Shown: positions 1-64,000 of the stretch, piece by piece
How positions within the stretch are numbered: the stretch's first letter is position 1
Layout of the letters: every line of letters begins with the position of its first letter
Assembly (NCBI GenBank): GCA_030054095.1
Contig: JASGCO010000020.1
Span: 1 to 64,000, forward strand
Length of the DNA stretch: 64,000 bases
DNA from: Sediminibacterium sp.
GTDB taxonomy: Bacteria; Bacteroidota; Bacteroidia; B-17B0; Aurantibacillaceae
Reading direction: 5' to 3'
The notes under the pieces: generated by a model
Databases searched by the model: none
What the model was told of the DNA's origin: nothing
Seen by the model: only the letters and a program-made list of their open reading frames with translations
Program-made: the position numbers and the translations under genes

Positions 1-1
1 A

Positions 2-559
2 TTATTTCAAAATCTTTGTTAATACTTCTGAAAATTCCTCATAATGAACAGGGCAACACTTCCCGGCATTTAATGTAAAAAGCCTGTACTTAAAAGAATT
101 CGTTTTCAAAAAAACTTCCACTAAATAACAATCTGATCCATTCCCCGAATATGGAGTAAAACTACCATTTCTTGTCATTGTAACTTTATTTAATACAATC
201 TTCTCAAATTTATAAAAGTCGAATTCATAAATTGTTTCCATTTTCAATTTTCTGAATGAAAATTCTTTTATCGTTACTCTCCGCTTTTTGCCATCCAGAA
301 AAATCTCCTTATTAAAATCATAACGTTTGTAGTTGTACAAAATACTACCGCCTGTAACAATTAATACAACAAGCATAAAACTCCATGCCCCGTAAATAGA
401 AAGAAAAATACTAAAAACAAAAAATCCGGTTAAAAATACCCAAACATTAAATTTACTACCCGCATTAATTTTAACAAAGGTCTTATCCCCAACTATTCTT
501 ATCCCGGAACATCGGATATTTTCAAAAACAACTAACTTTTCAAAGTAATTTTGTGTCAT
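2..559 (-). CDS. hypothetical two-TM membrane protein
   Basis: A 185-residue protein of unknown function. The ATG at 559 is preferred to a GTG at 580 because it is the first ATG and leaves a normal gap to the upstream permease gene. Two adjacent hydrophobic stretches (about residues 40-80) form a hairpin anchor, followed by a basic loop and a soluble, aromatic-rich C-terminal part of about 100 residues. This is the shape of small bacterial PH-like membrane proteins, but I do not recognise a family. It lies 25 bases downstream of the FtsX-type permease on the same strand and could be co-transcribed. The stop codon is only 2 bases from the window edge, so the gene is complete. Confidence 0.6.
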   Translation of the reverse strand: MTQNYFEKLVVFENIRCSGIRIVGDKTFVKINAGSKFNVWVFLTGFFVFSIFLSIYGAWSFMLVVLIVTGGSILYNYKRYDFNKEIFLDGKKRRVTIKEFSFRKLKMETIYEFDFYKFEKIVLNKVTMTRNGSFTPYSGNGSDCYLVEVFLKTNSFKYRLFTLNAGKCCPVHYEEFSEVLTKILK

Positions 560-584
560 TAAACTACTACTATAACACACTCCC

Positions 585-1853
585 TTAACTAAACCGTAAC
601 GTTTTAACCGGTGTTAAACGCGTTACCAATAAGGTCGGAAAAATGAGTAATACCAAACACGCCACAAGCGTCAACACATTAATCCCGATAATGTATAGCC
701 AGTTAAACTCAATGGCCACATAACCAATATAATATGTCGCACTATCGAGTTTTACAAAACGTGTAAAATACTGAAACGCGCAAAGCCCAAGCCCCGCCAG
801 ATTCCCCCAAAACATTCCCCGCCATAATAAATGAAACGCGATGTTTAAAAAAATACGGCGTACACTCACATTGCTCATCCCAAGCGATTTTACCAGCCCC
901 ACCATGTTTGTCCGTTCCAGAATAAGGATCAGCAAAGCCGTAATCATATTAATGCCCGCCACCATAATCATTAACGTAATAATAATAACACCATTTACAT
1001 CTATCATATCCAGCCAGCTGAACAGGGCGTTCTGTGAATCTACAATCGTTTCTACCCTGTACCCGTAACCAACGGTTTCTTCTGTCGCCTGCTGTGCTTC
1101 TGATAGCGTCTCAAAATGTCCTATGCTCACCTCATAACTTCCTACCTGATCGGGTGTCCAGTAATTTAAACGGCGAATCTGGTCAAGGTCTATAAACGCC
1201 AGATTACGGTCAAAATCACTAAACCCTGTATTAAAAATACCCGCTATTTTAAATTGCCGCGAACGCTGTTCAAATTTGGTGTAAACCGTACCCGTTACAC
1301 TATCCGTAACAACATGCTGTACTACAAAATACACCAGCATTTTCTTACCCAGTTCAAGCCGCATAGAAGCTGCCAGTGATTCAGAAATCAAGATAGACTG
1401 TAATGCCGAAGAATCGCCAAACGAGGGTAAAACACCGGTCTTCAGGTAGTTCTTAAGAAACCCAAAATCATAATCCGCTCCCACACCTTTTAATACAATG
1501 CCCTCATTTTCTTCTTCTGTTTTCAAAATCCCGTTTTTATACGCGATGCCCTGTATATGCGTAACGCCCGGTTGTTGCCGCAAACGGGTTAATGTGTCTT
1601 GTTGTATGCGGATGGGTTCCTGCTCCTGGCTATTATTTACCGTTGTACTGCTAATGGTAATAGCCGAATTTAAACCCGTTAACTTATTTTGGATTTCCCG
1701 CTTAAACCCAAGCATAATGCAGATGGTGAGTAACATCACCGCCATTCCCAACGCCACCGCTATGGTGCCTATTTTTACAATTGGCTTAGAGATTGTACTT
1801 TTGCTCCGTATGCCTTCTGTAATCCGGTTCGCTATAAAACGTTCTGCCGACAC
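585..1853 (-). CDS. FtsX/LolE-type ABC transporter permease
   Basis: A 422-residue inner-membrane permease of the LolC/LolE (MacB-FtsX) family, which works with an ABC ATPase in lipoprotein release or related envelope tasks. It has the N-terminal FIANRI signature, one TM helix at about residues 30-55, a periplasmic MacB-PCD-like domain, and three C-terminal TM helices in the FtsX domain. The start is chosen at a GTG (1853) because family members begin only a few residues before the FIA motif; an ATG further upstream (1898) would add 15 residues and enlarge the overlap with the divergent muramidase gene. No ATPase gene is adjacent, so the partner is encoded elsewhere. Family assignment is secure; the substrate is unknown. 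Confidence 0.85.
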   Translation of the reverse strand: MSAERFIANRITEGIRSKSTISKPIVKIGTIAVALGMAVMLLTICIMLGFKREIQNKLTGLNSAITISSTTVNNSQEQEPIRIQQDTLTRLRQQPGVTHIQGIAYKNGILKTEEENEGIVLKGVGADYDFGFLKNYLKTGVLPSFGDSSALQSILISESLAASMRLELGKKMLVYFVVQHVVTDSVTGTVYTKFEQRSRQFKIAGIFNTGFSDFDRNLAFIDLDQIRRLNYWTPDQVGSYEVSIGHFETLSEAQQATEETVGYGYRVETIVDSQNALFSWLDMIDVNGVIIITLMIMVAGINMITALLILILERTNMVGLVKSLGMSNVSVRRIFLNIAFHLLWRGMFWGNLAGLGLCAFQYFTRFVKLDSATYYIGYVAIEFNWLYIIGINVLTLVACLVLLIFPTLLVTRLTPVKTLRFS

Positions 1854-3072
1854 TTTACTTCTTAAAGAAAGTAAAAATACGCAATTCATTGTCTGCATAC
1901 TACTGCTGGTACTAAGTTTATCCCTAAAAGCGCAATCCCCCGAAATAAAAGCCTACACCAGCGTAAGCGTTGGTATAGCGCAACCTCAGGCATTTCTCCC
2001 ACTGCTTAAACAAAAACGGGTAGCGGTTGTCACCAACGTTTCCGGACAACTGAACGGAGAAAGCACGGTAGATCTATTGATTCGCACGGGTGTTAAAGTA
2101 AAAAAAGTGTTTGGACCGGAACACGGCTTCCGGGGCGATACCGAAGCAGGCGAAAAAGTAAACTCGCAAACCGATAAAAAAACAGGACTCCCCGTTATCT
2201 CCCTTTACGGCAAAAACAAAAAACCACGAAAAGAAGATTTAAAAGATATTGACGTTGTCGTTTACGACATTCAGGACATAGGCGTTCGTTTTTACACTTA
2301 CATTTCTACCATGGCTTACGTAATGGAAGCCTGCGCCGAAAATAAAAAGAGAATAATTATTATGGACCGTCCCAACCCCAACGGCTTTTACATTGACGGC
2401 CCCGTTCTGCAAAAAGAATGGAAAAGCTTTCTCGGGCTACACCCTGTTCCACTGGTGTATGGTATGACTTGCGGCGAATACGCTCAAATGATTAATGGCG
2501 AAAAATGGTTAAACAATGGCGTACAATGCCAACTAACGGTTATCCCCCTCAAAAACTACGACCGTTGCGCCACCTACGATTTACCGGTTAAACCATCGCC
2601 CAATATCCCCAACCACAACGCCGTTCTCCTCTATCCCACACTCGGACTTTTTGAAGGCAGTGTGGTCAGCATGGGCCGGGGCACTCCCTTTCCGTTTCAG
2701 GTAATCGGTTACCCTTCTTATACCACCAGCACCACCTTTAGCTTTCAGCCCAAGCCAGGCCCTTTGAGTCAAACGCCCAAATACGTTAACCAAACCTGTT
2801 ATGGCATAGACCTGCGCGAATCCGGCTTCCTGAAACAACACCCCAAAACACTGCAACTAGAGTGGCTCAAAACCATGCTAAAAGCCTGTCCACGCGACAC
2901 CTTCTTCGACAAAAACTTTAATTACCATGCCGGCAATGCCACACTAAAATCCGATTTACTGGAAGGGAAAAGCGCCGAAACCATACGTCAATCCTGGCAA
3001 AACGACATAGAAACCTTTAAAAAAATCCGCAAAAACTATTTACTGTATCCTGATGTAGATACCTGTCATTAA
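1810..3072 (+). CDS. exo-beta-N-acetylmuramidase NamZ-like (DUF1343)
   Basis: A 420-residue exported protein of the DUF1343 family, whose characterised members (NamZ) remove terminal MurNAc from peptidoglycan fragments. Family hallmarks seen: GPEHGFRGD, a VVYDIQDIGVRFYTYISTM segment, MDRPNPNG and a C-terminal YHAGNATL stretch. A hydrophobic signal segment ending in SLKAQ precedes the mature domain. The start is uncertain: the nearest in-frame ATG (1810) gives an unusually long 22-residue region before the hydrophobic core and overlaps the 5' end of the divergent permease gene by 44 bases; no other in-frame ATG, GTG or TTG lies between it and the signal core. It is likely a peptidoglycan recycling enzyme in the periplasm or at the surface. 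Confidence 0.85.
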   Translation: MPSVIRFAIKRSADTLLLKESKNTQFIVCILLLVLSLSLKAQSPEIKAYTSVSVGIAQPQAFLPLLKQKRVAVVTNVSGQLNGESTVDLLIRTGVKVKKVFGPEHGFRGDTEAGEKVNSQTDKKTGLPVISLYGKNKKPRKEDLKDIDVVVYDIQDIGVRFYTYISTMAYVMEACAENKKRIIIMDRPNPNGFYIDGPVLQKEWKSFLGLHPVPLVYGMTCGEYAQMINGEKWLNNGVQCQLTVIPLKNYDRCATYDLPVKPSPNIPNHNAVLLYPTLGLFEGSVVSMGRGTPFPFQVIGYPSYTTSTTFSFQPKPGPLSQTPKYVNQTCYGIDLRESGFLKQHPKTLQLEWLKTMLKACPRDTFFDKNFNYHAGNATLKSDLLEGKSAETIRQSWQNDIETFKKIRKNYLLYPDVDTCH

Positions 3073-3409
3073 GTTTTACAATCCCTTAGTTTTGGCGGCC
3101 GCCCCGGTCTCCCACACTGTTTCCCCTGCGCTCCCGTGGCCGGGCTCTCGCTACTCGCTTTTTGCCGGAAGAACAAACGGCAAAAGAGCTCAGACAGGCC
3201 GCTCCATCCCTGGCCGGAGGGTTAACTGCACACCATGAGTCTGATTAAATGTACATCATGAATTTTTTGCAGCAGATTTTAACTACAGAAAACAATCCGT
3301 CAAAACTACGTCCCCTGTGAATAATTATACAAAAAAAGCTGCTTTTTTAAGGCATTGCACCGCTGTAAAAACCTTAAAATACTGTAACTTTAAAACTCAT
3401 TTTTTTGAT
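3073..3409. other. intergenic region between namZ-like gene and alaS
   Basis: A 337-base gap without a convincing gene. The left half (about 3094-3221) is clearly more GC-rich than the flanking genes and contains the hairpin repeat listed separately. The right half is AT-rich and should hold the alaS promoter. A box TAACTTTA (3385-3392) differs from the Bacteroidota -7 consensus only in its last base, but its nearest upstream TTG is 27 bases away, too far for a confident call. No tRNA or other known RNA was recognised. Confidence 0.6.
3138..3221 (+). repeat. GC-rich intergenic hairpin repeat, copy 1
   Basis: An imperfect repeat with a second copy at 31478-31618. Both copies start with CCGGG followed by a CTC-GCTA block and end with GCCGCT, a C-rich run and GCCGGA(A)GGG. 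Inside this copy an 8-bp perfect stem TTTTGCCG/CGGCAAAA (3160-3167 with 3178-3185, 10-base loop) is enclosed by a GGCCGGG stem (3138-3144) pairing with CCC-T-GGCC (3208-3215). The ends are shared while the middle differs, like a REP-type or small mobile hairpin element. From memory, elements with similar ends are scattered between genes of other Bacteroidota; this was not checked by a search. Confidence 0.6.
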
Positions 3410-6082
3410 ATGGAAGCGCACAAAGTACGCCAGACTTTTTTGGATTTTTTTAAAAGCAAACAACATCAGATTGTTCCTAGTGCCCCTATGGTGGTAAAGG
3501 GCGATCCTACCTTAATGTTTAACAACAGCGGCATGGCGCCGTTTAAAGATATTTTTCTGGGCAATGCACCCATTAAATGGCCACGCGTGGCCGATACACA
3601 AAAATGCCTTCGTGTAAGCGGTAAACACAACGACCTCGAAGAAGTGGGCGTAGATACCTACCACCACACCATGTTCGAAATGCTGGGTAACTGGAGCTTT
3701 GGCGACTACTTTAAAAAAGAAGCCATCACCTGGGCCTGGGAACTACTCACCGAAGTATATAAAATAGACAAAGACCGCTTATACGTTACCGTATTTGAAG
3801 GCAGTAAAGAAGATGGACTGGACTTTGATCAGGAAGCCTACGACACCTGGAAACAGTTTATTGATCCCTCGCGCATTCTTAACGGCAACAAAAAAGACAA
3901 CTTCTGGGAAATGGGCGATACAGGTCCCTGTGGCCCTTGCACCGAAATTCATTACGATGGACGTAGTGACGAGGAGCGTAAAAAAATAGATGGTGCCACC
4001 CGCGTTAATAACGACGATCCGCAGGTAATTGAAATATGGAATAACGTATTCATGGAGTTTGAACGCCGCGCCGATGGCTCACTCATTAAACTCCCCAAAC
4101 AACACGTAGATACCGGTATGGGATTTGAACGTCTGGTACGCGTATTACAAGGCAAACAAAGTAATTACGATACCGATGTATTCAGTCCCCTCATCAACAA
4201 AATAGAAGAACTAAGCGGACACCGGTATAAACCCGAAGATGAAGAGCACCACAAAAAACAACAATTGGCCAACATTGCCATGCGTGTTATTGCCGATCAC
4301 ATCCGTACCATTTCATTTAGCATTGCCGATGGTCAGTTACCGGCCAATAACGGAGCAGGTTATGTGATCCGACGGATTCTGCGCCGAGCTATCCGCTACG
4401 GGTACCAATCCCTTAACCTTAAAGAACCGTTCATGTACCGCATTGTGCCAACACTGGCACATCAAATGGGCGATGCTTTTCCGGAACTGAATACCCAAAA
4501 ATTATTGATTGAAAAAGTAATTAAAGAAGAAGAAACCAGTTTCTACAAAACACTTGAAATAGGATTAAAACGCATTGATCAGGTATGTATTGATACAACC
4601 ACCGCCAACAAACAAGTGGTAGATGGTAAAGTTGTGTTTGAACTTTACGACACCTTTGGCTTTCCGGTAGATTTAACCAGTCTTATTGCCCGTGGTTACA
4701 AACTGAGTATTGACGAAACAGAGTTTAACCGTCACCTCGATGCACAAAAGAACCGTTCACGCGCAGCTACCGCCATGGATACCGACGATTGGGTGTACGT
4801 AGGCATGAGCCGCGAAGAAGCCGAAAAAACACAGGAAAAAGAAACAGAGTTTATTGGTTACGATGCATTAGAATGCGAAACCAAAATAGTACGCTACAGA
4901 AAAGTAAAACAAAAAAACAAAGAGCAATTCCACCTTGTATTACGCACCACGCCGTTTTATGCTGAAAGTGGCGGGCAAGTAGGCGATACAGGTACTCTTT
5001 CCAACATTAACGAACAGATTCAGATCACCGATACCAAAAAAGAGAACGGCGTTATTATACATTATTGCGACCGTTTACCTGAAAATCTGGAAGCCACGTT
5101 TATCGCCAGTGTTACTGCCGAAAAGCGACAACTGACTTGTAATAACCATAGCGCCACACACTTAATGCATGCCGCATTACGTCAGGTATTAGGCACGCAC
5201 GTTGAACAAAAAGGGAGTCTCGTAAACGACGAATACCTGCGTTTCGACTTTTCGCACTTTGCCAAAATGACACCCGAAGAACTGCAACAGGTAGAAAAAC
5301 TGGTAAACACCAAAATACGCGAAAACATTGCCGCTAAAATAGAATTAATGGCCATTGAAGACGCCAAAAAAACCGGAGCCATGGCCTTGTTCGGCGAAAA
5401 ATACGGCGATATTGTACGCGTGGTTACCTTCGACAAACATTACTCCATTGAATTATGCGGTGGTACACACGTAAAAGCCACTGGCGAAATCGGTTACTTT
5501 AAACTACAGAGCGAAAGCGCGGTAGCTGCCGGTGTGCGCCGTATCGAAGCCATCACGAGTGTAAAAGCAGAAGCCTTCTTTAATACGCAATTGCAAACCA
5601 TCGAAGAGATAAAAGGCATTTTAAAAGGCAGTAAAGACGTGATCAAAAGCGTATCCGATCTGGTTGAACAAAATGCCAGTCTGCAAAAAGAATTACAGTT
5701 GTTAATGCGTGAAAAAGCAAGAGAAATTAAAAAAGAACTCGTTGCCCGCGCCGAACAATTAAATGGCGTTACCGCTATCATCCAGAAAGTAAATTTCAAT
5801 AGCCCCGACGAATTAAAAAACCTGTTGTTCGAAATTAAAAACGAGGTCGCCAATTCGTTTACCGTAGTAGCCGGAGAAGTAAATGGCAAACCAAGCATTT
5901 CCATTGCCATCAGCGATGCACTCGTAAAAGAGAAAAACCTGAATGCAGGTGCCATTATACGTGAACTGGCAAAAGAAATTAACGGCGGCGGCGGCGGGCA
6001 GGCCTTTTATGCGCAGGCGGGTGGCACCAAACCGGAAGGAATCGAAGCGGCACTTAATAAGGCTAAAACGTATATAGTTTAA
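3410..6082 (+). CDS. alaS: alanine--tRNA ligase
   Basis: An 890-residue cytoplasmic alanyl-tRNA synthetase that charges tRNA-Ala. The ATG at 3410 begins the canonical N-terminus (MEAHKVRQTFLDFF); an upstream GTG would add 31 unsupported residues. The class II aminoacylation core occupies the first 450 residues, with motifs including GDPTLMFNNSGMAPFK and the TGPCGPC segment. The editing domain shows HSATHLMH near residue 580 and CGGTHV near residue 683, the zinc ligands of the family. The C-terminal DHHA1/C-Ala domain ends with a glycine-rich GGGGGQAFYAQAGG stretch. Length is normal for bacterial AlaRS. It is a single-copy housekeeping gene upstream of an unrelated thioredoxin-like gene. Confidence 0.98.
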   Translation: MEAHKVRQTFLDFFKSKQHQIVPSAPMVVKGDPTLMFNNSGMAPFKDIFLGNAPIKWPRVADTQKCLRVSGKHNDLEEVGVDTYHHTMFEMLGNWSFGDYFKKEAITWAWELLTEVYKIDKDRLYVTVFEGSKEDGLDFDQEAYDTWKQFIDPSRILNGNKKDNFWEMGDTGPCGPCTEIHYDGRSDEERKKIDGATRVNNDDPQVIEIWNNVFMEFERRADGSLIKLPKQHVDTGMGFERLVRVLQGKQSNYDTDVFSPLINKIEELSGHRYKPEDEEHHKKQQLANIAMRVIADHIRTISFSIADGQLPANNGAGYVIRRILRRAIRYGYQSLNLKEPFMYRIVPTLAHQMGDAFPELNTQKLLIEKVIKEEETSFYKTLEIGLKRIDQVCIDTTTANKQVVDGKVVFELYDTFGFPVDLTSLIARGYKLSIDETEFNRHLDAQKNRSRAATAMDTDDWVYVGMSREEAEKTQEKETEFIGYDALECETKIVRYRKVKQKNKEQFHLVLRTTPFYAESGGQVGDTGTLSNINEQIQITDTKKENGVIIHYCDRLPENLEATFIASVTAEKRQLTCNNHSATHLMHAALRQVLGTHVEQKGSLVNDEYLRFDFSHFAKMTPEELQQVEKLVNTKIRENIAAKIELMAIEDAKKTGAMALFGEKYGDIVRVVTFDKHYSIELCGGTHVKATGEIGYFKLQSESAVAAGVRRIEAITSVKAEAFFNTQLQTIEEIKGILKGSKDVIKSVSDLVEQNASLQKELQLLMREKAREIKKELVARAEQLNGVTAIIQKVNFNSPDELKNLLFEIKNEVANSFTVVAGEVNGKPSISIAISDALVKEKNLNAGAIIRELAKEINGGGGGQAFYAQAGGTKPEGIEAALNKAKTYIV

Positions 6083-6143
6083 CAACTTTAAACATTAGTC
6101 ATCACTTCTGACGTTTAACTTTAATAAAATAAATTTCTAACTC

Positions 6144-7334
6144 ATGAAAAAAAACATATTCGTTATAGGCTCTTTACTAAGCATGTCTTTAGGGGCACAA
6201 AACAAACACATCCAGTTTAATGAAGGCAACTTTAAAACACTGATGGAAACTGCCCGTAAAGAAAACAAACTCATCTTTATTGATGCTTACACCACCTGGT
6301 GTGGTCCATGTAAAGCCATGGCAAAAAATGTTTTTACTCAGGATAATGTGGCAGACTATTACAATGCCAACTTTATAAATGCCAAAATAGATATGGAAAA
6401 AGGCGAAGGGATACAAATTGCCAGTCAATATTCTGTAAACTGCTACCCTAACCTTTTGTTTATTGATGGCAACGGTAAACTGGTACATCGCAGCGCTGGC
6501 TATCAGCAGGGAGAAGAATTTATCAACCTCGGAAAAACAGCACGCGAAGGAAAAGAAACTTTCCCTGTTAAACGTGAAAAACTGGAATCAGAAGGCATCC
6601 AGGCTGGTAACATTGAAGAATACCTTGGATTATTGAACTCCGCCTGTATGGATGCCGCCAGTGGTTTAGATCATTATTTCTCATCCCTGAACGAACAATC
6701 ATTTTTAGAACCGGTTAACTGGAAAATTATTTCCGAAGAACGGAATGATTACAAATCACGCGAACTCCAATACCTTTACAAAAACCACAAGCAATTTGAA
6801 GAAAAATTTGGTGCAGCCGATGTGGAAAAGAAAATTGTTGGCAGTTCACTTGGGTATTTTAAAGACCTCCTGAGTCAAAATCCTGTTCCTGCCGATGCAT
6901 TGAAACAACGCCGCGAAGCTTTTAAAAAAGAACCAATGCCTTATCAGCAGCACACCTTATGGGAACTTGATCTTTCTATCGCAAAACGTACCAGTGATAC
7001 CAAACAGTTTAACACATTGCTGGTAAAAGACCTTATGACCTATTCGGGGAAAGATAGTCAACGTTTGAATCAGTACGCCTGGCAGTTTTACGAAAAAGAA
7101 ACCGATAAAGCCCTGCTTACCAAAGCTGAAGAATGGGCTAAAGTTTCGGTAGAACTGAACAAACAATATTACAACATGGATACATACGCTCATGTACTTT
7201 ATAAAAACGGTAAAGTAAAAGAAGCCGAACAAGCCGCTACAGAAGCTATTGCGTTGGCAAAAGCTGACAATATTAGCCCCGAAGAATACGGCGACACTTC
7301 CAAATTATTGGGAAAAATAAAAGCTGGAAAATAA
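6144..7334 (+). CDS. exported thioredoxin-fold protein with C-terminal helical repeats
   Basis: A 396-residue protein with an N-terminal signal peptide ending LGAQ, a thioredoxin-like domain (residues 20-130) with the redox motif W52-C-G-P-C56, and a long helical C-terminal part whose end resembles tetratricopeptide repeats. It probably acts as a periplasmic thiol reductase or isomerase of the DUF255/Thioredoxin_7 group common in Bacteroidota; the cis-Pro follows at VNCYPNLLF. It begins 61 bases after alaS and is followed by a strong intrinsic terminator, so its transcript ends there. A near-consensus -7 box (TAAATTTC, 6130-6137) lies 6 bases before the ATG. The substrate is unknown. Confidence 0.85.
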   Translation: MKKNIFVIGSLLSMSLGAQNKHIQFNEGNFKTLMETARKENKLIFIDAYTTWCGPCKAMAKNVFTQDNVADYYNANFINAKIDMEKGEGIQIASQYSVNCYPNLLFIDGNGKLVHRSAGYQQGEEFINLGKTAREGKETFPVKREKLESEGIQAGNIEEYLGLLNSACMDAASGLDHYFSSLNEQSFLEPVNWKIISEERNDYKSRELQYLYKNHKQFEEKFGAADVEKKIVGSSLGYFKDLLSQNPVPADALKQRREAFKKEPMPYQQHTLWELDLSIAKRTSDTKQFNTLLVKDLMTYSGKDSQRLNQYAWQFYEKETDKALLTKAEEWAKVSVELNKQYYNMDTYAHVLYKNGKVKEAEQAATEAIALAKADNISPEEYGDTSKLLGKIKAGK

Positions 7335-7354
7335 TTTTTATTCTACCTCACTAC

Positions 7355-7390
7355 AAGCGAAAGGAGTCTTTTTCCTTTCGCTTTTCTTTT
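7355..7390 (+). terminator. intrinsic terminator after the thioredoxin-like gene
   Basis: A perfect 11-bp stem AAGCGAAAGGA (7355-7365) / TCCTTTCGCTT (7373-7383) with a 7-base loop, followed by a T-rich tract. It lies 20 bases after the stop codon and separates alaS and the thioredoxin-like gene from the metal efflux operon. Confidence 0.9.
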
Positions 7391-7428
7391 GCAGCCCACC
7401 ATACCATTTCTCACTCACTTACACTTAA

Positions 7429-7461
7429 TTGCTATTTGTATTAAGGTTTTTACTAATTTTG
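7429..7461 (+). promoter_or_regulatory. Bacteroidota-type promoter of the metal efflux operon
   Basis: A TTG (7429-7431), a 22-base spacer, and a perfect TAnnTTTG box (TAATTTTG, 7454-7461), the -33/-7 elements of the Bacteroidota housekeeping sigma factor. The box ends only 8 bases before the ATG at 7470, so the transcript should have almost no 5' leader. It is placed right after the preceding terminator. Confidence 0.75.
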
Positions 7462-7469
7462 CAAGTGCC

Positions 7470-7871
7470 ATGAAAAAACTCGCCTTGTTTGTTTTACTGC
7501 TTAATTATCTGGCAACAGTAACGCCCGTTGGTGAGTTATTAAAAATTCCGGCACTGATAAAACATTACACAGAACACAAACAGGAAAACAACATTGATTT
7601 CCTCCACTTCATGACAGACCACTACCTGAGCGGAGACCAGAAAGATGGCGACGTTCTGGCAAAAGATGATGAAAAGAAAAACAAAGAATTGCCATTTAAA
7701 AACATCGCTTTTAATACTACCGGTCTAATTTACAATCTCTCTGATTTCGGTACTATCCTCATTACCACTCCCGATCCTGCTGAAACAGGAAATACCACGA
7801 TCTCTTACAATACAGTTTTCCATACTTCCAGTTATTTAAGCCGTATCTGGCAACCACCGCGCCTTTCGTAA
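7470..7871 (+). CDS. small exported protein heading the metal efflux operon
   Basis: A 133-residue protein of unknown function. It starts at ATG 7470, directly behind a consensus promoter. The N-terminus is hydrophobic (KKLALFVLLLNYLATVTPVGELLK) and looks like a signal or anchor. The middle is rich in His, Asp and Lys (HYTEHKQENN, FLHFMTDHYLSGDQKDGD), suitable for metal contact, and the C-terminus carries a hydroxyl-rich FHTSSYLSRIWQPPR motif. I have the impression that similar small proteins sit next to CzcA-type efflux genes in other Bacteroidota, but could not check. Position suggests a periplasmic metal chaperone or sensor; this is inference. Confidence 0.7.
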   Translation: MKKLALFVLLLNYLATVTPVGELLKIPALIKHYTEHKQENNIDFLHFMTDHYLSGDQKDGDVLAKDDEKKNKELPFKNIAFNTTGLIYNLSDFGTILITTPDPAETGNTTISYNTVFHTSSYLSRIWQPPRLS

Positions 7872-7960
7872 ACATTTGCCCCTACGGATCACTATCCTTC
7901 CGCAGGTTTCAGGTTCAACAGTTTTCAACTGTTCGTATGTTTATTTAATCATTCCCAAAA

Positions 7961-8332
7961 ATGAAGATCAAATACGTGTTTGCAACGCTTATACTTATAA
8001 GTATAATCGGCTGCAAGAAAAAAATCAGCAATATAGATTATACTGCCAACTACAGTTGTAATGCAGCCACCCCCGGCTACGACAAAGACATTGCACCATT
8101 ACTGAACAATAGCTGCGCGTTTAATGGCTGCCATAATCAAACCTCTCATAAAGCCTTTGTCACCCTGTCAGATTTCGAAAATGCCAGATCGCAATTTCTT
8201 AATAATAAAAAAGTACTCATCTCTGTTCATCACGACCCGGGCGCTTCACCCATGCCTAAAGGGAGTAAACGACTGACAGAAGAGCAAATCAGGCAATTAG
8301 TCTGCTGGACAAAAAACAATTGTCCACGTTAG
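7961..8332 (+). CDS. cytochrome-c-like lipoprotein with a CX4CH motif
   Basis: A 123-residue lipoprotein: hydrophobic leader, lipobox ending at Cys18 (SIIGC) and a run of lysines. The mature part contains CAFNGCH, a CX4CH site instead of the usual CXXCH haem-attachment motif, plus a conserved-looking SPMPKGSKRLTEEQI segment and a C-terminal CWTKNNC pair. The spacing to a distal Met (PMPKG) and the LTEEQIRQL helix resemble cytochrome c-like folds annotated in Bacteroidota. It could bind haem atypically or a metal ion. It lies 89 bases after the small exported protein and 41 bases before the efflux pump gene, in the same direction, so it is probably part of the metal efflux operon. Confidence 0.65.
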   Translation: MKIKYVFATLILISIIGCKKKISNIDYTANYSCNAATPGYDKDIAPLLNNSCAFNGCHNQTSHKAFVTLSDFENARSQFLNNKKVLISVHHDPGASPMPKGSKRLTEEQIRQLVCWTKNNCPR

Positions 8333-8373
8333 AATTTAAAATACAAAAAACTAATTCAGATACTATTTACTAT

Positions 8374-11300
8374 ATGTTAAACTCAATTATAGACTTCTCA
8401 ATAAAAAATAAACTCATCATTGGCTTGTTTGTTTTTTTCCTTGTAGCTGTAGGAGCCTACCAGATCACCATACTCCCGATTGACGCAGTTCCCGATATTA
8501 CCAACAATCAGGTTCAGGTCATTACAAGCGCGCCATCTTATGGTGCTCCCGATATAGAACGCCTGGTTACTTTTCCGGTAGAACAAAACTGCAGTAACAT
8601 CTCCGGCAAAAAAGAAATTCGAAGCTTTTCCCGATTTGGACTATCGGTTGTTACCATTGTATTTAATGATGAGGTAGATATTTACTGGGCCAGGCAACAG
8701 GTAGCCGAACGCCTTCAACAAATCCGGAGCGAAATCCCCTCCGATATTAGCCCCCCTTATCTTGGCCCTATTTCTACTGGTTTAGGAGAAATTTACCAGT
8801 ATGTTGTGAAAGCGAAAAAAGGGTATGAAAAAAAATACGATGCCACCAGTCTTCGCACTATCCAGGACTGGATTGTACGACGCCAGCTTATGGGAGTAAA
8901 AGGCGTGGCAGAAATCAGCAGTTTTGGAGGAAAGCTGAAACAATATGAAATAGCCGTTGACCCCAATAAACTTAACGCCTATGGCATTAACATCAACGCT
9001 GTTTTTAACGCCCTTGAAACAAACAATGAAAATACCGGAGGTGCTTACATCGAAAAAGGCGCTTCTCTGCTTTACATCCGCAGCGAAGGGCTTTTAAAAA
9101 GTGAAGAAGACATAAAAAACATAGCTATCGCGCAAGGAAAAGGGACTGTTCCCTTGTTTATAAGAGACATAGCGGAAGTTCGTATCGGACATGCTATACG
9201 TTACGGCGCACTTTGTTACAATGATGAGGGCGAAGTAGCCGGTGCCGTTGTTATGATGTTGAAAGGCGCTAACAGTAGTGAGGTGATTAAAAATGTGAAA
9301 GCGCGAATAGAACAAATCCGGAAAACCCTGCCAGAAGGCGTAGAAATTGAAGCCTTTCTGGATCGCACAAAAATGGTGAATAATGCCATTGGTACTGTGG
9401 AAAAAAATCTTCTGGAGGGAGCGCTAATTGTCGTACTGGTATTGGTTCTTTTCCTCGGCAACCTGAGGGCCGGATTACTGGTAGCTTCTGTTATTCCGCT
9501 TTCTATGTTATTTGCGATCTGTATGATGAACCTGTTTGGTGTCAGTGGTAACCTCATGAGCCTCGGAGCACTTGATTTCGGTTTGATTGTTGACGGCGCG
9601 GTCATTATTGTTGAATCTGTAATGCACTACCTCGCTCACACCAGAAAGTTCAAACAAATCACTACACTCAGTAGCAGTCACATGGATGAGACAGTGGGGC
9701 ACTCTGCCAAAAAGATGATGAACAGTGCCGTATTCGGGCAGATTATCATCCTTATCGTTTACCTTCCCATCTTTTCACTTCAAGGCATAGAGGGAAAGAT
9801 GTTTAAACCCATGGCACAAACCGTTGCCTTCGCCTTAGTGGGGGCATTTCTATTATCCCTCACCTACATTCCGATGATGAGCGCTGTGGTCTTAAATTAT
9901 AAATCCAAATCAAACAACAATTTCTCCGACCGCATGATGGCCCAAGTTGAAAAGTGGTTCAGTTTTAAACTAATCCGTATCCTCCGCTATCCTAAAGTTA
10001 TACTGGGCAGTATCAGTCTTTTGTTTATTGCTTCTGTTATTACTATAACTCGCCTAGGCGGTGAATTTATTCCGGCATTGGAAGAAGGTGATTTTGCAGT
10101 AGATACAAGAGTTTTAACCGGCAGTAACCTGAATACAAGCATTCAATTCACACAAAAAGCGGCTCATGCCCTTAAAACCCAATTTCCGGAAGTAGAAAAA
10201 GTAGTCACTAAAATAGGTAGTGGCGAGGTTCCAACAGATCCTATGCCCATTGAAGCGAGTGATATGATGGTGATTCTGAAAGACAAATCCGAATGGACCT
10301 CTGCCAAAACCTTTCCTGAAATGGAAGAAAAAATGAGTAAGGCGCTGGAAGACATACCTGGTATCACGGCCGGTTTTATGTTTCCCGTTCAGATGCGTTT
10401 CAATGAATTGATGACCGGAGCCCGACAGGATGTAGTTTGCAAAATATTTGGGGAAAACCTGGATACACTTTCCACATACGCGGAGCAACTTGGAAAGATT
10501 GCAGGGAACATAAAAGGTGCTGAAAACATTTATGTAGAACCGGTTAATGGAATGCCTCAGGTTGTTATAGATTATAACCGATCGTTACTGGCACGCCATC
10601 ATTTATCGGTAGCGGAAGTTAATAAAGTTATTAATACCGCATTTGCCGGGCAAAGTTCGGGACTGCTTTTTGAAGATGAAAAACGATTTGATGTTGTAGT
10701 ACGCCTTGATACTAATTCCAGAAAAAACATAAACGATATCAAAAACCTGCTCATCCCTTCTGTTGATGGTATGCAAATACCCCTGCAAAATATAGCAAAC
10801 ATCACTATAAAAAATGGCGTTAATCAGATTCAACGTGAAGATGCCAAAAGAAGAATTGTTGTTGGATTTAACGTGGTTGGAAGAGATGTGGAAAGCATCG
10901 TGAATGAATTAAAACAAAAAACAGAAACACAAATCAAATTCCCCATCGGATATTACGTTACTTATGGGGGTGCTTTTCAAAATCTGGAAGAAGCCAAAAA
11001 CCGGCTGATGATAGCTGTGCCAGTATCCTTGCTGTTGATTTTTTTACTATTGTATTTTGCTTTTAAAAATCTTAAACAAGGTTTATTGATTTATACAGCT
11101 ATTCCTTTATCAGCTATAGGTGGCATTTTCTTCCTGGCCTTGCGCCAGATGCCATTCAGCATTAGCGCCGGTGTTGGATTCATTGCCTTATTCGGGGTCG
11201 CCGTTCTCAACGGCATTGTTCTTATCACCGAATTCAACCGTCTCCGTAACGAAGGTTGCGCTTCTATTGTACGAATTGTTATGAATGGTACACGGCTGCG

Positions 11301-12729
11301 CTTACGTCCGGTTCTTATGACTGCCTTTGTTGCCTCTTTAGGATTTTTACCTATGGCATTAAGCAATGGTGCTGGAGCAGAAGTACAACGGCCACTGGCC
11401 ACGGTGGTTATTGGCGGGCTGCTTATTGCCACTTTACTGACACTATTTGTATTGCCTCTACTGTATATGCTTGCTGAACGAAAAACCCTAAAAGAACGCA
11501 TACTATCTGGCAAATCAACTGTATTACTCATTTTCCTGCTATTTACTGGAATCATAAACTCACAAACTAAACTGGATTTACAGAGCGCCATTGATACCGC
11601 ACTGAAAAATAACCTTGTAGTTAAACAGGAGCAATTAAAATCGGCCTATAGTCAATCACTCATCAAAACAGCCGCTGATATTCCTAAAGCGACTATCAAC
11701 AGTGAGTTCGGGCAATACAACAGCAGTTATACCGACAACCGTTTTTCATTTACACAAAACATAGCTTTTCCCGTGGTCTATAAACGGCAAAAAGAATTGC
11801 TCACTTCTGAATACAATCAATCACAATGGTTAGTGAATTTAAAAACAACAGAACTCCGGAAAGAAGTAACAAAAACGTTTCTGTCTTACCAGTTACTAAA
11901 AAAACGTGAACAAATTCTGATTGTATCTGACTCGCTTTACCGGGATTTCTCTGCCATGGCTGAACTCCGGTTAAAAACCGGTGAATCAAATATACTTGAA
12001 AAGGTTACGGCCGAACAGCAGCAGACCGACATTCGTTTACAACTCAATGACCTCCGGCAGGAGCTCAAAATGGTAATGCTTCGTTTTCAGTTCTTACTGA
12101 ACAGCAAAACACCATTTCTGCCACGGGATCCCGAATCCGGTTCTATACTCTTGCTTTCTCCCGACACAATACACCTACAAACCAATCCCTTGTTAGAAGT
12201 GTATAAAACGCAGTCAGAGATTGAAAAAAACAGGATACGGCTTGAACGTGCCAAACTAGGTCCCGATTTAAGTTTTGGAGTAAGTAATACCACCATACGG
12301 GGCATGGGAGCTGATAACATAACTTATACCAGCAAAGACCGTTTTACCTCATTGCAACTTGGCGTAGCGCTTCCATTATTTCCCAAAGCACAGCGGGCAA
12401 GAATTCAGGGCAGTAGAACGATGATGCAGTTATGGAACAATGAAACTGAACTACTTAAAACCAAACAAAAACTAGAGATCAAACAACTCTTTTCCAGATA
12501 CGAGGCCCTTCGTGAAAGACTGAATTCTTACGAATCGAAAGGGCTAAACAATGCCCGTACCATACGTGAAACAGCGAACCGACAGTTTCGTAGTGGCGAA
12601 ATCAACTATCTGGACTATGTTGTATTACTTAACCAGGCGGTAAGCATCGAATCCCATTATATTGATACTCTGCAATTGCTGACCGACCTGGTTATACAAA
12701 TAAATTATTTCACTTACCCAACTAATTAA
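8374..12729 (+). CDS. heavy-metal RND efflux pump CzcA fused to a TolC-like domain
   Basis: A 1451-residue fusion. Residues 1-1040 are a heavy-metal RND (CusA/CzcA) proton antiporter with 12 TM helices and two large periplasmic loops. The TM4 proton-relay acidic residues are D401, D407 and E414, aligning with D402/D408/E415 of CzcA. The porter segment QMRFNELMTGAR is CzcA-like rather than CusA-like, so Co/Zn/Cd is favoured over Cu/Ag. Residues 1065-1451 are an outer-membrane efflux protein (TolC/CzcC family) joined through a hydrophobic stretch (about 1048-1064) that looks like a signal peptide ending NSQ. This architecture is known in Bacteroidota. ATG 8374 gives the standard MLNSIIDFSIKNK start. 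The adaptor gene follows after 4 bases. Confidence 0.93.
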   Translation: MLNSIIDFSIKNKLIIGLFVFFLVAVGAYQITILPIDAVPDITNNQVQVITSAPSYGAPDIERLVTFPVEQNCSNISGKKEIRSFSRFGLSVVTIVFNDEVDIYWARQQVAERLQQIRSEIPSDISPPYLGPISTGLGEIYQYVVKAKKGYEKKYDATSLRTIQDWIVRRQLMGVKGVAEISSFGGKLKQYEIAVDPNKLNAYGININAVFNALETNNENTGGAYIEKGASLLYIRSEGLLKSEEDIKNIAIAQGKGTVPLFIRDIAEVRIGHAIRYGALCYNDEGEVAGAVVMMLKGANSSEVIKNVKARIEQIRKTLPEGVEIEAFLDRTKMVNNAIGTVEKNLLEGALIVVLVLVLFLGNLRAGLLVASVIPLSMLFAICMMNLFGVSGNLMSLGALDFGLIVDGAVIIVESVMHYLAHTRKFKQITTLSSSHMDETVGHSAKKMMNSAVFGQIIILIVYLPIFSLQGIEGKMFKPMAQTVAFALVGAFLLSLTYIPMMSAVVLNYKSKSNNNFSDRMMAQVEKWFSFKLIRILRYPKVILGSISLLFIASVITITRLGGEFIPALEEGDFAVDTRVLTGSNLNTSIQFTQKAAHALKTQFPEVEKVVTKIGSGEVPTDPMPIEASDMMVILKDKSEWTSAKTFPEMEEKMSKALEDIPGITAGFMFPVQMRFNELMTGARQDVVCKIFGENLDTLSTYAEQLGKIAGNIKGAENIYVEPVNGMPQVVIDYNRSLLARHHLSVAEVNKVINTAFAGQSSGLLFEDEKRFDVVVRLDTNSRKNINDIKNLLIPSVDGMQIPLQNIANITIKNGVNQIQREDAKRRIVVGFNVVGRDVESIVNELKQKTETQIKFPIGYYVTYGGAFQNLEEAKNRLMIAVPVSLLLIFLLLYFAFKNLKQGLLIYTAIPLSAIGGIFFLALRQMPFSISAGVGFIALFGVAVLNGIVLITEFNRLRNEGCASIVRIVMNGTRLRLRPVLMTAFVASLGFLPMALSNGAGAEVQRPLATVVIGGLLIATLLTLFVLPLLYMLAERKTLKERILSGKSTVLLIFLLFTGIINSQTKLDLQSAIDTALKNNLVVKQEQLKSAYSQSLIKTAADIPKATINSEFGQYNSSYTDNRFSFTQNIAFPVVYKRQKELLTSEYNQSQWLVNLKTTELRKEVTKTFLSYQLLKKREQILIVSDSLYRDFSAMAELRLKTGESNILEKVTAEQQQTDIRLQLNDLRQELKMVMLRFQFLLNSKTPFLPRDPESGSILLLSPDTIHLQTNPLLEVYKTQSEIEKNRIRLERAKLGPDLSFGVSNTTIRGMGADNITYTSKDRFTSLQLGVALPLFPKAQRARIQGSRTMMQLWNNETELLKTKQKLEIKQLFSRYEALRERLNSYESKGLNNARTIRETANRQFRSGEINYLDYVVLLNQAVSIESHYIDTLQLLTDLVIQINYFTYPTN

Positions 12730-12733
12730 AACT

Positions 12734-13882
12734 ATGAAATCCATACTTTCCTTACAAAACGTTGTTTATCCCGTTATTTTTATGTGTTTAGTGAGTGCTT
12801 GCGAAAACGCTCCGTCAGATGTTGTCACAGAAACAGTAAAAGCCACTGAAGCCAATCTTTCACTTACGGATGCGCAGTTCCGTAATGCTGCCATAACCAC
12901 CACCACGTTGACAAAAGTCTCACTTGGCAAAACCCTTAAAGTAAATGGTCTTATTGATGTTCCGCCACAAAACCTTGTATCTATCAGTTGTCCCATGGGA
13001 GGGTATCTGAAAAGCACGAACCTGTTACCGGGTTATCCTATTAAAAAAGGAGAAACCATAGCCCAGGTAGAAGACCGCCAGTTTATAGAGCTGCAACAGG
13101 AATACCTTTTAAATCAGTCTAAACTCCAACTAGCCGAACAGGAGTATAACCGCCAAAAAGAGCTCAACCAGAATAAGGCCGGAAGTGATAAACTATTACA
13201 ACAAGCGGAAACGGAATGGCGCAATTATAAAATTCTGGTGGCCGCTCAGGCCGAGAAACTAAAACTGATCCATATTGATCCATTCCGCCTATCTGCACAA
13301 AACATCTCAAAAAGTATTTCCATTACCTCACCTATTGATGGTTTTGTATCAAAAGTAAATGCCAATATAGGGAAATACTTAAGCCCAACGGATGTCTTAT
13401 TCGAACTTGTTAATCCAAGCGATATTCATCTTAATCTGAAAGTATTTGAAAAAGATATTGCATCGCTTTACATCGGACAAAAAGTAATGGCTTATACCAA
13501 TATGGATGCCTCAAAAAAGTACCCTTGCGAAATCATCCTCATTAGTAAAGCCGTTAATCAGGAAGGTTATACCGAGGTACATTGTCACTTTGAATCTTAC
13601 GACCACTCTCTACTGCCCGGTTTGTATATGAATGCTGAAATTGATTATAGCACAGCAGAATCTTATGTTTTACCCGAAGAAGCCGTCGTACTTTTTGAAG
13701 GTAAAAGCTACATCTTTATACAAAATGATACTCTTAACTACCACATGTTCGAAGTACAAACCGGTCAAACAGGTAAGAATCAGGTGGAGATTCTAAATTA
13801 CCAATCGCTTCTAAACAAATCTATTGTGAAACAGGGTGCCTACACCTTGTTAATGAAATCCAGAAATAAAGAGGAAGAATAA
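12734..13882 (+). CDS. RND efflux periplasmic adaptor lipoprotein (CzcB/CusB-like)
   Basis: A 382-residue membrane-fusion protein linking the RND pump with its outer-membrane channel. The leader ends in a lipobox with Cys23 (LVSAC), so it is inner-membrane lipid-anchored. The order is beta-barrel, split lipoyl halves (ISCPMGGYL around residue 90 and ITSPIDGFVSKV around residue 200), an alpha-hairpin between them (about residues 115-175) and a C-terminal membrane-proximal domain. It starts 4 bases after the pump gene and completes the tripartite complex, because the TolC part is fused to the pump. No Met- or His-rich metal-binding N-terminal tail is visible. It is the last gene of the operon. 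Confidence 0.9.
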   Translation: MKSILSLQNVVYPVIFMCLVSACENAPSDVVTETVKATEANLSLTDAQFRNAAITTTTLTKVSLGKTLKVNGLIDVPPQNLVSISCPMGGYLKSTNLLPGYPIKKGETIAQVEDRQFIELQQEYLLNQSKLQLAEQEYNRQKELNQNKAGSDKLLQQAETEWRNYKILVAAQAEKLKLIHIDPFRLSAQNISKSISITSPIDGFVSKVNANIGKYLSPTDVLFELVNPSDIHLNLKVFEKDIASLYIGQKVMAYTNMDASKKYPCEIILISKAVNQEGYTEVHCHFESYDHSLLPGLYMNAEIDYSTAESYVLPEEAVVLFEGKSYIFIQNDTLNYHMFEVQTGQTGKNQVEILNYQSLLNKSIVKQGAYTLLMKSRNKEEE

Positions 13883-14357
13883 CGACTAAAATTGCCAATA
13901 CTCTAAACGCTTTTTAATCCTGCAATTCTACCATAAAAATCTGATAAAACCGATTTAATACGATTGTATAGACTTAGCTAATCCGTTTTCAGTATTGGCC
14001 TTTGTCCGCATTTATAAAACCGGTAAAATTTTGTTTTCCGACTGATTGACGGCTAAACGTACATTTAGTATCCGCACTTTTAACCGTATAAAGTACATCA
14101 CTGATGCACTTTACAATCAAACGGACACGCATTCACCTCCAAAACGCAACACAGAAGCGTGAAAATCAAACAATTACAAATAAAAAAGCCGCTTTTATGG
14201 TATAAAAAGGTCTGATTTTCCTCTTGTGAAATACTAAGCTATAAGAAAGAATTGCTCACCTGTTTAGTTTTAAATAAAAATCCTATAACGATTTATATAT
14301 TTAAGTGATTTTTAGACGAACGCTATTTTAAAACCCAAATACGATCGTTTTATACTG
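13883..14357. other. 475-base region upstream of the exopolysaccharide operon
   Basis: An AT-rich non-coding region between the efflux operon and the exopolysaccharide operon. It holds the near-perfect palindrome listed separately (14089-14113), a small AT hairpin (TTTTAT-GGT-ATAAAA near 14195-14210) and possible but imperfect -7 boxes (TAGTTTTA at 14265-14272). I found no terminator with a clear T-tract after the efflux adaptor gene and no recognisable RNA gene. Its length suggests regulatory complexity for the operon that follows. Confidence 0.5.
14089..14113. promoter_or_regulatory. 25-bp palindrome, candidate operator
   Basis: Arms TAAAGTACATCA (14089-14100) and TGATGCACTTTA (14102-14113) pair at 11 of 12 positions around a single central base. 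No T-tract follows, so it is not an intrinsic terminator. The symmetry and its position 245 bases before the exopolysaccharide operon fit a dimeric regulator's binding site. The regulator is unknown. Confidence 0.45.
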
Positions 14358-16463
14358 ATGAAAATAGTAGTACTACTTAAAAAATTGCTTTTTATAGCCA
14401 GCATTTGTATTTGTTGTTCGCTTAATTTAAACGCGTTTAGTCCCCCCATACCGATTACCTTGCTCGATGTAAGTGCCCGAAATTCTGAAACAGATGACGC
14501 AGAAGTTTGCTCTGCCCGGCACGTATTGAAAGTATGTGGAACGCCTTTTTCAGAAACCACGTCATTTCTCACCGCTATTCAATCAAAAATAATTGTGGTT
14601 TCCAGTAAAATGGAGCCATTCACATTCAGTAGCGCGGAAAAAGACAGCCTTGTCTCGTTTGTCAGAAAAGGAGGTATTCTTATTTGTCCTAATGTACGAG
14701 ATCCGTTTATGCATACACTTTTTGGTTTGTCGGGAGGTACTAATGCCAATAATCTCTATAGTATTACGTTCAACACCTTCCTGAACGATCCGGTTTTCAG
14801 ATGGCTTGACGACTCACTTGAAAAAACCATTAGCCTTGGCAGCAGCACCTTTACGTCGGTTATTAACAGCCGATACTATACTCCCACAACTGCCCTCTCT
14901 CTAGCCAAGTACAATAACACCAAAGATGCCATTACCTGTAATACCTTTTCAGTAGGTTACGCGTATGCCATTGGTGTTTCCTTTAAAAATATTATTCTCC
15001 TGAACCAACAAAACAGAGATTTTAATGCCAACAGATATTACAGTAATGATTTTGAACCAACCTCCGACGCGTTTATACTTTTTTTAAAAGGCATTATTCT
15101 AAAACACCTTCCTGTTATTCCTTACCTGCACACCAGTCTGTTCAATAGTAAAGCGTCTGTTCTTATTACCCATGATGTTGACGCCACTTCCGCATTCGAC
15201 ACTATGTCGCACTACAGTTTATACGAGCAATCCATTGGCGTCAAGGCATCGTATTACATTACAACACATTATATAAACGATGGCGCACTCAGTGATTTTT
15301 ATAATGTGTTTACCATTCCAAAAGTAAACCAGTTACTTACCAACGGACATATTTTGGGTAGTCATTCCGTTGGACATTTTATTGATTTTGCGGACGAGTC
15401 TGTATTCCCTTTAGGTACACCCGGCAATACCCCTTCTAATTACCTGCCCTACAACCATGGAAATTCGTCTCCTACTTTAAACGGAACTGTTTTTGGAGAA
15501 ACCGAAGTGTCCCGGGATCTGCTCAATACCAATTTTGGCATACAAATTAAAACATTCCGGCCGGGATACCTTGCCTTTAATAACAAACTCATTAACGCGT
15601 TGGAGTTGTTGAATTACAAATTCAGTTCTTCAGTTAGTGCCAACGATGTTCTTACCAACTTTCCATATCAATGTAAAAAAGACAATACGTCGTACGGATC
15701 CCTAACTAAAATATGGGAAATTCCTATGACCATATCCGATGCCGCCGCTTCTGATCCTATTACTCCCGCTAACTACCCCCAAAAAGTACTTAAATGGCTT
15801 TCCGTTGTACAGAAAAATAAAAACAATAATGCCCCCACCACCCTTCTCGTTCATCCTAACCGGTTATTTAAATTGGCGGCTCAGCGTGATTTCATCAGCG
15901 GGCTATCTTCAGATATAATGGTAACCAATCTTGAAACGTACGGCGAATTCTGGCAACAAAGAGATAGTCTTAATTTTTCGTTTACCCTTCGTAACGACAG
16001 CCTCACCATCATTATTCCCAACCAACAATTACCATTGCCTCCTGCCATCAGCTTCATCGTTAATAAAGGACAACAACTTTCCCATATCAGCCTGAAAAGC
16101 GAAGGTGGCCTTAACATTCCTGTCATGCAGGGTAATTGGGAGCAAAACGATAAAATTCTTTACTTTCAAAATGCTCCTGTTGTAGGCTTAAACGAATGGA
16201 TCTATTCGCCCAACAGATCGCTGCTGGTATATCCAAATCCCTGTACAGATAAAAGTGTTGTTTCTACAGGATCAAACATCTATCAGAAAATTAACTGCGA
16301 ATTATATACTCTTGGTGGTCAACTTATTGAGCAAATCTGCGCGGAATCAACCGATCACGTAATCATTGAAAAACGGAATTATCAGGGGCTCTATTGTGTA
16401 AAACTGTATGGTGACGGGATTTACCTTGGCACCACTAAACTACTTTTTAAAGATCGTTATTAA
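14358..16463 (+). CDS. T9SS-sorted polysaccharide deacetylase with GATase-like N-domain
   Basis: A 701-residue exported protein opening the exopolysaccharide operon. A signal peptide covers residues 1-27. Residues 30-255 form a domain with a VRKGGILICPN segment like class I glutamine-amidotransferase/ThuA-like folds, without an obvious catalytic Cys. Residues 265-530 are a NodB/CE4-type deacetylase: motif 1 THDVD (H272, D273, D275), motif 2 HSVGH (H336, H340), motif 3 RPGYL (R401). Residues 610-701 are a type IX sorting domain beginning at LLVYPNP. It is likely to deacetylate amino-sugar residues of a secreted polymer at the cell surface, as PgaB, PelA and IcaB do in other systems. Its 3' end overlaps the next gene by 56 bases. 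The N-terminal domain role is unknown. Confidence 0.8.
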   Translation: MKIVVLLKKLLFIASICICCSLNLNAFSPPIPITLLDVSARNSETDDAEVCSARHVLKVCGTPFSETTSFLTAIQSKIIVVSSKMEPFTFSSAEKDSLVSFVRKGGILICPNVRDPFMHTLFGLSGGTNANNLYSITFNTFLNDPVFRWLDDSLEKTISLGSSTFTSVINSRYYTPTTALSLAKYNNTKDAITCNTFSVGYAYAIGVSFKNIILLNQQNRDFNANRYYSNDFEPTSDAFILFLKGIILKHLPVIPYLHTSLFNSKASVLITHDVDATSAFDTMSHYSLYEQSIGVKASYYITTHYINDGALSDFYNVFTIPKVNQLLTNGHILGSHSVGHFIDFADESVFPLGTPGNTPSNYLPYNHGNSSPTLNGTVFGETEVSRDLLNTNFGIQIKTFRPGYLAFNNKLINALELLNYKFSSSVSANDVLTNFPYQCKKDNTSYGSLTKIWEIPMTISDAAASDPITPANYPQKVLKWLSVVQKNKNNNAPTTLLVHPNRLFKLAAQRDFISGLSSDIMVTNLETYGEFWQQRDSLNFSFTLRNDSLTIIIPNQQLPLPPAISFIVNKGQQLSHISLKSEGGLNIPVMQGNWEQNDKILYFQNAPVVGLNEWIYSPNRSLLVYPNPCTDKSVVSTGSNIYQKINCELYTLGGQLIEQICAESTDHVIIEKRNYQGLYCVKLYGDGIYLGTTKLLFKDRY

Positions 16464-18615
16464 ACAAATTACTTACATATTCACTTTTGTCTTTTTTAGC
16501 GCTTCTTTGATGGCGCAAAATACAGACCGGTTAGACACCCTTGTTTCTTCCTATATTGAACGCCTGACGCAACTATGGAACGAAAATAAAAATCATAATT
16601 TTTCCGGATGTATTACAGACCCGTACGCGGAAACTTCAGACAGACAATTTCCAGGACAATACAAACAGTCCGTTCTATCATCTGATAACGGGAAACAGTT
16701 TTTACTACTAAAACGAAATCAACTACGCCAAAGCATTTTAAAAAAAGACTACGGATTTAGCTTAAACGGTGGGTATCAGGAAAATTTAAGCGCCCCTTTC
16801 GTATCTCCTGACGAAGCGTTGGTTTTCAGGCGAAAATTCAGTATTGGCGTGGACTGGGATCTTTTAAAGGGTGGCTTACTCGATAATAAGAACGCCATAA
16901 AAAAATTACAACAGGAACGCATTCAACTGGACGCGGCTCGTCAACACAAGCATATAAGTCAATCTACTTTAGCCCACTACAGTTTCATTATACAAAATTT
17001 TAACCGGCTTAAACTTTCAATTATACGGTTCAGAATTAAAATGATGCAACAACAAAACGACATCGCCCGTCAGTTATGGGTTTTAAAGCAAATTACCGGC
17101 GACGCGTTTCTTACATCAAACCGACATTTAACCGATAGCCGCTCACAGTATTATCTTTTCGACACCTACAACAAAGACTTTTCGCTGCTTCGGAATGACT
17201 CCATAAACACAATTGTTCCCTTTTTAGCTGATATAGACTATGGCCGTTTACTAAGAGCAACGGACAGCATTACAGAATTAAACCGCCAGGGCGACGTAAC
17301 GACTCAGGCCCTACCTCAGTACAAATACCACTATTACGAAGACATCAGCCTAAAAGCATACACACGTTACAATTATTACGATGTATTTAATCCAGGAAAT
17401 CAACCACGTAATTTTATCTCGCTTGGCCTTAACTTTTCTGCCCCCCTGCGCGGAGGTTTAAAAGAACGTAGTGAACTGGAGGCCATTAATAACCAGTTAA
17501 ACCACACCTCTACCGAAGAAATAAATACCATAAAAGCACATAATCAGTATTACCTGTTAAACTTACTTTACGAATACAGAACCAAACTAAAGAACTATCT
17601 GGTACTCCTTGAAAAACGGAAAGAACAGGAAGAGCGCATCAGAATTGAATCTGTTAAGGAAAGACTGGGAGATTTAGAATTTAATCCAAATACTGCCATT
17701 TACATTCTTGACGATTACTGGAGTAATACCGTTGAATTACTGGAAATTCATCAGCAAATGTTCAGAATTTTACTCAATATACAGGAACAGGTACCAGCTA
17801 TCGAATTATCCCATTTTATGACACCCCTTTCCTATACCCAAACCTCAGCTCAGGTTCCTGAGCAGGGGGAACGCTATCTTTACATCTGGAGCAAAACCTT
17901 CGAAAAACACACTACGTCCTTTATCTATGACTACATTCACCTTAACCAATTTACCCATCTGTTAGTATCCTATAAAAATGACAAAGACTATCTTAAAACA
18001 CTAAACTCCTTCGCCACCACCCTGCATAAACAGACGACAGTTCCGGTTCATTTAATGCTTGGTCAAAATAAATTACTATATGGTGGCGTAAAAGAACTAC
18101 TAGACAGTTTACAATCCGGGGTAAATCTTAAAATCATAAAAGGCCTTCATTTGGATATTGAGCCACACACACAATCAGGTTTTAAAGACAATAAAGAAAA
18201 GTACTTTCAACTCTACTTGCAGTTAGTAAATACCGTTAGCGCCTTCTGCAATGAAAACAATTTATCCTTGTCCGTTTCCATTCCTCTACATTATCCCGAA
18301 GAGGTCATTCAACCCGTTTTTAAACTCTGCCAGCGCGTGATGTTGATGGCTTATGAAAACGTGGATCCGGACTTCATTTCTAAAAAAACAAAAGAAGAAA
18401 CAAGTATTTCTTCTGAAAAAACCGTTCTTGCCCTAAGAGCTAAAGACTTTAGTTCCCGCGATCAGCAAGAAATAGCGTTTAAGAAAATTGGCATTAAAAA
18501 CAAAGCTTACCACGATTTGGAAACACTTCTGGTACTTGACCGGGAAAGTTCACATCTACCTGAGTCCTCTCCGGTCGACACTAAACAACAAAAGCCTTCG
18601 GAAAACAAGAAATGA
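16408..18615 (+). CDS. TolC-like outer-membrane protein fused to a GH18-like barrel
   Basis: A 735-residue protein. A signal peptide ends at SASLMAQ (about residue 37). Residues 45-470 resemble TolC-type channels: two long helical regions separated by amphipathic strands (GFSLNGGYQENL, ISLGLNFSAPLRGG). Residues 490-715 look like a TIM-barrel hydrolase with GH18-type signatures: GLHLDIEPH with D583 and E585 in a DxE arrangement, SVSIPLHY, and MAYE at 647-650. The start is the ATG 16408 inside the preceding gene; no other in-frame start precedes the signal core. It ends with an ATGA overlap with the HlyD-like gene. It probably forms the export channel and trims or holds the polymer. A channel-hydrolase fusion like this is unfamiliar to me. 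Confidence 0.75.
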   Translation: MVTGFTLAPLNYFLKIVIKQITYIFTFVFFSASLMAQNTDRLDTLVSSYIERLTQLWNENKNHNFSGCITDPYAETSDRQFPGQYKQSVLSSDNGKQFLLLKRNQLRQSILKKDYGFSLNGGYQENLSAPFVSPDEALVFRRKFSIGVDWDLLKGGLLDNKNAIKKLQQERIQLDAARQHKHISQSTLAHYSFIIQNFNRLKLSIIRFRIKMMQQQNDIARQLWVLKQITGDAFLTSNRHLTDSRSQYYLFDTYNKDFSLLRNDSINTIVPFLADIDYGRLLRATDSITELNRQGDVTTQALPQYKYHYYEDISLKAYTRYNYYDVFNPGNQPRNFISLGLNFSAPLRGGLKERSELEAINNQLNHTSTEEINTIKAHNQYYLLNLLYEYRTKLKNYLVLLEKRKEQEERIRIESVKERLGDLEFNPNTAIYILDDYWSNTVELLEIHQQMFRILLNIQEQVPAIELSHFMTPLSYTQTSAQVPEQGERYLYIWSKTFEKHTTSFIYDYIHLNQFTHLLVSYKNDKDYLKTLNSFATTLHKQTTVPVHLMLGQNKLLYGGVKELLDSLQSGVNLKIIKGLHLDIEPHTQSGFKDNKEKYFQLYLQLVNTVSAFCNENNLSLSVSIPLHYPEEVIQPVFKLCQRVMLMAYENVDPDFISKKTKEETSISSEKTVLALRAKDFSSRDQQEIAFKKIGIKNKAYHDLETLLVLDRESSHLPESSPVDTKQQKPSENKK

Positions 18616-19739
18616 AAAGTATAAACTTCCAAAGAAATAAATCCCTGATCAGGATCATCAACGAAAAAAAAATCAGGGTTAAGCGCAACTGGGACAGGAT
18701 GCTTTACATTACACTATTGTGCTCATTCGTACTATTTCTGATTTACTACGCGGGCAAAAAACTGCTTTATGTACACGCCAACGGTCAGGTAGTAATTGAA
18801 AGTTCACGCATCCGGCTAACCAACGACGCGCGCATTATTGATTTTTATGTTCAGGAAGGCGATAGCGTAAAAAGAAATGACACACTCTTTTCCTACGCGG
18901 TAAATATAGGCCGAGAGCATGGAGAGGGGCTTACCTACGGCATAAACGGAGAAAGCAGTGGCGAATCGAAAGACCTTTGGCACCTTAAGGAAACCTACAA
19001 TCTAAAAAAATCCATTGCTATCAATAAAACACGAATCCTGAAAAACGAACAACTAATCAAAACATACAATCAGGACATAAAACGGTTAAGCAATGAAGTC
19101 ATTCTGGATGTTCTTCCTAAAAACAGACTGGAACTTCTTCAAAATGACATCATCAAATTAAGCATGGAAAACGAACAGCTTAATGAAGAAAATAAAACAT
19201 TTCTTGAGTTAATCAATACCATTGAACCGCTCCCCGCAAAAAGCACTTATAAATCCAGAATAAAACACAATGTAAAAGACCATCGCCCTTCTTCTGTACC
19301 TATAACAATTTCATCTACCCAAAAACTCACCTTTACCGATGAGGTACTCTCAGATGAAAAATACTTCAGATCTCCCATGGAAGGGGTTATTACGCGCATA
19401 TACATTCACGCTTTGGAAACAGCTCTCAAATCGGAGGAAATTCTCAGTATTCACCGTGGGCATCCGGCATATATTAAAACTTTTTTCGACCAAAAGGATT
19501 TGAAACACTTTAAAATCGGAGATGTTTTTGAACTCAAATTTCCAGATGGTACTGTATCGCAAGGTATATTAAAACGGTTCTATATTGCCACTTATCAAAT
19601 TCCCGAAGAGTTTCAACAAAAGTACGAACCTACTAACCGAACCATAGCGGGTGATATATTTCCCCTCACTGAAGAGGACCTGATGAAGTGGAAGATTTTT
19701 AACAAGATGAGTGTAAACGTAACCAAATTAATATTCTGA
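18612..19739 (+). CDS. HlyD-family membrane-fusion protein
   Basis: A 375-residue inner-membrane protein with one N-terminal TM helix (about residues 29-48) after a basic cytoplasmic segment, then a periplasmic adaptor: first lipoyl half (ARIIDFYVQEGDSVKRNDTLF, about 75-95), a coiled-coil hairpin (about 125-195), second lipoyl half (FRSPMEGVITRIYI, about 250) and a beta-barrel. It would bridge the GT2 synthase or inner membrane to the TolC-like channel. Its start codon overlaps the stop of the previous gene (ATGA), and the next gene begins immediately after its stop, which indicates translational coupling. Pel and alginate systems use other periplasmic scaffolds, so an HlyD adaptor here is notable. 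Confidence 0.82.
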   Translation: MKSINFQRNKSLIRIINEKKIRVKRNWDRMLYITLLCSFVLFLIYYAGKKLLYVHANGQVVIESSRIRLTNDARIIDFYVQEGDSVKRNDTLFSYAVNIGREHGEGLTYGINGESSGESKDLWHLKETYNLKKSIAINKTRILKNEQLIKTYNQDIKRLSNEVILDVLPKNRLELLQNDIIKLSMENEQLNEENKTFLELINTIEPLPAKSTYKSRIKHNVKDHRPSSVPITISSTQKLTFTDEVLSDEKYFRSPMEGVITRIYIHALETALKSEEILSIHRGHPAYIKTFFDQKDLKHFKIGDVFELKFPDGTVSQGILKRFYIATYQIPEEFQQKYEPTNRTIAGDIFPLTEEDLMKWKIFNKMSVNVTKLIF

Positions 19740-21176
19740 ATGAAGGCGACAGCAACATTAAAATTCAAAGAAAACATCCTGAAATGGGACAATGCTGCTT
19801 TCTATCTTATTGATAAGGATAGCTATGCCAGACCAGAGCAACTTATGGACTACGATGCCGTAATTATAGATGCCTCTGATCAGGAATATACCAGGCTACT
19901 GTTAAGAAGATTTAGGGCACATCATAACAGTTCACTCTACCTAAAACCCATTTATCTGGTTAATTATAAAGAACAAACCGACGTATTTATTAATGAGCTG
20001 ATTGATGGTATCATTTACTTTCCTGAACAAATTACAGAGAAAATAAACGAAATATCAGAATTAAAACAGAGAATTACCCATTTAGATACCGACCCGGGGC
20101 ACACCTTTGAATCACAACTAATAAAAAAAGTACTGGCCTTTCTTTATACACGCGAGAAAAAATCCATTAAACCACTTCCCTATGTATATTCCTCTATTGG
20201 CTATACCTATCCTGTTCTATCGGTCAATTTTGAACCATTTGAAGAATTCAGGGTACTAGATATTCTATCCTGGGCAGAAAACGAAAATATCATCTGGCCC
20301 GACTTTGTTGACCGTGTTTACTTCTGTAATAATTGTAAAAATGGTCATTTGGTTTACCGCGAGATCTGCCCATCTTGCGACTCGGCCAATATTAAATCGC
20401 AGGATCTGATCCATCATTTTCCATGCGGGTATATAGGTCCGGTTTCCGATTTCAGGAATACCATTGACAGTACGATGAACTGTCCCAAATGTTCTAAAAA
20501 TCTCCGCCACATTGGAGTAGATTATGATAAACCCTCTATCATAAACCACTGTCAGAATTGCAACGAAGTTTTTCAGGATTATATTGTAAAAGCAAAATGC
20601 ATCCATTGCAAACACGATACTGATGTTCAGTACTTACTGGCCAAAGACATTAACGCCTATAAACTGACTAAAAAGGGCCGCCATGCCGCCACCTCTGGTT
20701 TTATAGGAGAGCGGAATGAAAAAGAAGATGAAATATTCGGTGCGGTTAATCAGAAAACGTTCCAAACCATGTTGTACTACGAAACGGAAAGAGTAAAACA
20801 CAACATATCCGCCAACATTCAACTGTGCGGCCTTCAACTGGAGAACATTTTCGACCTTACCAGAAAGTTCGGAAAATCGAAAGAAAAGGCGTTTCTTACC
20901 GAATTGGTTCAAATTATAAGAGAGCAGATAAAAACAATGGATTTCATCAATATCACTAATCCCTCTATGATTTTAATCTGTATGGCAGATAGTTCACCTG
21001 AAACTGCCAATGAATTGATGCAACGGATTTCTGATAAAATAAAAGACTTGATTGCCAACAATTTTAATGGGTTTTCAATTGTTACCGAATTTAAAACAGA
21101 ATCATTAAAGAAAGACATTTCCTTTGAAAAGCAAATACACAACTTAAGCACCTTCCTCGTTCAATCTAATGACTGA
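19740..21176 (+). CDS. TackOD1 zinc-ribbon protein with degenerate GGDEF domain
   Basis: A 478-residue cytoplasmic protein. Residues 1-110 resemble a degenerate receiver domain. Residues 190-300 match my recollection of the TackOD1 metal-binding output domain: C196-NN-C199, CPSC, IHHFPCG, CPKC, LRHIGVDYDKP, CQNC, then CIHC. Residues 330-475 have the length and helix-strand pattern of a diguanylate-cyclase domain but no GGDEF signature, so catalysis is unlikely; it may bind c-di-GMP or another ligand. It sits between the HlyD-like gene (directly abutting) and the GT2 gene (8-base overlap), so a regulatory role over polymer synthesis is the simplest reading. Domain identity is fairly confident; function is inferred. 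Confidence 0.75.
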   Translation: MKATATLKFKENILKWDNAAFYLIDKDSYARPEQLMDYDAVIIDASDQEYTRLLLRRFRAHHNSSLYLKPIYLVNYKEQTDVFINELIDGIIYFPEQITEKINEISELKQRITHLDTDPGHTFESQLIKKVLAFLYTREKKSIKPLPYVYSSIGYTYPVLSVNFEPFEEFRVLDILSWAENENIIWPDFVDRVYFCNNCKNGHLVYREICPSCDSANIKSQDLIHHFPCGYIGPVSDFRNTIDSTMNCPKCSKNLRHIGVDYDKPSIINHCQNCNEVFQDYIVKAKCIHCKHDTDVQYLLAKDINAYKLTKKGRHAATSGFIGERNEKEDEIFGAVNQKTFQTMLYYETERVKHNISANIQLCGLQLENIFDLTRKFGKSKEKAFLTELVQIIREQIKTMDFINITNPSMILICMADSSPETANELMQRISDKIKDLIANNFNGFSIVTEFKTESLKKDISFEKQIHNLSTFLVQSND

Positions 21177-22479
21177 ATTCGTTGATAATTTTTTCAACTA
21201 TATTGCTTCAGTAGGACTGAGTAAGTTGGTACGTGTATTCTGGTTTTTTGTTTTTTTCGAATTCATCCGCTTTTTTCTGTTTGAACTGATTGTTCTTGTT
21301 ATCTGGAAACTTGGAGAAAAAAAACGAAAATTAAAATACAACAAAGGCAGGGAAAGGCTTTTTATAGAACGTCCGCTTATATCGGTAATTGTTCCCGGAA
21401 AAAACGAAGGAAAACACATTTACAAGCTTACAAAATCACTTAAAGAACAAACCTACAAACATTTTGAACTGATTGTGATAGATGACGGTTCGGATGATGA
21501 TACTGAAACCATTTGCAAAGGATTAAAAAAAGCAGGTGTTATTGATCTCTTTCTCAGAAACGATGTAAGAGGTGGAAAAGCTTCGGCGGCTAACCTCGGG
21601 TACCGGTTCGCGAAAGGTAAAATAATTGTGCATCTCGATGCGGATTGCAGTTACGATTCTGACGCGATCGAAAAAATTATTATTCCATTTTATACCGATC
21701 GCAAAATAGGCGCTGTAGGAGGTAATGTAATGGTTCGGAATTACAAAGCCAGTTTATGTACAACACTGCAAGCCATTGAATACGCTAATTCTATTTCGAT
21801 AGGGCGCGTTACATCCAGTTCGCTGGGCATTTACCGGGTAGTATCCGGCGCGTTTGGCGCGTTCCGAAAAGATGCTATTGACCGCATTGGGGGATGGGAT
21901 ATTGGCCCTGGACTGGATGGCGACATTACTGTAAAACTCAGAAAAATTGGTTATAAAATTGTTTTTGAACCAGATGCTGTATGCCAGACCAGCACTCCCG
22001 ACACCTTCAAAAAACTTGTCAAGCAACGTTTACGCTGGGATAAATCCATCATTCGTTTCCGTTTGCGCAAACACCGCGATGTATTTTACCCAAATGCGCA
22101 ATTCACCTTCTCTAATTTTTTTGCTTCGCTCGAAAACATAACTTACAATCTGGTGCTCAATCTAAAATGGTGGGTGTATATTGCGGATATCTTTTTCAAT
22201 TTTTTCAATCAGCTCAAATTCATCTTCTCCTTTAATTTTATGCTTTACACGTTCACATCTTTTATTAAGTTCACCATTTTTTCGCTTTTCCGAAACCGAA
22301 AAAATGAATCCGTCACTTATTTTTTACTCTATATCCCCTGCATGTTTTTATATTTTGGCCTATTTCTACGGATTGTACGCACGATTGCGTACACACAAGA
22401 ATTTTTCTTTAAAAAGTCATACGAAGATCCATGGAACCCACAAAAATCCTCTCAACATGCTAAAGAACTGGGGTTATAA
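21169..22479 (+). CDS. processive GT2 glycosyltransferase (PgaC/BcsA-like)
   Basis: A 436-residue membrane glycosyltransferase. N-terminal TM helices (about residues 18-45), a cytosolic GT2 domain, and C-terminal TM helices (about 330-415). Catalytic landmarks: D105-D106 in VIDDGS, the DxD D157-A-D159 in HLDAD, acidic D250/D252 in GLDGDIT in the place of the usual ED base motif, and Q286-RLRW (QxxRW). These features define processive synthases such as cellulose, hyaluronan and poly-GlcNAc synthases. It overlaps the TackOD1 gene by 8 bases and ends the operon. The polymer cannot be deduced from the sequence; the deacetylase partner points to an N-acetylated sugar. It converges on pheT with an 18-base gap. 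Confidence 0.88.
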   Translation: MTEFVDNFFNYIASVGLSKLVRVFWFFVFFEFIRFFLFELIVLVIWKLGEKKRKLKYNKGRERLFIERPLISVIVPGKNEGKHIYKLTKSLKEQTYKHFELIVIDDGSDDDTETICKGLKKAGVIDLFLRNDVRGGKASAANLGYRFAKGKIIVHLDADCSYDSDAIEKIIIPFYTDRKIGAVGGNVMVRNYKASLCTTLQAIEYANSISIGRVTSSSLGIYRVVSGAFGAFRKDAIDRIGGWDIGPGLDGDITVKLRKIGYKIVFEPDAVCQTSTPDTFKKLVKQRLRWDKSIIRFRLRKHRDVFYPNAQFTFSNFFASLENITYNLVLNLKWWVYIADIFFNFFNQLKFIFSFNFMLYTFTSFIKFTIFSLFRNRKNESVTYFLLYIPCMFLYFGLFLRIVRTIAYTQEFFFKKSYEDPWNPQKSSQHAKELGL

Positions 22480-22497
22480 TCTTATTCAGCACATAAA

Positions 22498-24927
22498 TTA
22501 CCTCAGTTCCGCCCCCAATTTTTGCTTATAAGTATCAATCAATTTTTGCATAACGCCTTCAATTTGCTTATCGGTAAGCGTTGCTTCTTCATTTAAAAGG
22601 GTGAAACTAAGCGCGTACGATTTTTTATTATTCCCGAGCTTGTCTCCCTCATAAACATCAAACAAATTAACCTCTTTAAGGTATTTCCGCTCTGTTGCAT
22701 AAGCCAGATCAACCAGTTCGCGGTATTTCACCGAACGATCCAGCAAAAGTGCCAGATCCCGTCGCACATTTGGGAAACGGGATGGCTCTGAAAACTGAAT
22801 TTGTTGTTTTGCCACCAATTCTGTCAATGCTGCAAAATTGATCTCGGCATAAAATACAGGCTGAGCAATATCAAACCGTTTCAGTGTGGCTTTATTTACC
22901 TCTCCTACCCATAAAATTTGTTTCTTGCCGGCTAGATAGCTCAATCCATACTGCATGCCTTCCTGCTGCGCCTCTTCTGTTTTAAAGACACTTACTCCTA
23001 CCTTCTTCAAAAGCCCTTCGACTACCGACTTAATGTAAAAGAAATCCGTCTTATCATTTTTCCCATAACGATTCTCGGCAAACAAATTACCTGTTACCAG
23101 AATACCAATGCGCTTCTCTTCATAATACGGAAAGTTTCCATTAGCCTCCTTTACCCCATATATCTTCCCTACTTCAAATAATTTAAGATCTGTATTTTTA
23201 CGGTTAATATTATATGCTGCCGTTTCCAATGCACCAAACAACAAATTAGCCCTCATTACATTCAGATCAGAACTCAACGGATTCAGCATTTTTACAAGGC
23301 CATCAGTTGCATTATAATGTGATGCTTTTGTCAGAGATAATCCCATCATTTCGTTAAACCCGTTATTAACCAGAACTGAAGCTACTTTTTCCTCCACTTC
23401 CCGGCTTACATTACGGGCCTCATAAAAACTCGTATAAGAAATACTCTTACTTACCTCAATATTATTAAAGCCATAAATCCGCATCACTTCTTCCACCACA
23501 TCCGCTTCACGCGTAACATCCGTTTTAAAGCGTGGCACATGCAGTAACAAACCATCGCCACCTTCATTTTCAATGTGAATACCCAACGACAAGATAATAT
23601 GACGCATGGTGGCCCGGCTGATTTCCTTTCCTATCAGGGCCTGACAATTGGCATACGAAAAAGCCACTCTGTAAGCATCCAGTCTTTCTGGATAACAATC
23701 CACAACATCCATACTAACCGATCCCCCGGCTAGTTCAATAATAAGATTAGCGGCTCTTAGCAATCCATTGATTGTGTTATCCGGATCGGTACCCCGTTCA
23801 AAACGGAAACTGCTGTCTGTTTTCAATCCATGGTGTTTGGCCGTACGCCGTACCGTTGACGGACTAAAATAAGCGCTTTCTAAAAATATAGCTTTCGTTG
23901 ATTCTGTTACCCCACTGTCTTTTCCGCCAAACACTCCAGCTATACACATAGGTTCTTCCGCATTGCAAATCATCAGATCTGTGTCCGTTAAGGTACGCTC
24001 AACACCATCTAAAGTTGTAAACTTTGTTCCCGCGGCCATTTGCTTAACATGAATGGCCTTACCTTTAACTTTATCCAGATCAAACGTATGAAGCGGTTGT
24101 CCTATATCGTGCAATACATAATTAGTAATATCTACTATATTGTTAATGGGCCGCACACCAATTGCCTTCAGCCTGTTTTTGAGCCAATCGGGACTCTCCT
24201 TTACCGACAATCCTGTAATTACCAGACCGCTGTAACGGGGACAATTAACCACATCATGCACCTGAATGCTTACAGTGTTTAAGCCCGATGCTTCGGGAAG
24301 CAATTGCAAACCCGGTACCTGCACTTTATAATCCGACACGTCATTTCTGCCATTTAAAATCGCTGCTAAATCGCGGGCTACACCTAAATGCGACGCCGCG
24401 TCACTACGATTAGGGGTCAATCCTATTTCAAAAACCGTATCATTCTCCAGCTTAAAATAACTGGCCGCCGGCATTCCTACTGGTGTATCTGAAGGCAGAA
24501 CCATAATTCCCGCATGACTCTTGCCTATTCCAATTTCATCCTCCGCACAAATCATCCCCTCACTTAATGCCCCACGTATCTTCGATTTTTTGATTTCAAA
24601 CGGTTCGCCTTCTGCAGGATATAATTTTGCGCCAACAAGCGCCACAATTACTTTCTGGCCCGCCTCCACATTAGGGGCCCCACAAACAATGGACAATGGT
24701 TCACCCTGACCCACATCTACCTTGGTTAAACTTAAACGATCCGCGTCAGGATGCTTTTCCTTACTTAAAACTTCCCCCACTACCAATCCTTTCAATCCAC
24801 CCGGAACCGTTTCAAACGTTTCAATCCCTTCTACTTCCAACCCCGAAGACGTTAATAAATCTGCTACTTCCTGCGGAGCCAATTCCACAGGGATTAATGT
24901 CTTTAACCAATTATACGTTACTTTCAT
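22498..24927 (-). CDS. pheT: phenylalanine--tRNA ligase beta subunit
   Basis: An 809-residue beta subunit of the heterotetrameric PheRS, which charges tRNA-Phe with the alpha subunit (pheS, not in this window). Domains in order: N-terminal tRNA-binding OB fold (about 40-150, VGEVLSKEKHPDADRLSLTK), B3/B4 editing region (about 210-390, including FRFERGTDP), B5 domain, the catalytic-like core (about 480-690) and the C-terminal anticodon-binding FDX-ACB domain (FPNVRRDLALLLDR onward). Length is typical. It lies 36 bases after the M43 protease gene on the same strand; a common transcript is possible but unexpected. Confidence 0.97.
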   Translation of the reverse strand: MKVTYNWLKTLIPVELAPQEVADLLTSSGLEVEGIETFETVPGGLKGLVVGEVLSKEKHPDADRLSLTKVDVGQGEPLSIVCGAPNVEAGQKVIVALVGAKLYPAEGEPFEIKKSKIRGALSEGMICAEDEIGIGKSHAGIMVLPSDTPVGMPAASYFKLENDTVFEIGLTPNRSDAASHLGVARDLAAILNGRNDVSDYKVQVPGLQLLPEASGLNTVSIQVHDVVNCPRYSGLVITGLSVKESPDWLKNRLKAIGVRPINNIVDITNYVLHDIGQPLHTFDLDKVKGKAIHVKQMAAGTKFTTLDGVERTLTDTDLMICNAEEPMCIAGVFGGKDSGVTESTKAIFLESAYFSPSTVRRTAKHHGLKTDSSFRFERGTDPDNTINGLLRAANLIIELAGGSVSMDVVDCYPERLDAYRVAFSYANCQALIGKEISRATMRHIILSLGIHIENEGGDGLLLHVPRFKTDVTREADVVEEVMRIYGFNNIEVSKSISYTSFYEARNVSREVEEKVASVLVNNGFNEMMGLSLTKASHYNATDGLVKMLNPLSSDLNVMRANLLFGALETAAYNINRKNTDLKLFEVGKIYGVKEANGNFPYYEEKRIGILVTGNLFAENRYGKNDKTDFFYIKSVVEGLLKKVGVSVFKTEEAQQEGMQYGLSYLAGKKQILWVGEVNKATLKRFDIAQPVFYAEINFAALTELVAKQQIQFSEPSRFPNVRRDLALLLDRSVKYRELVDLAYATERKYLKEVNLFDVYEGDKLGNNKKSYALSFTLLNEEATLTDKQIEGVMQKLIDTYKQKLGAELR

Positions 24928-24963
24928 ACCTTATTGCTTTCTTCTCAAAACTCTATTTATGTT

Positions 24964-27027
24964 TTACTCTATAACTACTTTTTTTATTATTTTCTGCTCT
25001 CTGTATTTAACATTAACAAAATACACCCCTCTGTTTAATAAACGCGTATCAATTGCTATTTCTTCCGTTGTCAATGCAACCGGAGCCATCACTATACGAC
25101 CGGTAACATCCATGATTTGCACGGTACAAGATTCTGTTAAAGGTGATAAAAACGTAACATTTACAAGGGAAGTTGCCGGGTTAGGGCTAATCACTACCTG
25201 CGAAGGATCGAGACGGTTCTCCGCTACAGCAACTCCTCCATTTCCTACATTTATATCATCGAGGTAAAAGTTATTTCCTGCTCCATTTACCGCATCAACC
25301 GTATATTCAAAACGGAAATACACCTCTGTGCCAGCGGATAGATTCAAGGGCAATGTATTTGTTGTCCACTGTGACGCCTGAGGAACAAACGCCCCATTTG
25401 CAAACGGCGCATTCCCTGCTGCCAGAACCGAACCTGATTTATTAAATAACACCACCCAGTTTTGACCGCAGTTGGTAGAATACAAAACCCTTAAACGATC
25501 AGAATTAGTTGCAAACTGTGGGGCATAAGCATATTTGAATTGCAGGTTCAGGTTTACAGTATTTGTAATAAGATAGGCTGGTGTAAACATATTCACCACC
25601 TCACTTGGATTATCTCCAAAATTATTGATATAAACGCACGAACTGCCCGTTGCTGCGGCAAGGTTCGTTTTAGCATATCCCGACCCATACTGAGGCAGAG
25701 AGGCAAACCAACGTGAATCAGGGAACTGCACACTCTCAAAACTCTCTGTTACATTTGTTGTAGCGGAGTTTACACCATTTGCCATAACATATATGGTATT
25801 TTTGGTAATGGAGTCGCTGCCAAACGAATTACTAACTTTTAGTTTCACCGATACCTGCCCGGAGTTGGTAAATGTCAACTGGCCATTTTGTGAGATAACC
25901 GGTTGCTGCGCAGCAGGACTGGTCCATTGCCAGGACGTAATGCTACCGTTATAACTCGCGTCCAGAAAAGAAAGCGCCTGACCTGTGCAGGTAATGCTGT
26001 TCGTAATTACATATTCCGCTTTAGGTGCGCAATTTGACAAAGGATTAATGACACCGGTTGCTATCAGATTCGCGTTTGTCCAGATATTATTTCTTAATCC
26101 ATTAGAATTATTCAGAGCAGCTTGCATACGGGTTGCCTGACCTTGCGTAAACATGGTACTGCAAAATGAATACTCCATGTAATTCTGAACATTTTCTATT
26201 ACCCCGGCAGAACAGGATGCTGCGCTGAGATTACACCAGCTATTCCCCTTGGTAACCGGGGTATCGCTTACCCCATCATCCCCACAAGCCTGTCCCGGAT
26301 TATTATTACTTCCCCATACATGAGCCAGATTAAGCCAGTGTCCTACCTCATGCGTAAGAGAACGGGATCCAAAAGAGGAAGCTGTTCCAATTGATCCCAC
26401 ATAATTATGAAGGATCACAATCCCATCCATTCCTAAAGGTACCGCCCCCGGATAAAAGGAATAGCCGGCTACACCCGGATCGAGTGCTTTAACCACATAA
26501 ATGTTCAGGTATTTATTAGCGGGCCACTGAAACTTATAATTACTTTGGTTAGGACTCCCCCAGTTGGTCACCGCATCATAATGCCGTGTTATACCGTTGG
26601 TACAATTCCCCTGAGGATCCTTTGTTGCCAAAGCAAAATGGATATCTGTTTTAGCCGCAATGGGTTTAAATACGGCAATAGTATTCATTGTATCCGCGTT
26701 TTGTTTAGAATAATCACGGTTCAGAATATTGACCGCGTCTTTAACCTGCGCGTCGCTTATGTTTTCATTTCCACCAAGATGCACTACATGAAACACTACC
26801 GGAATGGTATAGCTTACTGCGGCTGTTCGGGCATACTGATTTATAGACGCTGTTTTATCAGTCATCTGTGCCGCATCCAAAAGGGCCTGTACTCTTTGTC
26901 TGGCTGAAGGATCCTGGCGGTATAACCACTCTAAGGCTTCTGTTGTTCCACAATGATGATTTGGTTCCTGAGCAAATATCCCGAAACACAAAAACAATAA
27001 GGCTACTGCCAAAAGGGGAGCGCGCAT
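24964..27027 (-). CDS. M43-family zinc metalloprotease with T9SS sorting domain
   Basis: A 687-residue secreted protease. Signal peptide ends CFGIFAQ. The catalytic domain (about residues 65-320) has the extended zinc site H226-EVGH-WLNLA-H236 and a NYMEYSFC Met-turn, as in pappalysin/cytophagalysin M43 proteases. A PKD-like domain follows (about 340-420), then a jelly-roll region resembling MAM or CUB-like carbohydrate-binding modules (about 430-600), and a type A T9SS sorting domain (from VISPNPATS to the end). It is expected to be exported through the type IX pathway and anchored or released by PorU, which is encoded about 10 kb away. Confidence 0.9.
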   Translation of the reverse strand: MRAPLLAVALLFLCFGIFAQEPNHHCGTTEALEWLYRQDPSARQRVQALLDAAQMTDKTASINQYARTAAVSYTIPVVFHVVHLGGNENISDAQVKDAVNILNRDYSKQNADTMNTIAVFKPIAAKTDIHFALATKDPQGNCTNGITRHYDAVTNWGSPNQSNYKFQWPANKYLNIYVVKALDPGVAGYSFYPGAVPLGMDGIVILHNYVGSIGTASSFGSRSLTHEVGHWLNLAHVWGSNNNPGQACGDDGVSDTPVTKGNSWCNLSAASCSAGVIENVQNYMEYSFCSTMFTQGQATRMQAALNNSNGLRNNIWTNANLIATGVINPLSNCAPKAEYVITNSITCTGQALSFLDASYNGSITSWQWTSPAAQQPVISQNGQLTFTNSGQVSVKLKVSNSFGSDSITKNTIYVMANGVNSATTNVTESFESVQFPDSRWFASLPQYGSGYAKTNLAAATGSSCVYINNFGDNPSEVVNMFTPAYLITNTVNLNLQFKYAYAPQFATNSDRLRVLYSTNCGQNWVVLFNKSGSVLAAGNAPFANGAFVPQASQWTTNTLPLNLSAGTEVYFRFEYTVDAVNGAGNNFYLDDINVGNGGVAVAENRLDPSQVVISPNPATSLVNVTFLSPLTESCTVQIMDVTGRIVMAPVALTTEEIAIDTRLLNRGVYFVNVKYREQKIIKKVVIE

Positions 27028-27075
27028 TTGATAAATTTTAATGTATAAAAATACTAAAATTGAGGGAATTAAGCG

Positions 27076-27083
27076 TTACTTTG
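27076..27083 (+). promoter_or_regulatory. -7 box before purK
   Basis: TTACTTTG (27076-27083) differs from the Bacteroidota TAnnTTTG box at one base and ends 9 bases before the purK ATG. The -33 element is not clear, so confidence is moderate. Confidence 0.45.
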
Positions 27084-27092
27084 CAAAACGCT

Positions 27093-28241
27093 ATGAAAGG
27101 TTTACAAAAACAAGCTCAGCAAATTAAAATAGGACTTTTGGGCGGTGGTCAGCTTGGCCGTATGCTCATTCAAAATGCCATTAACTACAATCTGCATATT
27201 TCCGCTTTAGATCCCGACAAACAGGCACCATGTAAGCATTTGGTGCAAAAATTTTCCTGTGGGTCGCTTACCGATTACGATACCGTTTACGAGTTTGGCA
27301 AAGATAAAGATCTGATTACCATCGAAATTGAAAATGTTAATATCGAGGCTCTGAAACAACTTGAAAAGGAGGGAAAAACAGTTTATCCCCAACCTCATCT
27401 TATTGAACTGATTCAGGACAAAGGCTTACAGAAAATGTTTTATCAGCGGAATAACATTCCTAGTGCCGATTTCTTTTTGGTAGATAACAAAAAGCAAATT
27501 CAGAAATACGCCGATTTTTTTCCGTTTTTCCAAAAGCTCCGCAAAGGCGGATACGACGGTAAAGGTGTGGTTAAACTGGTTAATCCCGAACAGCTCGACA
27601 AGGCATTTGAAGCCCCTTCAGTTTTAGAGCGCCTTGTTCCCTTTGAAAAAGAACTCAGCGTGATTGTAGCCCGTAATGCCGGCGGAGAAATCAAATGCTT
27701 TCCGGTAGTAGAATGTGAATTTAACCCGCAGGCTAATCTTGTGGAATTTTTATTCGCACCAGCCGCCATTAAAAAATCTGTAGAAAAAGAAGCCATACGT
27801 ATTGCCACACTGGTAGCCGAAAAACTTGAAATTGTAGGATTACTGGCTGTAGAATTGTTTTTAACCAAAGACGGGAAAGTTCTGGTAAACGAAATTGCCC
27901 CGCGTCCGCACAACAGCGGTCACCACACAATAGAAGCAAACATTACTTCACAGTTTGAACAACATTGGCGCGCCATTTTAAATTTACCTTTGGGCGATAC
28001 CAGTATTGTAAAACCCGGCGTTATGATTAACCTGCTGGGCGAATTTGGCCACGAAGGCATTGCGCGCTACGAAGGTATGGAAGATGTTATGAAATTCAGT
28101 GGCGTTTATGTACACCTCTATGGTAAAGAAAAAACCAAAGCGTTCCGGAAAATGGGACACGTTACCATTGTAGATAACGACTTACTGAAAGCTAAACAAA
28201 AAGCTAAAATGGTAAAAAGTATTTTAAGGGTGGTGAGTTGA
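27093..28241 (+). CDS. purK: 5-(carboxyamino)imidazole ribonucleotide synthase
   Basis: A 382-residue ATP-grasp enzyme that uses ATP and bicarbonate to convert AIR to N5-CAIR in purine synthesis. It has the nucleotide-binding start IGLLGGGQLGRML, the ATP-grasp loop LRKGGYDGKGV, and the conserved NEIAPRPHNSGHHTIEA motif near residue 280. The ATG at 27093 is chosen because it lies just behind the -7 box; a TTG 33 bases upstream would overlap the promoter. The purE partner is not in the window. It is divergent from the M43 gene and convergent with the GNAT gene (7-base gap). Confidence 0.95.
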   Translation: MKGLQKQAQQIKIGLLGGGQLGRMLIQNAINYNLHISALDPDKQAPCKHLVQKFSCGSLTDYDTVYEFGKDKDLITIEIENVNIEALKQLEKEGKTVYPQPHLIELIQDKGLQKMFYQRNNIPSADFFLVDNKKQIQKYADFFPFFQKLRKGGYDGKGVVKLVNPEQLDKAFEAPSVLERLVPFEKELSVIVARNAGGEIKCFPVVECEFNPQANLVEFLFAPAAIKKSVEKEAIRIATLVAEKLEIVGLLAVELFLTKDGKVLVNEIAPRPHNSGHHTIEANITSQFEQHWRAILNLPLGDTSIVKPGVMINLLGEFGHEGIARYEGMEDVMKFSGVYVHLYGKEKTKAFRKMGHVTIVDNDLLKAKQKAKMVKSILRVVS

Positions 28242-28248
28242 CACTACA

Positions 28249-28803
28249 CTAATCATGGTTTATATTCCCTTTATTCTCAAATGGCAATACCTCATAAATC
28301 CACACTTCTATTCCGTTCCAAACCGTTTCCTGCCAAAGTTGTAAGCCATTTTTTTCGGCTACCCGTTTCGATTTATCATTCCCCGTTTTAATAATCGAAA
28401 CCACCTTATCGGCCAACTCATTCTCAAACGCGTAACGAATAAAGAGTGCAGCGGCCTCCGGAGCGTAGCCTTTACCCCAATGCTTCTTTAAAATATGATA
28501 CCCCACTTCCAGGGTTGGTTGCCCGTTTACCTGTTGCAACAGTAAACCGCACTGCCCTATGGTTTCGCCGCTTTGTTTATCTACTAACCATTGCAAACCA
28601 TACGTTTGCGCTTTGTAACGGGCCAGCTGCCGGTTAATCCATTGTTCCGAACGGCCTAATGGATCAGTTATATCTCCGAATAAAGGAATAAATTCTGTAC
28701 AAGCCTCATCGGCCGTAAATTCAGTCCATGCGCTTATATCTGATTCCTGAATAAAACGTGTGCGCAGGCGCTCCGAACATAATTGGTCTTCGTACTTATA
28801 CAT
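28249..28803 (-). CDS. GNAT acetyltransferase (RimJ/RimL-like)
   Basis: A 184-residue protein of the Acetyltransf_3 family. The start is the ATG 28803, 4 bases after the gldG stop; it opens with the family's typical LCSERLRTRFIQESD. Acetyl-CoA-binding motif A appears as HWGKGYAPEAA near residue 115, and a conserved IIKTGNDKSKRVAEKNGL follows. Substrates of this group include ribosomal proteins, small amines and antibiotics; none can be assigned here. It is the last gene of the gldF-gldG operon by spacing, though no functional link is known. Confidence 0.85.
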   Translation of the reverse strand: MYKYEDQLCSERLRTRFIQESDISAWTEFTADEACTEFIPLFGDITDPLGRSEQWINRQLARYKAQTYGLQWLVDKQSGETIGQCGLLLQQVNGQPTLEVGYHILKKHWGKGYAPEAAALFIRYAFENELADKVVSIIKTGNDKSKRVAEKNGLQLWQETVWNGIEVWIYEVLPFENKGNINHD

Positions 28804-28807
28804 ATAT

Positions 28808-30511
28808 TTAACGGGCAAATTTGCGGCGGCGGTAATACAACTGGAACACACCCAGACCAATTACCAGAAGCAAAGGAACCGCCATATTAATAAACTGCCA
28901 CTTGCCTTTTTGTAATTCAATTTTTTTTCGATCCAACAACCGCAGTTTCACCTCGCGCGAACGGAGTTGCAATAACCCTTCATCATCCAGCAGGTAATTC
29001 ATGCAATTCAGTAAAAAAGCCCGGTTGGCAAACGTTTGCCCTGTAAAACGGTCGTAACCTAAAGGCATTATGGTTCCGTTCGACCGTTGAAAATCATTTT
29101 TTACAATATCTCCATCGGCTACCACAATCATTTTATTGGGAACACCGTGCATTTTATAGGCAATAGCACTATCATTCATAATAACCGAAGGTAAACGGTT
29201 CTCAAAAACACTGCTAAATGCCCCTTCCAGCAAACAGGCTACCGGCTGGTAACTATCCCTGAACTGCTCTTCCTTAGGCTGAAAACGCACCATGGCCAGC
29301 GCCACCCGCGCAGGAGCCTGCTGCAACTTGGTATAACGGGAGGTACGTAACAAAATGGTTTTGGTTATACCCTTTGCTATTACCGTATCTAACGTGCCGC
29401 AAAACTCCGTTTTAATCAAATCCAGATTACGTACAATAGGATGCGGTAAATCGGGCAAGATCAACGGATAATATATCCACGGAAATAATTTAAAATCCGG
29501 TTGTCCCTTTTTAAATCCTATGTTCACGGGCACCTGCGCACATTGCAAATCCTGCACCAGCACCGGGTTTAAGCGCACCCCGTACTTAAACAACATATCA
29601 TCAATCCGTAATTCGTTTTTAAGTCCCAGAGTATAGCCTTTTAAACGGAAGGTATCCTGATTAATCTGTACCGGATCTACCAGCCACAACACCTTGCCTC
29701 CCTTCATAATAAACTGGTCTATAATAAACTTATCCTTATCCGAAAACATAGAATCAGGACGGGCTATCACAATGGCATCACTTCCCTGCAACGCTTTTAG
29801 TTTCTCCTGCATCGTTACCCGGTTTACAGTATAATACTCACTCAGCGAGCGCATAAAATCGTAACGGTACAAAGTATCTATTTCCGCGTGCCCTTCTATA
29901 AAGGTAATTTCCTGTTTGCGGGTACGTTGCAGTTTACGGATGGTATTGGTTAAACCATACTCCAGATCCTGAACCGAATTATTAATAGCCGCTTCAGGAG
30001 CAACGCCTATCTGACGTGTATAAATCTGCCAGGGTAACTCTTTTTTGTCGTACGATACAATAGCTCCGGGCCATATCAGCGTTTCCGATGTTTTCTCACG
30101 GTTACGGTCAATCACTTGCTCCGGAACAATCCCCTTATCGTATAATTGTTGTTCCAGATTCTTCTGATCATCCGGACTCCCCACCTCTCCCGGGTTAATA
30201 AACTCGTATTCAATATTGTTGTTACTGTAAGTTCTGAATTCGTCCAGCAATTCCTTGGTTTCATTTCGCAGACGCGTAAACCCCGGATTAAAACTACCCT
30301 CCAGATACACTTTTAAATACACCACATCCTTTAATTCCGACAACATTTTACGTGTGGCCGGAGCCAATGTATAGCGCTTTTCAGAGGTAAGATCGAAGCG
30401 TTTAAAATAAAAATGCGCTATAAAATTCAATACCAGAACAATGCCTACCGAAGCCAGTAACAAGATAATGTCACGGCGCTTGTTCCCTTTATGTTTTGCC
30501 GTTGTTACCAT
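28808..30511 (-). CDS. gldG: gliding motility ABC auxiliary protein GldG
   Basis: A 567-residue protein anchored by an N-terminal TM helix (about residues 15-35) and a C-terminal TM helix (about 540-560), with a large periplasmic ABC-auxiliary (GldG-like) domain between. Landmarks are FDLTSEKRYTLAP after the first helix and the LIWPGAIVSYDKKELPW and EGHAEIDTLYRYDF segments. It works with GldF and the ATPase GldA as a transporter required for gliding in Flavobacterium; in other Bacteroidota the complex may have a general envelope role. It overlaps gldF by 7 bases. gldA is not nearby, which is common. Confidence 0.92.
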   Translation of the reverse strand: MVTTAKHKGNKRRDIILLLASVGIVLVLNFIAHFYFKRFDLTSEKRYTLAPATRKMLSELKDVVYLKVYLEGSFNPGFTRLRNETKELLDEFRTYSNNNIEYEFINPGEVGSPDDQKNLEQQLYDKGIVPEQVIDRNREKTSETLIWPGAIVSYDKKELPWQIYTRQIGVAPEAAINNSVQDLEYGLTNTIRKLQRTRKQEITFIEGHAEIDTLYRYDFMRSLSEYYTVNRVTMQEKLKALQGSDAIVIARPDSMFSDKDKFIIDQFIMKGGKVLWLVDPVQINQDTFRLKGYTLGLKNELRIDDMLFKYGVRLNPVLVQDLQCAQVPVNIGFKKGQPDFKLFPWIYYPLILPDLPHPIVRNLDLIKTEFCGTLDTVIAKGITKTILLRTSRYTKLQQAPARVALAMVRFQPKEEQFRDSYQPVACLLEGAFSSVFENRLPSVIMNDSAIAYKMHGVPNKMIVVADGDIVKNDFQRSNGTIMPLGYDRFTGQTFANRAFLLNCMNYLLDDEGLLQLRSREVKLRLLDRKKIELQKGKWQFINMAVPLLLVIGLGVFQLYYRRRKFAR

Positions 30512-31245
30512 TTTCTGCTTTCTAAAACCAATTTGGTCAATAAATTAAAAATCACAATCAGGCTGATAAAATACAGCATATCGCGGGTATCAATCACGCC
30601 CCGGCTCATGCTGATATAATGCTCATTAATACCCAATCCCTTTACCAGCGCGTCGTAACGGCCAAACCAGCCACTCTGCGCAATAAAATCAAAACCAATG
30701 TATGAGAAGAAACTCAGCAACACTGCTATGATAAACGCGATTACCTGATTCTCGGCAATAGAACTGGCAAAAATACCAATAGACACAAAGCCTGCGCCAA
30801 GCATCAGCAAACCAATATAAGAGCCAATTGTACCACCCTGATCAATATTACCCTTAGGATACCCCAGCGTATAAACCGTATAATAATACAGCAACGTTGG
30901 TAAAAGTGATATGATAACCAGCGTAAACCCCGCCAGGTATTTGGCCAGCACAATCTGTAAATCGGTCAGGGGCCGTGTTAACAATAACTCTATAGTACCG
31001 GCCTTTTTTTCTTCCGAAAAACTACGCATGGTAATTGCCGGAATCAGGAACAAATACACCCAGGGGGCAATAATAAACAGCGGATCAATACTGGCAAAAC
31101 CATTTTCCAGAATATTAGAGCCATTGGCTTCGGTGGGTATAAGCCACAAAAACAGGCCAATCAGGGTAATAAACACACCTATTACCAGATACCCGATTAC
31201 TGAGCTTAAAAAGCTACGTATTTCCTTTAAATACAATGTAAACAT
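30505..31245 (-). CDS. gldF: gliding motility ABC permease GldF
   Basis: A 246-residue ABC-2 type permease with six predicted TM helices. The N-terminus MFTLYLKEIRSFLSSVIGYLV and the cytosolic MRSFSEEKKAGTIELLLTRPLTD motif are typical of GldF. It forms the membrane part of the GldAFG transporter. It is the first gene of the operon gldF-gldG-GNAT and has a consensus -7 box only 5 bases before the ATG. Its partner ATPase is encoded elsewhere. Confidence 0.93.
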   Translation of the reverse strand: MFTLYLKEIRSFLSSVIGYLVIGVFITLIGLFLWLIPTEANGSNILENGFASIDPLFIIAPWVYLFLIPAITMRSFSEEKKAGTIELLLTRPLTDLQIVLAKYLAGFTLVIISLLPTLLYYYTVYTLGYPKGNIDQGGTIGSYIGLLMLGAGFVSIGIFASSIAENQVIAFIIAVLLSFFSYIGFDFIAQSGWFGRYDALVKGLGINEHYISMSRGVIDTRDMLYFISLIVIFNLLTKLVLESRKW

Positions 31246-31250
31246 CTTTA

Positions 31251-31258
31251 CAAAATTA
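31251..31258 (-). promoter_or_regulatory. -7 box of gldF, nearly leaderless
   Basis: Read on the minus strand, TAATTTTG (31258 to 31251) is a perfect TAnnTTTG box. It ends 5 bases before the gldF start codon, so transcription would begin at or next to the ATG. No good -33 TTTG was found at the expected distance. Confidence 0.6.
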
Positions 31259-31744
31259 GCATTCTAAGGCTTATACCCCGCGCTTTTAAGAAAATTTCAA
31301 CACGGAGGACTGTTAATTAATCGCGGATAAAACCGGAAAGGGATTTCAACAGATTTTTCCATATAAGTTTACTTGATTAATCTTTCACAATGAACAGGCG
31401 TCACCCGGCGTTTTTTGGAACAGATTCCACCGTTCTTTGGGTTCCATTTATCAGGTGTTTCTTTACAGGTAAAATGCCGGGCCGGGTGCTCCGCTATAGC
31501 CGGCGCTGGCCTTGCGGTTTTTGCTGCGGCTCCGGTGGCTTCTAAAGTCGCCTCCTCGCCCGCGCAAAACCACGCAAGCCCCGCGCCGGGCTGCCGCTTT
31601 GCCCCCTTGCCGGAAGGGAAGATAATAACGGAATGATCATTTACAGAAAAAGTGGTTAAATTTAGACGGTAAAAAATTCATCACTTCGAACATATAACGC
31701 CTTATTACATTCAAAGAATAGGGCATCAAAACTTAGTTAACCCA
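31259..31744. other. 486-base intergenic region between gldF and the araC-type gene
   Basis: No convincing gene. The left part is AT-rich; the middle (31478-31618) is the second GC-rich hairpin repeat. Just before the repeat, TGGAAC (about 31419) and GTTCCA (about 31440) form a further small inverted repeat. The right part (31619-31744) is AT-rich and should contain the araC-type promoter; TAAATTTA (31657-31664) is one base off the -7 consensus but has no clear -33 partner. Confidence 0.55.
31478..31618 (+). repeat. GC-rich intergenic hairpin repeat, copy 2
   Basis: Second copy of the element at 3138-3221, with the same conserved ends (CCGGGTGCTCCGCTA at left; GCCGCT, C-run and GCCGGAAGGG at right) but a longer middle. 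The middle folds into a long hairpin: CCGGCGC near 31500 pairs with GCGCCGG near 31583, and GGCCTTGCGG-TTTTTGC pairs with GCAAAACC-A-CGCAAG-CC with small bulges. Local GC content is far above that of the neighbouring genes. Shared ends with a variable structured core suggest a mobile or structural element rather than leftover coding DNA. Confidence 0.6.
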
Positions 31745-32647
31745 ATGCAGGAAGAATACATCCGACGGATAAATAAAGTACTGATTCATATTGATGAACA
31801 TTTAGATGATGAACTATCCTTACAGACCATATCGGATATTGCCTGCTACTCTCCATTTCATTTACACCGGCTTTTTAAAGCCATAACCAACGAAACATTA
31901 AACAACTATATAACCCGTAAACGTATTGAACGGGCGGCTTTGCTACTGATACACCATCCGGAATATGCCATTGCCGACATAGCCGGTAAATATGGTTTTA
32001 ACAGCGATGTATCCTTTTCCAGAACATTTAAAAAACTCTATGGCATTAGTCCCTCAGAATTCAGAAAACGTAACCGGAACAATTTTAGCAAGATTGGTAA
32101 AGGGAATAGCAATATCGGTAAAGTCAGCTTTATTACCGAGGAATACCTTTGCAACATTATTAACCTTAAAAACTGGATAAAAATGAATGCAAGCATTGAA
32201 ATTACCCAAATGCCAAAAATGAATCTGGCTTACATCACCCAAATTGGCGAAAACGGACTGGAAAATGCGTTTCAGAAAATTGTAAACTGGGCCTCCGCTA
32301 AACAATTACTCACCCGAAACGATGTAACAATATGTCGGGTTTTCCACGACAGTTTTAAAGTTACCGATGCCGGTAAAGTAAGGATGAGCATTGGCGTAAT
32401 TAGTCCGGAGGCATTAAGCGCCGATGGAGAAATCGGATTATCGGCCTTAGAAGGTGGAAAAACCATTACCGCTCGCTTTGTAGTTGAACCAAAAGACTTT
32501 GAAAATGCCTGGAACAGTTTATTTATATGGATGAGCGAAAATGGTTATAAAAAATCGGATCAGTACCCATTTGAAATGTATCATAATAATTATAATGAGC
32601 ACCCCGAAAAAAAATGCATTGTTGACCTTTGCATTCCGATAATTTAA
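31745..32647 (+). CDS. AraC-family regulator with GyrI-like ligand domain
   Basis: A 300-residue transcription factor. Residues 5-110 form the double helix-turn-helix of AraC/XylS proteins (LSLQTISDIACYSPFHLHRLFK and the second HTH with DIAGKYGFNSDVSFSRTFKKLYGISPSEFRK). Residues 145-300 are a GyrI-like (SOUL/AraC effector-binding) domain, which in BmrR- and Rob-type regulators binds hydrophobic drugs. HTH-first, GyrI-second is the usual order of this subfamily. It may regulate a drug-response gene, but no efflux gene is adjacent; targets are unknown. Confidence 0.9.
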   Translation: MQEEYIRRINKVLIHIDEHLDDELSLQTISDIACYSPFHLHRLFKAITNETLNNYITRKRIERAALLLIHHPEYAIADIAGKYGFNSDVSFSRTFKKLYGISPSEFRKRNRNNFSKIGKGNSNIGKVSFITEEYLCNIINLKNWIKMNASIEITQMPKMNLAYITQIGENGLENAFQKIVNWASAKQLLTRNDVTICRVFHDSFKVTDAGKVRMSIGVISPEALSADGEIGLSALEGGKTITARFVVEPKDFENAWNSLFIWMSENGYKKSDQYPFEMYHNNYNEHPEKKCIVDLCIPII

Positions 32648-32975
32648 TGCGAAATGAATGCCATCAACTTAATCTATGCGGTATCAGGACAATTTAACCG
32701 TAAATAGACAGAAACAGTGCTTACGCGTCAAAAATTGCGGTTACGTTTGAGAGTGTTCAATTTTCCGGTCTTCACAACATTGTTCTTCCTCATACTCCGG
32801 ATCGTATTAGTACAACCAATATGCACTATTACAGTCCTCAAGTTTGCGCTCCTCAAATCTATGGCAATTTTTTACGCTTATTACAAAATATATTATCTAT
32901 TTACGGGTTAAAATCAACGGTCGTCATTCATCCATTGCTCAAACCGAACAAAATAAACCTACCTTTGTCCTAACA
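32648..32975. other. intergenic region before arsC, possible small ORF
   Basis: A 328-base gap. It contains the promoter of the ArsC-like gene at its right end. A 50-codon open frame (32821-32973, starting MHYYSPQVCAPQIYG) exists, but it has no promoter of its own and overlaps the arsC -33/-7 elements, so I do not annotate it as a gene. Nothing else is recognised. Confidence 0.4.
32935..32967 (+). promoter_or_regulatory. Bacteroidota-type promoter of the arsC-like gene
   Basis: TTG (32935-32937), a 22-base spacer and a perfect TAnnTTTG box (TACCTTTG, 32960-32967). The box ends 8 bases before the ATG at 32976. Spacing is identical to the promoter of the metal efflux operon. Confidence 0.7.
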
Positions 32976-33320
32976 ATGAAACTATACCACAATTCACAAT
33001 GCAGTAAAAGTTGCGGTGCATTAGAAATCTTACATCAAAAGGGAATAACACCTCAGGTAATTGAATACCTGAACACACCTCCCGGTAAAACGGAATTAAA
33101 AGAGCTGCTGGCCATGTTACAACTAAAGCCGCTGGAACTTATTCGTACAAAGGAACCCTTGTTTCAGCAAAAATTTGAGGGACACACGTATTCTGATGAG
33201 CAATGGATAGATGTTATGGTTGAATATCCCGAATTAATAGAACGCCCCATTGTGGTGTATGGGAACAAAGCGATTATTGCCCGCCCCATAGAAAAGGTAC
33301 TGGATTTACTTAAGCCCTGA
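32976..33320 (+). CDS. ArsC/Spx-family reductase
   Basis: A 114-residue protein of the ArsC/YffB thioredoxin-like family. The N-terminus KLYHNSQCSKS carries the active-site Cys (Cys9) in the family position, and a later RPIVVYGNKAIIARP segment matches the conserved C-terminal part with its Arg residues (the usual arsenate-reductase RP motif). It is probably a glutaredoxin-dependent arsenate reductase, but the lack of arsB, acr3 or arsR nearby leaves open a Spx-like or general thiol role. The ATG at 32976 is set by the promoter position. Confidence 0.82.
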   Translation: MKLYHNSQCSKSCGALEILHQKGITPQVIEYLNTPPGKTELKELLAMLQLKPLELIRTKEPLFQQKFEGHTYSDEQWIDVMVEYPELIERPIVVYGNKAIIARPIEKVLDLLKP

Positions 33321-33391
33321 TTTTCAGAAGGCGTAATTTTGAATTAGACTAATCTGCTACCGTATTAACAGGTAAACCTTCCGTTATTTGT

Positions 33392-33422
33392 TTTGCGGCT
33401 TGTACTAAATCCGTTATCTTCG
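33392..33422 (+). promoter_or_regulatory. possible promoter of the DUF3667 gene
   Basis: TTTG (33392-33395), a 19-base spacer and TATCTTCG (33415-33422), one base off the TAnnTTTG consensus. It would give a leader of about 85 bases before the ATG at 33511. Confidence 0.35.
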
Positions 33423-33510
33423 CCTCCTATAACGGCGTGTTTCTTCGGTTTTACCGGAAAAGTAAACAGTCGTAAAATTATAAACGGACATTAATATATC
33501 AGAAAACAGA

Positions 33511-34236
33511 ATGACCCCCTGCCAAAACTGTCAGCATCCGGTTACCGGCAAGTACTGTTCCAACTGCGGACAGGCGCTTCACCTGAAAAGAATAGACAGG
33601 CATTATATTTCGCATGAAATTTTACACTTACTACACTTTGAAAAAGGGTTCTTTTATACCGTAAAAGCACTTCTGGTAAGTCCCGGTCATAGTATCAGAG
33701 AATTTATTCATCAGAACAGAGCTAAACACATGAAGCCTGTTCCGTTCATTATTATTACTTCTCTTATTTTTACCGTTCTTTCACATCTGTTCCATGTTGA
33801 TAAACTCTATAACAGCATGGCAAAAATTGATGTGGCACTACCTACCGTTGCTAAAATCCAAAACTGGATTCAGACCCACTACGGCTATGCCAATATTCTG
33901 ATGGGTGGGTTTATGGCCCTTTGCATTTTACTGTTCTTCCGTAAGTACCGTTATAATTTGTTCGAAATTACCATACTGATGTGTTTTGTAATGGGACAAA
34001 GTATGTTGCTGCTGGCCGTTGAAGCGTTTTTTATTCCTGTTCTGAACATTAAATCGTACTCGTTAATTATGCTGCTGATTACGTTCGGCTATTCTACCTG
34101 GGCAATTGGGCAATTTTTTGACAGTAAAAAAGTAATGAGTTATGTAAAAGCGTTTTTTGCCTACTTGTTGGGATACTTCCTTTTTAATATCACTCTGGCT
34201 GCTATAGGTATAAGTATTGATTTGCTGATGAAGTAA
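33511..34236 (+). CDS. DUF3667 zinc-ribbon membrane protein
   Basis: A 241-residue membrane protein with an N-terminal zinc ribbon (C4-QN-C7 and C16-SN-C19) followed by a short conserved cytosolic segment (HYISHEILHLLHFEKGFFYTVKALL) and about five TM helices. This matches the DUF3667 family, which is common and uncharacterised in Bacteroidota. It stands alone between the arsC-like gene and a convergent serine hydrolase gene; no function can be inferred from neighbours. Confidence 0.82.
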   Translation: MTPCQNCQHPVTGKYCSNCGQALHLKRIDRHYISHEILHLLHFEKGFFYTVKALLVSPGHSIREFIHQNRAKHMKPVPFIIITSLIFTVLSHLFHVDKLYNSMAKIDVALPTVAKIQNWIQTHYGYANILMGGFMALCILLFFRKYRYNLFEITILMCFVMGQSMLLLAVEAFFIPVLNIKSYSLIMLLITFGYSTWAIGQFFDSKKVMSYVKAFFAYLLGYFLFNITLAAIGISIDLLMK

Positions 34237-34374
34237 GTTAAGTTAAATGGCAAACAGATATAAACAAAGACAAAGCAATTTAAAAAACAAGATACTTACA
34301 GATACTTATAAATGGGGCAAAATTAAAAACGGTATAAGTTCAGCCACAAAGTGAAACTAAGTATTCAAATTAGA

Positions 34375-35541
34375 TTATTCCTCATCCTCTACCCCTTCGC
34401 CTTCAGCTACATTATCTATAATCTGATAAATTTTCCAGGTGTGATAAGTCGTTCGGTTTAACTGGTTACTGAGTACCACAATCGTGACCTTATCCTTTAA
34501 ACGCCGGTGAAATGCCGTACGGAAACCATGCCACCAGCCGTTATGATAGACTTCCTTTTTAAGTGAATCATTAAAATCGCGCATCCGCCAGCCTAATCCG
34601 TAATTGCTAAACTTTTTCTCGGTACTGTATGGCGTGTAGGCCAACTGCTGAGTTTCAGGTTTTAACAAGCGGTTCTGAAACAAGGCTTCACTAAATAAAA
34701 ACAAATCATACGGTGTCGAATAAATACTTTTATCACCTAATACATAATCGCTGGCATCCAACGCCACTTCCTGCCATTTCAGGTTATAAGGACGGGCCAC
34801 GCGCTGCCGTGCCGTATCCAGTTCTGCTATGGTACAGGTGTGCCGCATACCAAGGGGGCGAAAAATATACGTTTGCAAATAATCCGGATAGCTTTTACCA
34901 CTTACTTTCGCTATCAGCAAAGCCAGCAGGGCATAATTGGAATTACAGTAATTAAAGCGCGCGTTAGGCTTTAAATAGGCCTTTGGCACTTTAAAACAAA
35001 ACAAATCCATTACCTCTTCATTGTTCATCTTATAACCGGGGCGGGCTACTTCGTCGTTAAACGCGTAAATGTAATTCGGCAACCCCGAACGGTGATTCAG
35101 TAATTGCTGTACTGTTATTTCGGCATACGGAAATTCAGGAAAATACTTCTGGAAAGGATCTTCTAATTTAATAAGTCCCTGCTCGTACAGCATTAGTACC
35201 GCCGTAGCGGTAATGACCTTTGACACAGAAGCAAGCTGCATTTGGGTAGAATCGGTCAGTAATTCATTCTGAATGCGATTCGCGTATCCCAAAGCTTTAC
35301 GGTATAATAAATTCCCATCCTTTGCCACAATAACAGTGCCATTAAACTGTCCGGCTTTATGCAAGCGTTCAAAAAGCGTATCGAACCGGTACACCTGTAG
35401 TTTTTGTTCCGCGCTTAACGTTTCATGAACCGCAGGAGGCAATGGTAAAGCCTGTTCGGGCTTATGCTGGTTAACACCGGCCTGATTTCCGCAACTAAAA
35501 ATAAGGTGCAGAAAGACATATATCAGTAAAAATCGTTTCAC
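34375..35541 (-). CDS. serine hydrolase lipoprotein (class C beta-lactamase fold)
   Basis: A 388-residue lipoprotein (lipobox Cys17 in LIFSC) of the beta-lactamase/penicillin-binding protein-like family PF00144. Catalytic motifs: SVSK (SxxK, ASVSKVIT near residue 100), YCN (YxN, in FNYCNSNYALL near 195) and HNG (in VYHNGWWHGF near 340) in the KTG position. Such proteins act as esterases, D-amino acid peptidases or peptidoglycan hydrolases; true beta-lactamase activity is less likely. The start is a GTG overlapping the stop of mtgA by one base, so the two are translationally coupled and may both act on peptidoglycan. Confidence 0.87.
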   Translation of the reverse strand: MKRFLLIYVFLHLIFSCGNQAGVNQHKPEQALPLPPAVHETLSAEQKLQVYRFDTLFERLHKAGQFNGTVIVAKDGNLLYRKALGYANRIQNELLTDSTQMQLASVSKVITATAVLMLYEQGLIKLEDPFQKYFPEFPYAEITVQQLLNHRSGLPNYIYAFNDEVARPGYKMNNEEVMDLFCFKVPKAYLKPNARFNYCNSNYALLALLIAKVSGKSYPDYLQTYIFRPLGMRHTCTIAELDTARQRVARPYNLKWQEVALDASDYVLGDKSIYSTPYDLFLFSEALFQNRLLKPETQQLAYTPYSTEKKFSNYGLGWRMRDFNDSLKKEVYHNGWWHGFRTAFHRRLKDKVTIVVLSNQLNRTTYHTWKIYQIIDNVAEGEGVEDEE

Positions 35542-36302
35542 TACTTTTCCCTGCTTTTAACAGCAGTTTTCTTTTTTGTTTCAGGTTCCTCGTCTTCGTC
35601 TTTGTATTTATCGTAATCGAGCTGATTACCCCAAAAATTCATTTGTTGCTTAATCCAGGCTTTGCGCTTGGCAATATATGCCCCCGGAGGATTAGCCTTA
35701 TATACCCGGGGATTAGGCAATATAGCGGCTATGGCAGCGCATTCATCTTTGGTTAATCCTGAAGCTTGCTTTTTAAACCAGTATTGTGCGGCCGCTTCGG
35801 CACCGTATATACCGTCCCCCATTTCAATGCTGTTCAGATATACTTCCATGATACGCTCTTTACTCCATATTAACTCAATTAGCAAGGTAAAATAGGCTTC
35901 AAACGCTTTGCGGATGTAACTACGGCCCGGCCACAAAAACACATTTTTAGCGGTTTGCTGGCTAATGGTACTGCCACCCCGGATCCGCTTTCCCGCTTCA
36001 TTACTTTTCATGGCCTTTTCGATAGCTTTAAAATCGAAGCCTACATGTTTCAGATAATTCTGATCCTCACTGCACACTACAGCCAATTGTAGTTTGGGTG
36101 AGATCTGTTCCAGACTTTCCCAATCGTGCTTAAGTGTCATGGATTTACCATCAGCCTTTTGCTCCACACAACGGATCAGCATAAGCGGGGTAATGGGTAC
36201 CGGTACCCAACGGAACAGGATAACCGAAGCCACCGACAGAATCCCAAACCACATGGCAAACTTCAGGCAATACCGTCCTACCGTTTTTAAAATACTTAAC
36301 AT
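35541..36302 (-). CDS. mtgA: monofunctional peptidoglycan glycosyltransferase
   Basis: A 253-residue GT51 enzyme that polymerises lipid II. One N-terminal TM helix (about residues 12-35), then the glycosyltransferase domain with the catalytic Glu in VVCSEDQNYLKHVGFD, the GGSTISQQTAKN motif, and the second Glu region RIMEVYLNSIEMGDGIYGAEAAA. The C-terminus ends in an acidic and lysine-rich tail. There is no transpeptidase domain, as expected for MtgA. It is upstream of, and overlapping, the serine hydrolase gene. Confidence 0.94.
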   Translation of the reverse strand: MLSILKTVGRYCLKFAMWFGILSVASVILFRWVPVPITPLMLIRCVEQKADGKSMTLKHDWESLEQISPKLQLAVVCSEDQNYLKHVGFDFKAIEKAMKSNEAGKRIRGGSTISQQTAKNVFLWPGRSYIRKAFEAYFTLLIELIWSKERIMEVYLNSIEMGDGIYGAEAAAQYWFKKQASGLTKDECAAIAAILPNPRVYKANPPGAYIAKRKAWIKQQMNFWGNQLDYDKYKDEDEEPETKKKTAVKSREK

Positions 36303-36317
36303 CCGTATGCAAATCTA

Positions 36318-36350
36318 TTTGTATTTTTAAGCGGATAAGGGGTACCTTTG
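36318..36350 (+). promoter_or_regulatory. Bacteroidota-type promoter of the ResA-like gene
   Basis: TTTG (36318-36321), a 21-base spacer and a perfect TAnnTTTG box (TACCTTTG, 36343-36350). The ATG at 36382 lies 31 bases downstream. Confidence 0.75.
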
Positions 36351-36381
36351 AGGAATAAATTAACCATCGGCTTTTAATATT

Positions 36382-36873
36382 ATGTCAAAAAAAATAAATC
36401 TGATCGTTCTGTCGGTAATTGTCATATTTGGTGCATTTTACGTTTACAATAAATACCGCGTAGCCCCTAAGGTGAACTTTCCGGTTTTACCGCTGACCGA
36501 CTTAAACGGTGCAACAGTCAATTTCAGTGATTTTAAAGGGAAAAAACTGATTGTGAGTTTTGGAGCCAGCTGGTGCCCCAATTGCATTGATGAACTGAAC
36601 ACCCTGAAAAAAATAAACGATTCAAAATTAAGCGGGATAGAAGTAGTTGTTATCAGCGATGAGCCAATCGAGAAAGTAACAGGATTTAAAGAACGGCGCG
36701 AGTACCCGTTTACTTTTCTTAAAATGAGCAAAAGCTTTGGTGAAATTGGTATCAATTCGATTCCCACTACCTATATTGTAAATACAAAACTGGAAGTAGT
36801 GAAAGAACAGGTTGGCTATATTGACTGGGAAGATGAAAGCACGCTGAACCATTTAAAAACCATTATGGAGTAA
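36382..36873 (+). CDS. TlpA/ResA-like periplasmic thioredoxin
   Basis: A 163-residue membrane-anchored thiol-disulfide oxidoreductase. An uncleaved N-terminal TM helix (residues 5-24) is followed by an AhpC/TSA-type thioredoxin domain with the active site W64-C65-P-N-C68. The VNFSDFKGKKLIVSFGASWC sequence and the cis-Pro in INSIPTTYIV are typical of ResA/TlpA proteins, which reduce apocytochromes or other exported thiols. Several c-type cytochromes in this window could be clients, but this is inference. Confidence 0.88.
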   Translation: MSKKINLIVLSVIVIFGAFYVYNKYRVAPKVNFPVLPLTDLNGATVNFSDFKGKKLIVSFGASWCPNCIDELNTLKKINDSKLSGIEVVVISDEPIEKVTGFKERREYPFTFLKMSKSFGEIGINSIPTTYIVNTKLEVVKEQVGYIDWEDESTLNHLKTIME

Positions 36874-37068
36874 ACCGGCTGTGCTGTGAAACTTTTATGC
36901 CTGCATTCCTGAAAAGGGACAACAAAATTTTTCCGCTTTAATCTCTGCTTCAATAAGCGAAAACTCCCTGAAACGAAAACGCTATCTGATTATTGTATAG
37001 GGCACACAAAAAATCTTTTTAACGTTTACAGTAGCAATAAATTATTTTAAGCGGGCGTTAAAGCCCAC

Positions 37069-40000
37069 ATGACAAAGTTTTTCCATCCCTTTATTTTGCT
37101 TTTTAGTATCGTTCTGCACAATGTTTACGCGCAACGCAGTATCCAAAAAACAGACGGGGCAGAAATAATTCTTAATCATTCTACCTCACGTCTTAAAATA
37201 ACAAGCCCTGAACAAATTATGCCACTGTATTTATCTGGTGGCAGCTATCATCACGCCAAAAACAATTTACCTTATTACCTTATCACAAAAGAAACGCCCT
37301 CCTCTGTTTTAGCCCAACCTAAAATAGTTATTAAAGCTACACTTCCGGTTAATGCCGCTGTATCGGACATTTTACGTCAGAAATTTGACGCTTTAATTAC
37401 CTCATCCTTTGAGTTGGAAGATGTATCGGGAAATTCCGGTGATTCGTATTTTAACTCCTATTATCTTGTACCCATCCGGAAAACCGCAACTGGCAATTAC
37501 GAAGAACTGCTTGATTATACCGTTGAATGGGAAACTTCAAATCGCTTAACCGACAATCAAAAAACGGGGCAAAAAGTGTTTGCCGCCAATTCTGTTTTGG
37601 CTTCCGGAAAATGGTATAAAATAGGACTCAGTAAATCGGGTGTTTATAAAATAGACAAAGCTTTATTAAGCAAAATGGGGGTGGATATTACTACCATTCA
37701 TCCTAAAAACATACGTCTTTATGGCAATGGCGGCACCTCTCTTCCATTATTAAACAGCAGCTTCCGATACGATGATTTACAGGAAAATACCATTGAGGTA
37801 GTGGGCGAACAGGATAATATATTTAATGATGATGATTATATCCTTTTTTATGCTACCGGCTACGAAAACTGGAAACACATGCCGCAATCCCCATCACTTA
37901 CATTCAATTACACAACCAATTACGCTTCCGACTCAGCATTTTACTTTCTTACGTTTGATCTCGGGCCGGGAAAACGCTTTAATACAGGAAACACCCTTGC
38001 GCCTTCTATGAACCTTCAGCACCATAGTTCCTCAAACAGTTACGATTTCTATGCTTATCACGAAACAAACACTGTTAACTTCCTGAAAAGTGGGCGCGAG
38101 TTTTACGGGGAGTACTTTGATATTCAGTCGTCCTATTCGTTTAATTTTCAGGCGCAAAATCTGGTTGTAAACGATACGGTAAAAGTATTCAGTAACCTAG
38201 TGGCGCGAGCAAATGGTCAAGACATTGCTCTTGTGATAGAGTCAAACGGATATTCAAAAGCGGGTCAGTTTCTAGGGCCTGACCTGAACAATCCTTATAG
38301 CGCTTATGGTGTTAGTGCTCTCTTAAACTTGAAATATATCAATACCAATCCTTCAAATATTAGCGTTAAGATTAGCAAAACAAGCGGACCCGGAACGGTA
38401 GCATGGCTCGATAAAATTATCATAAACACCAGACGGCAGTTAACGTACAGTAACCTACCTTTTAATTTCAGAGATCAACGGGTTACCGGTCCCGGGAAAA
38501 TAAATCAGTTTAATATTACAATTCCAACTAACGGTTCTTCCGTTAAAATCTGGAATGTAAGCAACCGCATACACCCGCTTTTGCAACTTTATGAACAAAA
38601 CGGAACAGTAGCTTCATTTAAGGCCACCTGCGATTCACTTCAGGAATATGTGGCCTTCAGAGACGAAGACGCTTTTATTCCTGAATACATAGGCAGTGTT
38701 CAGAACCAGAATCTGCATGGATTAAACCCGTTTAATTACCTCATCATTTGTCCACCGTCCTTTATTCCATTGGCTCAACGCATCGCCAACCTGCACCTGC
38801 AACATGAAAACATCAGTTCATTTATTGTTACACCCCAGCAGATTTATAACGAGTTCAGCAGCGGACGAACCGAAGCAACCGCCATCCGGGATTTTGCACA
38901 TTTCCTTTACATGAAAGGGAAAAACACCAGTTCGCCCTTAAAGTATTTACTGCTGATGGGAGATGGATCGTATATGAATAAAGAATGGTATAAACCAAAC
39001 AACTCGGCCATATTGCCCACCTTTCAGGTAAAAAACTCACTCGTTAATACTGAGTCTACGGTAACCGATGACTTTTTTGGTTTACTGGATCCAACAGATG
39101 GAGAGGAATACACAAACAATACGCTTACCGGGAATATTGATATTGGGGTGGGACGCTTTCCGGTGAGAACCTATCAGGAAGCAGAAGGCATTGTCCAGAA
39201 AATAGAACTGTATTACAAAAAAAATCCGGCTTATGTTCCCACTTCCAACGAAATGCAAACCTCTGGTAATCAGGAATACGGTTTTGGTGACTGGCGGCAA
39301 AATATTACTTACCTTGCAGATGATGAAGACAATGCGCAGCACATGGTAGCTGCCGACGCGGTAGCATCACTTATGGAAAAAAATTACCCTCTATACAACA
39401 ACAACCGTATTCTTTTAGACGCGTATCAGCAAATATCAACACCCGGAGGACAGCGTTACCCGGACGCTTTAGCCGATCTACAAAACAGCATTACAAAAGG
39501 TACTCTCATACTAAGTTACCATGGGCATGGCGGAGAAGTAGGACTCACTGCCGAACGCCTGCTCGACATTCCCACTATCAATGCATGGAATAATATAGAC
39601 CGTTTACCTTTGTTTTATACCGCCACCTGTGAATTTAGCCGTTTTGATGATCCTGATCGCACTTCGGCAGGCGAGTTATGCTTGCTTAACCCCGGAGGTG
39701 GAGCCATATCAATGATTACTACGGTAAGAATTGCTTATGTTGATCAAGGCTCCTACAACTTAACCCTCTTTCCATACTTGTTTAAAAAATTACCGGATGG
39801 GAATTTCCCCACCATAGGAGAAGCCTTGCGTAAAACAAAAGCAGTCAAGGGGAATTTCTACCCCACACAAAACATCCACTTACTTGGCGATCCGGCTTTA
39901 ACACTGGCATATCCGCGTCATTCCATTAAAACAATCAACGTTAACAATAAAGACATTACACTTATAAAAGATACCCTATCGGGTTTGGAAAAAGTAACGA

Positions 40001-41013
40001 TTACCGGAGAAATAACGGATTCTTTGGGCAACCGCTTACATAATTTTAATGGCATTATGTATTCAACCGTATTCGATAAAAAAGAAGAAATAACCTGTCT
40101 GGTAAATGACCAGCTCTCTTTGGTTTCAGGCACCAGCCAGCCCCTACGTTTTCAGCAACAAAAATCTATCCTGTACAGAGGGAAGGCCAGTGTAAAAGCA
40201 GGTCTGTTCACAATCAGTTTCCTGATGCCTAAAGATATTAATCCGGCATACGGATTAGGAAAAATCAGCTATTATGCCCATAATGGCAACGAAGACGCAG
40301 GAGGTTACAGTACCAATATTGTTATTGGAGGTATGGATACCGGCGCTGTGAAAGATCTTAAAGGACCGGATATTAATTTATTTATGAACGATACACGCTT
40401 CGTTAAAGGCGGAACTACAAATGAAAACCCTTTACTTCTGGCCCGGCTTTTTGATGAAAGCGGTATCACTATTTCGGCTAATGGCATTGGACATGAAATA
40501 ACGGCCATTCTGGATGAACGCTCTTCAAATCCTATCATACTTAATTCCTTTTTTGATCCCGAACTCGACAATTATCAGGCCGGACAAATTCGCTATCCAT
40601 TAAAAAAATTAGACAATGGCTCGCATACACTTTCCTTAAAAGCCTGGGACACGCAAAACAATTCCTCGGTAAGTGAAACCGAATTTATTGTGGCGCAGAA
40701 AGCGGAACTGGCATTAAACCATGTTCTTAATTACCCCAATCCTTTTAGTACGCGCACCACCTTCTTTTTTGAACACAATCAAAATCGCACACCATTAGAC
40801 GTAAGCATTGACATCTTTACTATATCGGGCAAACGTGTTAAAACCATCAAACAAACGGTTCTCAGTGATACGTTTCGTCCCGAAGGCATAACCTGGGATG
40901 GTCGGGACGAGTTTGGCGATAAATTAGCCAAAGGTGTTTACATCTACAAACTTCGTATTCAAACAGATAAACAAAAAGCGGAAGTAATCGAAAAACTGGT
41001 TATTCTTAATTAA
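37069..41013 (+). CDS. porU: type IX secretion sortase PorU
   Basis: A 1314-residue exported protein of the gingipain (C25) peptidase family that acts as the T9SS sortase: it cleaves C-terminal sorting domains and attaches cargo at the outer surface. A signal peptide ends VYAQ. Catalytic His is in SYHGHGGE (H818 or H820) and catalytic Cys is C854 in TATCEFSRFDD. The N-terminal third is beta-rich, and the C-terminus (from LNYPNPF) is a FlgD-like/sorting-type immunoglobulin fold ending EKLVILN. It often precedes porV; here a cytochrome lipoprotein follows instead. A short GGGC/GCCC hairpin lies immediately before the start codon. Confidence 0.93.
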   Translation: MTKFFHPFILLFSIVLHNVYAQRSIQKTDGAEIILNHSTSRLKITSPEQIMPLYLSGGSYHHAKNNLPYYLITKETPSSVLAQPKIVIKATLPVNAAVSDILRQKFDALITSSFELEDVSGNSGDSYFNSYYLVPIRKTATGNYEELLDYTVEWETSNRLTDNQKTGQKVFAANSVLASGKWYKIGLSKSGVYKIDKALLSKMGVDITTIHPKNIRLYGNGGTSLPLLNSSFRYDDLQENTIEVVGEQDNIFNDDDYILFYATGYENWKHMPQSPSLTFNYTTNYASDSAFYFLTFDLGPGKRFNTGNTLAPSMNLQHHSSSNSYDFYAYHETNTVNFLKSGREFYGEYFDIQSSYSFNFQAQNLVVNDTVKVFSNLVARANGQDIALVIESNGYSKAGQFLGPDLNNPYSAYGVSALLNLKYINTNPSNISVKISKTSGPGTVAWLDKIIINTRRQLTYSNLPFNFRDQRVTGPGKINQFNITIPTNGSSVKIWNVSNRIHPLLQLYEQNGTVASFKATCDSLQEYVAFRDEDAFIPEYIGSVQNQNLHGLNPFNYLIICPPSFIPLAQRIANLHLQHENISSFIVTPQQIYNEFSSGRTEATAIRDFAHFLYMKGKNTSSPLKYLLLMGDGSYMNKEWYKPNNSAILPTFQVKNSLVNTESTVTDDFFGLLDPTDGEEYTNNTLTGNIDIGVGRFPVRTYQEAEGIVQKIELYYKKNPAYVPTSNEMQTSGNQEYGFGDWRQNITYLADDEDNAQHMVAADAVASLMEKNYPLYNNNRILLDAYQQISTPGGQRYPDALADLQNSITKGTLILSYHGHGGEVGLTAERLLDIPTINAWNNIDRLPLFYTATCEFSRFDDPDRTSAGELCLLNPGGGAISMITTVRIAYVDQGSYNLTLFPYLFKKLPDGNFPTIGEALRKTKAVKGNFYPTQNIHLLGDPALTLAYPRHSIKTINVNNKDITLIKDTLSGLEKVTITGEITDSLGNRLHNFNGIMYSTVFDKKEEITCLVNDQLSLVSGTSQPLRFQQQKSILYRGKASVKAGLFTISFLMPKDINPAYGLGKISYYAHNGNEDAGGYSTNIVIGGMDTGAVKDLKGPDINLFMNDTRFVKGGTTNENPLLLARLFDESGITISANGIGHEITAILDERSSNPIILNSFFDPELDNYQAGQIRYPLKKLDNGSHTLSLKAWDTQNNSSVSETEFIVAQKAELALNHVLNYPNPFSTRTTFFFEHNQNRTPLDVSIDIFTISGKRVKTIKQTVLSDTFRPEGITWDGRDEFGDKLAKGVYIYKLRIQTDKQKAEVIEKLVILN

Positions 41014-41088
41014 ATGCTCATTTTCATCATCATTCATTATAGCGCGTTAAACTCTAAAGCTATATCTGGTGGTTTTAACATTAGTCCC

Positions 41089-41119
41089 TTTGCCAGTTAT
41101 CTGAATACTATTAGCTTTA
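41089..41119 (+). promoter_or_regulatory. promoter of the cytochrome P460 gene
   Basis: TTTG (41089-41092), a 19-base spacer and TAGCTTTA (41112-41119), one base off the -7 consensus, ending 18 bases before the ATG at 41138. This suggests the gene is transcribed separately from porU. Confidence 0.45.
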
Positions 41120-41137
41120 TAAAATATCTGTACCGTA

Positions 41138-41626
41138 ATGAAACCCAAAACAATATTGCTTTCGTTTGTACTCCTTTTATTCAGCGCATTCCTTTACACT
41201 TCCTGTAAAAAAAAGAAAACGAACGACAAATTATATGATGAAAGTCAATCCTCAGGACTTGCCTTCTATAAAGGTAAAGACACTATTTACAGCCCTAAAG
41301 GTGGCAGTCCGCACGGTAGGTTTAAATTAAAATTTAATGCCATTGCCAGTGCTGATTTAGGTTCGGATGGTAAACTTCCTTCTGGAGGAGCCTTTAAAGA
41401 AGGAGCTGTTATTGTAAAAGAAGTGTATAACGGTTCACAACTGGAATTGTATGTGGTAATGCGGAAAGACCGTAAATCGAAGTTTGCCGCCTACCGGTGG
41501 GTGTGGGGAGAATATAAACCAAATGGCGATGTAGTGTATGATGCGTCTAAAAAAGGTGAAGCCTGTACAAATTGTCATACAGTAGCAAATAACAGAGATT
41601 ATACATTGTCATTCGATTTGCATTAA
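41138..41626 (+). CDS. cytochrome P460-family lipoprotein
   Basis: A 162-residue lipoprotein (lipobox Cys23 in LYTSC, followed by KKKK). The mature domain matches the cytochrome P460 family: GSPHGRFKLKFN near the N-terminus, a KEGAVIVKEVY strand and a C-terminal CTNCH haem-attachment motif. P460 cytochromes oxidise hydroxylamine or detoxify NO-related species in some bacteria; the function in Bacteroidota is not established. It lies between porU and a YdeI-like gene, with its own likely promoter. Confidence 0.82.
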   Translation: MKPKTILLSFVLLLFSAFLYTSCKKKKTNDKLYDESQSSGLAFYKGKDTIYSPKGGSPHGRFKLKFNAIASADLGSDGKLPSGGAFKEGAVIVKEVYNGSQLELYVVMRKDRKSKFAAYRWVWGEYKPNGDVVYDASKKGEACTNCHTVANNRDYTLSFDLH

Positions 41627-41725
41627 TCAAACTGCTTTTAACGAAAAACATCGTTTCCCCGCTTTAAAACCTATTATCCAAAAAGCTATCTTAGATCTGT
41701 TACTTTAAACCGTTAATCTTATTAC

Positions 41726-42286
41726 ATGCCGTATAACGAAAAATGGGCCGAAGAACTGGAACTAATAGCCTCCATTGTATCTAAAGCTCCCCTTGAAAAA
41801 AGTATTAAATGGGGGGCAGACGTGTACACTTACAATAATAAAAATGTTGTGAGCTACGGCGGCTTTAAAAACTTTTTCACCCTATGGTTCTACAATGGCG
41901 TTTTTCTTAAAGACAAATACAAGGTTCTGATTAACGCGTCTGAAGGCAAAACCATATCACTCAGACAATGGCGCTTTACATCAAAAGCAGAAATCAATGA
42001 GCAGAAAATACTTGAGTATATTTATGAAGCCATCGAAATTGAAAAACAGGGGCTAAAAATAAAACCCGCCAAATTCACTCCTGCTTCTGTTCCGCCAATA
42101 CTATCCAATGCGTTTAAATCGGATAAAAAACTGAAGGCCGCTTTTGAAAAACTCACACCTGGTAAACAAAAGGAATATATCCTCTACCTTAATGCACCCA
42201 AACAGGAAAAAACACAATTTACCCGGCTTGAAAAGATTACACCTATGATCTTACAAGGCGTGGGACTGAATGACAAGTATAAATAA
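41726..42286 (+). CDS. YdeI/OmdA-like protein with DUF1801 domain
   Basis: A 186-residue cytoplasmic protein. Residues 10-115 match the DUF1801 (frataxin-like fold) domain: KAPLEKSIKWGADVYTY, NFFTLWFYNG, SLRQWRF. Residues 118-186 resemble the C-terminal YdeI/OmdA module: VPPILSNAFKSDKKLKAAFEKLTPGKQKEYILYL. Family members are linked to bacteriocin or antimicrobial-peptide tolerance in gamma-proteobacteria, but with little mechanistic evidence. It may be co-transcribed with the SRPBCC gene 25 bases downstream. Confidence 0.82.
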   Translation: MPYNEKWAEELELIASIVSKAPLEKSIKWGADVYTYNNKNVVSYGGFKNFFTLWFYNGVFLKDKYKVLINASEGKTISLRQWRFTSKAEINEQKILEYIYEAIEIEKQGLKIKPAKFTPASVPPILSNAFKSDKKLKAAFEKLTPGKQKEYILYLNAPKQEKTQFTRLEKITPMILQGVGLNDKYK

Positions 42287-42310
42287 AACTATTCTGATAT
42301 TTATAATTCC

Positions 42311-42778
42311 ATGAAACGATTACAATTCACAGAAACGATCAGCGCTCCAGCTTATGTAGTTTACAAAACTATGCTGGGTTTAGAAAATAAAGACACGTAT
42401 AACAAATGGGTATCAGCCTTTGATCCTACCTCAACTTTTGAAGGTACTTGGGAAAAAGGAGGTAAAATGTATTTTGTTGGAACGGATGAAAATGGAAAAA
42501 GGAGAGGTATGGTCTCAGAAATTGTTGAAAATCATGCCCCTTCATTTGTATCTATCCGTCACTATGGTATGCTGGACGGTGAAACAGAAATAACAACAGG
42601 CGAACAGGTTGAAAAATGGATCGGCTGTATGGAAAATTACTCTTTTAAAGAAGAAAAAAATGTAACAACCCTTATCGTTGAAATAGATGTTATTGAGGAA
42701 TATGCTGACTATTTTACCGCCACCTACCCCGAAGCGTTAGGCAAACTAAAAATTATGTCGGAAGGTTATTTACCGTAA
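42311..42778 (+). CDS. SRPBCC (AHSA1/START-like) protein
   Basis: A 155-residue protein with the helix-grip fold of the SRPBCC superfamily: N-terminal FTETISAPAYVVYKTMLG, a GTWEKGGKMYFVGTDENGKRRGMV sheet region and a long C-terminal helix. This family binds hydrophobic ligands or acts as Hsp90 co-chaperone-like proteins; no ligand can be assigned. It follows the YdeI-like gene, a common pairing of small uncharacterised proteins, and converges on the MFS gene. Confidence 0.78.
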   Translation: MKRLQFTETISAPAYVVYKTMLGLENKDTYNKWVSAFDPTSTFEGTWEKGGKMYFVGTDENGKRRGMVSEIVENHAPSFVSIRHYGMLDGETEITTGEQVEKWIGCMENYSFKEEKNVTTLIVEIDVIEEYADYFTATYPEALGKLKIMSEGYLP

Positions 42779-42809
42779 GTTCCATCAGGGTTTATTTCGC
42801 CACCCAAGA

Positions 42810-44072
42810 TCAACTTTCTATTTTACCTTCCTTTTCCCGCTTGTTATAATCTACAATCAACAAATAATACATAAATACGCCAAAGGCGTATAAGGCCGCA
42901 GTGATCAGAAATATGCTTACAAAAGGTAGATTTACACCTAACATTAACGATACAAGATATCCACTCAGCACCCAACTGCCGCTCCAGATAGCACTGGTAA
43001 GTGCGCTGGTTATTTCCTGATTAGAACGGCCTACGTACTTTAATACCAGTTCTGTTGTCATGGGGCCAGCCATATTCATCAGCGGTTGACGTAACAGGTA
43101 ACATAATATAGCTATATATAAAGCGATACTATACTGGTTATATAACTGGGTAGTGGCTAAGGCTACCAACGAAATTACCGCCAGAGACTGCGTGGTGGGG
43201 ATTGCTATTTTATAGCCTATTTCCTGTTTAATACGCGGCACCAACATAGCTGCCCAAGCTACCAGGACAGCGGCAATGGCGCTAATTACCGAAAATCCAC
43301 CTTTATTTAAATGATGAACCTTTTCGAAAAATAAACTGATAAAAGGAATGGTTAATCCGGCACCGGTAGCAATAATAAGCGTTGGTATCAGTGCTTTTCC
43401 TATCAACATCCAATCTACAGAAGTTTTTTCTGAAAAAACACCTGATTTATCCGGTTCTTCCTGCAAGGCTTCATTAAAACGGGTTCGTAACAAAAAGAAT
43501 ATGCCGGCAAATCCCATCACACAAAAAATGATAAGGATGTTACGTTCATTAAATAATTCAGCATCTATACGATCCAGTATAAAAATAAGTACTCCCGACA
43601 ATATACCTCCAAAACTCCAGGTACTGTAACTCAATGCAATACCTGCTGTCTGATTTTCCTTGGACGCATTTCTTAAAATAAAAGGAGATATGGGAATTTG
43701 CATAAATGTAAAAGAAGCACCCCATAACAACAAAGAAGAATACATCAACCACTTTAGTTTTAAACTAAACGCCAGTATAATCAGTAATCCAAACAAGGGC
43801 ACACACACCGATGAAAGGTAAAAATACATCGCTAACGGTCTGCCTTTAATCAGTTTTCCTAAAGGAATGGCCAGAATAAATACGCCCAAAAACCGGAACA
43901 TGATAAATAAGGCTATCTGTTCATCACTATAACCTTCGCGGGTCATATACAATGGCAAAATGTTCATAAACGTAGCGTTTACCATTTGTATAAAAAACTC
44001 GGCAATGATCACACTCAGTATCTGAGGTTCCAGTTTACGGTAATCGTTTATAAATGCGGGCCACTTAAGCAT
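42810..44072 (-). CDS. MFS transporter
   Basis: A 420-residue major facilitator protein with 12 predicted TM helices in two halves and a central loop near residues 200-220. The loop between TM2 and TM3 has an IPLGKLIKGRPLAMY motif in the position of the MFS signature. It starts in an 8-base overlap with miaA, so it is the last gene of the operon EamA-yicC-miaA-MFS. The substrate is unknown; sugar or drug export are both possible. Confidence 0.85.
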   Translation of the reverse strand: MLKWPAFINDYRKLEPQILSVIIAEFFIQMVNATFMNILPLYMTREGYSDEQIALFIMFRFLGVFILAIPLGKLIKGRPLAMYFYLSSVCVPLFGLLIILAFSLKLKWLMYSSLLLWGASFTFMQIPISPFILRNASKENQTAGIALSYSTWSFGGILSGVLIFILDRIDAELFNERNILIIFCVMGFAGIFFLLRTRFNEALQEEPDKSGVFSEKTSVDWMLIGKALIPTLIIATGAGLTIPFISLFFEKVHHLNKGGFSVISAIAAVLVAWAAMLVPRIKQEIGYKIAIPTTQSLAVISLVALATTQLYNQYSIALYIAILCYLLRQPLMNMAGPMTTELVLKYVGRSNQEITSALTSAIWSGSWVLSGYLVSLMLGVNLPFVSIFLITAALYAFGVFMYYLLIVDYNKREKEGKIES

Positions 44073-44976
44073 GCTGACGAATGATATCTATATACGCCTT
44101 TATTTGTTCTACATTTTCAGGTTCAAAGGCTTCAAAATCACCCTGATTTTTGAACCACGTGATTTGCCGTTTGGCATATTGACGGGTTCGTTGTTTAATT
44201 TTTTCAACCGCCGTTTCCAGCGTTATAGTACCATCCAGATAGTCAAACAATTCTGAATACCCTACCGTTTTCAGCGCATTACAATTCCGGAAAGGGAGCA
44301 AGCCGCGTACTTCCTTTTCCAGCCCCTCCCGCATCATCGTTTCTACCCGTTGGTTAATCCGTTCATAAAGCGCTTCCCGATCCATCGTTATAAAAAGCGG
44401 AATTGTGGTAAAGGTTCTTTGAATACTGGTTTGGTTAAGATAAGAGGAAAAGGGTTTCCCGGTATGCTTAAATACTTCTATTGCTCTGATTAAGCGTTGC
44501 GGATTATTCAGATCCACTTTGTGATAATACGTTTCATCACATTGTTTTAAGGTATCTTGCAACCAAGCAAGTCCCTGTTTTGCAAATGCGGCGTTTAGTT
44601 CGTCACGCACAGGCGCAGGTATTTCCGGAAATTCATCCACTCCGTTTAATACTGCGTTAATATAAAGCCCGGAGCCTCCTACCATAATACACATACCCTG
44701 TTTATCGAGCAATTGATCAATTAATGGAATGGCCTCTTTCTCAAAATGCCCTGCACCGTATAACTCCGTTACCGAATGCGTATTAATAAAATGATGCTTT
44801 ACCAGAGCCAACTCCTCTTCCGTTGGCTTGGCGGTCCCTATATTCATTTCCCGGTAGAACTGCCTTCCGTCGGCCGACACAATTTCGCAATCGTAATACT
44901 TTGCCAGTTCTATAGCAAGTCGGGTTTTACCAACAGCGGTTGGTCCTCCTATTACAACCAGAAAACGCCCCGCCAT
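44065..44976 (-). CDS. miaA: tRNA dimethylallyltransferase
   Basis: A 303-residue enzyme that transfers a dimethylallyl group to A37 of tRNAs reading codons that start with U. It shows the P-loop GGPTAVGKT at the N-terminus, SADGRQFYREMNIGTAKP (the DSxQ region, here DGRQ), GGSGLYINAVLNG, and the RQYAKRQITWFKNQ segment near the C-terminus. Length is typical. It sits 3 bases after yicC and overlaps the MFS gene. Confidence 0.95.
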   Translation of the reverse strand: MAGRFLVVIGGPTAVGKTRLAIELAKYYDCEIVSADGRQFYREMNIGTAKPTEEELALVKHHFINTHSVTELYGAGHFEKEAIPLIDQLLDKQGMCIMVGGSGLYINAVLNGVDEFPEIPAPVRDELNAAFAKQGLAWLQDTLKQCDETYYHKVDLNNPQRLIRAIEVFKHTGKPFSSYLNQTSIQRTFTTIPLFITMDREALYERINQRVETMMREGLEKEVRGLLPFRNCNALKTVGYSELFDYLDGTITLETAVEKIKQRTRQYAKRQITWFKNQGDFEAFEPENVEQIKAYIDIIRQHA

Positions 44977-44979
44977 CGC

Positions 44980-45849
44980 CTACAAAACATTATTACTTTG
45001 CTCCTTTATTTTTTCCAATTCATCTTTCATCAGTACTACCAGTTTTTGCATTCCGGCATCATTGGCTTTACTACCAATAGTATTGATTTCCCTGCCTATT
45101 TCCTGAGCTATAAAATTCAGTTTACGTCCGGCGCCGGATTCTTTCATCGTATTTCTGAAATAATCCAGATGCGTCTGTAAACGTACTTTCTCTTCGTTTA
45201 TATCCAGTTTTTCTATGTAATAGATTAGTTCCTGCTCTAAACGGTTCTCGTCTATTTTATCTTTACCTATTGCCTCGTGCAAATTAGTTTTAATACGCTC
45301 TTTAATGGTTTGAACACGTTGCTGATCCAGCTGTTTAATACTCTCCAGACTGGAAGCAATGGCCGTTAAGCGGGTTTCAAAATCACGCTGAAGGGATTCA
45401 CCTTCCGTTTTACGAAACGCGTCGAGGGCCTGAACGGCTTCAAGTACAACCGCTTTTATCTGTTTCCATTCATTTTCATCTACTTCTTTTTTCTCGCTTT
45501 TAAAAACATCGGGCATCCGCAACACTATATTTAAAGGATCCGCTAATGGCTCACCCAATTCCGTTGCTAATTGTTTTAATTGCTGGTAGTAATTTTTGGC
45601 CAGGGGGACATTAATATCACTTACCTGATCAGCTGCTTGTTTTTCCACAGTAAGACTTAAATCTATTTTCCCACGTTCCAGCAAGCGGGTCAGTTCGTTC
45701 CGGATTTCCATTTCGTAATTACGGTACGTTCCCGGCATCCGCAGGTTTATATCCGCGCCTTTACTGTTAACCGAACGTAATTCGACCGTTATGCTATCGG
45801 TCCCGTTTATTTTAGAGGCTTTTCCAAAGCCCGTCATTGATTTAATCAT
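44980..45849 (-). CDS. YicC-family endoribonuclease
   Basis: A 289-residue cytoplasmic protein of the YicC family. It opens with MIKSMTGFGKA, continues with an N-terminal YicC domain (about 1-155) and ends with the conserved DUF1732 region GRKLNFIAQEIGREINTIGSKANDA. E. coli YicC promotes degradation of the RyhB small RNA and has endoribonuclease activity. It overlaps the upstream DMT transporter gene by 8 bases and lies 3 bases before miaA. In many genomes yicC is next to gmk; here it is not. Confidence 0.92.
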   Translation of the reverse strand: MIKSMTGFGKASKINGTDSITVELRSVNSKGADINLRMPGTYRNYEMEIRNELTRLLERGKIDLSLTVEKQAADQVSDINVPLAKNYYQQLKQLATELGEPLADPLNIVLRMPDVFKSEKKEVDENEWKQIKAVVLEAVQALDAFRKTEGESLQRDFETRLTAIASSLESIKQLDQQRVQTIKERIKTNLHEAIGKDKIDENRLEQELIYYIEKLDINEEKVRLQTHLDYFRNTMKESGAGRKLNFIAQEIGREINTIGSKANDAGMQKLVVLMKDELEKIKEQSNNVL

Positions 45850-46747
45850 GTTTTTTGTCTTGAACGGGTTTATTCTGTTTGCTTACCAGATACAAACCCG
45901 AAATTATTAATAATCCGGAAACTATTTTAGTCGGTGTTAACCGATCAGCCTGCATAAACATGGCCACCAGCAAAGCCAAAAAAGGCTGTAGGTAAATATA
46001 GGCACTGGCTACCGACGGATTCAATCGTTTTAACCCGTAAATATTGAACACATAAGCCAGAAATGTGGTAGCTACTACAACAAAAGCCAGCGACCACCAG
46101 GCATTCGCTGTAAAATGGTTCCACTCAATAACCTCAACCTGCTGCCAGGCAATAGGAATGATGCCAATTGCTCCGATCAGAAACATCCAACGCATTAAAA
46201 TAAACGGATGGTACTTTTGCATCAGGGGCCGGGAAAGCACCATAAAAACAGCCCACGATGTAGCATTGACAAGGGTCAGTAAATCACCCGCCATGGTAGC
46301 GCTCCCCAGTTCGAAACGTCCTTTAAACAACAACAAATTCAATGCGCCTGCCAAAGCTAATACCAATCCTAATAAACGCAGGGGGCGTATGCGTTCCTTT
46401 ACTAAAAAGGCCATTAATAACACCACAATGATAGGATTAGAAATCATGATAATGGCCGAGTTAATCGGTTCTGTAAGACTCAATCCCCAGATATAAAATA
46501 CCTGATTAATGAGCACGCCGCAAAGTGCCAACACAAACAATCGTTTACGATCTGACCGGTCAATGGGCACTTGAGGTACAAACAAGCTACTGATCCAGAA
46601 TAGCAAACATGCTCCGATAATACGAAAAAACACCAGAGCAAAAGGTTGCAGAAAATGAGGCATCAAATCCTTTGCCACACTATAATTCAGCGCGTAAATA
46701 ATCTGAGCTAGCAGTAGTGAAATATGTCCGAACCACTCTTTTTTCAA
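45842..46747 (-). CDS. EamA/DMT-superfamily transporter
   Basis: A 301-residue membrane protein with ten predicted TM helices in two EamA repeats. It probably exports metabolites or takes up small molecules, as RhaT/YdcZ-like proteins do. The start is a TTG giving M-KKEWFGHISLLLAQ, the family's usual N-terminus; no ATG is close. On the minus strand a CAATTTTG box (one base off TAnnTTTG) ends 7 bases before this TTG, which supports the start and makes this the first gene of the operon with yicC, miaA and the MFS gene. Confidence 0.87.
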   Translation of the reverse strand: MKKEWFGHISLLLAQIIYALNYSVAKDLMPHFLQPFALVFFRIIGACLLFWISSLFVPQVPIDRSDRKRLFVLALCGVLINQVFYIWGLSLTEPINSAIIMISNPIIVVLLMAFLVKERIRPLRLLGLVLALAGALNLLLFKGRFELGSATMAGDLLTLVNATSWAVFMVLSRPLMQKYHPFILMRWMFLIGAIGIIPIAWQQVEVIEWNHFTANAWWSLAFVVVATTFLAYVFNIYGLKRLNPSVASAYIYLQPFLALLVAMFMQADRLTPTKIVSGLLIISGLYLVSKQNKPVQDKKHD

Positions 46748-46859
46748 AACCCTGCAAAATTGCTGATTTTAATTGGCATTACAGCTATCAGGCAGAATTT
46801 TAGTTTAATACGGTCAATAGCACAAAACCTTTAAGATTACCCAAACCTTATCTTTTTTA

Positions 46860-46867
46860 TACTTTTG
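46860..46867 (+). promoter_or_regulatory. -7 box of the metal-receptor gene, nearly leaderless
   Basis: TACTTTTG (46860-46867) is a perfect TAnnTTTG box ending 6 bases before the ATG at 46874. A TTA at 46837-46839, 20 bases upstream, may serve as a weak -33 element. A TTG that overlaps the box is rejected as start. Confidence 0.65.
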
Positions 46868-46873
46868 CAGAAT

Positions 46874-47677
46874 ATGTTCATCCGCTTATATGATCAAACC
46901 GGGTACGAAGTGATTCTAAAACACCGACCAAAGCGTATTGTTTCATTGGTACCCTCTAAAAGTGAGTATTTGTGGGAACTGGGTTTACAAAATGAACTCG
47001 TAGGGATTACCAAGTTTTGCATTCATCCCGATCAAATGTTCCGAACCGTCCCCAGAATTGGTGGCACCAAGAATGTCAATCTTCAAAAACTGGAAGGCCT
47101 GAATCCCGATCTGATTATTGCCAATAAAGAAGAAAATACGCAAAGCGACATTGAATACCTCAGAAAACGCTTTCCGGTATATACCAGCGATATTATTCGG
47201 CTTGATGAAGCTTTCAATATGCTTTCCGACATAGGACAACTAACCGGTAAAACAGAAAAGGCATTAAAAATAGCCGAAACTACGCGCCAGAATCTGGAAA
47301 CCGTAAAAGGCATTGCAAAAGGCCGAAAAGTGGCCTATTTAATTTGGCAGGATCCTTATATGGCAGCGGGCGGAAACACGTTTATTGACACCTTATTACA
47401 GCACAGTGGCTTTATTAACGTATTTACATCCATGCCCCGCTATCCTCAATTACAACTTGCCGACATCGCCAACTCCGGGGCCGATTACCTGTTTTTGTCA
47501 ACCGAACCTTTTCCCTTTACCGAAAAACACGTTCAGAGCCTGAAACAGGATTGGTATCAATCATTTCCTTCGCAAACCATCACTATCAGGATTGCCGACG
47601 GAGAAGCCTTTAGCTGGTATGGCAGCCGTTTAATGCATTTTCAAGAATACATTAGGGATTTTATTACAAAACTGTAA
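46874..47677 (+). CDS. helical-backbone metal receptor, BtuF-like, without signal peptide
   Basis: A 267-residue protein with the two-lobe periplasmic-binding fold (PF01497) of cobalamin and Fe-siderophore receptors: RPKRIVSLVPSKSEYLWELG at the N-terminus, KLEGLNPDLIIANKEEN in the first lobe and a YLFLSTEPFPF segment in the second. Unlike BtuF it starts directly with the domain (FIRLYDQTG) and has no signal peptide or lipobox, so it may act in the cytoplasm or leave by another route. There are no BtuCD-type genes next to it. The start ATG is fixed by the promoter box 6 bases upstream. Confidence 0.82.
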   Translation: MFIRLYDQTGYEVILKHRPKRIVSLVPSKSEYLWELGLQNELVGITKFCIHPDQMFRTVPRIGGTKNVNLQKLEGLNPDLIIANKEENTQSDIEYLRKRFPVYTSDIIRLDEAFNMLSDIGQLTGKTEKALKIAETTRQNLETVKGIAKGRKVAYLIWQDPYMAAGGNTFIDTLLQHSGFINVFTSMPRYPQLQLADIANSGADYLFLSTEPFPFTEKHVQSLKQDWYQSFPSQTITIRIADGEAFSWYGSRLMHFQEYIRDFITKL

Positions 47678-47734
47678 TAGATCAGGAACGATTAAACATC
47701 CTGTTTGCTATTATCTTGCATTTTTGACATAAAT

Positions 47735-47742
47735 TAAATTTG
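47735..47742 (+). promoter_or_regulatory. -7 box of the cold-shock gene
   Basis: TAAATTTG (47735-47742) is a perfect -7 box 47 bases before the ATG at 47790. A TTG at 47716-47718 lies 16 bases upstream, shorter than usual. The leader of about 40 bases is AT-rich, as often seen before cold-shock genes. Confidence 0.5.
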
Positions 47743-47789
47743 GTATATTGATTTTATTTAGGTTTCTTTATCGTCTATTAAGAACACTA

Positions 47790-47981
47790 ATGAAAACAGG
47801 AACAATTAAATTTTTTAATGAAACAAAAGGATTTGGTTTTATTAAAGAGGACGGATCAAATGCTGAACATTTTGTACACGCTACAGGTTTGGTTGACAAA
47901 GTAAAAGACAATGACAAAGTTGAATTCGATGTAGCCGAAGGAAAACGTGGTCCGAATGCTGTGAACGTAAAAAAAATCTAA
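47790..47981 (+). CDS. cold-shock domain protein (CspA family)
   Basis: A 63-residue single-stranded RNA/DNA-binding protein. It contains the family RNP1 motif as KGFGFI (residues 12-17) and RNP2-like HFVHATGL, and ends with the VEFDVAEGKRGPNAVNVKKI strand. It would act as an RNA chaperone. The start MKTGTIKFF is canonical; an upstream ATG would add 14 unsupported residues. A strong intrinsic terminator follows, so the gene is monocistronic. Confidence 0.95.
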   Translation: MKTGTIKFFNETKGFGFIKEDGSNAEHFVHATGLVDKVKDNDKVEFDVAEGKRGPNAVNVKKI

Positions 47982-48001
47982 GCATATAATCTTTTAACGT
48001 A

Positions 48002-48033
48002 AAGAAGCTGCCTAAAAGCAGCTTCTTTTTTTT
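48002..48033 (+). terminator. intrinsic terminator after the cold-shock gene
   Basis: A perfect 10-bp stem AAGAAGCTGC (48002-48011) / GCAGCTTCTT (48018-48027) with a 6-base loop, merging into a run of eight or more T. It lies 20 bases after the stop codon. Confidence 0.95.
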
Positions 48034-48093
48034 GGAGTAAATTAAAAGATAAACGCTTATAATAACCTCAAAAATCTCACACAATGATTACAA

Positions 48094-49440
48094 CTACTCT
48101 ACCCCATCAAAAATTAGTACAAACTCGGTGCCTTCTGAAACAACTGTTTTAACCTGTATTTGCGCCTTATGCAACAACAAAATGTGTTTGCTTACACTTA
48201 GGCCCACACCAGTCCCATTTTTCTTGGTTGTAAAAAAGGGGACAAAAATATGATCTAATACCTTAGGTTCCATGCCTTTTCCGTTATCGCGTACTCGTAA
48301 CCAAACCTTTTCCTTCACCTCTTCCGCTATTAATGTAATGCAAGGGTTGGGATTATGATGCACAGCATCAGTAGCATTCAGTACCAGATTAATTAAGACT
48401 TGCTGGAGTAAAGGCTCATCGGCGGCTATGCTCAGTAAAGGATCATTGAGTACTACTTCCAACTCGATTCCCATTTTTTCGAGAGTAGGTATAAAAAGCG
48501 TTTGCACATGCTCAAACAAATTACTTACCTGAATAGTGGTTTTATTCACAGTGGTAATGCGGCTCATGTGGCGATACGTTTCGGTAAACCGCAATAATCC
48601 TTCACTCCGGTTTTTAATAGTGTCTATCCCCGCCAGCAAATCACCAATAAGTTCACTACCTGGCGGAACAGATGCAGTAGTTAAACGTTCTTTCAGTACT
48701 TCGGACAAGGAACTGATAGGCGCCACCGAATTCATAATTTCGTGTGTTAGTACCCGCAACAGTTTTTGCCATGCCTTGGCCGCTTCATCGCCTAACTCGC
48801 CGCTTATGTTTTGCATAGCTACCAATTTATAACGCTGCCCATTACTCTCGAACAATCTGGAGGAGAGTAAAATTTTTTGTGAGGACGCGTCCTGTTCTAA
48901 ATCAAACACACGCTTGGTCCAGGAAGCCAGATGTATTAATTCGTCGTAAAATGCAGGATGTTTCTTCGAAAGGGCATGAACCGAACGAAGGTAAGGCAAA
49001 TCAATCATTTGTTTGAACGCTTCATTCATCCATAGCACTTTACCACTTTCCACTTCGTAAGACAGGATTCCAGTATCCACCATTTCGAAAATAGTTTTCA
49101 AATGAATAAACTGCGTTTCCCGATCTTTGCTCATATCGCGAAACATGCCGTTGACCTGATTAAAATATTCTCTGAGCCACCGGCGTTCAAGGGGAACGGA
49201 TGTTTCATCAAAGTGGCGCGTAAAGTCCTTATAACGCAGCGACTCCATAAAATGATCCATTTCGGTACGTATCGCGTTAAGATAACGATTATAGGTAAAG
49301 ATACACCACAGCATGCAGAGAGCAAGCACAACTGTCCACACATAAGCGCCATAAAAAAACAACACCACCGTTGTCACACTACCTGCTACCAAAAGGAATA
49401 TCCATCCCGCGTTTCCTATGCGCATTCGCTTAAATATCAT
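48094..49440 (-). CDS. sensor histidine kinase (NtrB-like, two TM)
   Basis: A 448-residue membrane sensor. Two adjacent TM helices (about residues 13-50) leave almost no periplasmic loop, so it probably senses a cytoplasmic or membrane signal. A HAMP-like linker and a PAS-like domain (about 120-215, IFEMVDTGILSYEVESGKVLWMN) precede the HisKA box THEIMNSVAPISSL and the HATPase with NLVLNATDAV, DNGKGM and GTGVGLS. The ATG at 49440 overlaps the end of the response-regulator gene by 11 bases; a longer start would overlap more. With the sigma-54 activator it forms an NtrB/NtrC-like pair. Confidence 0.9.
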   Translation of the reverse strand: MIFKRMRIGNAGWIFLLVAGSVTTVVLFFYGAYVWTVVLALCMLWCIFTYNRYLNAIRTEMDHFMESLRYKDFTRHFDETSVPLERRWLREYFNQVNGMFRDMSKDRETQFIHLKTIFEMVDTGILSYEVESGKVLWMNEAFKQMIDLPYLRSVHALSKKHPAFYDELIHLASWTKRVFDLEQDASSQKILLSSRLFESNGQRYKLVAMQNISGELGDEAAKAWQKLLRVLTHEIMNSVAPISSLSEVLKERLTTASVPPGSELIGDLLAGIDTIKNRSEGLLRFTETYRHMSRITTVNKTTIQVSNLFEHVQTLFIPTLEKMGIELEVVLNDPLLSIAADEPLLQQVLINLVLNATDAVHHNPNPCITLIAEEVKEKVWLRVRDNGKGMEPKVLDHIFVPFFTTKKNGTGVGLSVSKHILLLHKAQIQVKTVVSEGTEFVLIFDGVE

Positions 49441-50782
49441 GCTTGCCCAACTTACGATATAACGCTGTACGGGTAATACCCAATTCCTTAGCGGCACGGG
49501 TAATGTTCCCGTTGTTTTTTTCAATAACCCGCAATATGGTTTGCTTTTCTAATTTATTCAGATTGGTTTCTGTGCCTTTTTCAGAAGATTGCAAAGCATT
49601 CTCCATAGAAGAAAACAACAAATCGGCAGGTTCTATAACTGTTCCATCAGCCATAATAACAGCCCGCTCCATTATGTATTGCAATTCTCTGACATTTCCG
49701 GGGAAAGTATAACGGTTCAGTTTCGTTTTTGCTGAATGGCTTAATCGTATGTCTGGTTTAAAATACTTATTTCCGTACAACGACAGGTAATAAGCTGCAA
49801 GAGGTTCAATATCTTCGGTTCTTTCGCGAAGGGGCGGAATCACTAACTCTACCGTGTTAATCCGGTACAGAAGGTCTTTACGGAACCGTTGTTCGTTAAC
49901 CAGTTCCGAAAAAGGCACATTAGTCGCACAAATCAAACGAATATCAACCGCAACAGGCACATTGCTTCCTAAAGGCGTTATTTGACGGTTTTGTAACGCA
50001 CTTAATAATTTTGCCTGCTGTTGTAACGCAATGTTCCCGATCTCATCCAAAAACAAAGTACCACCATGAGCTGTTTCAAAGCGTCCGGTTCTGTCTTCGC
50101 GCGCATCTGTAAAAGCGCCTTTTTTATACCCGAACAATTCGCTCTCAAATAAACTTTCCGTTAGTGCGCCTACATCTACTTTTACAAAAGCGGCTGCCGA
50201 CCGCAGGGAGGCGTGATGGATAGCCCGGGCCAGCACATCTTTTCCGGTACCGTTCTCTCCCAGAATAAGGATGTTGGCATCTGTTGGAGCTACTTTCTCC
50301 AGTTTTTTAAATACAGCCAGCATTGCCGCACTGTTTCCTATGATTCCCTTATCGTCCCAGGCAGAGGTCCTGTTTTGTGGTGCCTGCGCCCCACTCTTTC
50401 GGGCCAGTAATGTTTTAAGTGACGTTACCAGTTGCTGATTCTTCCATGGTTTAATAATAAAATCAGAAGCCCCCTCTTTTAATGCCCTTATCGCTAAATC
50501 AATATCGGCATAAGCTGTAATTAACACCACACTCAGTTCCGGACGCAACTCCCGGATTCTGCTCAGCCAGTATAGCCCTTCGTTTCCGGTATTAACCGAT
50601 GCGGTAAAGTTCATATCGAGCAATACCACATCAAACTGTTGCTTTGAAATAACCGAAGGAATATTCCCCGGATGCTGCTCTGTCACCACACAAGCTGCTT
50701 CCGTCTTAAAAAGCAGTTGCATAGTGGTTAAAATATCCGGATCATCATCCACTACCAATATGCTCGCCTTTTTCAAATCCAT
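49430..50782 (-). CDS. sigma-54-dependent NtrC-family response regulator
   Basis: A 450-residue activator. The receiver domain (1-120) has the acidic pocket DDDPD, the phospho-acceptor Asp in VVLLDMNF and the conserved Lys in FIIKPW. The AAA+ domain (about 150-380) has Walker A GENGTGKD, the sigma-54-contact loop GAFTDA (usual GAFTGA with one change), and the LFLDEIGN Walker B. The C-terminal Fis-type HTH ends with NITRAAKELGITRTALYRKLGK. The ATG at 50782 is preferred to an upstream ATC/GTG-type extension. It is divergent from a MacB-like ABC operon that has a sigma-54-like promoter, its likely target. Confidence 0.95.
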   Translation of the reverse strand: MDLKKASILVVDDDPDILTTMQLLFKTEAACVVTEQHPGNIPSVISKQQFDVVLLDMNFTASVNTGNEGLYWLSRIRELRPELSVVLITAYADIDLAIRALKEGASDFIIKPWKNQQLVTSLKTLLARKSGAQAPQNRTSAWDDKGIIGNSAAMLAVFKKLEKVAPTDANILILGENGTGKDVLARAIHHASLRSAAAFVKVDVGALTESLFESELFGYKKGAFTDAREDRTGRFETAHGGTLFLDEIGNIALQQQAKLLSALQNRQITPLGSNVPVAVDIRLICATNVPFSELVNEQRFRKDLLYRINTVELVIPPLRERTEDIEPLAAYYLSLYGNKYFKPDIRLSHSAKTKLNRYTFPGNVRELQYIMERAVIMADGTVIEPADLLFSSMENALQSSEKGTETNLNKLEKQTILRVIEKNNGNITRAAKELGITRTALYRKLGKHDI

Positions 50783-50861
50783 AAGATACGTTTGAACGAT
50801 CAATAAATATACCCAAAATCTGCCTATTTCATTATCAGGTGCTTACAGAAATCACAGAAAT

Positions 50862-50886
50862 AAAGTGTATCAAAACCGGACACTTT
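50862..50886. promoter_or_regulatory. candidate NtrC-type enhancer palindrome
   Basis: AAAGTGT (50862-50868) and ACACTTT (50880-50886) form a perfect 7-bp inverted repeat with an 11-base gap, roughly 110 bases upstream of the predicted sigma-54 start site. A second, weaker inverted repeat, CTGTA-N9-TACAG (about 50888-50906), lies next to it. Position and symmetry fit binding sites of the divergently encoded activator. Confidence 0.45.
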
Positions 50887-50957
50887 GCTGTACGGATGTG
50901 ATACAGTATGTAACTTATTTTTACATAAACTCACTGAAAATCAGCGTACAAAAACTT

Positions 50958-50973
50958 TGGCACAGTATTTTCA
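50958..50973 (+). promoter_or_regulatory. sigma-54-like promoter of the ABC exporter operon
   Basis: TGGCAC (50958-50963), a 5-base spacer and TTTCA (50969-50973) match the sigma-54 consensus TGGCAC-N5-TTGCA with one mismatch (T for G in the -12 element). The GG to C distance is exactly 12 bases, as required. It lies 35 bases before the ATG of the ABC ATPase gene and next to an NtrC-type activator gene. Confidence 0.6.
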
Positions 50974-51007
50974 ATTCCTTTGCTGAAATTAGTATGTCAA
51001 TTTAATT

Positions 51008-51685
51008 ATGATAAAAATTAACCAACTGGAAAAAATTTACAGAACCGACGAAATAGAAACTATTGCGTTGAACAATGTATCGTTCGAAATAAAAGAAGGT
51101 GAATTTGTAGCTATTATGGGGCCTTCGGGATGCGGAAAATCAACCTTAATGAACATTATTGGACTACTTGATCAAATGAATAAAGGGAGTTATCTACTGA
51201 ACGGAACAGAGGTAAATGGTTTATCCGAACGCAAGCGTGCCGACCTCAGAAAAGAAAACATTGGATTTGTATTCCAGAATTTTAACCTAATTGATGAACT
51301 CACTGTATTCGAAAATATTGAACTGCCATTGCTTTATACCGCTGCCAATAGTAATGAACGGAAACAAATGGTGGAACATGTTCTGGAAAAAGTTCAGATC
51401 GCGCATCGCCGAAACCATTACCCGCAACAACTTTCGGGAGGGCAGCAACAACGTGTTGCCGTGGCAAGAGCTGTGGTTAATTCTCCTAAATTGATCTTGG
51501 CCGATGAACCGACCGGAAACCTGGATTCGAGGAATGGCGGAGACGTAATGGAATTACTTAGTCAGCTAAACGATAACGGCACAACTGTTATTATGGTTAC
51601 GCATTCGGAACACGATGCACGCTATACTCACCGGGTTATAAACATGCTGGATGGACAGATTGTTACACAAAAACTAAAATTTTAA
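51008..51685 (+). CDS. MacB/LolD-like ABC transporter ATPase
   Basis: A 225-residue ATPase. Walker [11 protein letters not shown]-loop [14 protein letters not shown], signature LSGGQQQR, Walker [14 protein letters not shown], and the switch His in [11 protein letters not shown] are all present. It belongs to the MacB/LolD group that works with FtsX-type permeases, one of which starts 4 bases downstream. These exporters move peptides, antibiotics or envelope components by a mechanotransmission mechanism. It is likely to be controlled by the divergent two-component system. Confidence 0.95.
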
Positions 51686-51689
51686 GCTT

Positions 51690-54086
51690 ATGCTGAAGAA
51701 CTATTTTAAAATCGCGTTCCGCAACCTTACCCGTAATAAATTACATACGGTTATTGTGCTGATTGGCTTGTGTACCGGCATTACAAGCTGTTTATTGATT
51801 GCCTTGTTTGTGAAGCATGAAAAGAGTTACGAATCGTTTCATACCAAAGCTGACCGGACGGCAAGGGTTATTATGAAATACAGTATTGGGGGTGAAGTTA
51901 ATGGTGGAAATTATACCAGCTTATACGTCGGTCCGTCTTTTAAAAAAAGCTTTCCGGAAATTGAGACTTTTGTCAGATTATCGGGCACTCAGCGTGTAGT
52001 AAAATATAAAGAAAAACTGGTAGTTGAAAAACGGTTTATATATAGCGATTCCACCTTTTTTAAGGTTTTTTCCTATCGTTTAGTAAAAGGCAGCCCTGAT
52101 GATGCGTTGAGCGGGCCTAATAAACTTGTCATTACTGAATCAATGGCAAAAAAGTATTTTGACACAGAAGATCCTTTGGGTAAGGTAATGAAAATTTCGA
52201 GTGCTGGCACCGATTACGTAGTAAGTGGTGTAGTAGAAGATTGTCCGTCTAACTCACATATTAAATTTGACTTCCTAGCTTCTCTGGCTTCTTTTGGACC
52301 AATGATTAATACCGAGAAAACATACTGGAATGCCAATTACATCACATATTTTCTTTTAAACACATCTGAGCAGATTAATACCCTCGACGATAAAATACCT
52401 GGGTTTATGAAAAGTGAAATGGGCGACCTCACTCCTGGTGATTATGTTACCTATGAACTGGAACCTATCAAAGGCATTCATCTTCACTCTCAATACAACG
52501 GTTTTGAACCGAATGGCAGCAGCACTTACGTTTACGCCGTTATATCGGTAGGTTTACTTATTTTAATCATTGCGTGTTTTACATACGTTAACCTTAGCAC
52601 TGCCAAATCCAGCGAACGCGCCCGGGAAATTGGTATCCGGAAGGCCGCCGGTGCTTACCGGTCGCAACTCTTTATTCAATTTATCAGTGAATCGTTTTTA
52701 CTAAGCAGCATAGCATTAGTCATCAGTCTCCTATTGACCATTTTACTGCTCCCCGCTTTCTGCAACTTAACCGGACGTCCGTTGGAGGCTTCGGGTCTGG
52801 CATCTACCGAACTTATTTTACTAACATTGGTAATACTTATAGGAACAGGCTTCTTCTCAGGTCTATATCCGGCGCTTATTCTCTCTTCGTTTGAACCGGT
52901 TCTTGTTTTAAAAGGCGCTTTTAAAAATACAAGTTCTGGTCTATTGCTCAGGAAAACACTCTTTGCCCTGCAATTTGTTATTTCTGTCTTCCTGATTATA
53001 GCCACTTTTATTATACAACGGCAACTAAGTTATTTTCAGAACAAAGACCTTGGCTTTTCTAAAGAAATGGTTATAACGTTAGGATACGACAGTAAGATTC
53101 ATGAACAGTTTAACGTTTTTAAAGAACGATTAAAAAAACTGTCTTCGGTTAAATTTGTGGCACGTGGCGACTTTAAACCCACCGAAATAGTAGGCGGTTA
53201 CAACATGCATAAGCCTGGCATGGCACAAGGCACATCTTTTGGTGTAACGGCCGGCACCATTGATGAAGAATACCTCGATGCCTGTGGCATAAAGATCATT
53301 GCAGGTTCCAATCTAACGGAACAGGATATGAAAGCTGTATCAGGTGATAATTACGAACAGTACTATTATCATTTTATTCTTAACGAATCCGCAGCCCGTC
53401 AACTGGGATGGAAACCGGAAGAAGCCGTTGGTAAAAAAATGTTTTTGGACGAAACACGTCCCGGTGAAGTAAGGGCTGTGGTAAAAGATTTCCACTTTTC
53501 CTCGTTGCACAACCCAATAAAACCTATGGTCCTGTTCCCTATGAATTACGGACATATCATTCTCGTTAAATTAAACAAAGGCAATCCGGAAACTGCCATT
53601 TCACAAATTGAAGGTGTATGGAAATCAGTGTTTACACATCGGCCATTTGAGTTTACCTTTTTAAATGATGACTATAATGCATTGTATAAATCGGAAATAC
53701 AACTTAACAAATCTATGCTCATTTTTAGCATACTAGCCATACTTTTAGCTATGCTCGGGTTGTTTGGTCTGGCATCTTATACCATTAAACAAAAAGCAAA
53801 AGAAATAAGCATACGGAAGATCATGGGTATGCCCGTACACGCCATTGTATTACATTTATCGAAAAACTTTATATGGCTGATTGGCATTTCGAGCCTGATA
53901 GCCATTCCTTTAGCATGGATTACAATGAACCGATGGCTACAGAATTTCAATTACCGCATTGATTTAGAAGTATGGTACTTTGCCTTACCCGGCCTGGGAC
54001 TTATCCTTCTGGCTTTTTTAACCATTTCTATCAAAGCGGTTACAGCTGCCAGAGAGAACCCTATTAAAAACCTGAGAACAGAGTAA
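51690..54086 (+). CDS. MacB-like FtsX-domain ABC permease
   Basis: A 798-residue permease with two FtsX domains and two MacB-PCD-type periplasmic domains. It starts MLKNYFKIAFRNLTRNKLHTVI, the family N-terminus, and has TM1 at about 20-40, three TM helices at about 285-430 with AREIGIRKAAGAYR, and three more at about 675-790 with AKEISIRKIMG. This duplicated layout is typical of Bacteroidota ABC permeases next to NtrC-type systems. The substrate is unknown. No HlyD or TolC gene is adjacent. Confidence 0.92.
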   Translation: MLKNYFKIAFRNLTRNKLHTVIVLIGLCTGITSCLLIALFVKHEKSYESFHTKADRTARVIMKYSIGGEVNGGNYTSLYVGPSFKKSFPEIETFVRLSGTQRVVKYKEKLVVEKRFIYSDSTFFKVFSYRLVKGSPDDALSGPNKLVITESMAKKYFDTEDPLGKVMKISSAGTDYVVSGVVEDCPSNSHIKFDFLASLASFGPMINTEKTYWNANYITYFLLNTSEQINTLDDKIPGFMKSEMGDLTPGDYVTYELEPIKGIHLHSQYNGFEPNGSSTYVYAVISVGLLILIIACFTYVNLSTAKSSERAREIGIRKAAGAYRSQLFIQFISESFLLSSIALVISLLLTILLLPAFCNLTGRPLEASGLASTELILLTLVILIGTGFFSGLYPALILSSFEPVLVLKGAFKNTSSGLLLRKTLFALQFVISVFLIIATFIIQRQLSYFQNKDLGFSKEMVITLGYDSKIHEQFNVFKERLKKLSSVKFVARGDFKPTEIVGGYNMHKPGMAQGTSFGVTAGTIDEEYLDACGIKIIAGSNLTEQDMKAVSGDNYEQYYYHFILNESAARQLGWKPEEAVGKKMFLDETRPGEVRAVVKDFHFSSLHNPIKPMVLFPMNYGHIILVKLNKGNPETAISQIEGVWKSVFTHRPFEFTFLNDDYNALYKSEIQLNKSMLIFSILAILLAMLGLFGLASYTIKQKAKEISIRKIMGMPVHAIVLHLSKNFIWLIGISSLIAIPLAWITMNRWLQNFNYRIDLEVWYFALPGLGLILLAFLTISIKAVTAARENPIKNLRTE

Positions 54087-54138
54087 TATTGTACCTTTAC
54101 CCCAGATGATGCTAAAACTAGTATATACTATCCCTGAA

Positions 54139-55821
54139 ATGAAACTAAAACTGTATGGTTTTATCCTGTTACTTATTTGTCATTTTTTATCAGTAGCGCA
54201 ACACGCATCTGCATTGCCCGATAGTTTGTTTATAATACAGGATAGCGTATTAATTCCCACCAAAAGCGGCATTCCTCTATCAGCTATTCTAGTGCGTAAA
54301 AAAGGGACTAACACTCCTAAACCAGCCATACTATTTTATTATAATTATTATAGAGACGCTAAAGATGCTATATTAGGGAAACGTTCAGCAGCCAGAGATT
54401 ACGTTGGGGTGGTGGTTTACCCCAGAGGCATAAAAACAAACCTTAACCATTACATGCCGTTTGAAAATGAAGGCGTTGATGTGTATGATGTCATTGAATG
54501 GATCAGTCAACAACCCTGGTGCAATGGAGCTATTGGCATGTACGGGGGGAGTTATACGGGCTATGCGCAATGGGCTGTCGTAAAAAAACTGCATCCGGCC
54601 CTAAAAACCATTGTGCCTCAGGTTGCTGTTATGCCAGGCTATGATTTTCCCATGGAAAATAATGTTCCTTTATCGCATATTTTAAGCTGGAGCAATGATG
54701 ATGTGTATAAGAACAAGCCCCTGCCACGAAGTTTACCCTTTGACTACTTTAATTCCGGAACAGCATTTCGTAAGCTGGATAGTCTGGCGGGTTCGCCCAA
54801 TCCTATTTTCCAGAAGTGGTTGACACACGAAGCTTATGATTCGTACTGGCAGTCTATGGCACCAACACCAGAAGAGTACAAACGCATTACTATTCCGGTG
54901 TTAACCACCACCGGATATTATGACGGCTCACAGATTGGCGCGTTGAGTTATTTCCGTAATCATCTGCGGTATAATCCCGCCGCCGAACATTATTTAGTGA
55001 TTGGGCCGTACGATCATATCAGTGGACAAAATCTGTATAACAGAAATCTGATGGGGTACATCATAGATAGTGTAGCGCAAATCAACATGCGCGATCTGGC
55101 ATTTGAATGGCTGGATTATATTCTGAAAGGGAAACCCAAGCCAGCTCTTTTGAAGGACAAAGTGAATTTTCAGGTGATGGGTACCAATACATGGCGACAT
55201 GTTTCATCTCTTCAGGCGGCCTGCAATGATACACTACAATTTTACCTCAACAAGGGATCTTTAACTCCTTTAAAACCGGGTACTAAAGCAAGTACCCTTC
55301 AGATTGTCGATTTTAAAGACCGGCTTCGTCAAAACAATTACTACACTCCCGAAATTTGTTTCGATAGTCTTGACAGGAGCAACGGGCTATTGTTTGTAAG
55401 CCCGGCTTTCGATTATCCGTTTGAAATAAACGGTTCCTTTACTGGTCAGTTACTCACCCGCATTTCTAAAAAAGATATGGATGTATCTCTGGCATTATAC
55501 GAACAACAAGCAGACGGGAAATACTTTTTTCTGGCCCGTTATGTAGGACGAGCCAGTTATGCCAAAGACAATAGCAAACGACAGTTTCTGAAACCCGGCA
55601 AAAAAGAAAACATTCCATTTAGCAATACCCGTTTTGTCAGCAAAAAAATTGCAAAAGGGTCGCGCCTGGTGGTTCTGCTAAATATCAATAAACATCCTTT
55701 TGAAGTAATCAACTATGGAACGGGTAAACCTGTTGCTGATGAAACCATTAAAGATGCCGGAGCTCCCTTACGTATTCAATGGTTGGGAGAGAGTTATATT
55801 AAAATCCCCGTAAAAAAATAA
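54139..55821 (+). CDS. CocE/NonD-family hydrolase (S15-like)
   Basis: A 560-residue exported alpha/beta hydrolase. Signal peptide ends FLSVAQ. The nucleophile is in GMYGGSYTGYAQW (near residue 140), the Asp region is TTTGYYDGSQIG and the His is in IGPYDHISG. A C-terminal jelly-roll domain (about 400-555) fits the X-Pro dipeptidyl-peptidase/CocE/NonD family. It would hydrolyse acyl or peptide bonds in the periplasm; the substrate is unknown. ATG 54139 is chosen because it opens the signal peptide; an upstream ATG 33 bases earlier is less plausible. It follows the ABC permease after 52 bases but probably has its own transcript start. Confidence 0.88.
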   Translation: MKLKLYGFILLLICHFLSVAQHASALPDSLFIIQDSVLIPTKSGIPLSAILVRKKGTNTPKPAILFYYNYYRDAKDAILGKRSAARDYVGVVVYPRGIKTNLNHYMPFENEGVDVYDVIEWISQQPWCNGAIGMYGGSYTGYAQWAVVKKLHPALKTIVPQVAVMPGYDFPMENNVPLSHILSWSNDDVYKNKPLPRSLPFDYFNSGTAFRKLDSLAGSPNPIFQKWLTHEAYDSYWQSMAPTPEEYKRITIPVLTTTGYYDGSQIGALSYFRNHLRYNPAAEHYLVIGPYDHISGQNLYNRNLMGYIIDSVAQINMRDLAFEWLDYILKGKPKPALLKDKVNFQVMGTNTWRHVSSLQAACNDTLQFYLNKGSLTPLKPGTKASTLQIVDFKDRLRQNNYYTPEICFDSLDRSNGLLFVSPAFDYPFEINGSFTGQLLTRISKKDMDVSLALYEQQADGKYFFLARYVGRASYAKDNSKRQFLKPGKKENIPFSNTRFVSKKIAKGSRLVVLLNINKHPFEVINYGTGKPVADETIKDAGAPLRIQWLGESYIKIPVKK

Positions 55822-55954
55822 AGACATTTCCCTGAACTAACGGTTCTGCTCTAACTTGCACCTTAAGAATTACGGCAGTTTATATTCCGCCCTTGTTTCT
55901 GCCACTTCCCGATTTTACAGATTGAAATAGCACTTTAGTACAACTTAATTTACA

Positions 55955-57007
55955 CTACCGTTCTTTTTTGATATTACTAAAAGGCAAAGGGTTCTGCGAA
56001 ATTTCCCCATACAATTTCCGGTTACGGTATATATCAATTGCCGAGTAGATGGCATTTTTAAATGATTGTTCGTTCGCCGTGTTCTTTCCGGCCATATCAA
56101 ACGCCGTACCATGATCAGGGCTCGTTCTTACAATTGGTAAACCCGCCGTGAAATTTACGCCTGAATTAAATGCAATGGTTTTAAAAGGGATAAGCCCCTG
56201 ATCGTGATACATGGCCAACACCGCATCAAACTGTTTGTAAGTGCCACTTCCGAAAAACCCATCGGCTGAATACGGCCCATACACCATTTTTGTTTCCGCT
56301 GCCCTCTTAACGGCAGGTACAATTATGTCATTATCTTCCTTTCCGATAGCACCATTATCACCAGCATGTGGATTAAGTCCCAGTACCGCAATTTTAGGTT
56401 TGCGGACGCCAAAATCAGAAATTAGTGTTTTGTGCAATTGCTCTATTTTTTGAAATACGCGATCCGTTGTTATCCTGTCGGCTACTTCACGAATGGATAT
56501 GTGCCCAGTAACTACAGCCAGTCTTAAGCCTTCATCTGAACACAAAAGCATTAGTGGATCGCCTCCAAACTTAGCCCCAAAGTATTCGGTATGTCCCGGG
56601 TAATGGAATTGCGCGCTTTGTATGGTCTTTTTATTGATAGGTCCCGTTACGATAGCGTGAATATCACCGTTTTGTAAAGCCTGAGTGGCTCTATCCAGCG
56701 AAAGATAAGCGTACTTACCGCCAATATCACTGGCCTTTCCCATTTCAATATTTACCTCCTCTTCATAACACACAAATACATTCGCTTTTTTGTGATTAAT
56801 CTGCGTAAAATCGCGGATCGGATGAAAATTAAATTCCTCCAAACCTAAAACTTTGCGGTAATAGGAAACCGTTTTTTGTGAACTGAATAAAACAGGTGTG
56901 CAAATATCCGCCACACCGGGTTCCATAAGCGTTTTCAAAATAACTTCCAAACCAATTCCATTTACATCTCCCTGCGTAATGCCTATAATGATCTTATCTT
57001 CCTGCAT
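55955..57007 (-). CDS. pdxA: 4-hydroxythreonine-4-phosphate dehydrogenase
   Basis: A 350-residue PLP-pathway enzyme that oxidises 4-phospho-hydroxy-threonine. Zinc-site His residues occur in FHYPGHTEYF, in MYHDQGLIPFK and in SPDHGTAFDMAG, as in the family, and the GITQGDVNGIGLEVI start is canonical. It is the last gene of a minus-strand operon, 23 bases after an amidohydrolase-like gene. In many genomes pdxA is paired with ksgA; here it is not. Confidence 0.95.
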   Translation of the reverse strand: MQEDKIIIGITQGDVNGIGLEVILKTLMEPGVADICTPVLFSSQKTVSYYRKVLGLEEFNFHPIRDFTQINHKKANVFVCYEEEVNIEMGKASDIGGKYAYLSLDRATQALQNGDIHAIVTGPINKKTIQSAQFHYPGHTEYFGAKFGGDPLMLLCSDEGLRLAVVTGHISIREVADRITTDRVFQKIEQLHKTLISDFGVRKPKIAVLGLNPHAGDNGAIGKEDNDIIVPAVKRAAETKMVYGPYSADGFFGSGTYKQFDAVLAMYHDQGLIPFKTIAFNSGVNFTAGLPIVRTSPDHGTAFDMAGKNTANEQSFKNAIYSAIDIYRNRKLYGEISQNPLPFSNIKKER

Positions 57008-57030
57008 AATGCTCTTAATTTCTTTAAAAA

Positions 57031-58323
57031 TTACTTTATTCCATACTTGGCTTTGTATTTTTCATACAATTCCGTTTGCTGATTGCTTAGTTTAACCGGA
57101 GTCCCGGAAATATACGCCACTTCTACGGCGTTAGTTCGCATGTCCAGCAAATCGCCTTTACTGATCACAAAACTGGCTAATTTACCTGCCTCCAGACTTC
57201 CCAGCTGTTTATCTACACCCAGAATACGCGCGGCATCTAATGTTACCGACTGCAGCGCCTCTTCCTTAGATAATCCGTAAGCTGAGGCCGTTCCTGCCAG
57301 AAAGGGCAAATTACGGCTTTGCATGGCTTCCATATCCCCAATTGCACTAAGACAAAATACGATACTATCCTTTTTTAAACGGGCGGGTACCTTAAAAACC
57401 GCGTCCACATCATCATGTTCATATTCCGGTAAGTCATGTAAGCGTCCCAAAATAACGGGAATGGACTCCCGTTTTAAAAGTCCCGCTATTTTATCCGCTT
57501 CGCCAGCCACACATAAAACAATGTTCTTTATACCATGTTTACGGCCAAACTGAATAGCCGCTGTCATTTCATGAGCTTTATCAGCCATGATATAAAGGCG
57601 TTGCGTTCCGTTAAATACACCCCGCATGGCTTCAAAGCGAATATTTTTTTCTGTAACGGAGGTTTGCGAACAATAGAATTTTGCGTCTTCAAAAAAGCGA
57701 TTCAGGTTAATCAACTGCTCCTGATAGGCTTTATTTTTTTTCAAACTGAATCCATCTTCACCCCAGCCCATGTAACGCTCTACCGGAAAAAACAAATGCA
57801 CACCATCATCCGCTTTTAACACCGCGTCTTCCCAATTCCATCCCTCCAGAGCTACAATCGAAGATGAACCAGCAATCAGGTTACCGCGGGGGGTTACCTG
57901 TGTGTATAATACGCCATTTGTTTTAACGGTAGGCGTGATTTTATTATCAGTATTATAGGCTATTAAACTTCTTACATGGGGATTTAAACCTCCCACTTCT
58001 TGAAAATCCAGTGTGGCACGTACCGCTTCCGCGTCATGTAATCCTAATACGTTATTTGTATTTATGAGTGCCGGATAAACGTGCTTTCCCTGGAGGTCAA
58101 TAACGGTATCATACGCTGAAGGGTTCAGGCGCAAACCTTTCATATCCATTACCATTTCGAGCGAATTTCCCTGCATGGCCATAATCCCCGTTTCGTAAAC
58201 AGTACCATTACCTACATGGATTATTCCGTTAATAAAGGCTATATGCGACTTTGGTTTTTGAGCCGACAATATTATGGTTAAACCACTTAACCACAATGTA
58301 AAACAGATTTTAATCTTCTTCAT
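57031..58323 (-). CDS. amidohydrolase-family protein, metal site degenerate
   Basis: A 430-residue exported protein (signal ends IILSAQ) with the imidazolonepropionase-like amidohydrolase layout: N-terminal beta-sandwich, then DLQGKHVYPALINTNNVLGL where active enzymes have the HxH metal pair (here NTN). Other metal-binding residues are also not evident, while the C-terminal LGSLEAGKLASFVI closing sandwich is normal. It is probably catalytically dead, or a binding or scaffold partner of the larger amidohydrolase encoded 18 bases upstream. It belongs to the operon with that gene and pdxA. Confidence 0.8.
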   Translation of the reverse strand: MKKIKICFTLWLSGLTIILSAQKPKSHIAFINGIIHVGNGTVYETGIMAMQGNSLEMVMDMKGLRLNPSAYDTVIDLQGKHVYPALINTNNVLGLHDAEAVRATLDFQEVGGLNPHVRSLIAYNTDNKITPTVKTNGVLYTQVTPRGNLIAGSSSIVALEGWNWEDAVLKADDGVHLFFPVERYMGWGEDGFSLKKNKAYQEQLINLNRFFEDAKFYCSQTSVTEKNIRFEAMRGVFNGTQRLYIMADKAHEMTAAIQFGRKHGIKNIVLCVAGEADKIAGLLKRESIPVILGRLHDLPEYEHDDVDAVFKVPARLKKDSIVFCLSAIGDMEAMQSRNLPFLAGTASAYGLSKEEALQSVTLDAARILGVDKQLGSLEAGKLASFVISKGDLLDMRTNAVEVAYISGTPVKLSNQQTELYEKYKAKYGIK

Positions 58324-58341
58324 ATAATGCGCTGTGTTCGT

Positions 58342-61300
58342 TTAACGGTGTCCGGTTTCAGTTTCATTTACTCCCTCAATAGTATTACAGTGATAAAGGC
58401 GCTGGCGTTTGGCATTTGGCTTAACGACTTTTACACCTTTATGTTTTTCTGCTACCAGCAAATTAATTAACCGCGCTCTTTCCGCTTTTAACTCCTGACG
58501 CAGGCGGGCGTCTTCCATACGGTCGAAATAAATCTGCCCATCAATGATGGTTTGTTCCGCTTTAGCATAAACACTTAACGGGTTATCGCTCCATACTACC
58601 AGATCGGCGGTTTTACCGACTTTTATACTTCCTACTTTATCATCTACATGTAACATTTTGGCTGGATTCAAGGTTACCAGTTTTAGCGCTTCTGTTTCCG
58701 GCAAACCACCATATTTAATACTTTTAGCGGCTTCCTGATTTAAGCGCCTGGCCATTTCCGCATCATCTGAATTAATGGCCGTAGTTACTCCCATTTTTGT
58801 AAGGATGGCCGCGTTATGAGGGATAGCCTCCATTACTTCATTTTTATAGGCCCACCAATCCGAAAACGTTGACGCGTTTACACCATGCATTTTCATTTTA
58901 TCGGCTACTTTATACCCTTCTAGAATGTGCGTAAATGTATTTACTTTAAACCCAAAACTGTCCGCTATATGCATTAACATATTAATTTCACTTTGTACAT
59001 AGCTATGACAGGTAATAAACCGTTTTTTATTCAGAATTTCAGCCAGAGCTTCCAGTTCCAGATCCCGGCGGGGCGAAACACGTTTATCTTTTTCAATTTG
59101 TTTCGGGCTTAACTTGCCAAATTCCGCCCATTGTTTATCGTATTCGCGGGCGCGGGTAAAGTAGTCATTATATACCTGTTCTACTCCCATACGCGTTTGC
59201 GGGAAGCGTTTATTCATCGCGTCACCCCAGTTGGCCTGTTTTACATTTTCACCCAAAGCAAATTTTATAAACCCGTCAGCTTTTTCGTATTTCATTTCTT
59301 CTGCACTGGCTCCCCAGCGCAGTTTAATCAACGCACTTTGTCCGCCAATAGGGTTGGCCGACCCATGTAGCAATTGTGCCATGGTTACACCACCACTTAA
59401 CTGCCGGTAGATATTAATATCCTCGGGATTGATCACATCTCCCATTCGTACTTCGGCACTGCTGGCCTGAGTTCCTTCATTAACACCATTCGTTAACGCA
59501 ATGTGCGAGTGTTCATCTATAATGCCAGGGGTTAAATGCTTTCCTTTGGCATCAATTACTTTGGCAAAAGCCCCCGCAGGCGCATCTATGTTAGGGGCAA
59601 TTCTTACTATTTTTCCTTCTACCACATAAACGTCGTATTCTTTTAGTACGCTGTCACCTTCGTTGGTCCATACGGTAGCATCCTTAATAAGGATCGCCTG
59701 ATAACGGTTTTTAAATTTCTTCCAATTGTCTTTTAAAAGCCCCTCGCTTTCCGGAAGCGCTTCTCCGTATGCCTGAAACGGGTACACCACTTTACCCGGA
59801 GGTATTATCTTTTTACGTACTGTTCCTGCCTTTTTAGTCGTATCCTCTGACTGAAGGCGCATCGTATAATCGTACCAGGAACCATCGGCCCATTGGCCCT
59901 TTCCGGTAAACGATTTACGAGCCTCTTCGTACGTGCCGCTTAAACGGGTTACCAGTGTGGAATCGTATTTAAAGCTCATCGTCATAATTCCATCCGCCTG
60001 ATATTGAAACTGCGCATTTACTTTAAGCGTATCCAGATAGACTGTAACCTGAGATTTTACATCGCCCCGGATGCTTACTTTAAAGTTACGGGCAGACGTG
60101 TTTAAAAGGTAATCGCCTCTAAAATCAGGCTGATTCAATTCTTTATACTGGGTAGCGCGCCCATTGGTCCAATGTTGAAGAATATATGCTTCATCCTCGA
60201 AGATATTGGTATTACTGATAAAGAAATTCGCAAAATAGCCTTTTTTTAAAGCCCCCAGTTTGTTTGCCATATTTACATATTGCGCCGGATTGGTTGTAAG
60301 CGCTTTCAATGCCATTTTTTCGCTTAAACCATACTGCACTGCCTTACGCAGATTAGAGAGGAATTTACTTTTTTCCTTCAAATCGGCACTGGTTAAACAA
60401 AATGAAATATTATTTTTTTCAAATGCTGCTGCGTTTGTTGGCGCTAATTCCCAATGCTTTAATTCAGCATAAGATACGTGTTCCGCATCATAAGGATCTT
60501 CCACGTCCATCGCCTCAGGGTAGTTTAGCGGGACAATATATGATAACCCCGTCTGCTGAATTTCAGAAATACGCTGGTATTCGTTGTCTCCCGCTTTGAT
60601 AATATACTTTACATTCATTTCCCGCCCCAAACGATCGGCCCTCAAATCATTGAACTTATCGTTCCCTTCAAAAACGGACGGTAAACTCTGTAACTGGTTA
60701 AATGCCTCCAACGAGATATTGTACTCCGTTTTATTTATGGCCGTTTTATACCATTGTGCATCAAAATACGTTTGCCGTAAAAGTGCAATGGCACCTGTTA
60801 ACGAACTGGGATAATCCTGCGTGGAAGTACCTTTATTAAACGAATAGAAACCTGCTGCCCGGTCTTTGTAAATACACTCGTTTTCGCGGGCATCACTTAA
60901 ATGCACTAGAGCGCCGCTTCCTCTTACAATACCATCCTTAGCGGCTGTAAGCACTACTCCAAATCCAGCCTTTTTGAGTTCATCGGCCTGTTCGCGGTTA
61001 GCAACAAATAATTTATGCGCTTCTACATCCGATTTTATGGCCTGATTCCAGCCATAAGCCCCTTTTACAGACGATTCAGTCTGGGGACCATTCCATTGGC
61101 GTGACCCTCCGGTTTTTGCAGCTGTAATCCCATAATCACTATAGAGGTCTATAAACGAAGGGTAAATGTGCTTTCCTTGCAAATCGTACACAATGGCTCC
61201 GGCAGGAATAGCGGTTTTCTCGCCAACTTCCAGAATTTGCTCATCCTGAATTAAAATAACCGCGTTTTTTAATTCGGTAGATTCATCTGCATGAATTACC

Positions 61301-61428
61301 GCGTTCTTAAACGCATAAACGCTATGGGTCAGATAAGGTGCCCCGTTAACAGGAAAAGTGACCTGTGCCTGCATCCGGTTTATCATCCCAGCCACTATCA
61401 AAGCGGCATATACTATAGTTTGTTTCAT
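58342..61428 (-). CDS. two-domain amidohydrolase, N-terminal domain degenerate
   Basis: A 1028-residue exported protein (signal ends RMQAQ). The N-terminal half (about 35-430) is an amidohydrolase-like domain lacking the metal-binding His pair (DLQGKHIYPSFIDLYSDYG in place of HxH). A beta-rich segment (about 440-550) links to a C-terminal active-looking amidohydrolase: GIIDEHSHIA (HxH), KFALGEN, CHSYV, THILEGYK and NSDDAEMARR. The start ATG 61428 opens the signal peptide; a GTG at 61437 is an alternative. The same proteins, often annotated imidazolonepropionase-like, are common in Bacteroidota in tandem. The substrate is unknown. Confidence 0.85.
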   Translation of the reverse strand: MKQTIVYAALIVAGMINRMQAQVTFPVNGAPYLTHSVYAFKNAVIHADESTELKNAVILIQDEQILEVGEKTAIPAGAIVYDLQGKHIYPSFIDLYSDYGITAAKTGGSRQWNGPQTESSVKGAYGWNQAIKSDVEAHKLFVANREQADELKKAGFGVVLTAAKDGIVRGSGALVHLSDARENECIYKDRAAGFYSFNKGTSTQDYPSSLTGAIALLRQTYFDAQWYKTAINKTEYNISLEAFNQLQSLPSVFEGNDKFNDLRADRLGREMNVKYIIKAGDNEYQRISEIQQTGLSYIVPLNYPEAMDVEDPYDAEHVSYAELKHWELAPTNAAAFEKNNISFCLTSADLKEKSKFLSNLRKAVQYGLSEKMALKALTTNPAQYVNMANKLGALKKGYFANFFISNTNIFEDEAYILQHWTNGRATQYKELNQPDFRGDYLLNTSARNFKVSIRGDVKSQVTVYLDTLKVNAQFQYQADGIMTMSFKYDSTLVTRLSGTYEEARKSFTGKGQWADGSWYDYTMRLQSEDTTKKAGTVRKKIIPPGKVVYPFQAYGEALPESEGLLKDNWKKFKNRYQAILIKDATVWTNEGDSVLKEYDVYVVEGKIVRIAPNIDAPAGAFAKVIDAKGKHLTPGIIDEHSHIALTNGVNEGTQASSAEVRMGDVINPEDINIYRQLSGGVTMAQLLHGSANPIGGQSALIKLRWGASAEEMKYEKADGFIKFALGENVKQANWGDAMNKRFPQTRMGVEQVYNDYFTRAREYDKQWAEFGKLSPKQIEKDKRVSPRRDLELEALAEILNKKRFITCHSYVQSEINMLMHIADSFGFKVNTFTHILEGYKVADKMKMHGVNASTFSDWWAYKNEVMEAIPHNAAILTKMGVTTAINSDDAEMARRLNQEAAKSIKYGGLPETEALKLVTLNPAKMLHVDDKVGSIKVGKTADLVVWSDNPLSVYAKAEQTIIDGQIYFDRMEDARLRQELKAERARLINLLVAEKHKGVKVVKPNAKRQRLYHCNTIEGVNETETGHR

Positions 61429-61444
61429 TCTGTTCACAACGTAT

Positions 61445-61476
61445 CAAATTTAAGTAAACCGTTTAAAGTGACCCAA
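61445..61476 (-). promoter_or_regulatory. Bacteroidota-type promoter of the amidohydrolase-pdxA operon
   Basis: On the minus strand TTG (61476-61474), a 21-base spacer and a perfect TAAATTTG box (61452-61445). The box ends 16 bases before the ATG at 61428, or 7 before the alternative GTG. Confidence 0.7.
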
Positions 61477-61538
61477 TCTAATTACAAGTATTTAATGCCA
61501 TTTTAATTATTAATTTTACACCACTTAATTTAACAGAT

Positions 61539-62165
61539 ATGTATAAAGGCTTTTTACACACACATTACCTGGTTGTCACTTTATTTCTTGTGATTTACGT
61601 GATCAAAACCATCTTATTACTCAGCAACAAAAATGATTTATTACAAACTTTTACCAAGAAAGTAAAAGTGATAGAGATGATTGTCAGTTCACTTTTCCTG
61701 ATTACCGGTATCTATCTTATTACCCAAACACCGTTGGGTGGCGCGTATGATCACCTCTTATGGATTAAACTGGGAATGGTACTTGTTTCAATTCCTCTGG
61801 CAGTTATAGGATTTAAACGCCATAACAAAATACTGGCGGCTTTAAGTTTGTTGTTAATAACCGGTAGTTTTGGTTTAGCCGAAGTATATCACAAAAAGAA
61901 AGCGGTAGCCGCGCCGGCTAACACACATAGCGAGGTGGCCATGAACGGGCAATCGCTATACGAAGCTAATTGTAAAGTATGTCATGGATCCGACGGGAAA
62001 GCCATGCTTTCAGGCGCTCCAGATTTAACGGCAACGGCTTTGGACAAAAACCAGATTAAGGACATTATTTTGAATGGACGAAATCTGATGGTTAAAGTGA
62101 ATGTGAGTGATACGGAAGCGGATCTGATTAGCGACTACGTTCTGAACTCCATTAAAGGGAAATAA
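61539..62165 (+). CDS. SirB-like membrane domain fused to cytochrome c
   Basis: A 208-residue protein. Residues 1-125 have four TM helices matching the SirB family (HTHYLVVTLFLVIYVIKT start, conserved GGAYDHLLWIKLGMVL). Residues 140-208 are a small cytochrome c domain with CKVCHG (Cys near 147) and a distal Met in RNLMVKVNV. The fusion would tether a haem domain at the periplasmic face of the inner membrane. Its redox partner is unknown. It is divergent from the amidohydrolase operon and 23 bases before hflX. Confidence 0.85.
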   Translation: MYKGFLHTHYLVVTLFLVIYVIKTILLLSNKNDLLQTFTKKVKVIEMIVSSLFLITGIYLITQTPLGGAYDHLLWIKLGMVLVSIPLAVIGFKRHNKILAALSLLLITGSFGLAEVYHKKKAVAAPANTHSEVAMNGQSLYEANCKVCHGSDGKAMLSGAPDLTATALDKNQIKDIILNGRNLMVKVNVSDTEADLISDYVLNSIKGK

Positions 62166-62188
62166 ATCCCCGTTGTTTTAAGCACCAG

Positions 62189-63388
62189 ATGAAACCTCAG
62201 CCCATATCAACCGCTAAACCCGATTATACGTGTGTATTGATTGGCGTTCTGAACAAATTTCAGAACGAATCCATTGCGCACGAATACCTTGAAGAATTGG
62301 AATTTCTGGCCAGCACTTACGGTTTGGAAACTAAAAAATGGTTTACACAAAAACTGGAAAGACCAGATAAAGCCACGTTTATTGGTAAGGGAAAACTGGA
62401 GGAGGTAACCAATTATGTAAAAGAGCATAATGTGGATGTGGTTATTTTTGATGATGAATTAAGCCCGTCGCAACAACGTAACCTTGAAAAGGTACTGGGC
62501 AAAAAAATACTGGACCGCACGACCCTGATTCTTGAAATTTTTGAACAACGCGCGCAAACCGCGCACGCCAAGACACAGGTGCAACTGGCGCAATACCAGT
62601 ACATGCTTCCCCGCCTGACGGGCATGTGGACCCACCTGGAACGGCAACGCGGTGGAACCGGAACACGGGGCGGAGCCGGTGAAAAAGAAATTGAAACTGA
62701 CCGTCGTATCGTCCGCGATAAAATTGCCCTGTTAAAAGAACGCTTACGGGAAATTGACAAGCAAATGATTACCCAGCGGAAAAACCGAGGTGAATTGATA
62801 CGGGTAGCACTTGTGGGTTATACCAATGTGGGCAAAAGCACGATCATGAACATGATTAGCAAGAGTGAAGTTCTGGCTGAAAATAAGCTGTTTGCTACAT
62901 TGGATACTACGGTGCGTAAAGTAACGATAGATAATCTGTTTTTTTTAATGAGCGACACGGTTGGTTTTATCCGGAAACTCCCTACGCAACTGGTGGAAAG
63001 TTTTAAAAGCACATTGGATGAGGTAAGAGAAGCGGATTTACTGATTCACGTAGTGGATATTTCGCATAAAAATTTTGAAGATCATTTAAACGTTGTAAAA
63101 CAAACGCTTCAGGATATTGGCGCTGGTGACAAACCCGTTATATTGTTGTTTAACAAAATTGACGCGTTTCATTATACACCCAAAGAGGAAGATGACCTGA
63201 CACCTATGACCCGTGACAACCTGAGTCTGGAGGATATTAAGAAAACCTGGATGAAAAACCTGAACACGACCTGTTTATTTATGAGCGCTTTGAAAAAACA
63301 AAACGTGGATGAGTTTAAAAAAGTGCTGTACGAAAAAGTAAAAGAGATGCACATTAAACGTTATCCTTATCATAATTTATTATATTAA
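62189..63388 (+). CDS. hflX: GTPase HflX
   Basis: A 399-residue ribosome-associated GTPase that splits stalled or heat-damaged 70S ribosomes. N-terminal HflX domain (about 30-190, with DDELSPSQQRNLEK and the GGTGTRGGAGEKEIE glycine-rich stretch), helical linker, then the GTPase domain with G1 GYTNVGKST, G3 DTVGF, G4 NKID and G5 SALK. Length is typical. It is followed after 3 bases by a GNAT gene and is likely co-transcribed with it. Confidence 0.96.
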   Translation: MKPQPISTAKPDYTCVLIGVLNKFQNESIAHEYLEELEFLASTYGLETKKWFTQKLERPDKATFIGKGKLEEVTNYVKEHNVDVVIFDDELSPSQQRNLEKVLGKKILDRTTLILEIFEQRAQTAHAKTQVQLAQYQYMLPRLTGMWTHLERQRGGTGTRGGAGEKEIETDRRIVRDKIALLKERLREIDKQMITQRKNRGELIRVALVGYTNVGKSTIMNMISKSEVLAENKLFATLDTTVRKVTIDNLFFLMSDTVGFIRKLPTQLVESFKSTLDEVREADLLIHVVDISHKNFEDHLNVVKQTLQDIGAGDKPVILLFNKIDAFHYTPKEEDDLTPMTRDNLSLEDIKKTWMKNLNTTCLFMSALKKQNVDEFKKVLYEKVKEMHIKRYPYHNLLY

Positions 63389-63391
63389 ACC

Positions 63392-63886
63392 ATGCCGGTA
63401 GAGTTTTCATACGCCACTTTGCACGATTTACCCGCCATAGTGGAAACGTATAATGCTACCATTCCTTCACGCCTTGTAACCGCTGATCTGGAGCCTGTAA
63501 GTGTAAGTTCCCGCTTGCAATGGTTTACTGCCCACTCTAAAGAAAAACGGCCTTTATGGATTGTGACATATAACGGCAATTACGCCGGCTGGATGAGTTT
63601 TAACAGTTTCTATGGTCGCCCTGCATACGATGGTACGGTAGAAGTAAGCATTTATCTGGAGGCTGCTTTTCAGGGAAAAGGACTTGGCAAAGCGTGTTTA
63701 CAATATGCACAGGAAGCGGCTCCGGAGTTAGGCATTACTACCTTGCTGGGGTTTATTTTCGGCCATAATACCCCAAGTCTGGAATTGTTTTACAAATTAG
63801 GTTTTGAAAAATGGGGGCACCTGCCGCAAATTGCCAATATGGAGGGAACCGACAGAGATTTGCTGATTTTAGGGAAACGGTTATAG
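63392..63886 (+). CDS. GNAT acetyltransferase (PAT/YncA-like)
   Basis: A 164-residue acetyltransferase of the phosphinothricin/methionine-sulfone acetyltransferase-like group: FSYATLHDLPAIVETYNATI start, conserved EVSIYLEAAFQGKGLGKACL acetyl-CoA motif and FIFGHNTPSLELFYKLGFEKWGHLP near the C-terminus. It is likely to acetylate a small amine; the natural substrate is unknown. It begins 3 bases after hflX. Confidence 0.9.
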   Translation: MPVEFSYATLHDLPAIVETYNATIPSRLVTADLEPVSVSSRLQWFTAHSKEKRPLWIVTYNGNYAGWMSFNSFYGRPAYDGTVEVSIYLEAAFQGKGLGKACLQYAQEAAPELGITTLLGFIFGHNTPSLELFYKLGFEKWGHLPQIANMEGTDRDLLILGKRL

Positions 63887-64000
63887 CCCCTTATATGTAA
63901 GATTACATGGTTTCTTAATCTCAGCAACTCCGGAAATGCCCTCACTTTTTCAGATTATTTTTTAAACGGACTAAATATACTAATCAATTAAGTGGCATCC

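Follow-up and report, generated by a model that had tools for sequence, protein, structure and literature searches.

A TackOD1-linked GT2-HlyD-TolC operon conserved in Bacteroidota, probably an exopolysaccharide machine related to Mxd

What is made by a locus that sets genes for a secreted deacetylase, an outer-membrane channel, a periplasmic adaptor, a regulator and a glycosyltransferase side by side, and does it belong to a system already known? The five genes lie in the window, the whole stretch of 64,000 nucleotides of Sediminibacterium sp. DNA that was analysed (contig JASGCO010000020.1). A preliminary description had read them as one exopolysaccharide locus, and the positions that it gave were exact for all five open reading frames and all four junctions (a 56-base overlap, a 4-base overlap, a direct abutment and an 8-base overlap). 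The features are as follows.

14358-16463, + strand: T9SS-sorted CE4-type polysaccharide deacetylase, 701 aa (Pfam Polysacc_deac_1, TIGR04183)
16408-18615, + strand: TolC-type outer-membrane channel with a C-terminal glycosidase-like (beta/alpha)8 barrel (OEP, AlphaFold model, Foldseek)
18612-19739, + strand: HlyD/EmrA-type periplasmic adaptor with one N-terminal membrane span (TIGR01843, 2.2e-6)
19740-21176, + strand: cytoplasmic regulator made of a degenerate receiver-like part, TackOD1 and a degenerate GGDEF domain (TackOD1, 1.7e-53)
about 19740-20084, + strand: degenerate receiver-like part of the regulator
20115-20666, + strand: TackOD1 zinc ribbon of the regulator
about 20727-21164, + strand: degenerate GGDEF domain of the regulator
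21169-22479, + strand: processive membrane GT2 polysaccharide synthase, 436 aa (Pfam/NCBIfam, invariant catalytic residues)

Upstream, an RND/MFP efflux locus (8320-13882) is set apart from the five genes by a gap of 475 bp; downstream lies pheT, converging. The efflux locus begins with an ORF for an RND pump of the heavy-metal type (1469 aa, 8320-12729) that apparently continues in frame into a CzcC-like outer-membrane efflux part (a pump-channel fusion, if that is what it is, would be unusual), followed by a CzcB-like adaptor (12734-13882). Past pheT, on the reverse strand, 24964-27027 encodes a likely T9SS-secreted zinc metallopeptidase with the motif HEVGHWLNLAHVWG and a sorting-type tail.

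Are the five genes a unit? A scan of genome contigs yielded 316 relatives, and 80 of them were retrieved; 90 distinct loci were left after the removal of duplicates, and 62 of these have enough flank (at least 5.5 kb upstream and at least 1.4 kb downstream). All four genes for the outer-membrane factor, HlyD, TackOD1 and GT2 are present, in this order and on the same strand, in 62/62 of the Bacteroidota loci with enough flank; when less flank is required, all 81 loci that reach far enough have GT2 downstream of TackOD1, and HlyD lies upstream in 86/86. Median gaps between the core genes are 1, 3 and -1 bp, and most gaps are 50 bp or less. The channel, the HlyD adaptor, the TackOD1 regulator and the GT2 are a fixed unit, beyond chance, and to this extent the single coupled unit of the preliminary description stands. 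That five genes travel as one block does not hold: the core is four, and the deacetylase adjoins it in only about 11 of the 90 loci (the window and ten others). Co-occurrence in relatives, on which the preliminary description had staked its case, was found, with the deacetylase usually unlinked. The TackOD1 gene itself is present in 19 of 100 related genomes and, above cut-off, in 12 of 396 genomes of the phylum.

Other genes accompany the unit in places. Directly 3' of the GT2, about 18 of the 80 loci carry a T9SS-tailed CotH-kinase/lamin-tail/chitobiase-like protein (e.g. L119:8471-11551 and L031:12267-14912), possibly a surface modifier of the polymer. In one lineage (L057-L060) a UDP-sugar 6-dehydrogenase is encoded between HlyD and TackOD1 (7256-8623 in L057), a hint of a uronic-acid polymer there, and three of these four loci also have a large lipoprotein in the same interval (DUF4114 in L058).

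The second gene matches OEP (2.1e-6) over its channel part (about 16495-17832). Its AlphaFold model (mean pLDDT 83.5) shows two beta-hairpins and long helices, as in a TolC protomer, and Foldseek against the PDB returns TolC, OprM and CusC at about 1e-11, so that the TolC-like channel proposed earlier is borne out. The remainder (about 17872-18549; residues 489-701 of the model) consists of eight alternating strands and helices, which is a TIM barrel, and generic TIM barrels are returned at about 1e-5. The C-terminus of the channel, and hence the barrel, is presumably periplasmic, given the topology of TolC. D583, E585, M647, Y649, D680 and D703 are invariant in 71/71 homologues that have the barrel, and these six residues resemble a working active site; the domain looks like a barrel with a putative glycosidase active site, of no fixed family. 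The more specific GH18-like assignment made earlier is a weak one: Pfam GH18 matches 2 of 40 members, below cut-off, and of the complete DxxDxDxE motif only D-x-E and MxYE-like residues are kept, with no family-level match. The outer-membrane factors of some distant relatives (L057-L060, L064) are without the barrel. A glycosidase-like domain fused to a channel would, if functional, be an unusual part of an export machinery.

The third gene encodes an adaptor of the HlyD/EmrA/MacA type, with a TIGR01843 match (2.2e-6) and a single hydrophobic segment (residues 27-54). HlyD_3 is matched by 31 of 38 members of its family, and the family profile matches the structures of EmrA, MacA and HlyD, which upholds the HlyD-like label.

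The regulator matches TackOD1 at 1.7e-53 with all Cys pairs invariant, and its model (pLDDT 88) ends in a GGDEF fold. An active diguanylate cyclase was rejected, as the GG(D/E)EF motif is found in 0 of 34 family members. The Asp of the inhibitory site is kept in 33 of the 34. As regards a possible binding of c-di-GMP, at the I-site residue R398 the window protein has Lys and 12 of 34 Bacteroidota members have Arg, and RxxD is kept in three gammaproteobacterial members. Both domains of the earlier TackOD1/degenerate-GGDEF label are there, and the protein is better described as receiver-like, TackOD1 and degenerate GGDEF. Relatives have a genuine Response_reg domain fused to TackOD1. A stand-alone gene (about 110 aa) resembling the regulator's degenerate receiver-like part in the window occurs in L061-L063 and L065-L067 (10617-10946 in L061), where it precedes a TackOD1 protein with its own genuine receiver domain. 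TackOD1 (PF18551) was first reported in response regulators of archaea and at loci for type IV pili, with an obscure function (PMC5847659, the only paper found in a literature search on the domain); all its Cys pairs are kept in the window regulator, but here it is tied to GT2 and HlyD, unlike in the archaeal and pilus contexts. The operon suggests a role for this orphan zinc domain in the control of polysaccharide synthases.

The catalytic part of the GT2 (about 21373-22056) has D106, D157/D159, D250/D252 and Q286..R289 W290 invariant in 35 homologues, and this pattern of D, DxD, DxD and QxxRW supports a processive enzyme. Its best NCBIfam model is PgaC_IcaA, yet it falls 235 bits under the cut-off of that model, and it shares only 27% identity with PgaC of E. 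coli. In a tree of 30 GT2 sequences, including PgaC, IcaA and others, the bacterial TackOD1-linked enzymes form one clade (100/99), apart from PgaC/IcaA. An S. medicae sequence (L171), entered as an outgroup row, falls inside this clade and has HlyD and a TackOD1 fragment next to its GT2. When the window GT2 was compared with all plasmids, the nine best records were nine TackOD1-linked GT2s. In the Pfam and NCBIfam scans, a marginal CelA match (3.8e-6) was the nearest to any of the PelFG, Alg8/44/K/E or BcsAB families of the Pel, alginate and Bcs cellulose systems.

How does the deacetylase fit in? Its NodB-like domain (about 15165-15977) matches Polysacc_deac_1 at E 1.1e-5, above cut-off, and has the metal-binding and catalytic motifs of CE4: the HDxD, HSxxH, R and LxHP columns (H272/D273/D275, H336/H340, R401, H499/P500) are invariant in eight homologues. 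The T9SS type A tail (about 16227-16418) scores 23.6 bits with TIGR04183, for which the cut-off is 23, and its Pfam match is below cut-off; PF18962 is matched by the tails of 8/8 aligned family members, and SprA, of the T9SS translocon, is encoded in the window's genome. The 56-base overlap with the channel gene is not conserved (L026 has a gap of 193 bp). Where a homologue adjoins the unit (counted at E < 1e-100), it does so in four different positions: 5' of it (L073, L074, L083), just 3' (L109, L131, L142, L149), two genes 3' (L101, L106) or inside it (L125). In the 100 related genomes, a full-length homologue (E < 1e-200) is present in 17 of 19 with TackOD1 vs 1 of 81 without (Fisher p 4.5e-16, a value that ignores relatedness), the exceptions being G003 (93% complete, 200 contigs), G031 (73% complete) and G054 (78% complete). 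Within the window's genus presence and absence alternate, and the counts are 11/13 for genomes with TackOD1 and 0/27 for those without. Among more distant TackOD1-bearing genomes, on the other hand, it is found in 2 of 11 and missing from 9, which makes the deacetylase a lineage-restricted partner and not part of the core. Its phylogenetic profile marks it as a real partner whose gene mostly lies elsewhere in the genome, and its functional association with the unit, as first proposed, is retained.

The association of TackOD1 with a synthase extends beyond Bacteroidota. Plasmids of alpha- and gammaproteobacteria and of haloarchaea also encode TackOD1 proteins, as a tblastn search showed. TackOD1, GT2 and HlyD follow each other in that order in 11 proteobacterial loci (L151-L154, L156-L161, L166); in L155, TackOD1 and GT2 are followed by the end of the record. 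Most proteobacterial loci are without a dedicated channel gene, and in a Methylocystis locus a TolC gene lies two genes further on. Relatives in Plesiomonas, Aeromonas and Photobacterium have TackOD1 with a GGDEF-like domain. In two Rhodobacterales plasmids galE directly follows the three genes (L151:11580-12590, L159:9579-10589), a hint of a galactose-type precursor there. On a haloarchaeal (Halorussus) plasmid, TackOD1, a deacetylase-like DUF2334 gene and GT2 are adjacent (L163:5950-8911). This GT2 falls outside the bacterial TackOD1-linked clade in the 30-sequence tree, and at four of the five haloarchaeal plasmid TackOD1 loci no glycosyltransferase neighbour was found; for these reasons a common origin with the haloarchaea is not claimed, and L163 is possibly an independent pairing of TackOD1 with a synthase.

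How would such a machine work? The locus probably encodes an Mxd-type machine for synthase-dependent exopolysaccharide production, with a GT2-HlyD-TolC conduit, a barrel, a surface deacetylase and a TackOD1 switch. From the observed gene content, conservation, domain folds, active-site residues and co-occurrence, the following course can be inferred. The GT2 would polymerise a sugar at the inner membrane (probably an N-acetylhexosamine, by family resemblance) and push the growing polymer through to the periplasmic side. The HlyD-type adaptor would couple the synthase to the dedicated TolC-type channel, giving a tripartite conduit in which the synthase stands in for an ABC or RND pump. At the channel mouth, the barrel may trim or clear the polymer, by analogy with PgaB, PelA and AlgL, and the T9SS-sorted deacetylase would remove acetyl groups from it on the cell surface. 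The receiver-like/TackOD1/degenerate-GGDEF protein may act as a cytoplasmic effector that switches the synthase, in response to any ligand that it might bind.

Other readings of the locus differ widely in their merit. Are the five genes simply unrelated neighbours between an RND metal pump and pheT? An efflux locus does lie directly upstream, but the 475 bp gap and the retention of the core four in every one of the 62 loci, in other genomes with different flanking genes, leave this idea with practically no credibility; a link to the RND locus was rejected on the same grounds, and chance proximity is refuted for the core four. It is very unlikely that the product of the GT2 is a lipid-linked or short glycan or a decoration, while HlyD and TolC export another substrate. 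Neither a pump ATPase nor an RND gene is present in the unit, and the sequence therefore does not tell what the channel carries; against this reading stand the QxxRW motif and the membrane topology of processive synthases, the polymer-acting nature of both barrel and deacetylase, and the fixed presence of GT2 and HlyD in the same unit in two phyla.

A divergent PNAG system of the Pga type, in which the GT2 would be PgaC, the deacetylase and barrel a split PgaB, the TolC channel a substitute for PgaA and the TackOD1 protein one for PgaD, has more in its favor and is still unlikely. PgaC_IcaA is the best model of the GT2, and it is accompanied by both a deacetylase and a glycosidase-like barrel, as in PgaB, which joins deacetylation and hydrolysis in the periplasm (PMC5933820); in the Bacteroidota unit these activities would be separated, hydrolysis residing in the channel's barrel and deacetylation in an enzyme outside the cell. 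The unit thus has in common with PgaABCD/IcaADBC a broadly similar processive GT2, a CE4 deacetylase and a glycosidase-like domain, but the TPR/beta-barrel PgaA, the fused PgaB and PgaD are absent from it, and its GT2 belongs to another clade. BLAST and profile comparisons of the other unit genes with E. coli PgaA, PgaB and PgaD gave no similarity, which argues that the unit is not Pga, and the deacetylase is predicted to be on the outer surface and is often absent. Membership in Pga was therefore rejected on the clade and sub-threshold score of the GT2, the lack of similarity to PgaA and PgaB, and the TolC-like channel; the earlier view that TolC/HlyD components take the place of a TPR/porin exporter is supported.

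Is the Mxd-type machine preferred here then a system of its own, as the preliminary description had it? It is coherent and lies outside Pga, but there are precedents for sending a GT2-made polymer along a TolC/HlyD route, and the closest systems had been missed. Literature searches on the gene set, and on a T9SS deacetylase with PgaC, found no prior description, nor any experimental work on these genes in Bacteroidota; neither Bacteroidota nor HlyD nor TolC is named in a bacteria-wide survey of synthase-dependent operons (PMC7112194). A GT2 with an HlyD-type adaptor is known or proposed in Mxd (PMC3691769, PMC7666153), BgsA/BgsB (PMC7902896) and XcsA/XcsB/TolC (PMC12430437). The rhizobial BgsA/BgsB system makes a mixed-linkage glucan with a GT2 and a membrane fusion protein, as here, under c-di-GMP control (PMC7902896), but no TackOD1 protein, dedicated TolC or deacetylase is described for it (PMC7902896, PMC7997180). 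The cyanobacterial Xcs cellulose route, proposed but unvalidated (2025 review, PMC12430437), likewise has a GT2 synthase, an HlyD-like adaptor and a TolC-like channel; its synthase has PilZ and its genes are scattered and not in one operon, whereas a single operon supplies all three in the Bacteroidota unit, where TackOD1 takes the place of PilZ. The proposed GT2-HlyD-TolC polysaccharide route would thereby gain a compact operon form, testable by gene deletion.

The closest likeness is to Shewanella oneidensis mxdABCD, a biofilm machinery under c-di-GMP control, which has the same kinds of gene in the same order. Its effector, MxdA, responds to c-di-GMP and is a binding partner of the receiver protein CheY3; MxdB is the membrane GT2, and MxdC, the efflux-type adaptor, is homologous to efflux pumps. 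The mxd mutants form flat biofilms that have lost their three-dimensional structure (PMC7666153, PMC3691769, PMC11395469). Genes for the effector, the GT2 and the HlyD-type adaptor are contiguous in the 62 Bacteroidota and the 11 proteobacterial loci, and the operon is most likely a relative of Mxd, as judged by gene order and published descriptions. No equivalent of mxdD was seen at the Bacteroidota unit. The receiver input, provided in trans by CheY3 in Mxd, is here a fused receiver or receiver-like domain, and the Bacteroidota operon differs further in its own TolC-barrel fusion, its co-occurring T9SS deacetylase and its order (OMF, HlyD, TackOD1, GT2). The dedicated TolC-barrel fusion, the in-trans T9SS deacetylase and a likely role for TackOD1 are what is new in it. 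A broader proposal, with the balance tilted somewhat against it, is that TackOD1 is a dedicated switch of GT2 synthases across bacteria and possibly archaea, from which Bacteroidota made a self-contained tripartite exporter with a glycosidase on its channel and a surface deacetylase delivered by T9SS. What emerges is a conserved and apparently undescribed system of the biofilm type, which hundreds of Bacteroidota genomes carry and which is most like Mxd, with a conduit like that of Xcs.

Follow-up and report, generated by a model that had tools for sequence, protein, structure and literature searches.

The TackOD1 domain was called obscure in function when it was named (PMC5847659), and two papers that mention TackOD1 or its arCOG by name make no connection to glycosyltransferases. 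A stretch of 64,000 nucleotides from Sediminibacterium sp. (hereafter, the window) raises the question of what such a domain could be doing in a gene located between those for a periplasmic adaptor and a polysaccharide synthase. This gene (positions 19740 to 21176, on the plus strand, as are its operon neighbors) has an ATG start and encodes a 478-aa protein; it begins directly past the ORF of an HlyD-type adaptor (18612 to 19739) and shares 8 bp (21169 to 21176) with the ORF of a GT2 synthase. The protein matches the Pfam profile of TackOD1, PF18551, with an E value of 1.7e-53 and a score of 181 bits (cut-off, 32 bits), and the match (residues 126 to 309; nucleotides 20115 to 20666) covers profile positions 8 to 188 of 188. 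It includes the motif GVDYDKP and all 11 Cys residues of the domain (Cys196, Cys199, Cys210, Cys213, Cys229, Cys248, Cys251, Cys271, Cys274, Cys287, and Cys290), which, with His226, make up five CxxC pairs and an HxxC motif and are invariant in 21 of 21 aligned proteins. Both the TackOD1 domain and the placement of its gene, overlap included, had been proposed in a first-pass annotation and are borne out. The family profile, searched against PDB sequences, found no relative. In the AlphaFold model of the full-length protein, the TackOD1 part has pLDDT values of 23 to 53, so no claim is made on its fold. Sub-threshold TackOD1 matches were rejected as family members: they are short cysteine-rich stretches, and the operon genes were absent in all three cases checked.

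The adjoining genes appear to form, together with that of the TackOD1 protein, a five-gene operon for polysaccharide synthesis and export. Its presumed first gene (14358 to 16463) encodes a secreted polysaccharide-deacetylase-like protein (PF01522, E value of 1.1e-5) with a T9SS sorting tail (TIGR04183, above the cut-off) and has orthologs at three other loci (L036, L037, and L046). It is followed by genes for a TolC-like outer-membrane protein, OEP (16408 to 18615; PF02321, E value of 2.1e-6), orthologs of which lie upstream of the HlyD gene at most loci; the HlyD/EmrA-type periplasmic adaptor (TIGR01843, E value of 2.2e-6, below the cut-off), which is conserved upstream of TackOD1; the TackOD1 protein; and a processive, PgaC/IcaA-like membrane GT2 polysaccharide synthase (21169 to 22479; PF00535). 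The GT2 matches TIGR03937 (PgaC) with an E value of 6.9e-55, its 186.7 bits being below the equivalog cut-off of 422.3 bits; it has no PilZ domain and retains intact DxD and QRLRW motifs, and the GT2 motifs are invariant across 34 paired GT2s. The co-occurrence of genes for a T9SS-tailed deacetylase-like protein, a TolC-like protein, an HlyD adaptor, and a PgaC-like GT2 suggests, from sequence, that the product is a secreted, possibly deacetylated amino-sugar polymer. The PgaABCD/HmsHFRS systems for PNAG are similar in that they combine a polysaccharide deacetylase with the synthase to which this GT2 is nearest (PgaC/IcaA); the window operon differs in its below-cut-off match to the PgaC model, in having TolC/HlyD-type export rather than a PgaA porin, and in having the TackOD1 protein where a PgaD-like partner would be. 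In one related locus (L021) and, judging by the sequence start, in three others (L023 to L025), a UDP-sugar dehydrogenase gene takes the place of the deacetylase gene; the polymer thus probably varies among relatives while TackOD1 persists, which suits a regulator. Two further features of this region deserve mention. At its C terminus, the TolC-like protein has an additional ∼250-aa domain (17845 to 18615) that has no PDB sequence match and contains a stretch, GLHLDIEPH, that recalls glycoside hydrolases, and a single ORF at 8320 to 12729 fuses an AcrB-type RND pump to a TolC-type OEP domain.

The link to GT2 genes, on which the first-pass annotation had staked its proposal, proved stronger than guessed. 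TackOD1 genes lie directly before a GT2 gene of the same subfamily at 45 of 45 Bacteroidota loci examined (12 related loci, 12 genes from a phylum-wide draw of 395 genomes, 20 from a class-level draw, and the window), with a gap of −8 to +10 bp in 22 of 24 relatives. In the 395-genome draw, the set of GT2 genes (protein search at E ≤ 1e-60) coincides with the set of TackOD1 genes, 13 genes in the same 12 genomes, although such co-occurrence counts are drawn from related genomes and hence are not statistically independent. In genome G203, each of the two TackOD1 genes has its own GT2; these two modules (L021 and L022, on one contig) belong to different subtypes and are separated by 15 kb, with one on each strand. 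Tree-distance correlation was discarded as evidence of contact, as the value for TackOD1-GT2 (r of 0.89) is not specific, that for TackOD1-HlyD being 0.97.

Outside Bacteroidota, all 12 proteobacterial plasmid loci examined (Roseibium, Palleronia, three from Phyllobacterium, Aminobacter, Methylocystis, two Rhodobacterales, Photobacterium, Plesiomonas, and Aeromonas) have the order TackOD1, GT2, HlyD-type adaptor; in Alisedimentitalea, a small ORF intervenes between the first two genes, and in Aeromonas, a TolC gene comes before the adaptor. The adaptor was tested against Pfam in Roseibium and otherwise recognized by annotation or position (by position alone in Palleronia and Methylocystis, where it is labeled “hypothetical,” and in Photobacterium, where it is unannotated); the Aeromonas GT2, which spans the record start, was identified from its motifs and from how closely it resembles its Photobacterium counterpart. 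In Alisedimentitalea (L107, 4695 to 5980), the TackOD1 gene is short (313 aa) and a separate 114-aa ORF lies between it and GT2; the C-terminal module may thus be a protein of its own in this case. Haloarchaeal plasmid loci present a different picture. Only one of six has a GT2 near TackOD1 (Halorussus, in the order TackOD1-DUF2334-GT2, DUF2334 being a deacetylase); in the other five (L069 and L103 to L106), the TackOD1 genes, of ∼320 aa, have no GT2 beside them and represent a different use of the domain. Thaumarchaeal pilus loci have likewise been reported to contain TackOD1 without an adjoining GT2 (PMC5847659, PMC4858521).

The TackOD1-GT2 partnership is real and widely conserved, and, since TackOD1 is placed directly before GT2 in every bacterial genome examined, its product is probably the dedicated regulator of the neighboring synthase. 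The strictness of the pairing, the translational coupling with GT2, and the conservation of the Cys core alone while other domains vary would also be expected of a zinc-dependent chaperone or assembly factor that serves GT2 folding or membrane insertion and is no switch at all; this explanation is unlikely, as canonical REC fusions and nearby phosphorelay genes (see below) point to signaling. A regulatory role of the TackOD1 protein therefore appears likely, which leaves the question of the signal.

One candidate is c-di-GMP. The first-pass annotation had described a GGDEF-like domain lacking the signature, and such a domain is indeed found at residues 334 to 475 (20739 to 21164). By sequence alone the assignment is weak, because the PF00990 match (residues 334 to 437; E value of 0.014) scores 15.6 bits, below the cut-off of 23.8; in the AlphaFold model, this region (pLDDT of about 65 to 93) matches GGDEF domains from the PDB in Foldseek with E values down to 4.3e-8 and TM scores of 0.7 to 0.8 on the target. 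Other TackOD1 proteins score 20.5 bits (G203) and 20.6 bits (G479) against PF00990, and the Aeromonas and Plesiomonas relatives are above the cut-off. The domain is catalytically dead: the signature position (20958 to 20972) reads NPSMI, and GG(D/E)EF is absent from this protein and from every aligned relative. The I-site RxxD position (20931 to 20942) reads KTMD, with Lys replacing Arg. A Photobacterium membrane protein (L064, 5527 to 7530) encoded just upstream of the TackOD1-GT2-HlyD genes looks, by eye, like a degenerate GGDEF-EAL protein.

A c-di-GMP receptor of the PelD/BcsE type that switches the synthase on would account for the GGDEF fold, for the RxxD I-site kept by three of three gammaproteobacterial relatives, and for the reported binding of c-di-GMP by MxdA of Shewanella (PMC7666153, PMC11395469), but it is highly improbable for the window protein. 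The I-site Arg is kept in just 2 of the 23 aligned Bacteroidota relatives that retain the domain, and GGDEF, EAL, and PilZ proteins are all absent from the window's genome (99.9% complete), in which control profiles matched; this search bears on GGDEF-made c-di-GMP and leaves room for a non-GGDEF source. Among 42 TackOD1 genomes (the window's and 41 others), a true GGDEF was found in one, G479 (3% contamination); in G203, G507, and G533, the only GGDEF matches are weak ones inside their own TackOD1 genes. Given this rarity, the loss of the I-site Arg, and a locus (L032) that lacks the GGDEF-like domain and retains the GT2 pairing, sensing of c-di-GMP cannot be what TackOD1 proteins do in general. 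It is unlikely in the window organism, and it may occur in the gammaproteobacterial members. The first-pass view of a synthase partner that replaces c-di-GMP receptors thus survives as to the dedicated, conserved GT2 partner and fails as to c-di-GMP sensing. Sensing of another nucleotide (c-di-AMP, ppGpp, or a UDP-sugar) by the GGDEF-like or TackOD1 domain could likewise gate the synthase: a diadenylate cyclase is encoded in the window's genome, and GGDEF-fold proteins have been crystallized with ppGpp (PleD entry 9g85). However, the GGDEF-like domain showed no conserved ligand motif, and locus L032 dispenses with that domain without losing its GT2, which makes such sensing quite unlikely.

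The remaining source of signals to be considered is the N terminus. Residues 13 to 116 (19776 to 20087), considered a degenerate receiver in the first-pass annotation, are the part of its domain scheme that fared worst: there is no Pfam receiver match, the hhalign probability against receivers is 5%, and CheY, PhoB, and CikA-type receivers are among the top Foldseek matches of the model at E values of only 0.02 to 0.3. In view of the hhalign value, the receiver assignment is no more than suggestive, and the first 116 residues probably have a receiver-like fold. The receiver active site is missing: Asp44 is present, at a position occupied by Asp, Glu, Gln, or Lys across the family, and the acidic pair and β5 Lys of receivers are absent. 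In six Bacteroidota relatives (L022, L026 to L028, L030, and L031), a canonical-looking REC domain replaces the receiver-like domain (confirmed by Pfam on L028 and by alignment in the others), and all six genes adjoin one for a separate protein of ∼110 aa that is homologous to the window N-terminal domain (five found by blastp and the sixth, in L027, by alignment). The REC domain fused to TackOD1 in L030 (9547 to 10995) is otherwise canonical and carries Asn at the position of the phospho-acceptor Asp. Roseibium and Palleronia encode REC-TackOD1 fusions with HK and Hpt genes nearby, and REC-TackOD1 fusions are known in archaea (PMC5847659). A cluster of PAS kinase, REC, REC-Hpt, and REC-LytTR genes precedes the TackOD1 operon in L021, and the gene order in L023 to L025 is similar (Pfam was run on L021, the others being compared by gene order); no kinase gene adjoins the window operon. 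Taken together, the REC fusions, the adjoining phosphorelay genes, the archaeal REC-TackOD1 proteins, and the binding of CheY3 to MxdA (see below) point to receiver-type input as the likeliest means by which TackOD1 proteins are controlled, and such input is probable in the window's lineage too.

The closest described system is, by analogy, probably MxdABCD of Shewanella oneidensis, which is needed for the biofilm matrix (PMC3691769, PMC7666153, PMC3409153) and whose MxdA protein (SO_4180) interacts with the receiver CheY3 (PMC7666153, PMC3409153). As described in the literature, on which the comparison is based, MxdA resembles the window protein in its degenerate GGDEF domain and in being encoded before a GT2. 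The order of a degenerate-GGDEF gene, GT2, and an efflux-type adaptor is also that of the Photobacterium and Plesiomonas TackOD1 loci; in contrast, Bacteroidota loci have OEP and HlyD genes upstream and, in some cases, a deacetylase gene. A search of plasmid records with gammaproteobacterial TackOD1 gave no Shewanella match. MxdA reportedly binds c-di-GMP and operates in a cell that has roughly 50 GGDEF proteins, whereas the window's genome has none. PelD of Pseudomonas aeruginosa is anchored in the membrane, contains a GAF domain, and uses its I-site to bind c-di-GMP, unlike the window protein, which is soluble and carries TackOD1. PelD too has a degenerate GGDEF domain, which regulates synthase-dependent polysaccharide export (PMC7439463). 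BcsE (REC*-GGDEF*), involved in Escherichia coli cellulose secretion, combines a degenerate receiver with a dead GGDEF domain in a cytosolic synthase partner, much as the window protein may, and its GGDEF* domain doubles as a surface on which the BcsQ protein docks (PMC7439463). Unlike the window protein, BcsE lacks a zinc ribbon; it uses an intact RxxD I-site, and its partner BcsA has a PilZ domain, whereas the window system has neither the I-site Arg nor PilZ. Archaeal response regulators with TackOD1 (PF18551) share the domain and its 11 Cys residues but occur in connection with type IV pilus loci, and the paper that describes them mentions no GT2 pairing (PMC5847659). The window protein is best read as a c-di-GMP-independent variant of the degenerate-GGDEF synthase regulators.

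The TackOD1 protein would then be a cytoplasmic partner of the GT2 exopolysaccharide synthase whose gene overlaps its own, serving as a regulatory or assembly subunit. Its zinc-ribbon core would dock on the cytosolic face of the synthase and, as we infer, activate rather than inhibit it. Signals would arrive through receiver-type protein interactions, supplied in relatives by a fused REC domain or by adjoining phosphorelay genes; in the window protein, the phosphorylation-incompetent N-terminal domain may bind another receiver, and the GGDEF-fold domain could be a non-catalytic docking or dimerization module with no part in c-di-GMP sensing in this lineage. As a whole, this receiver-driven, c-di-GMP-independent subunit is a reasonably probable solution, albeit well short of certain. 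A wider proposal is more tentative and somewhat more apt to fail than to hold: TackOD1 might mark a broad class of GT2 regulators in Bacteroidota, Proteobacteria, and at least one haloarchaeon, with docking by the zinc ribbon and phosphorelay receivers as drivers, c-di-GMP sensing in gammaproteobacteria being a secondary gain or retention and the dead GGDEF domain of Bacteroidota working without c-di-GMP.

The near-obligate pairing with processive GT2 synthases gives TackOD1 a testable role. It also provides a candidate switch of exopolysaccharide synthesis for Bacteroidota, in which c-di-GMP is mostly lacking among those examined. The same reading would offer a structural reason for the interaction of CheY3 with MxdA in Shewanella, as proteins of this kind carry a fused receiver elsewhere.
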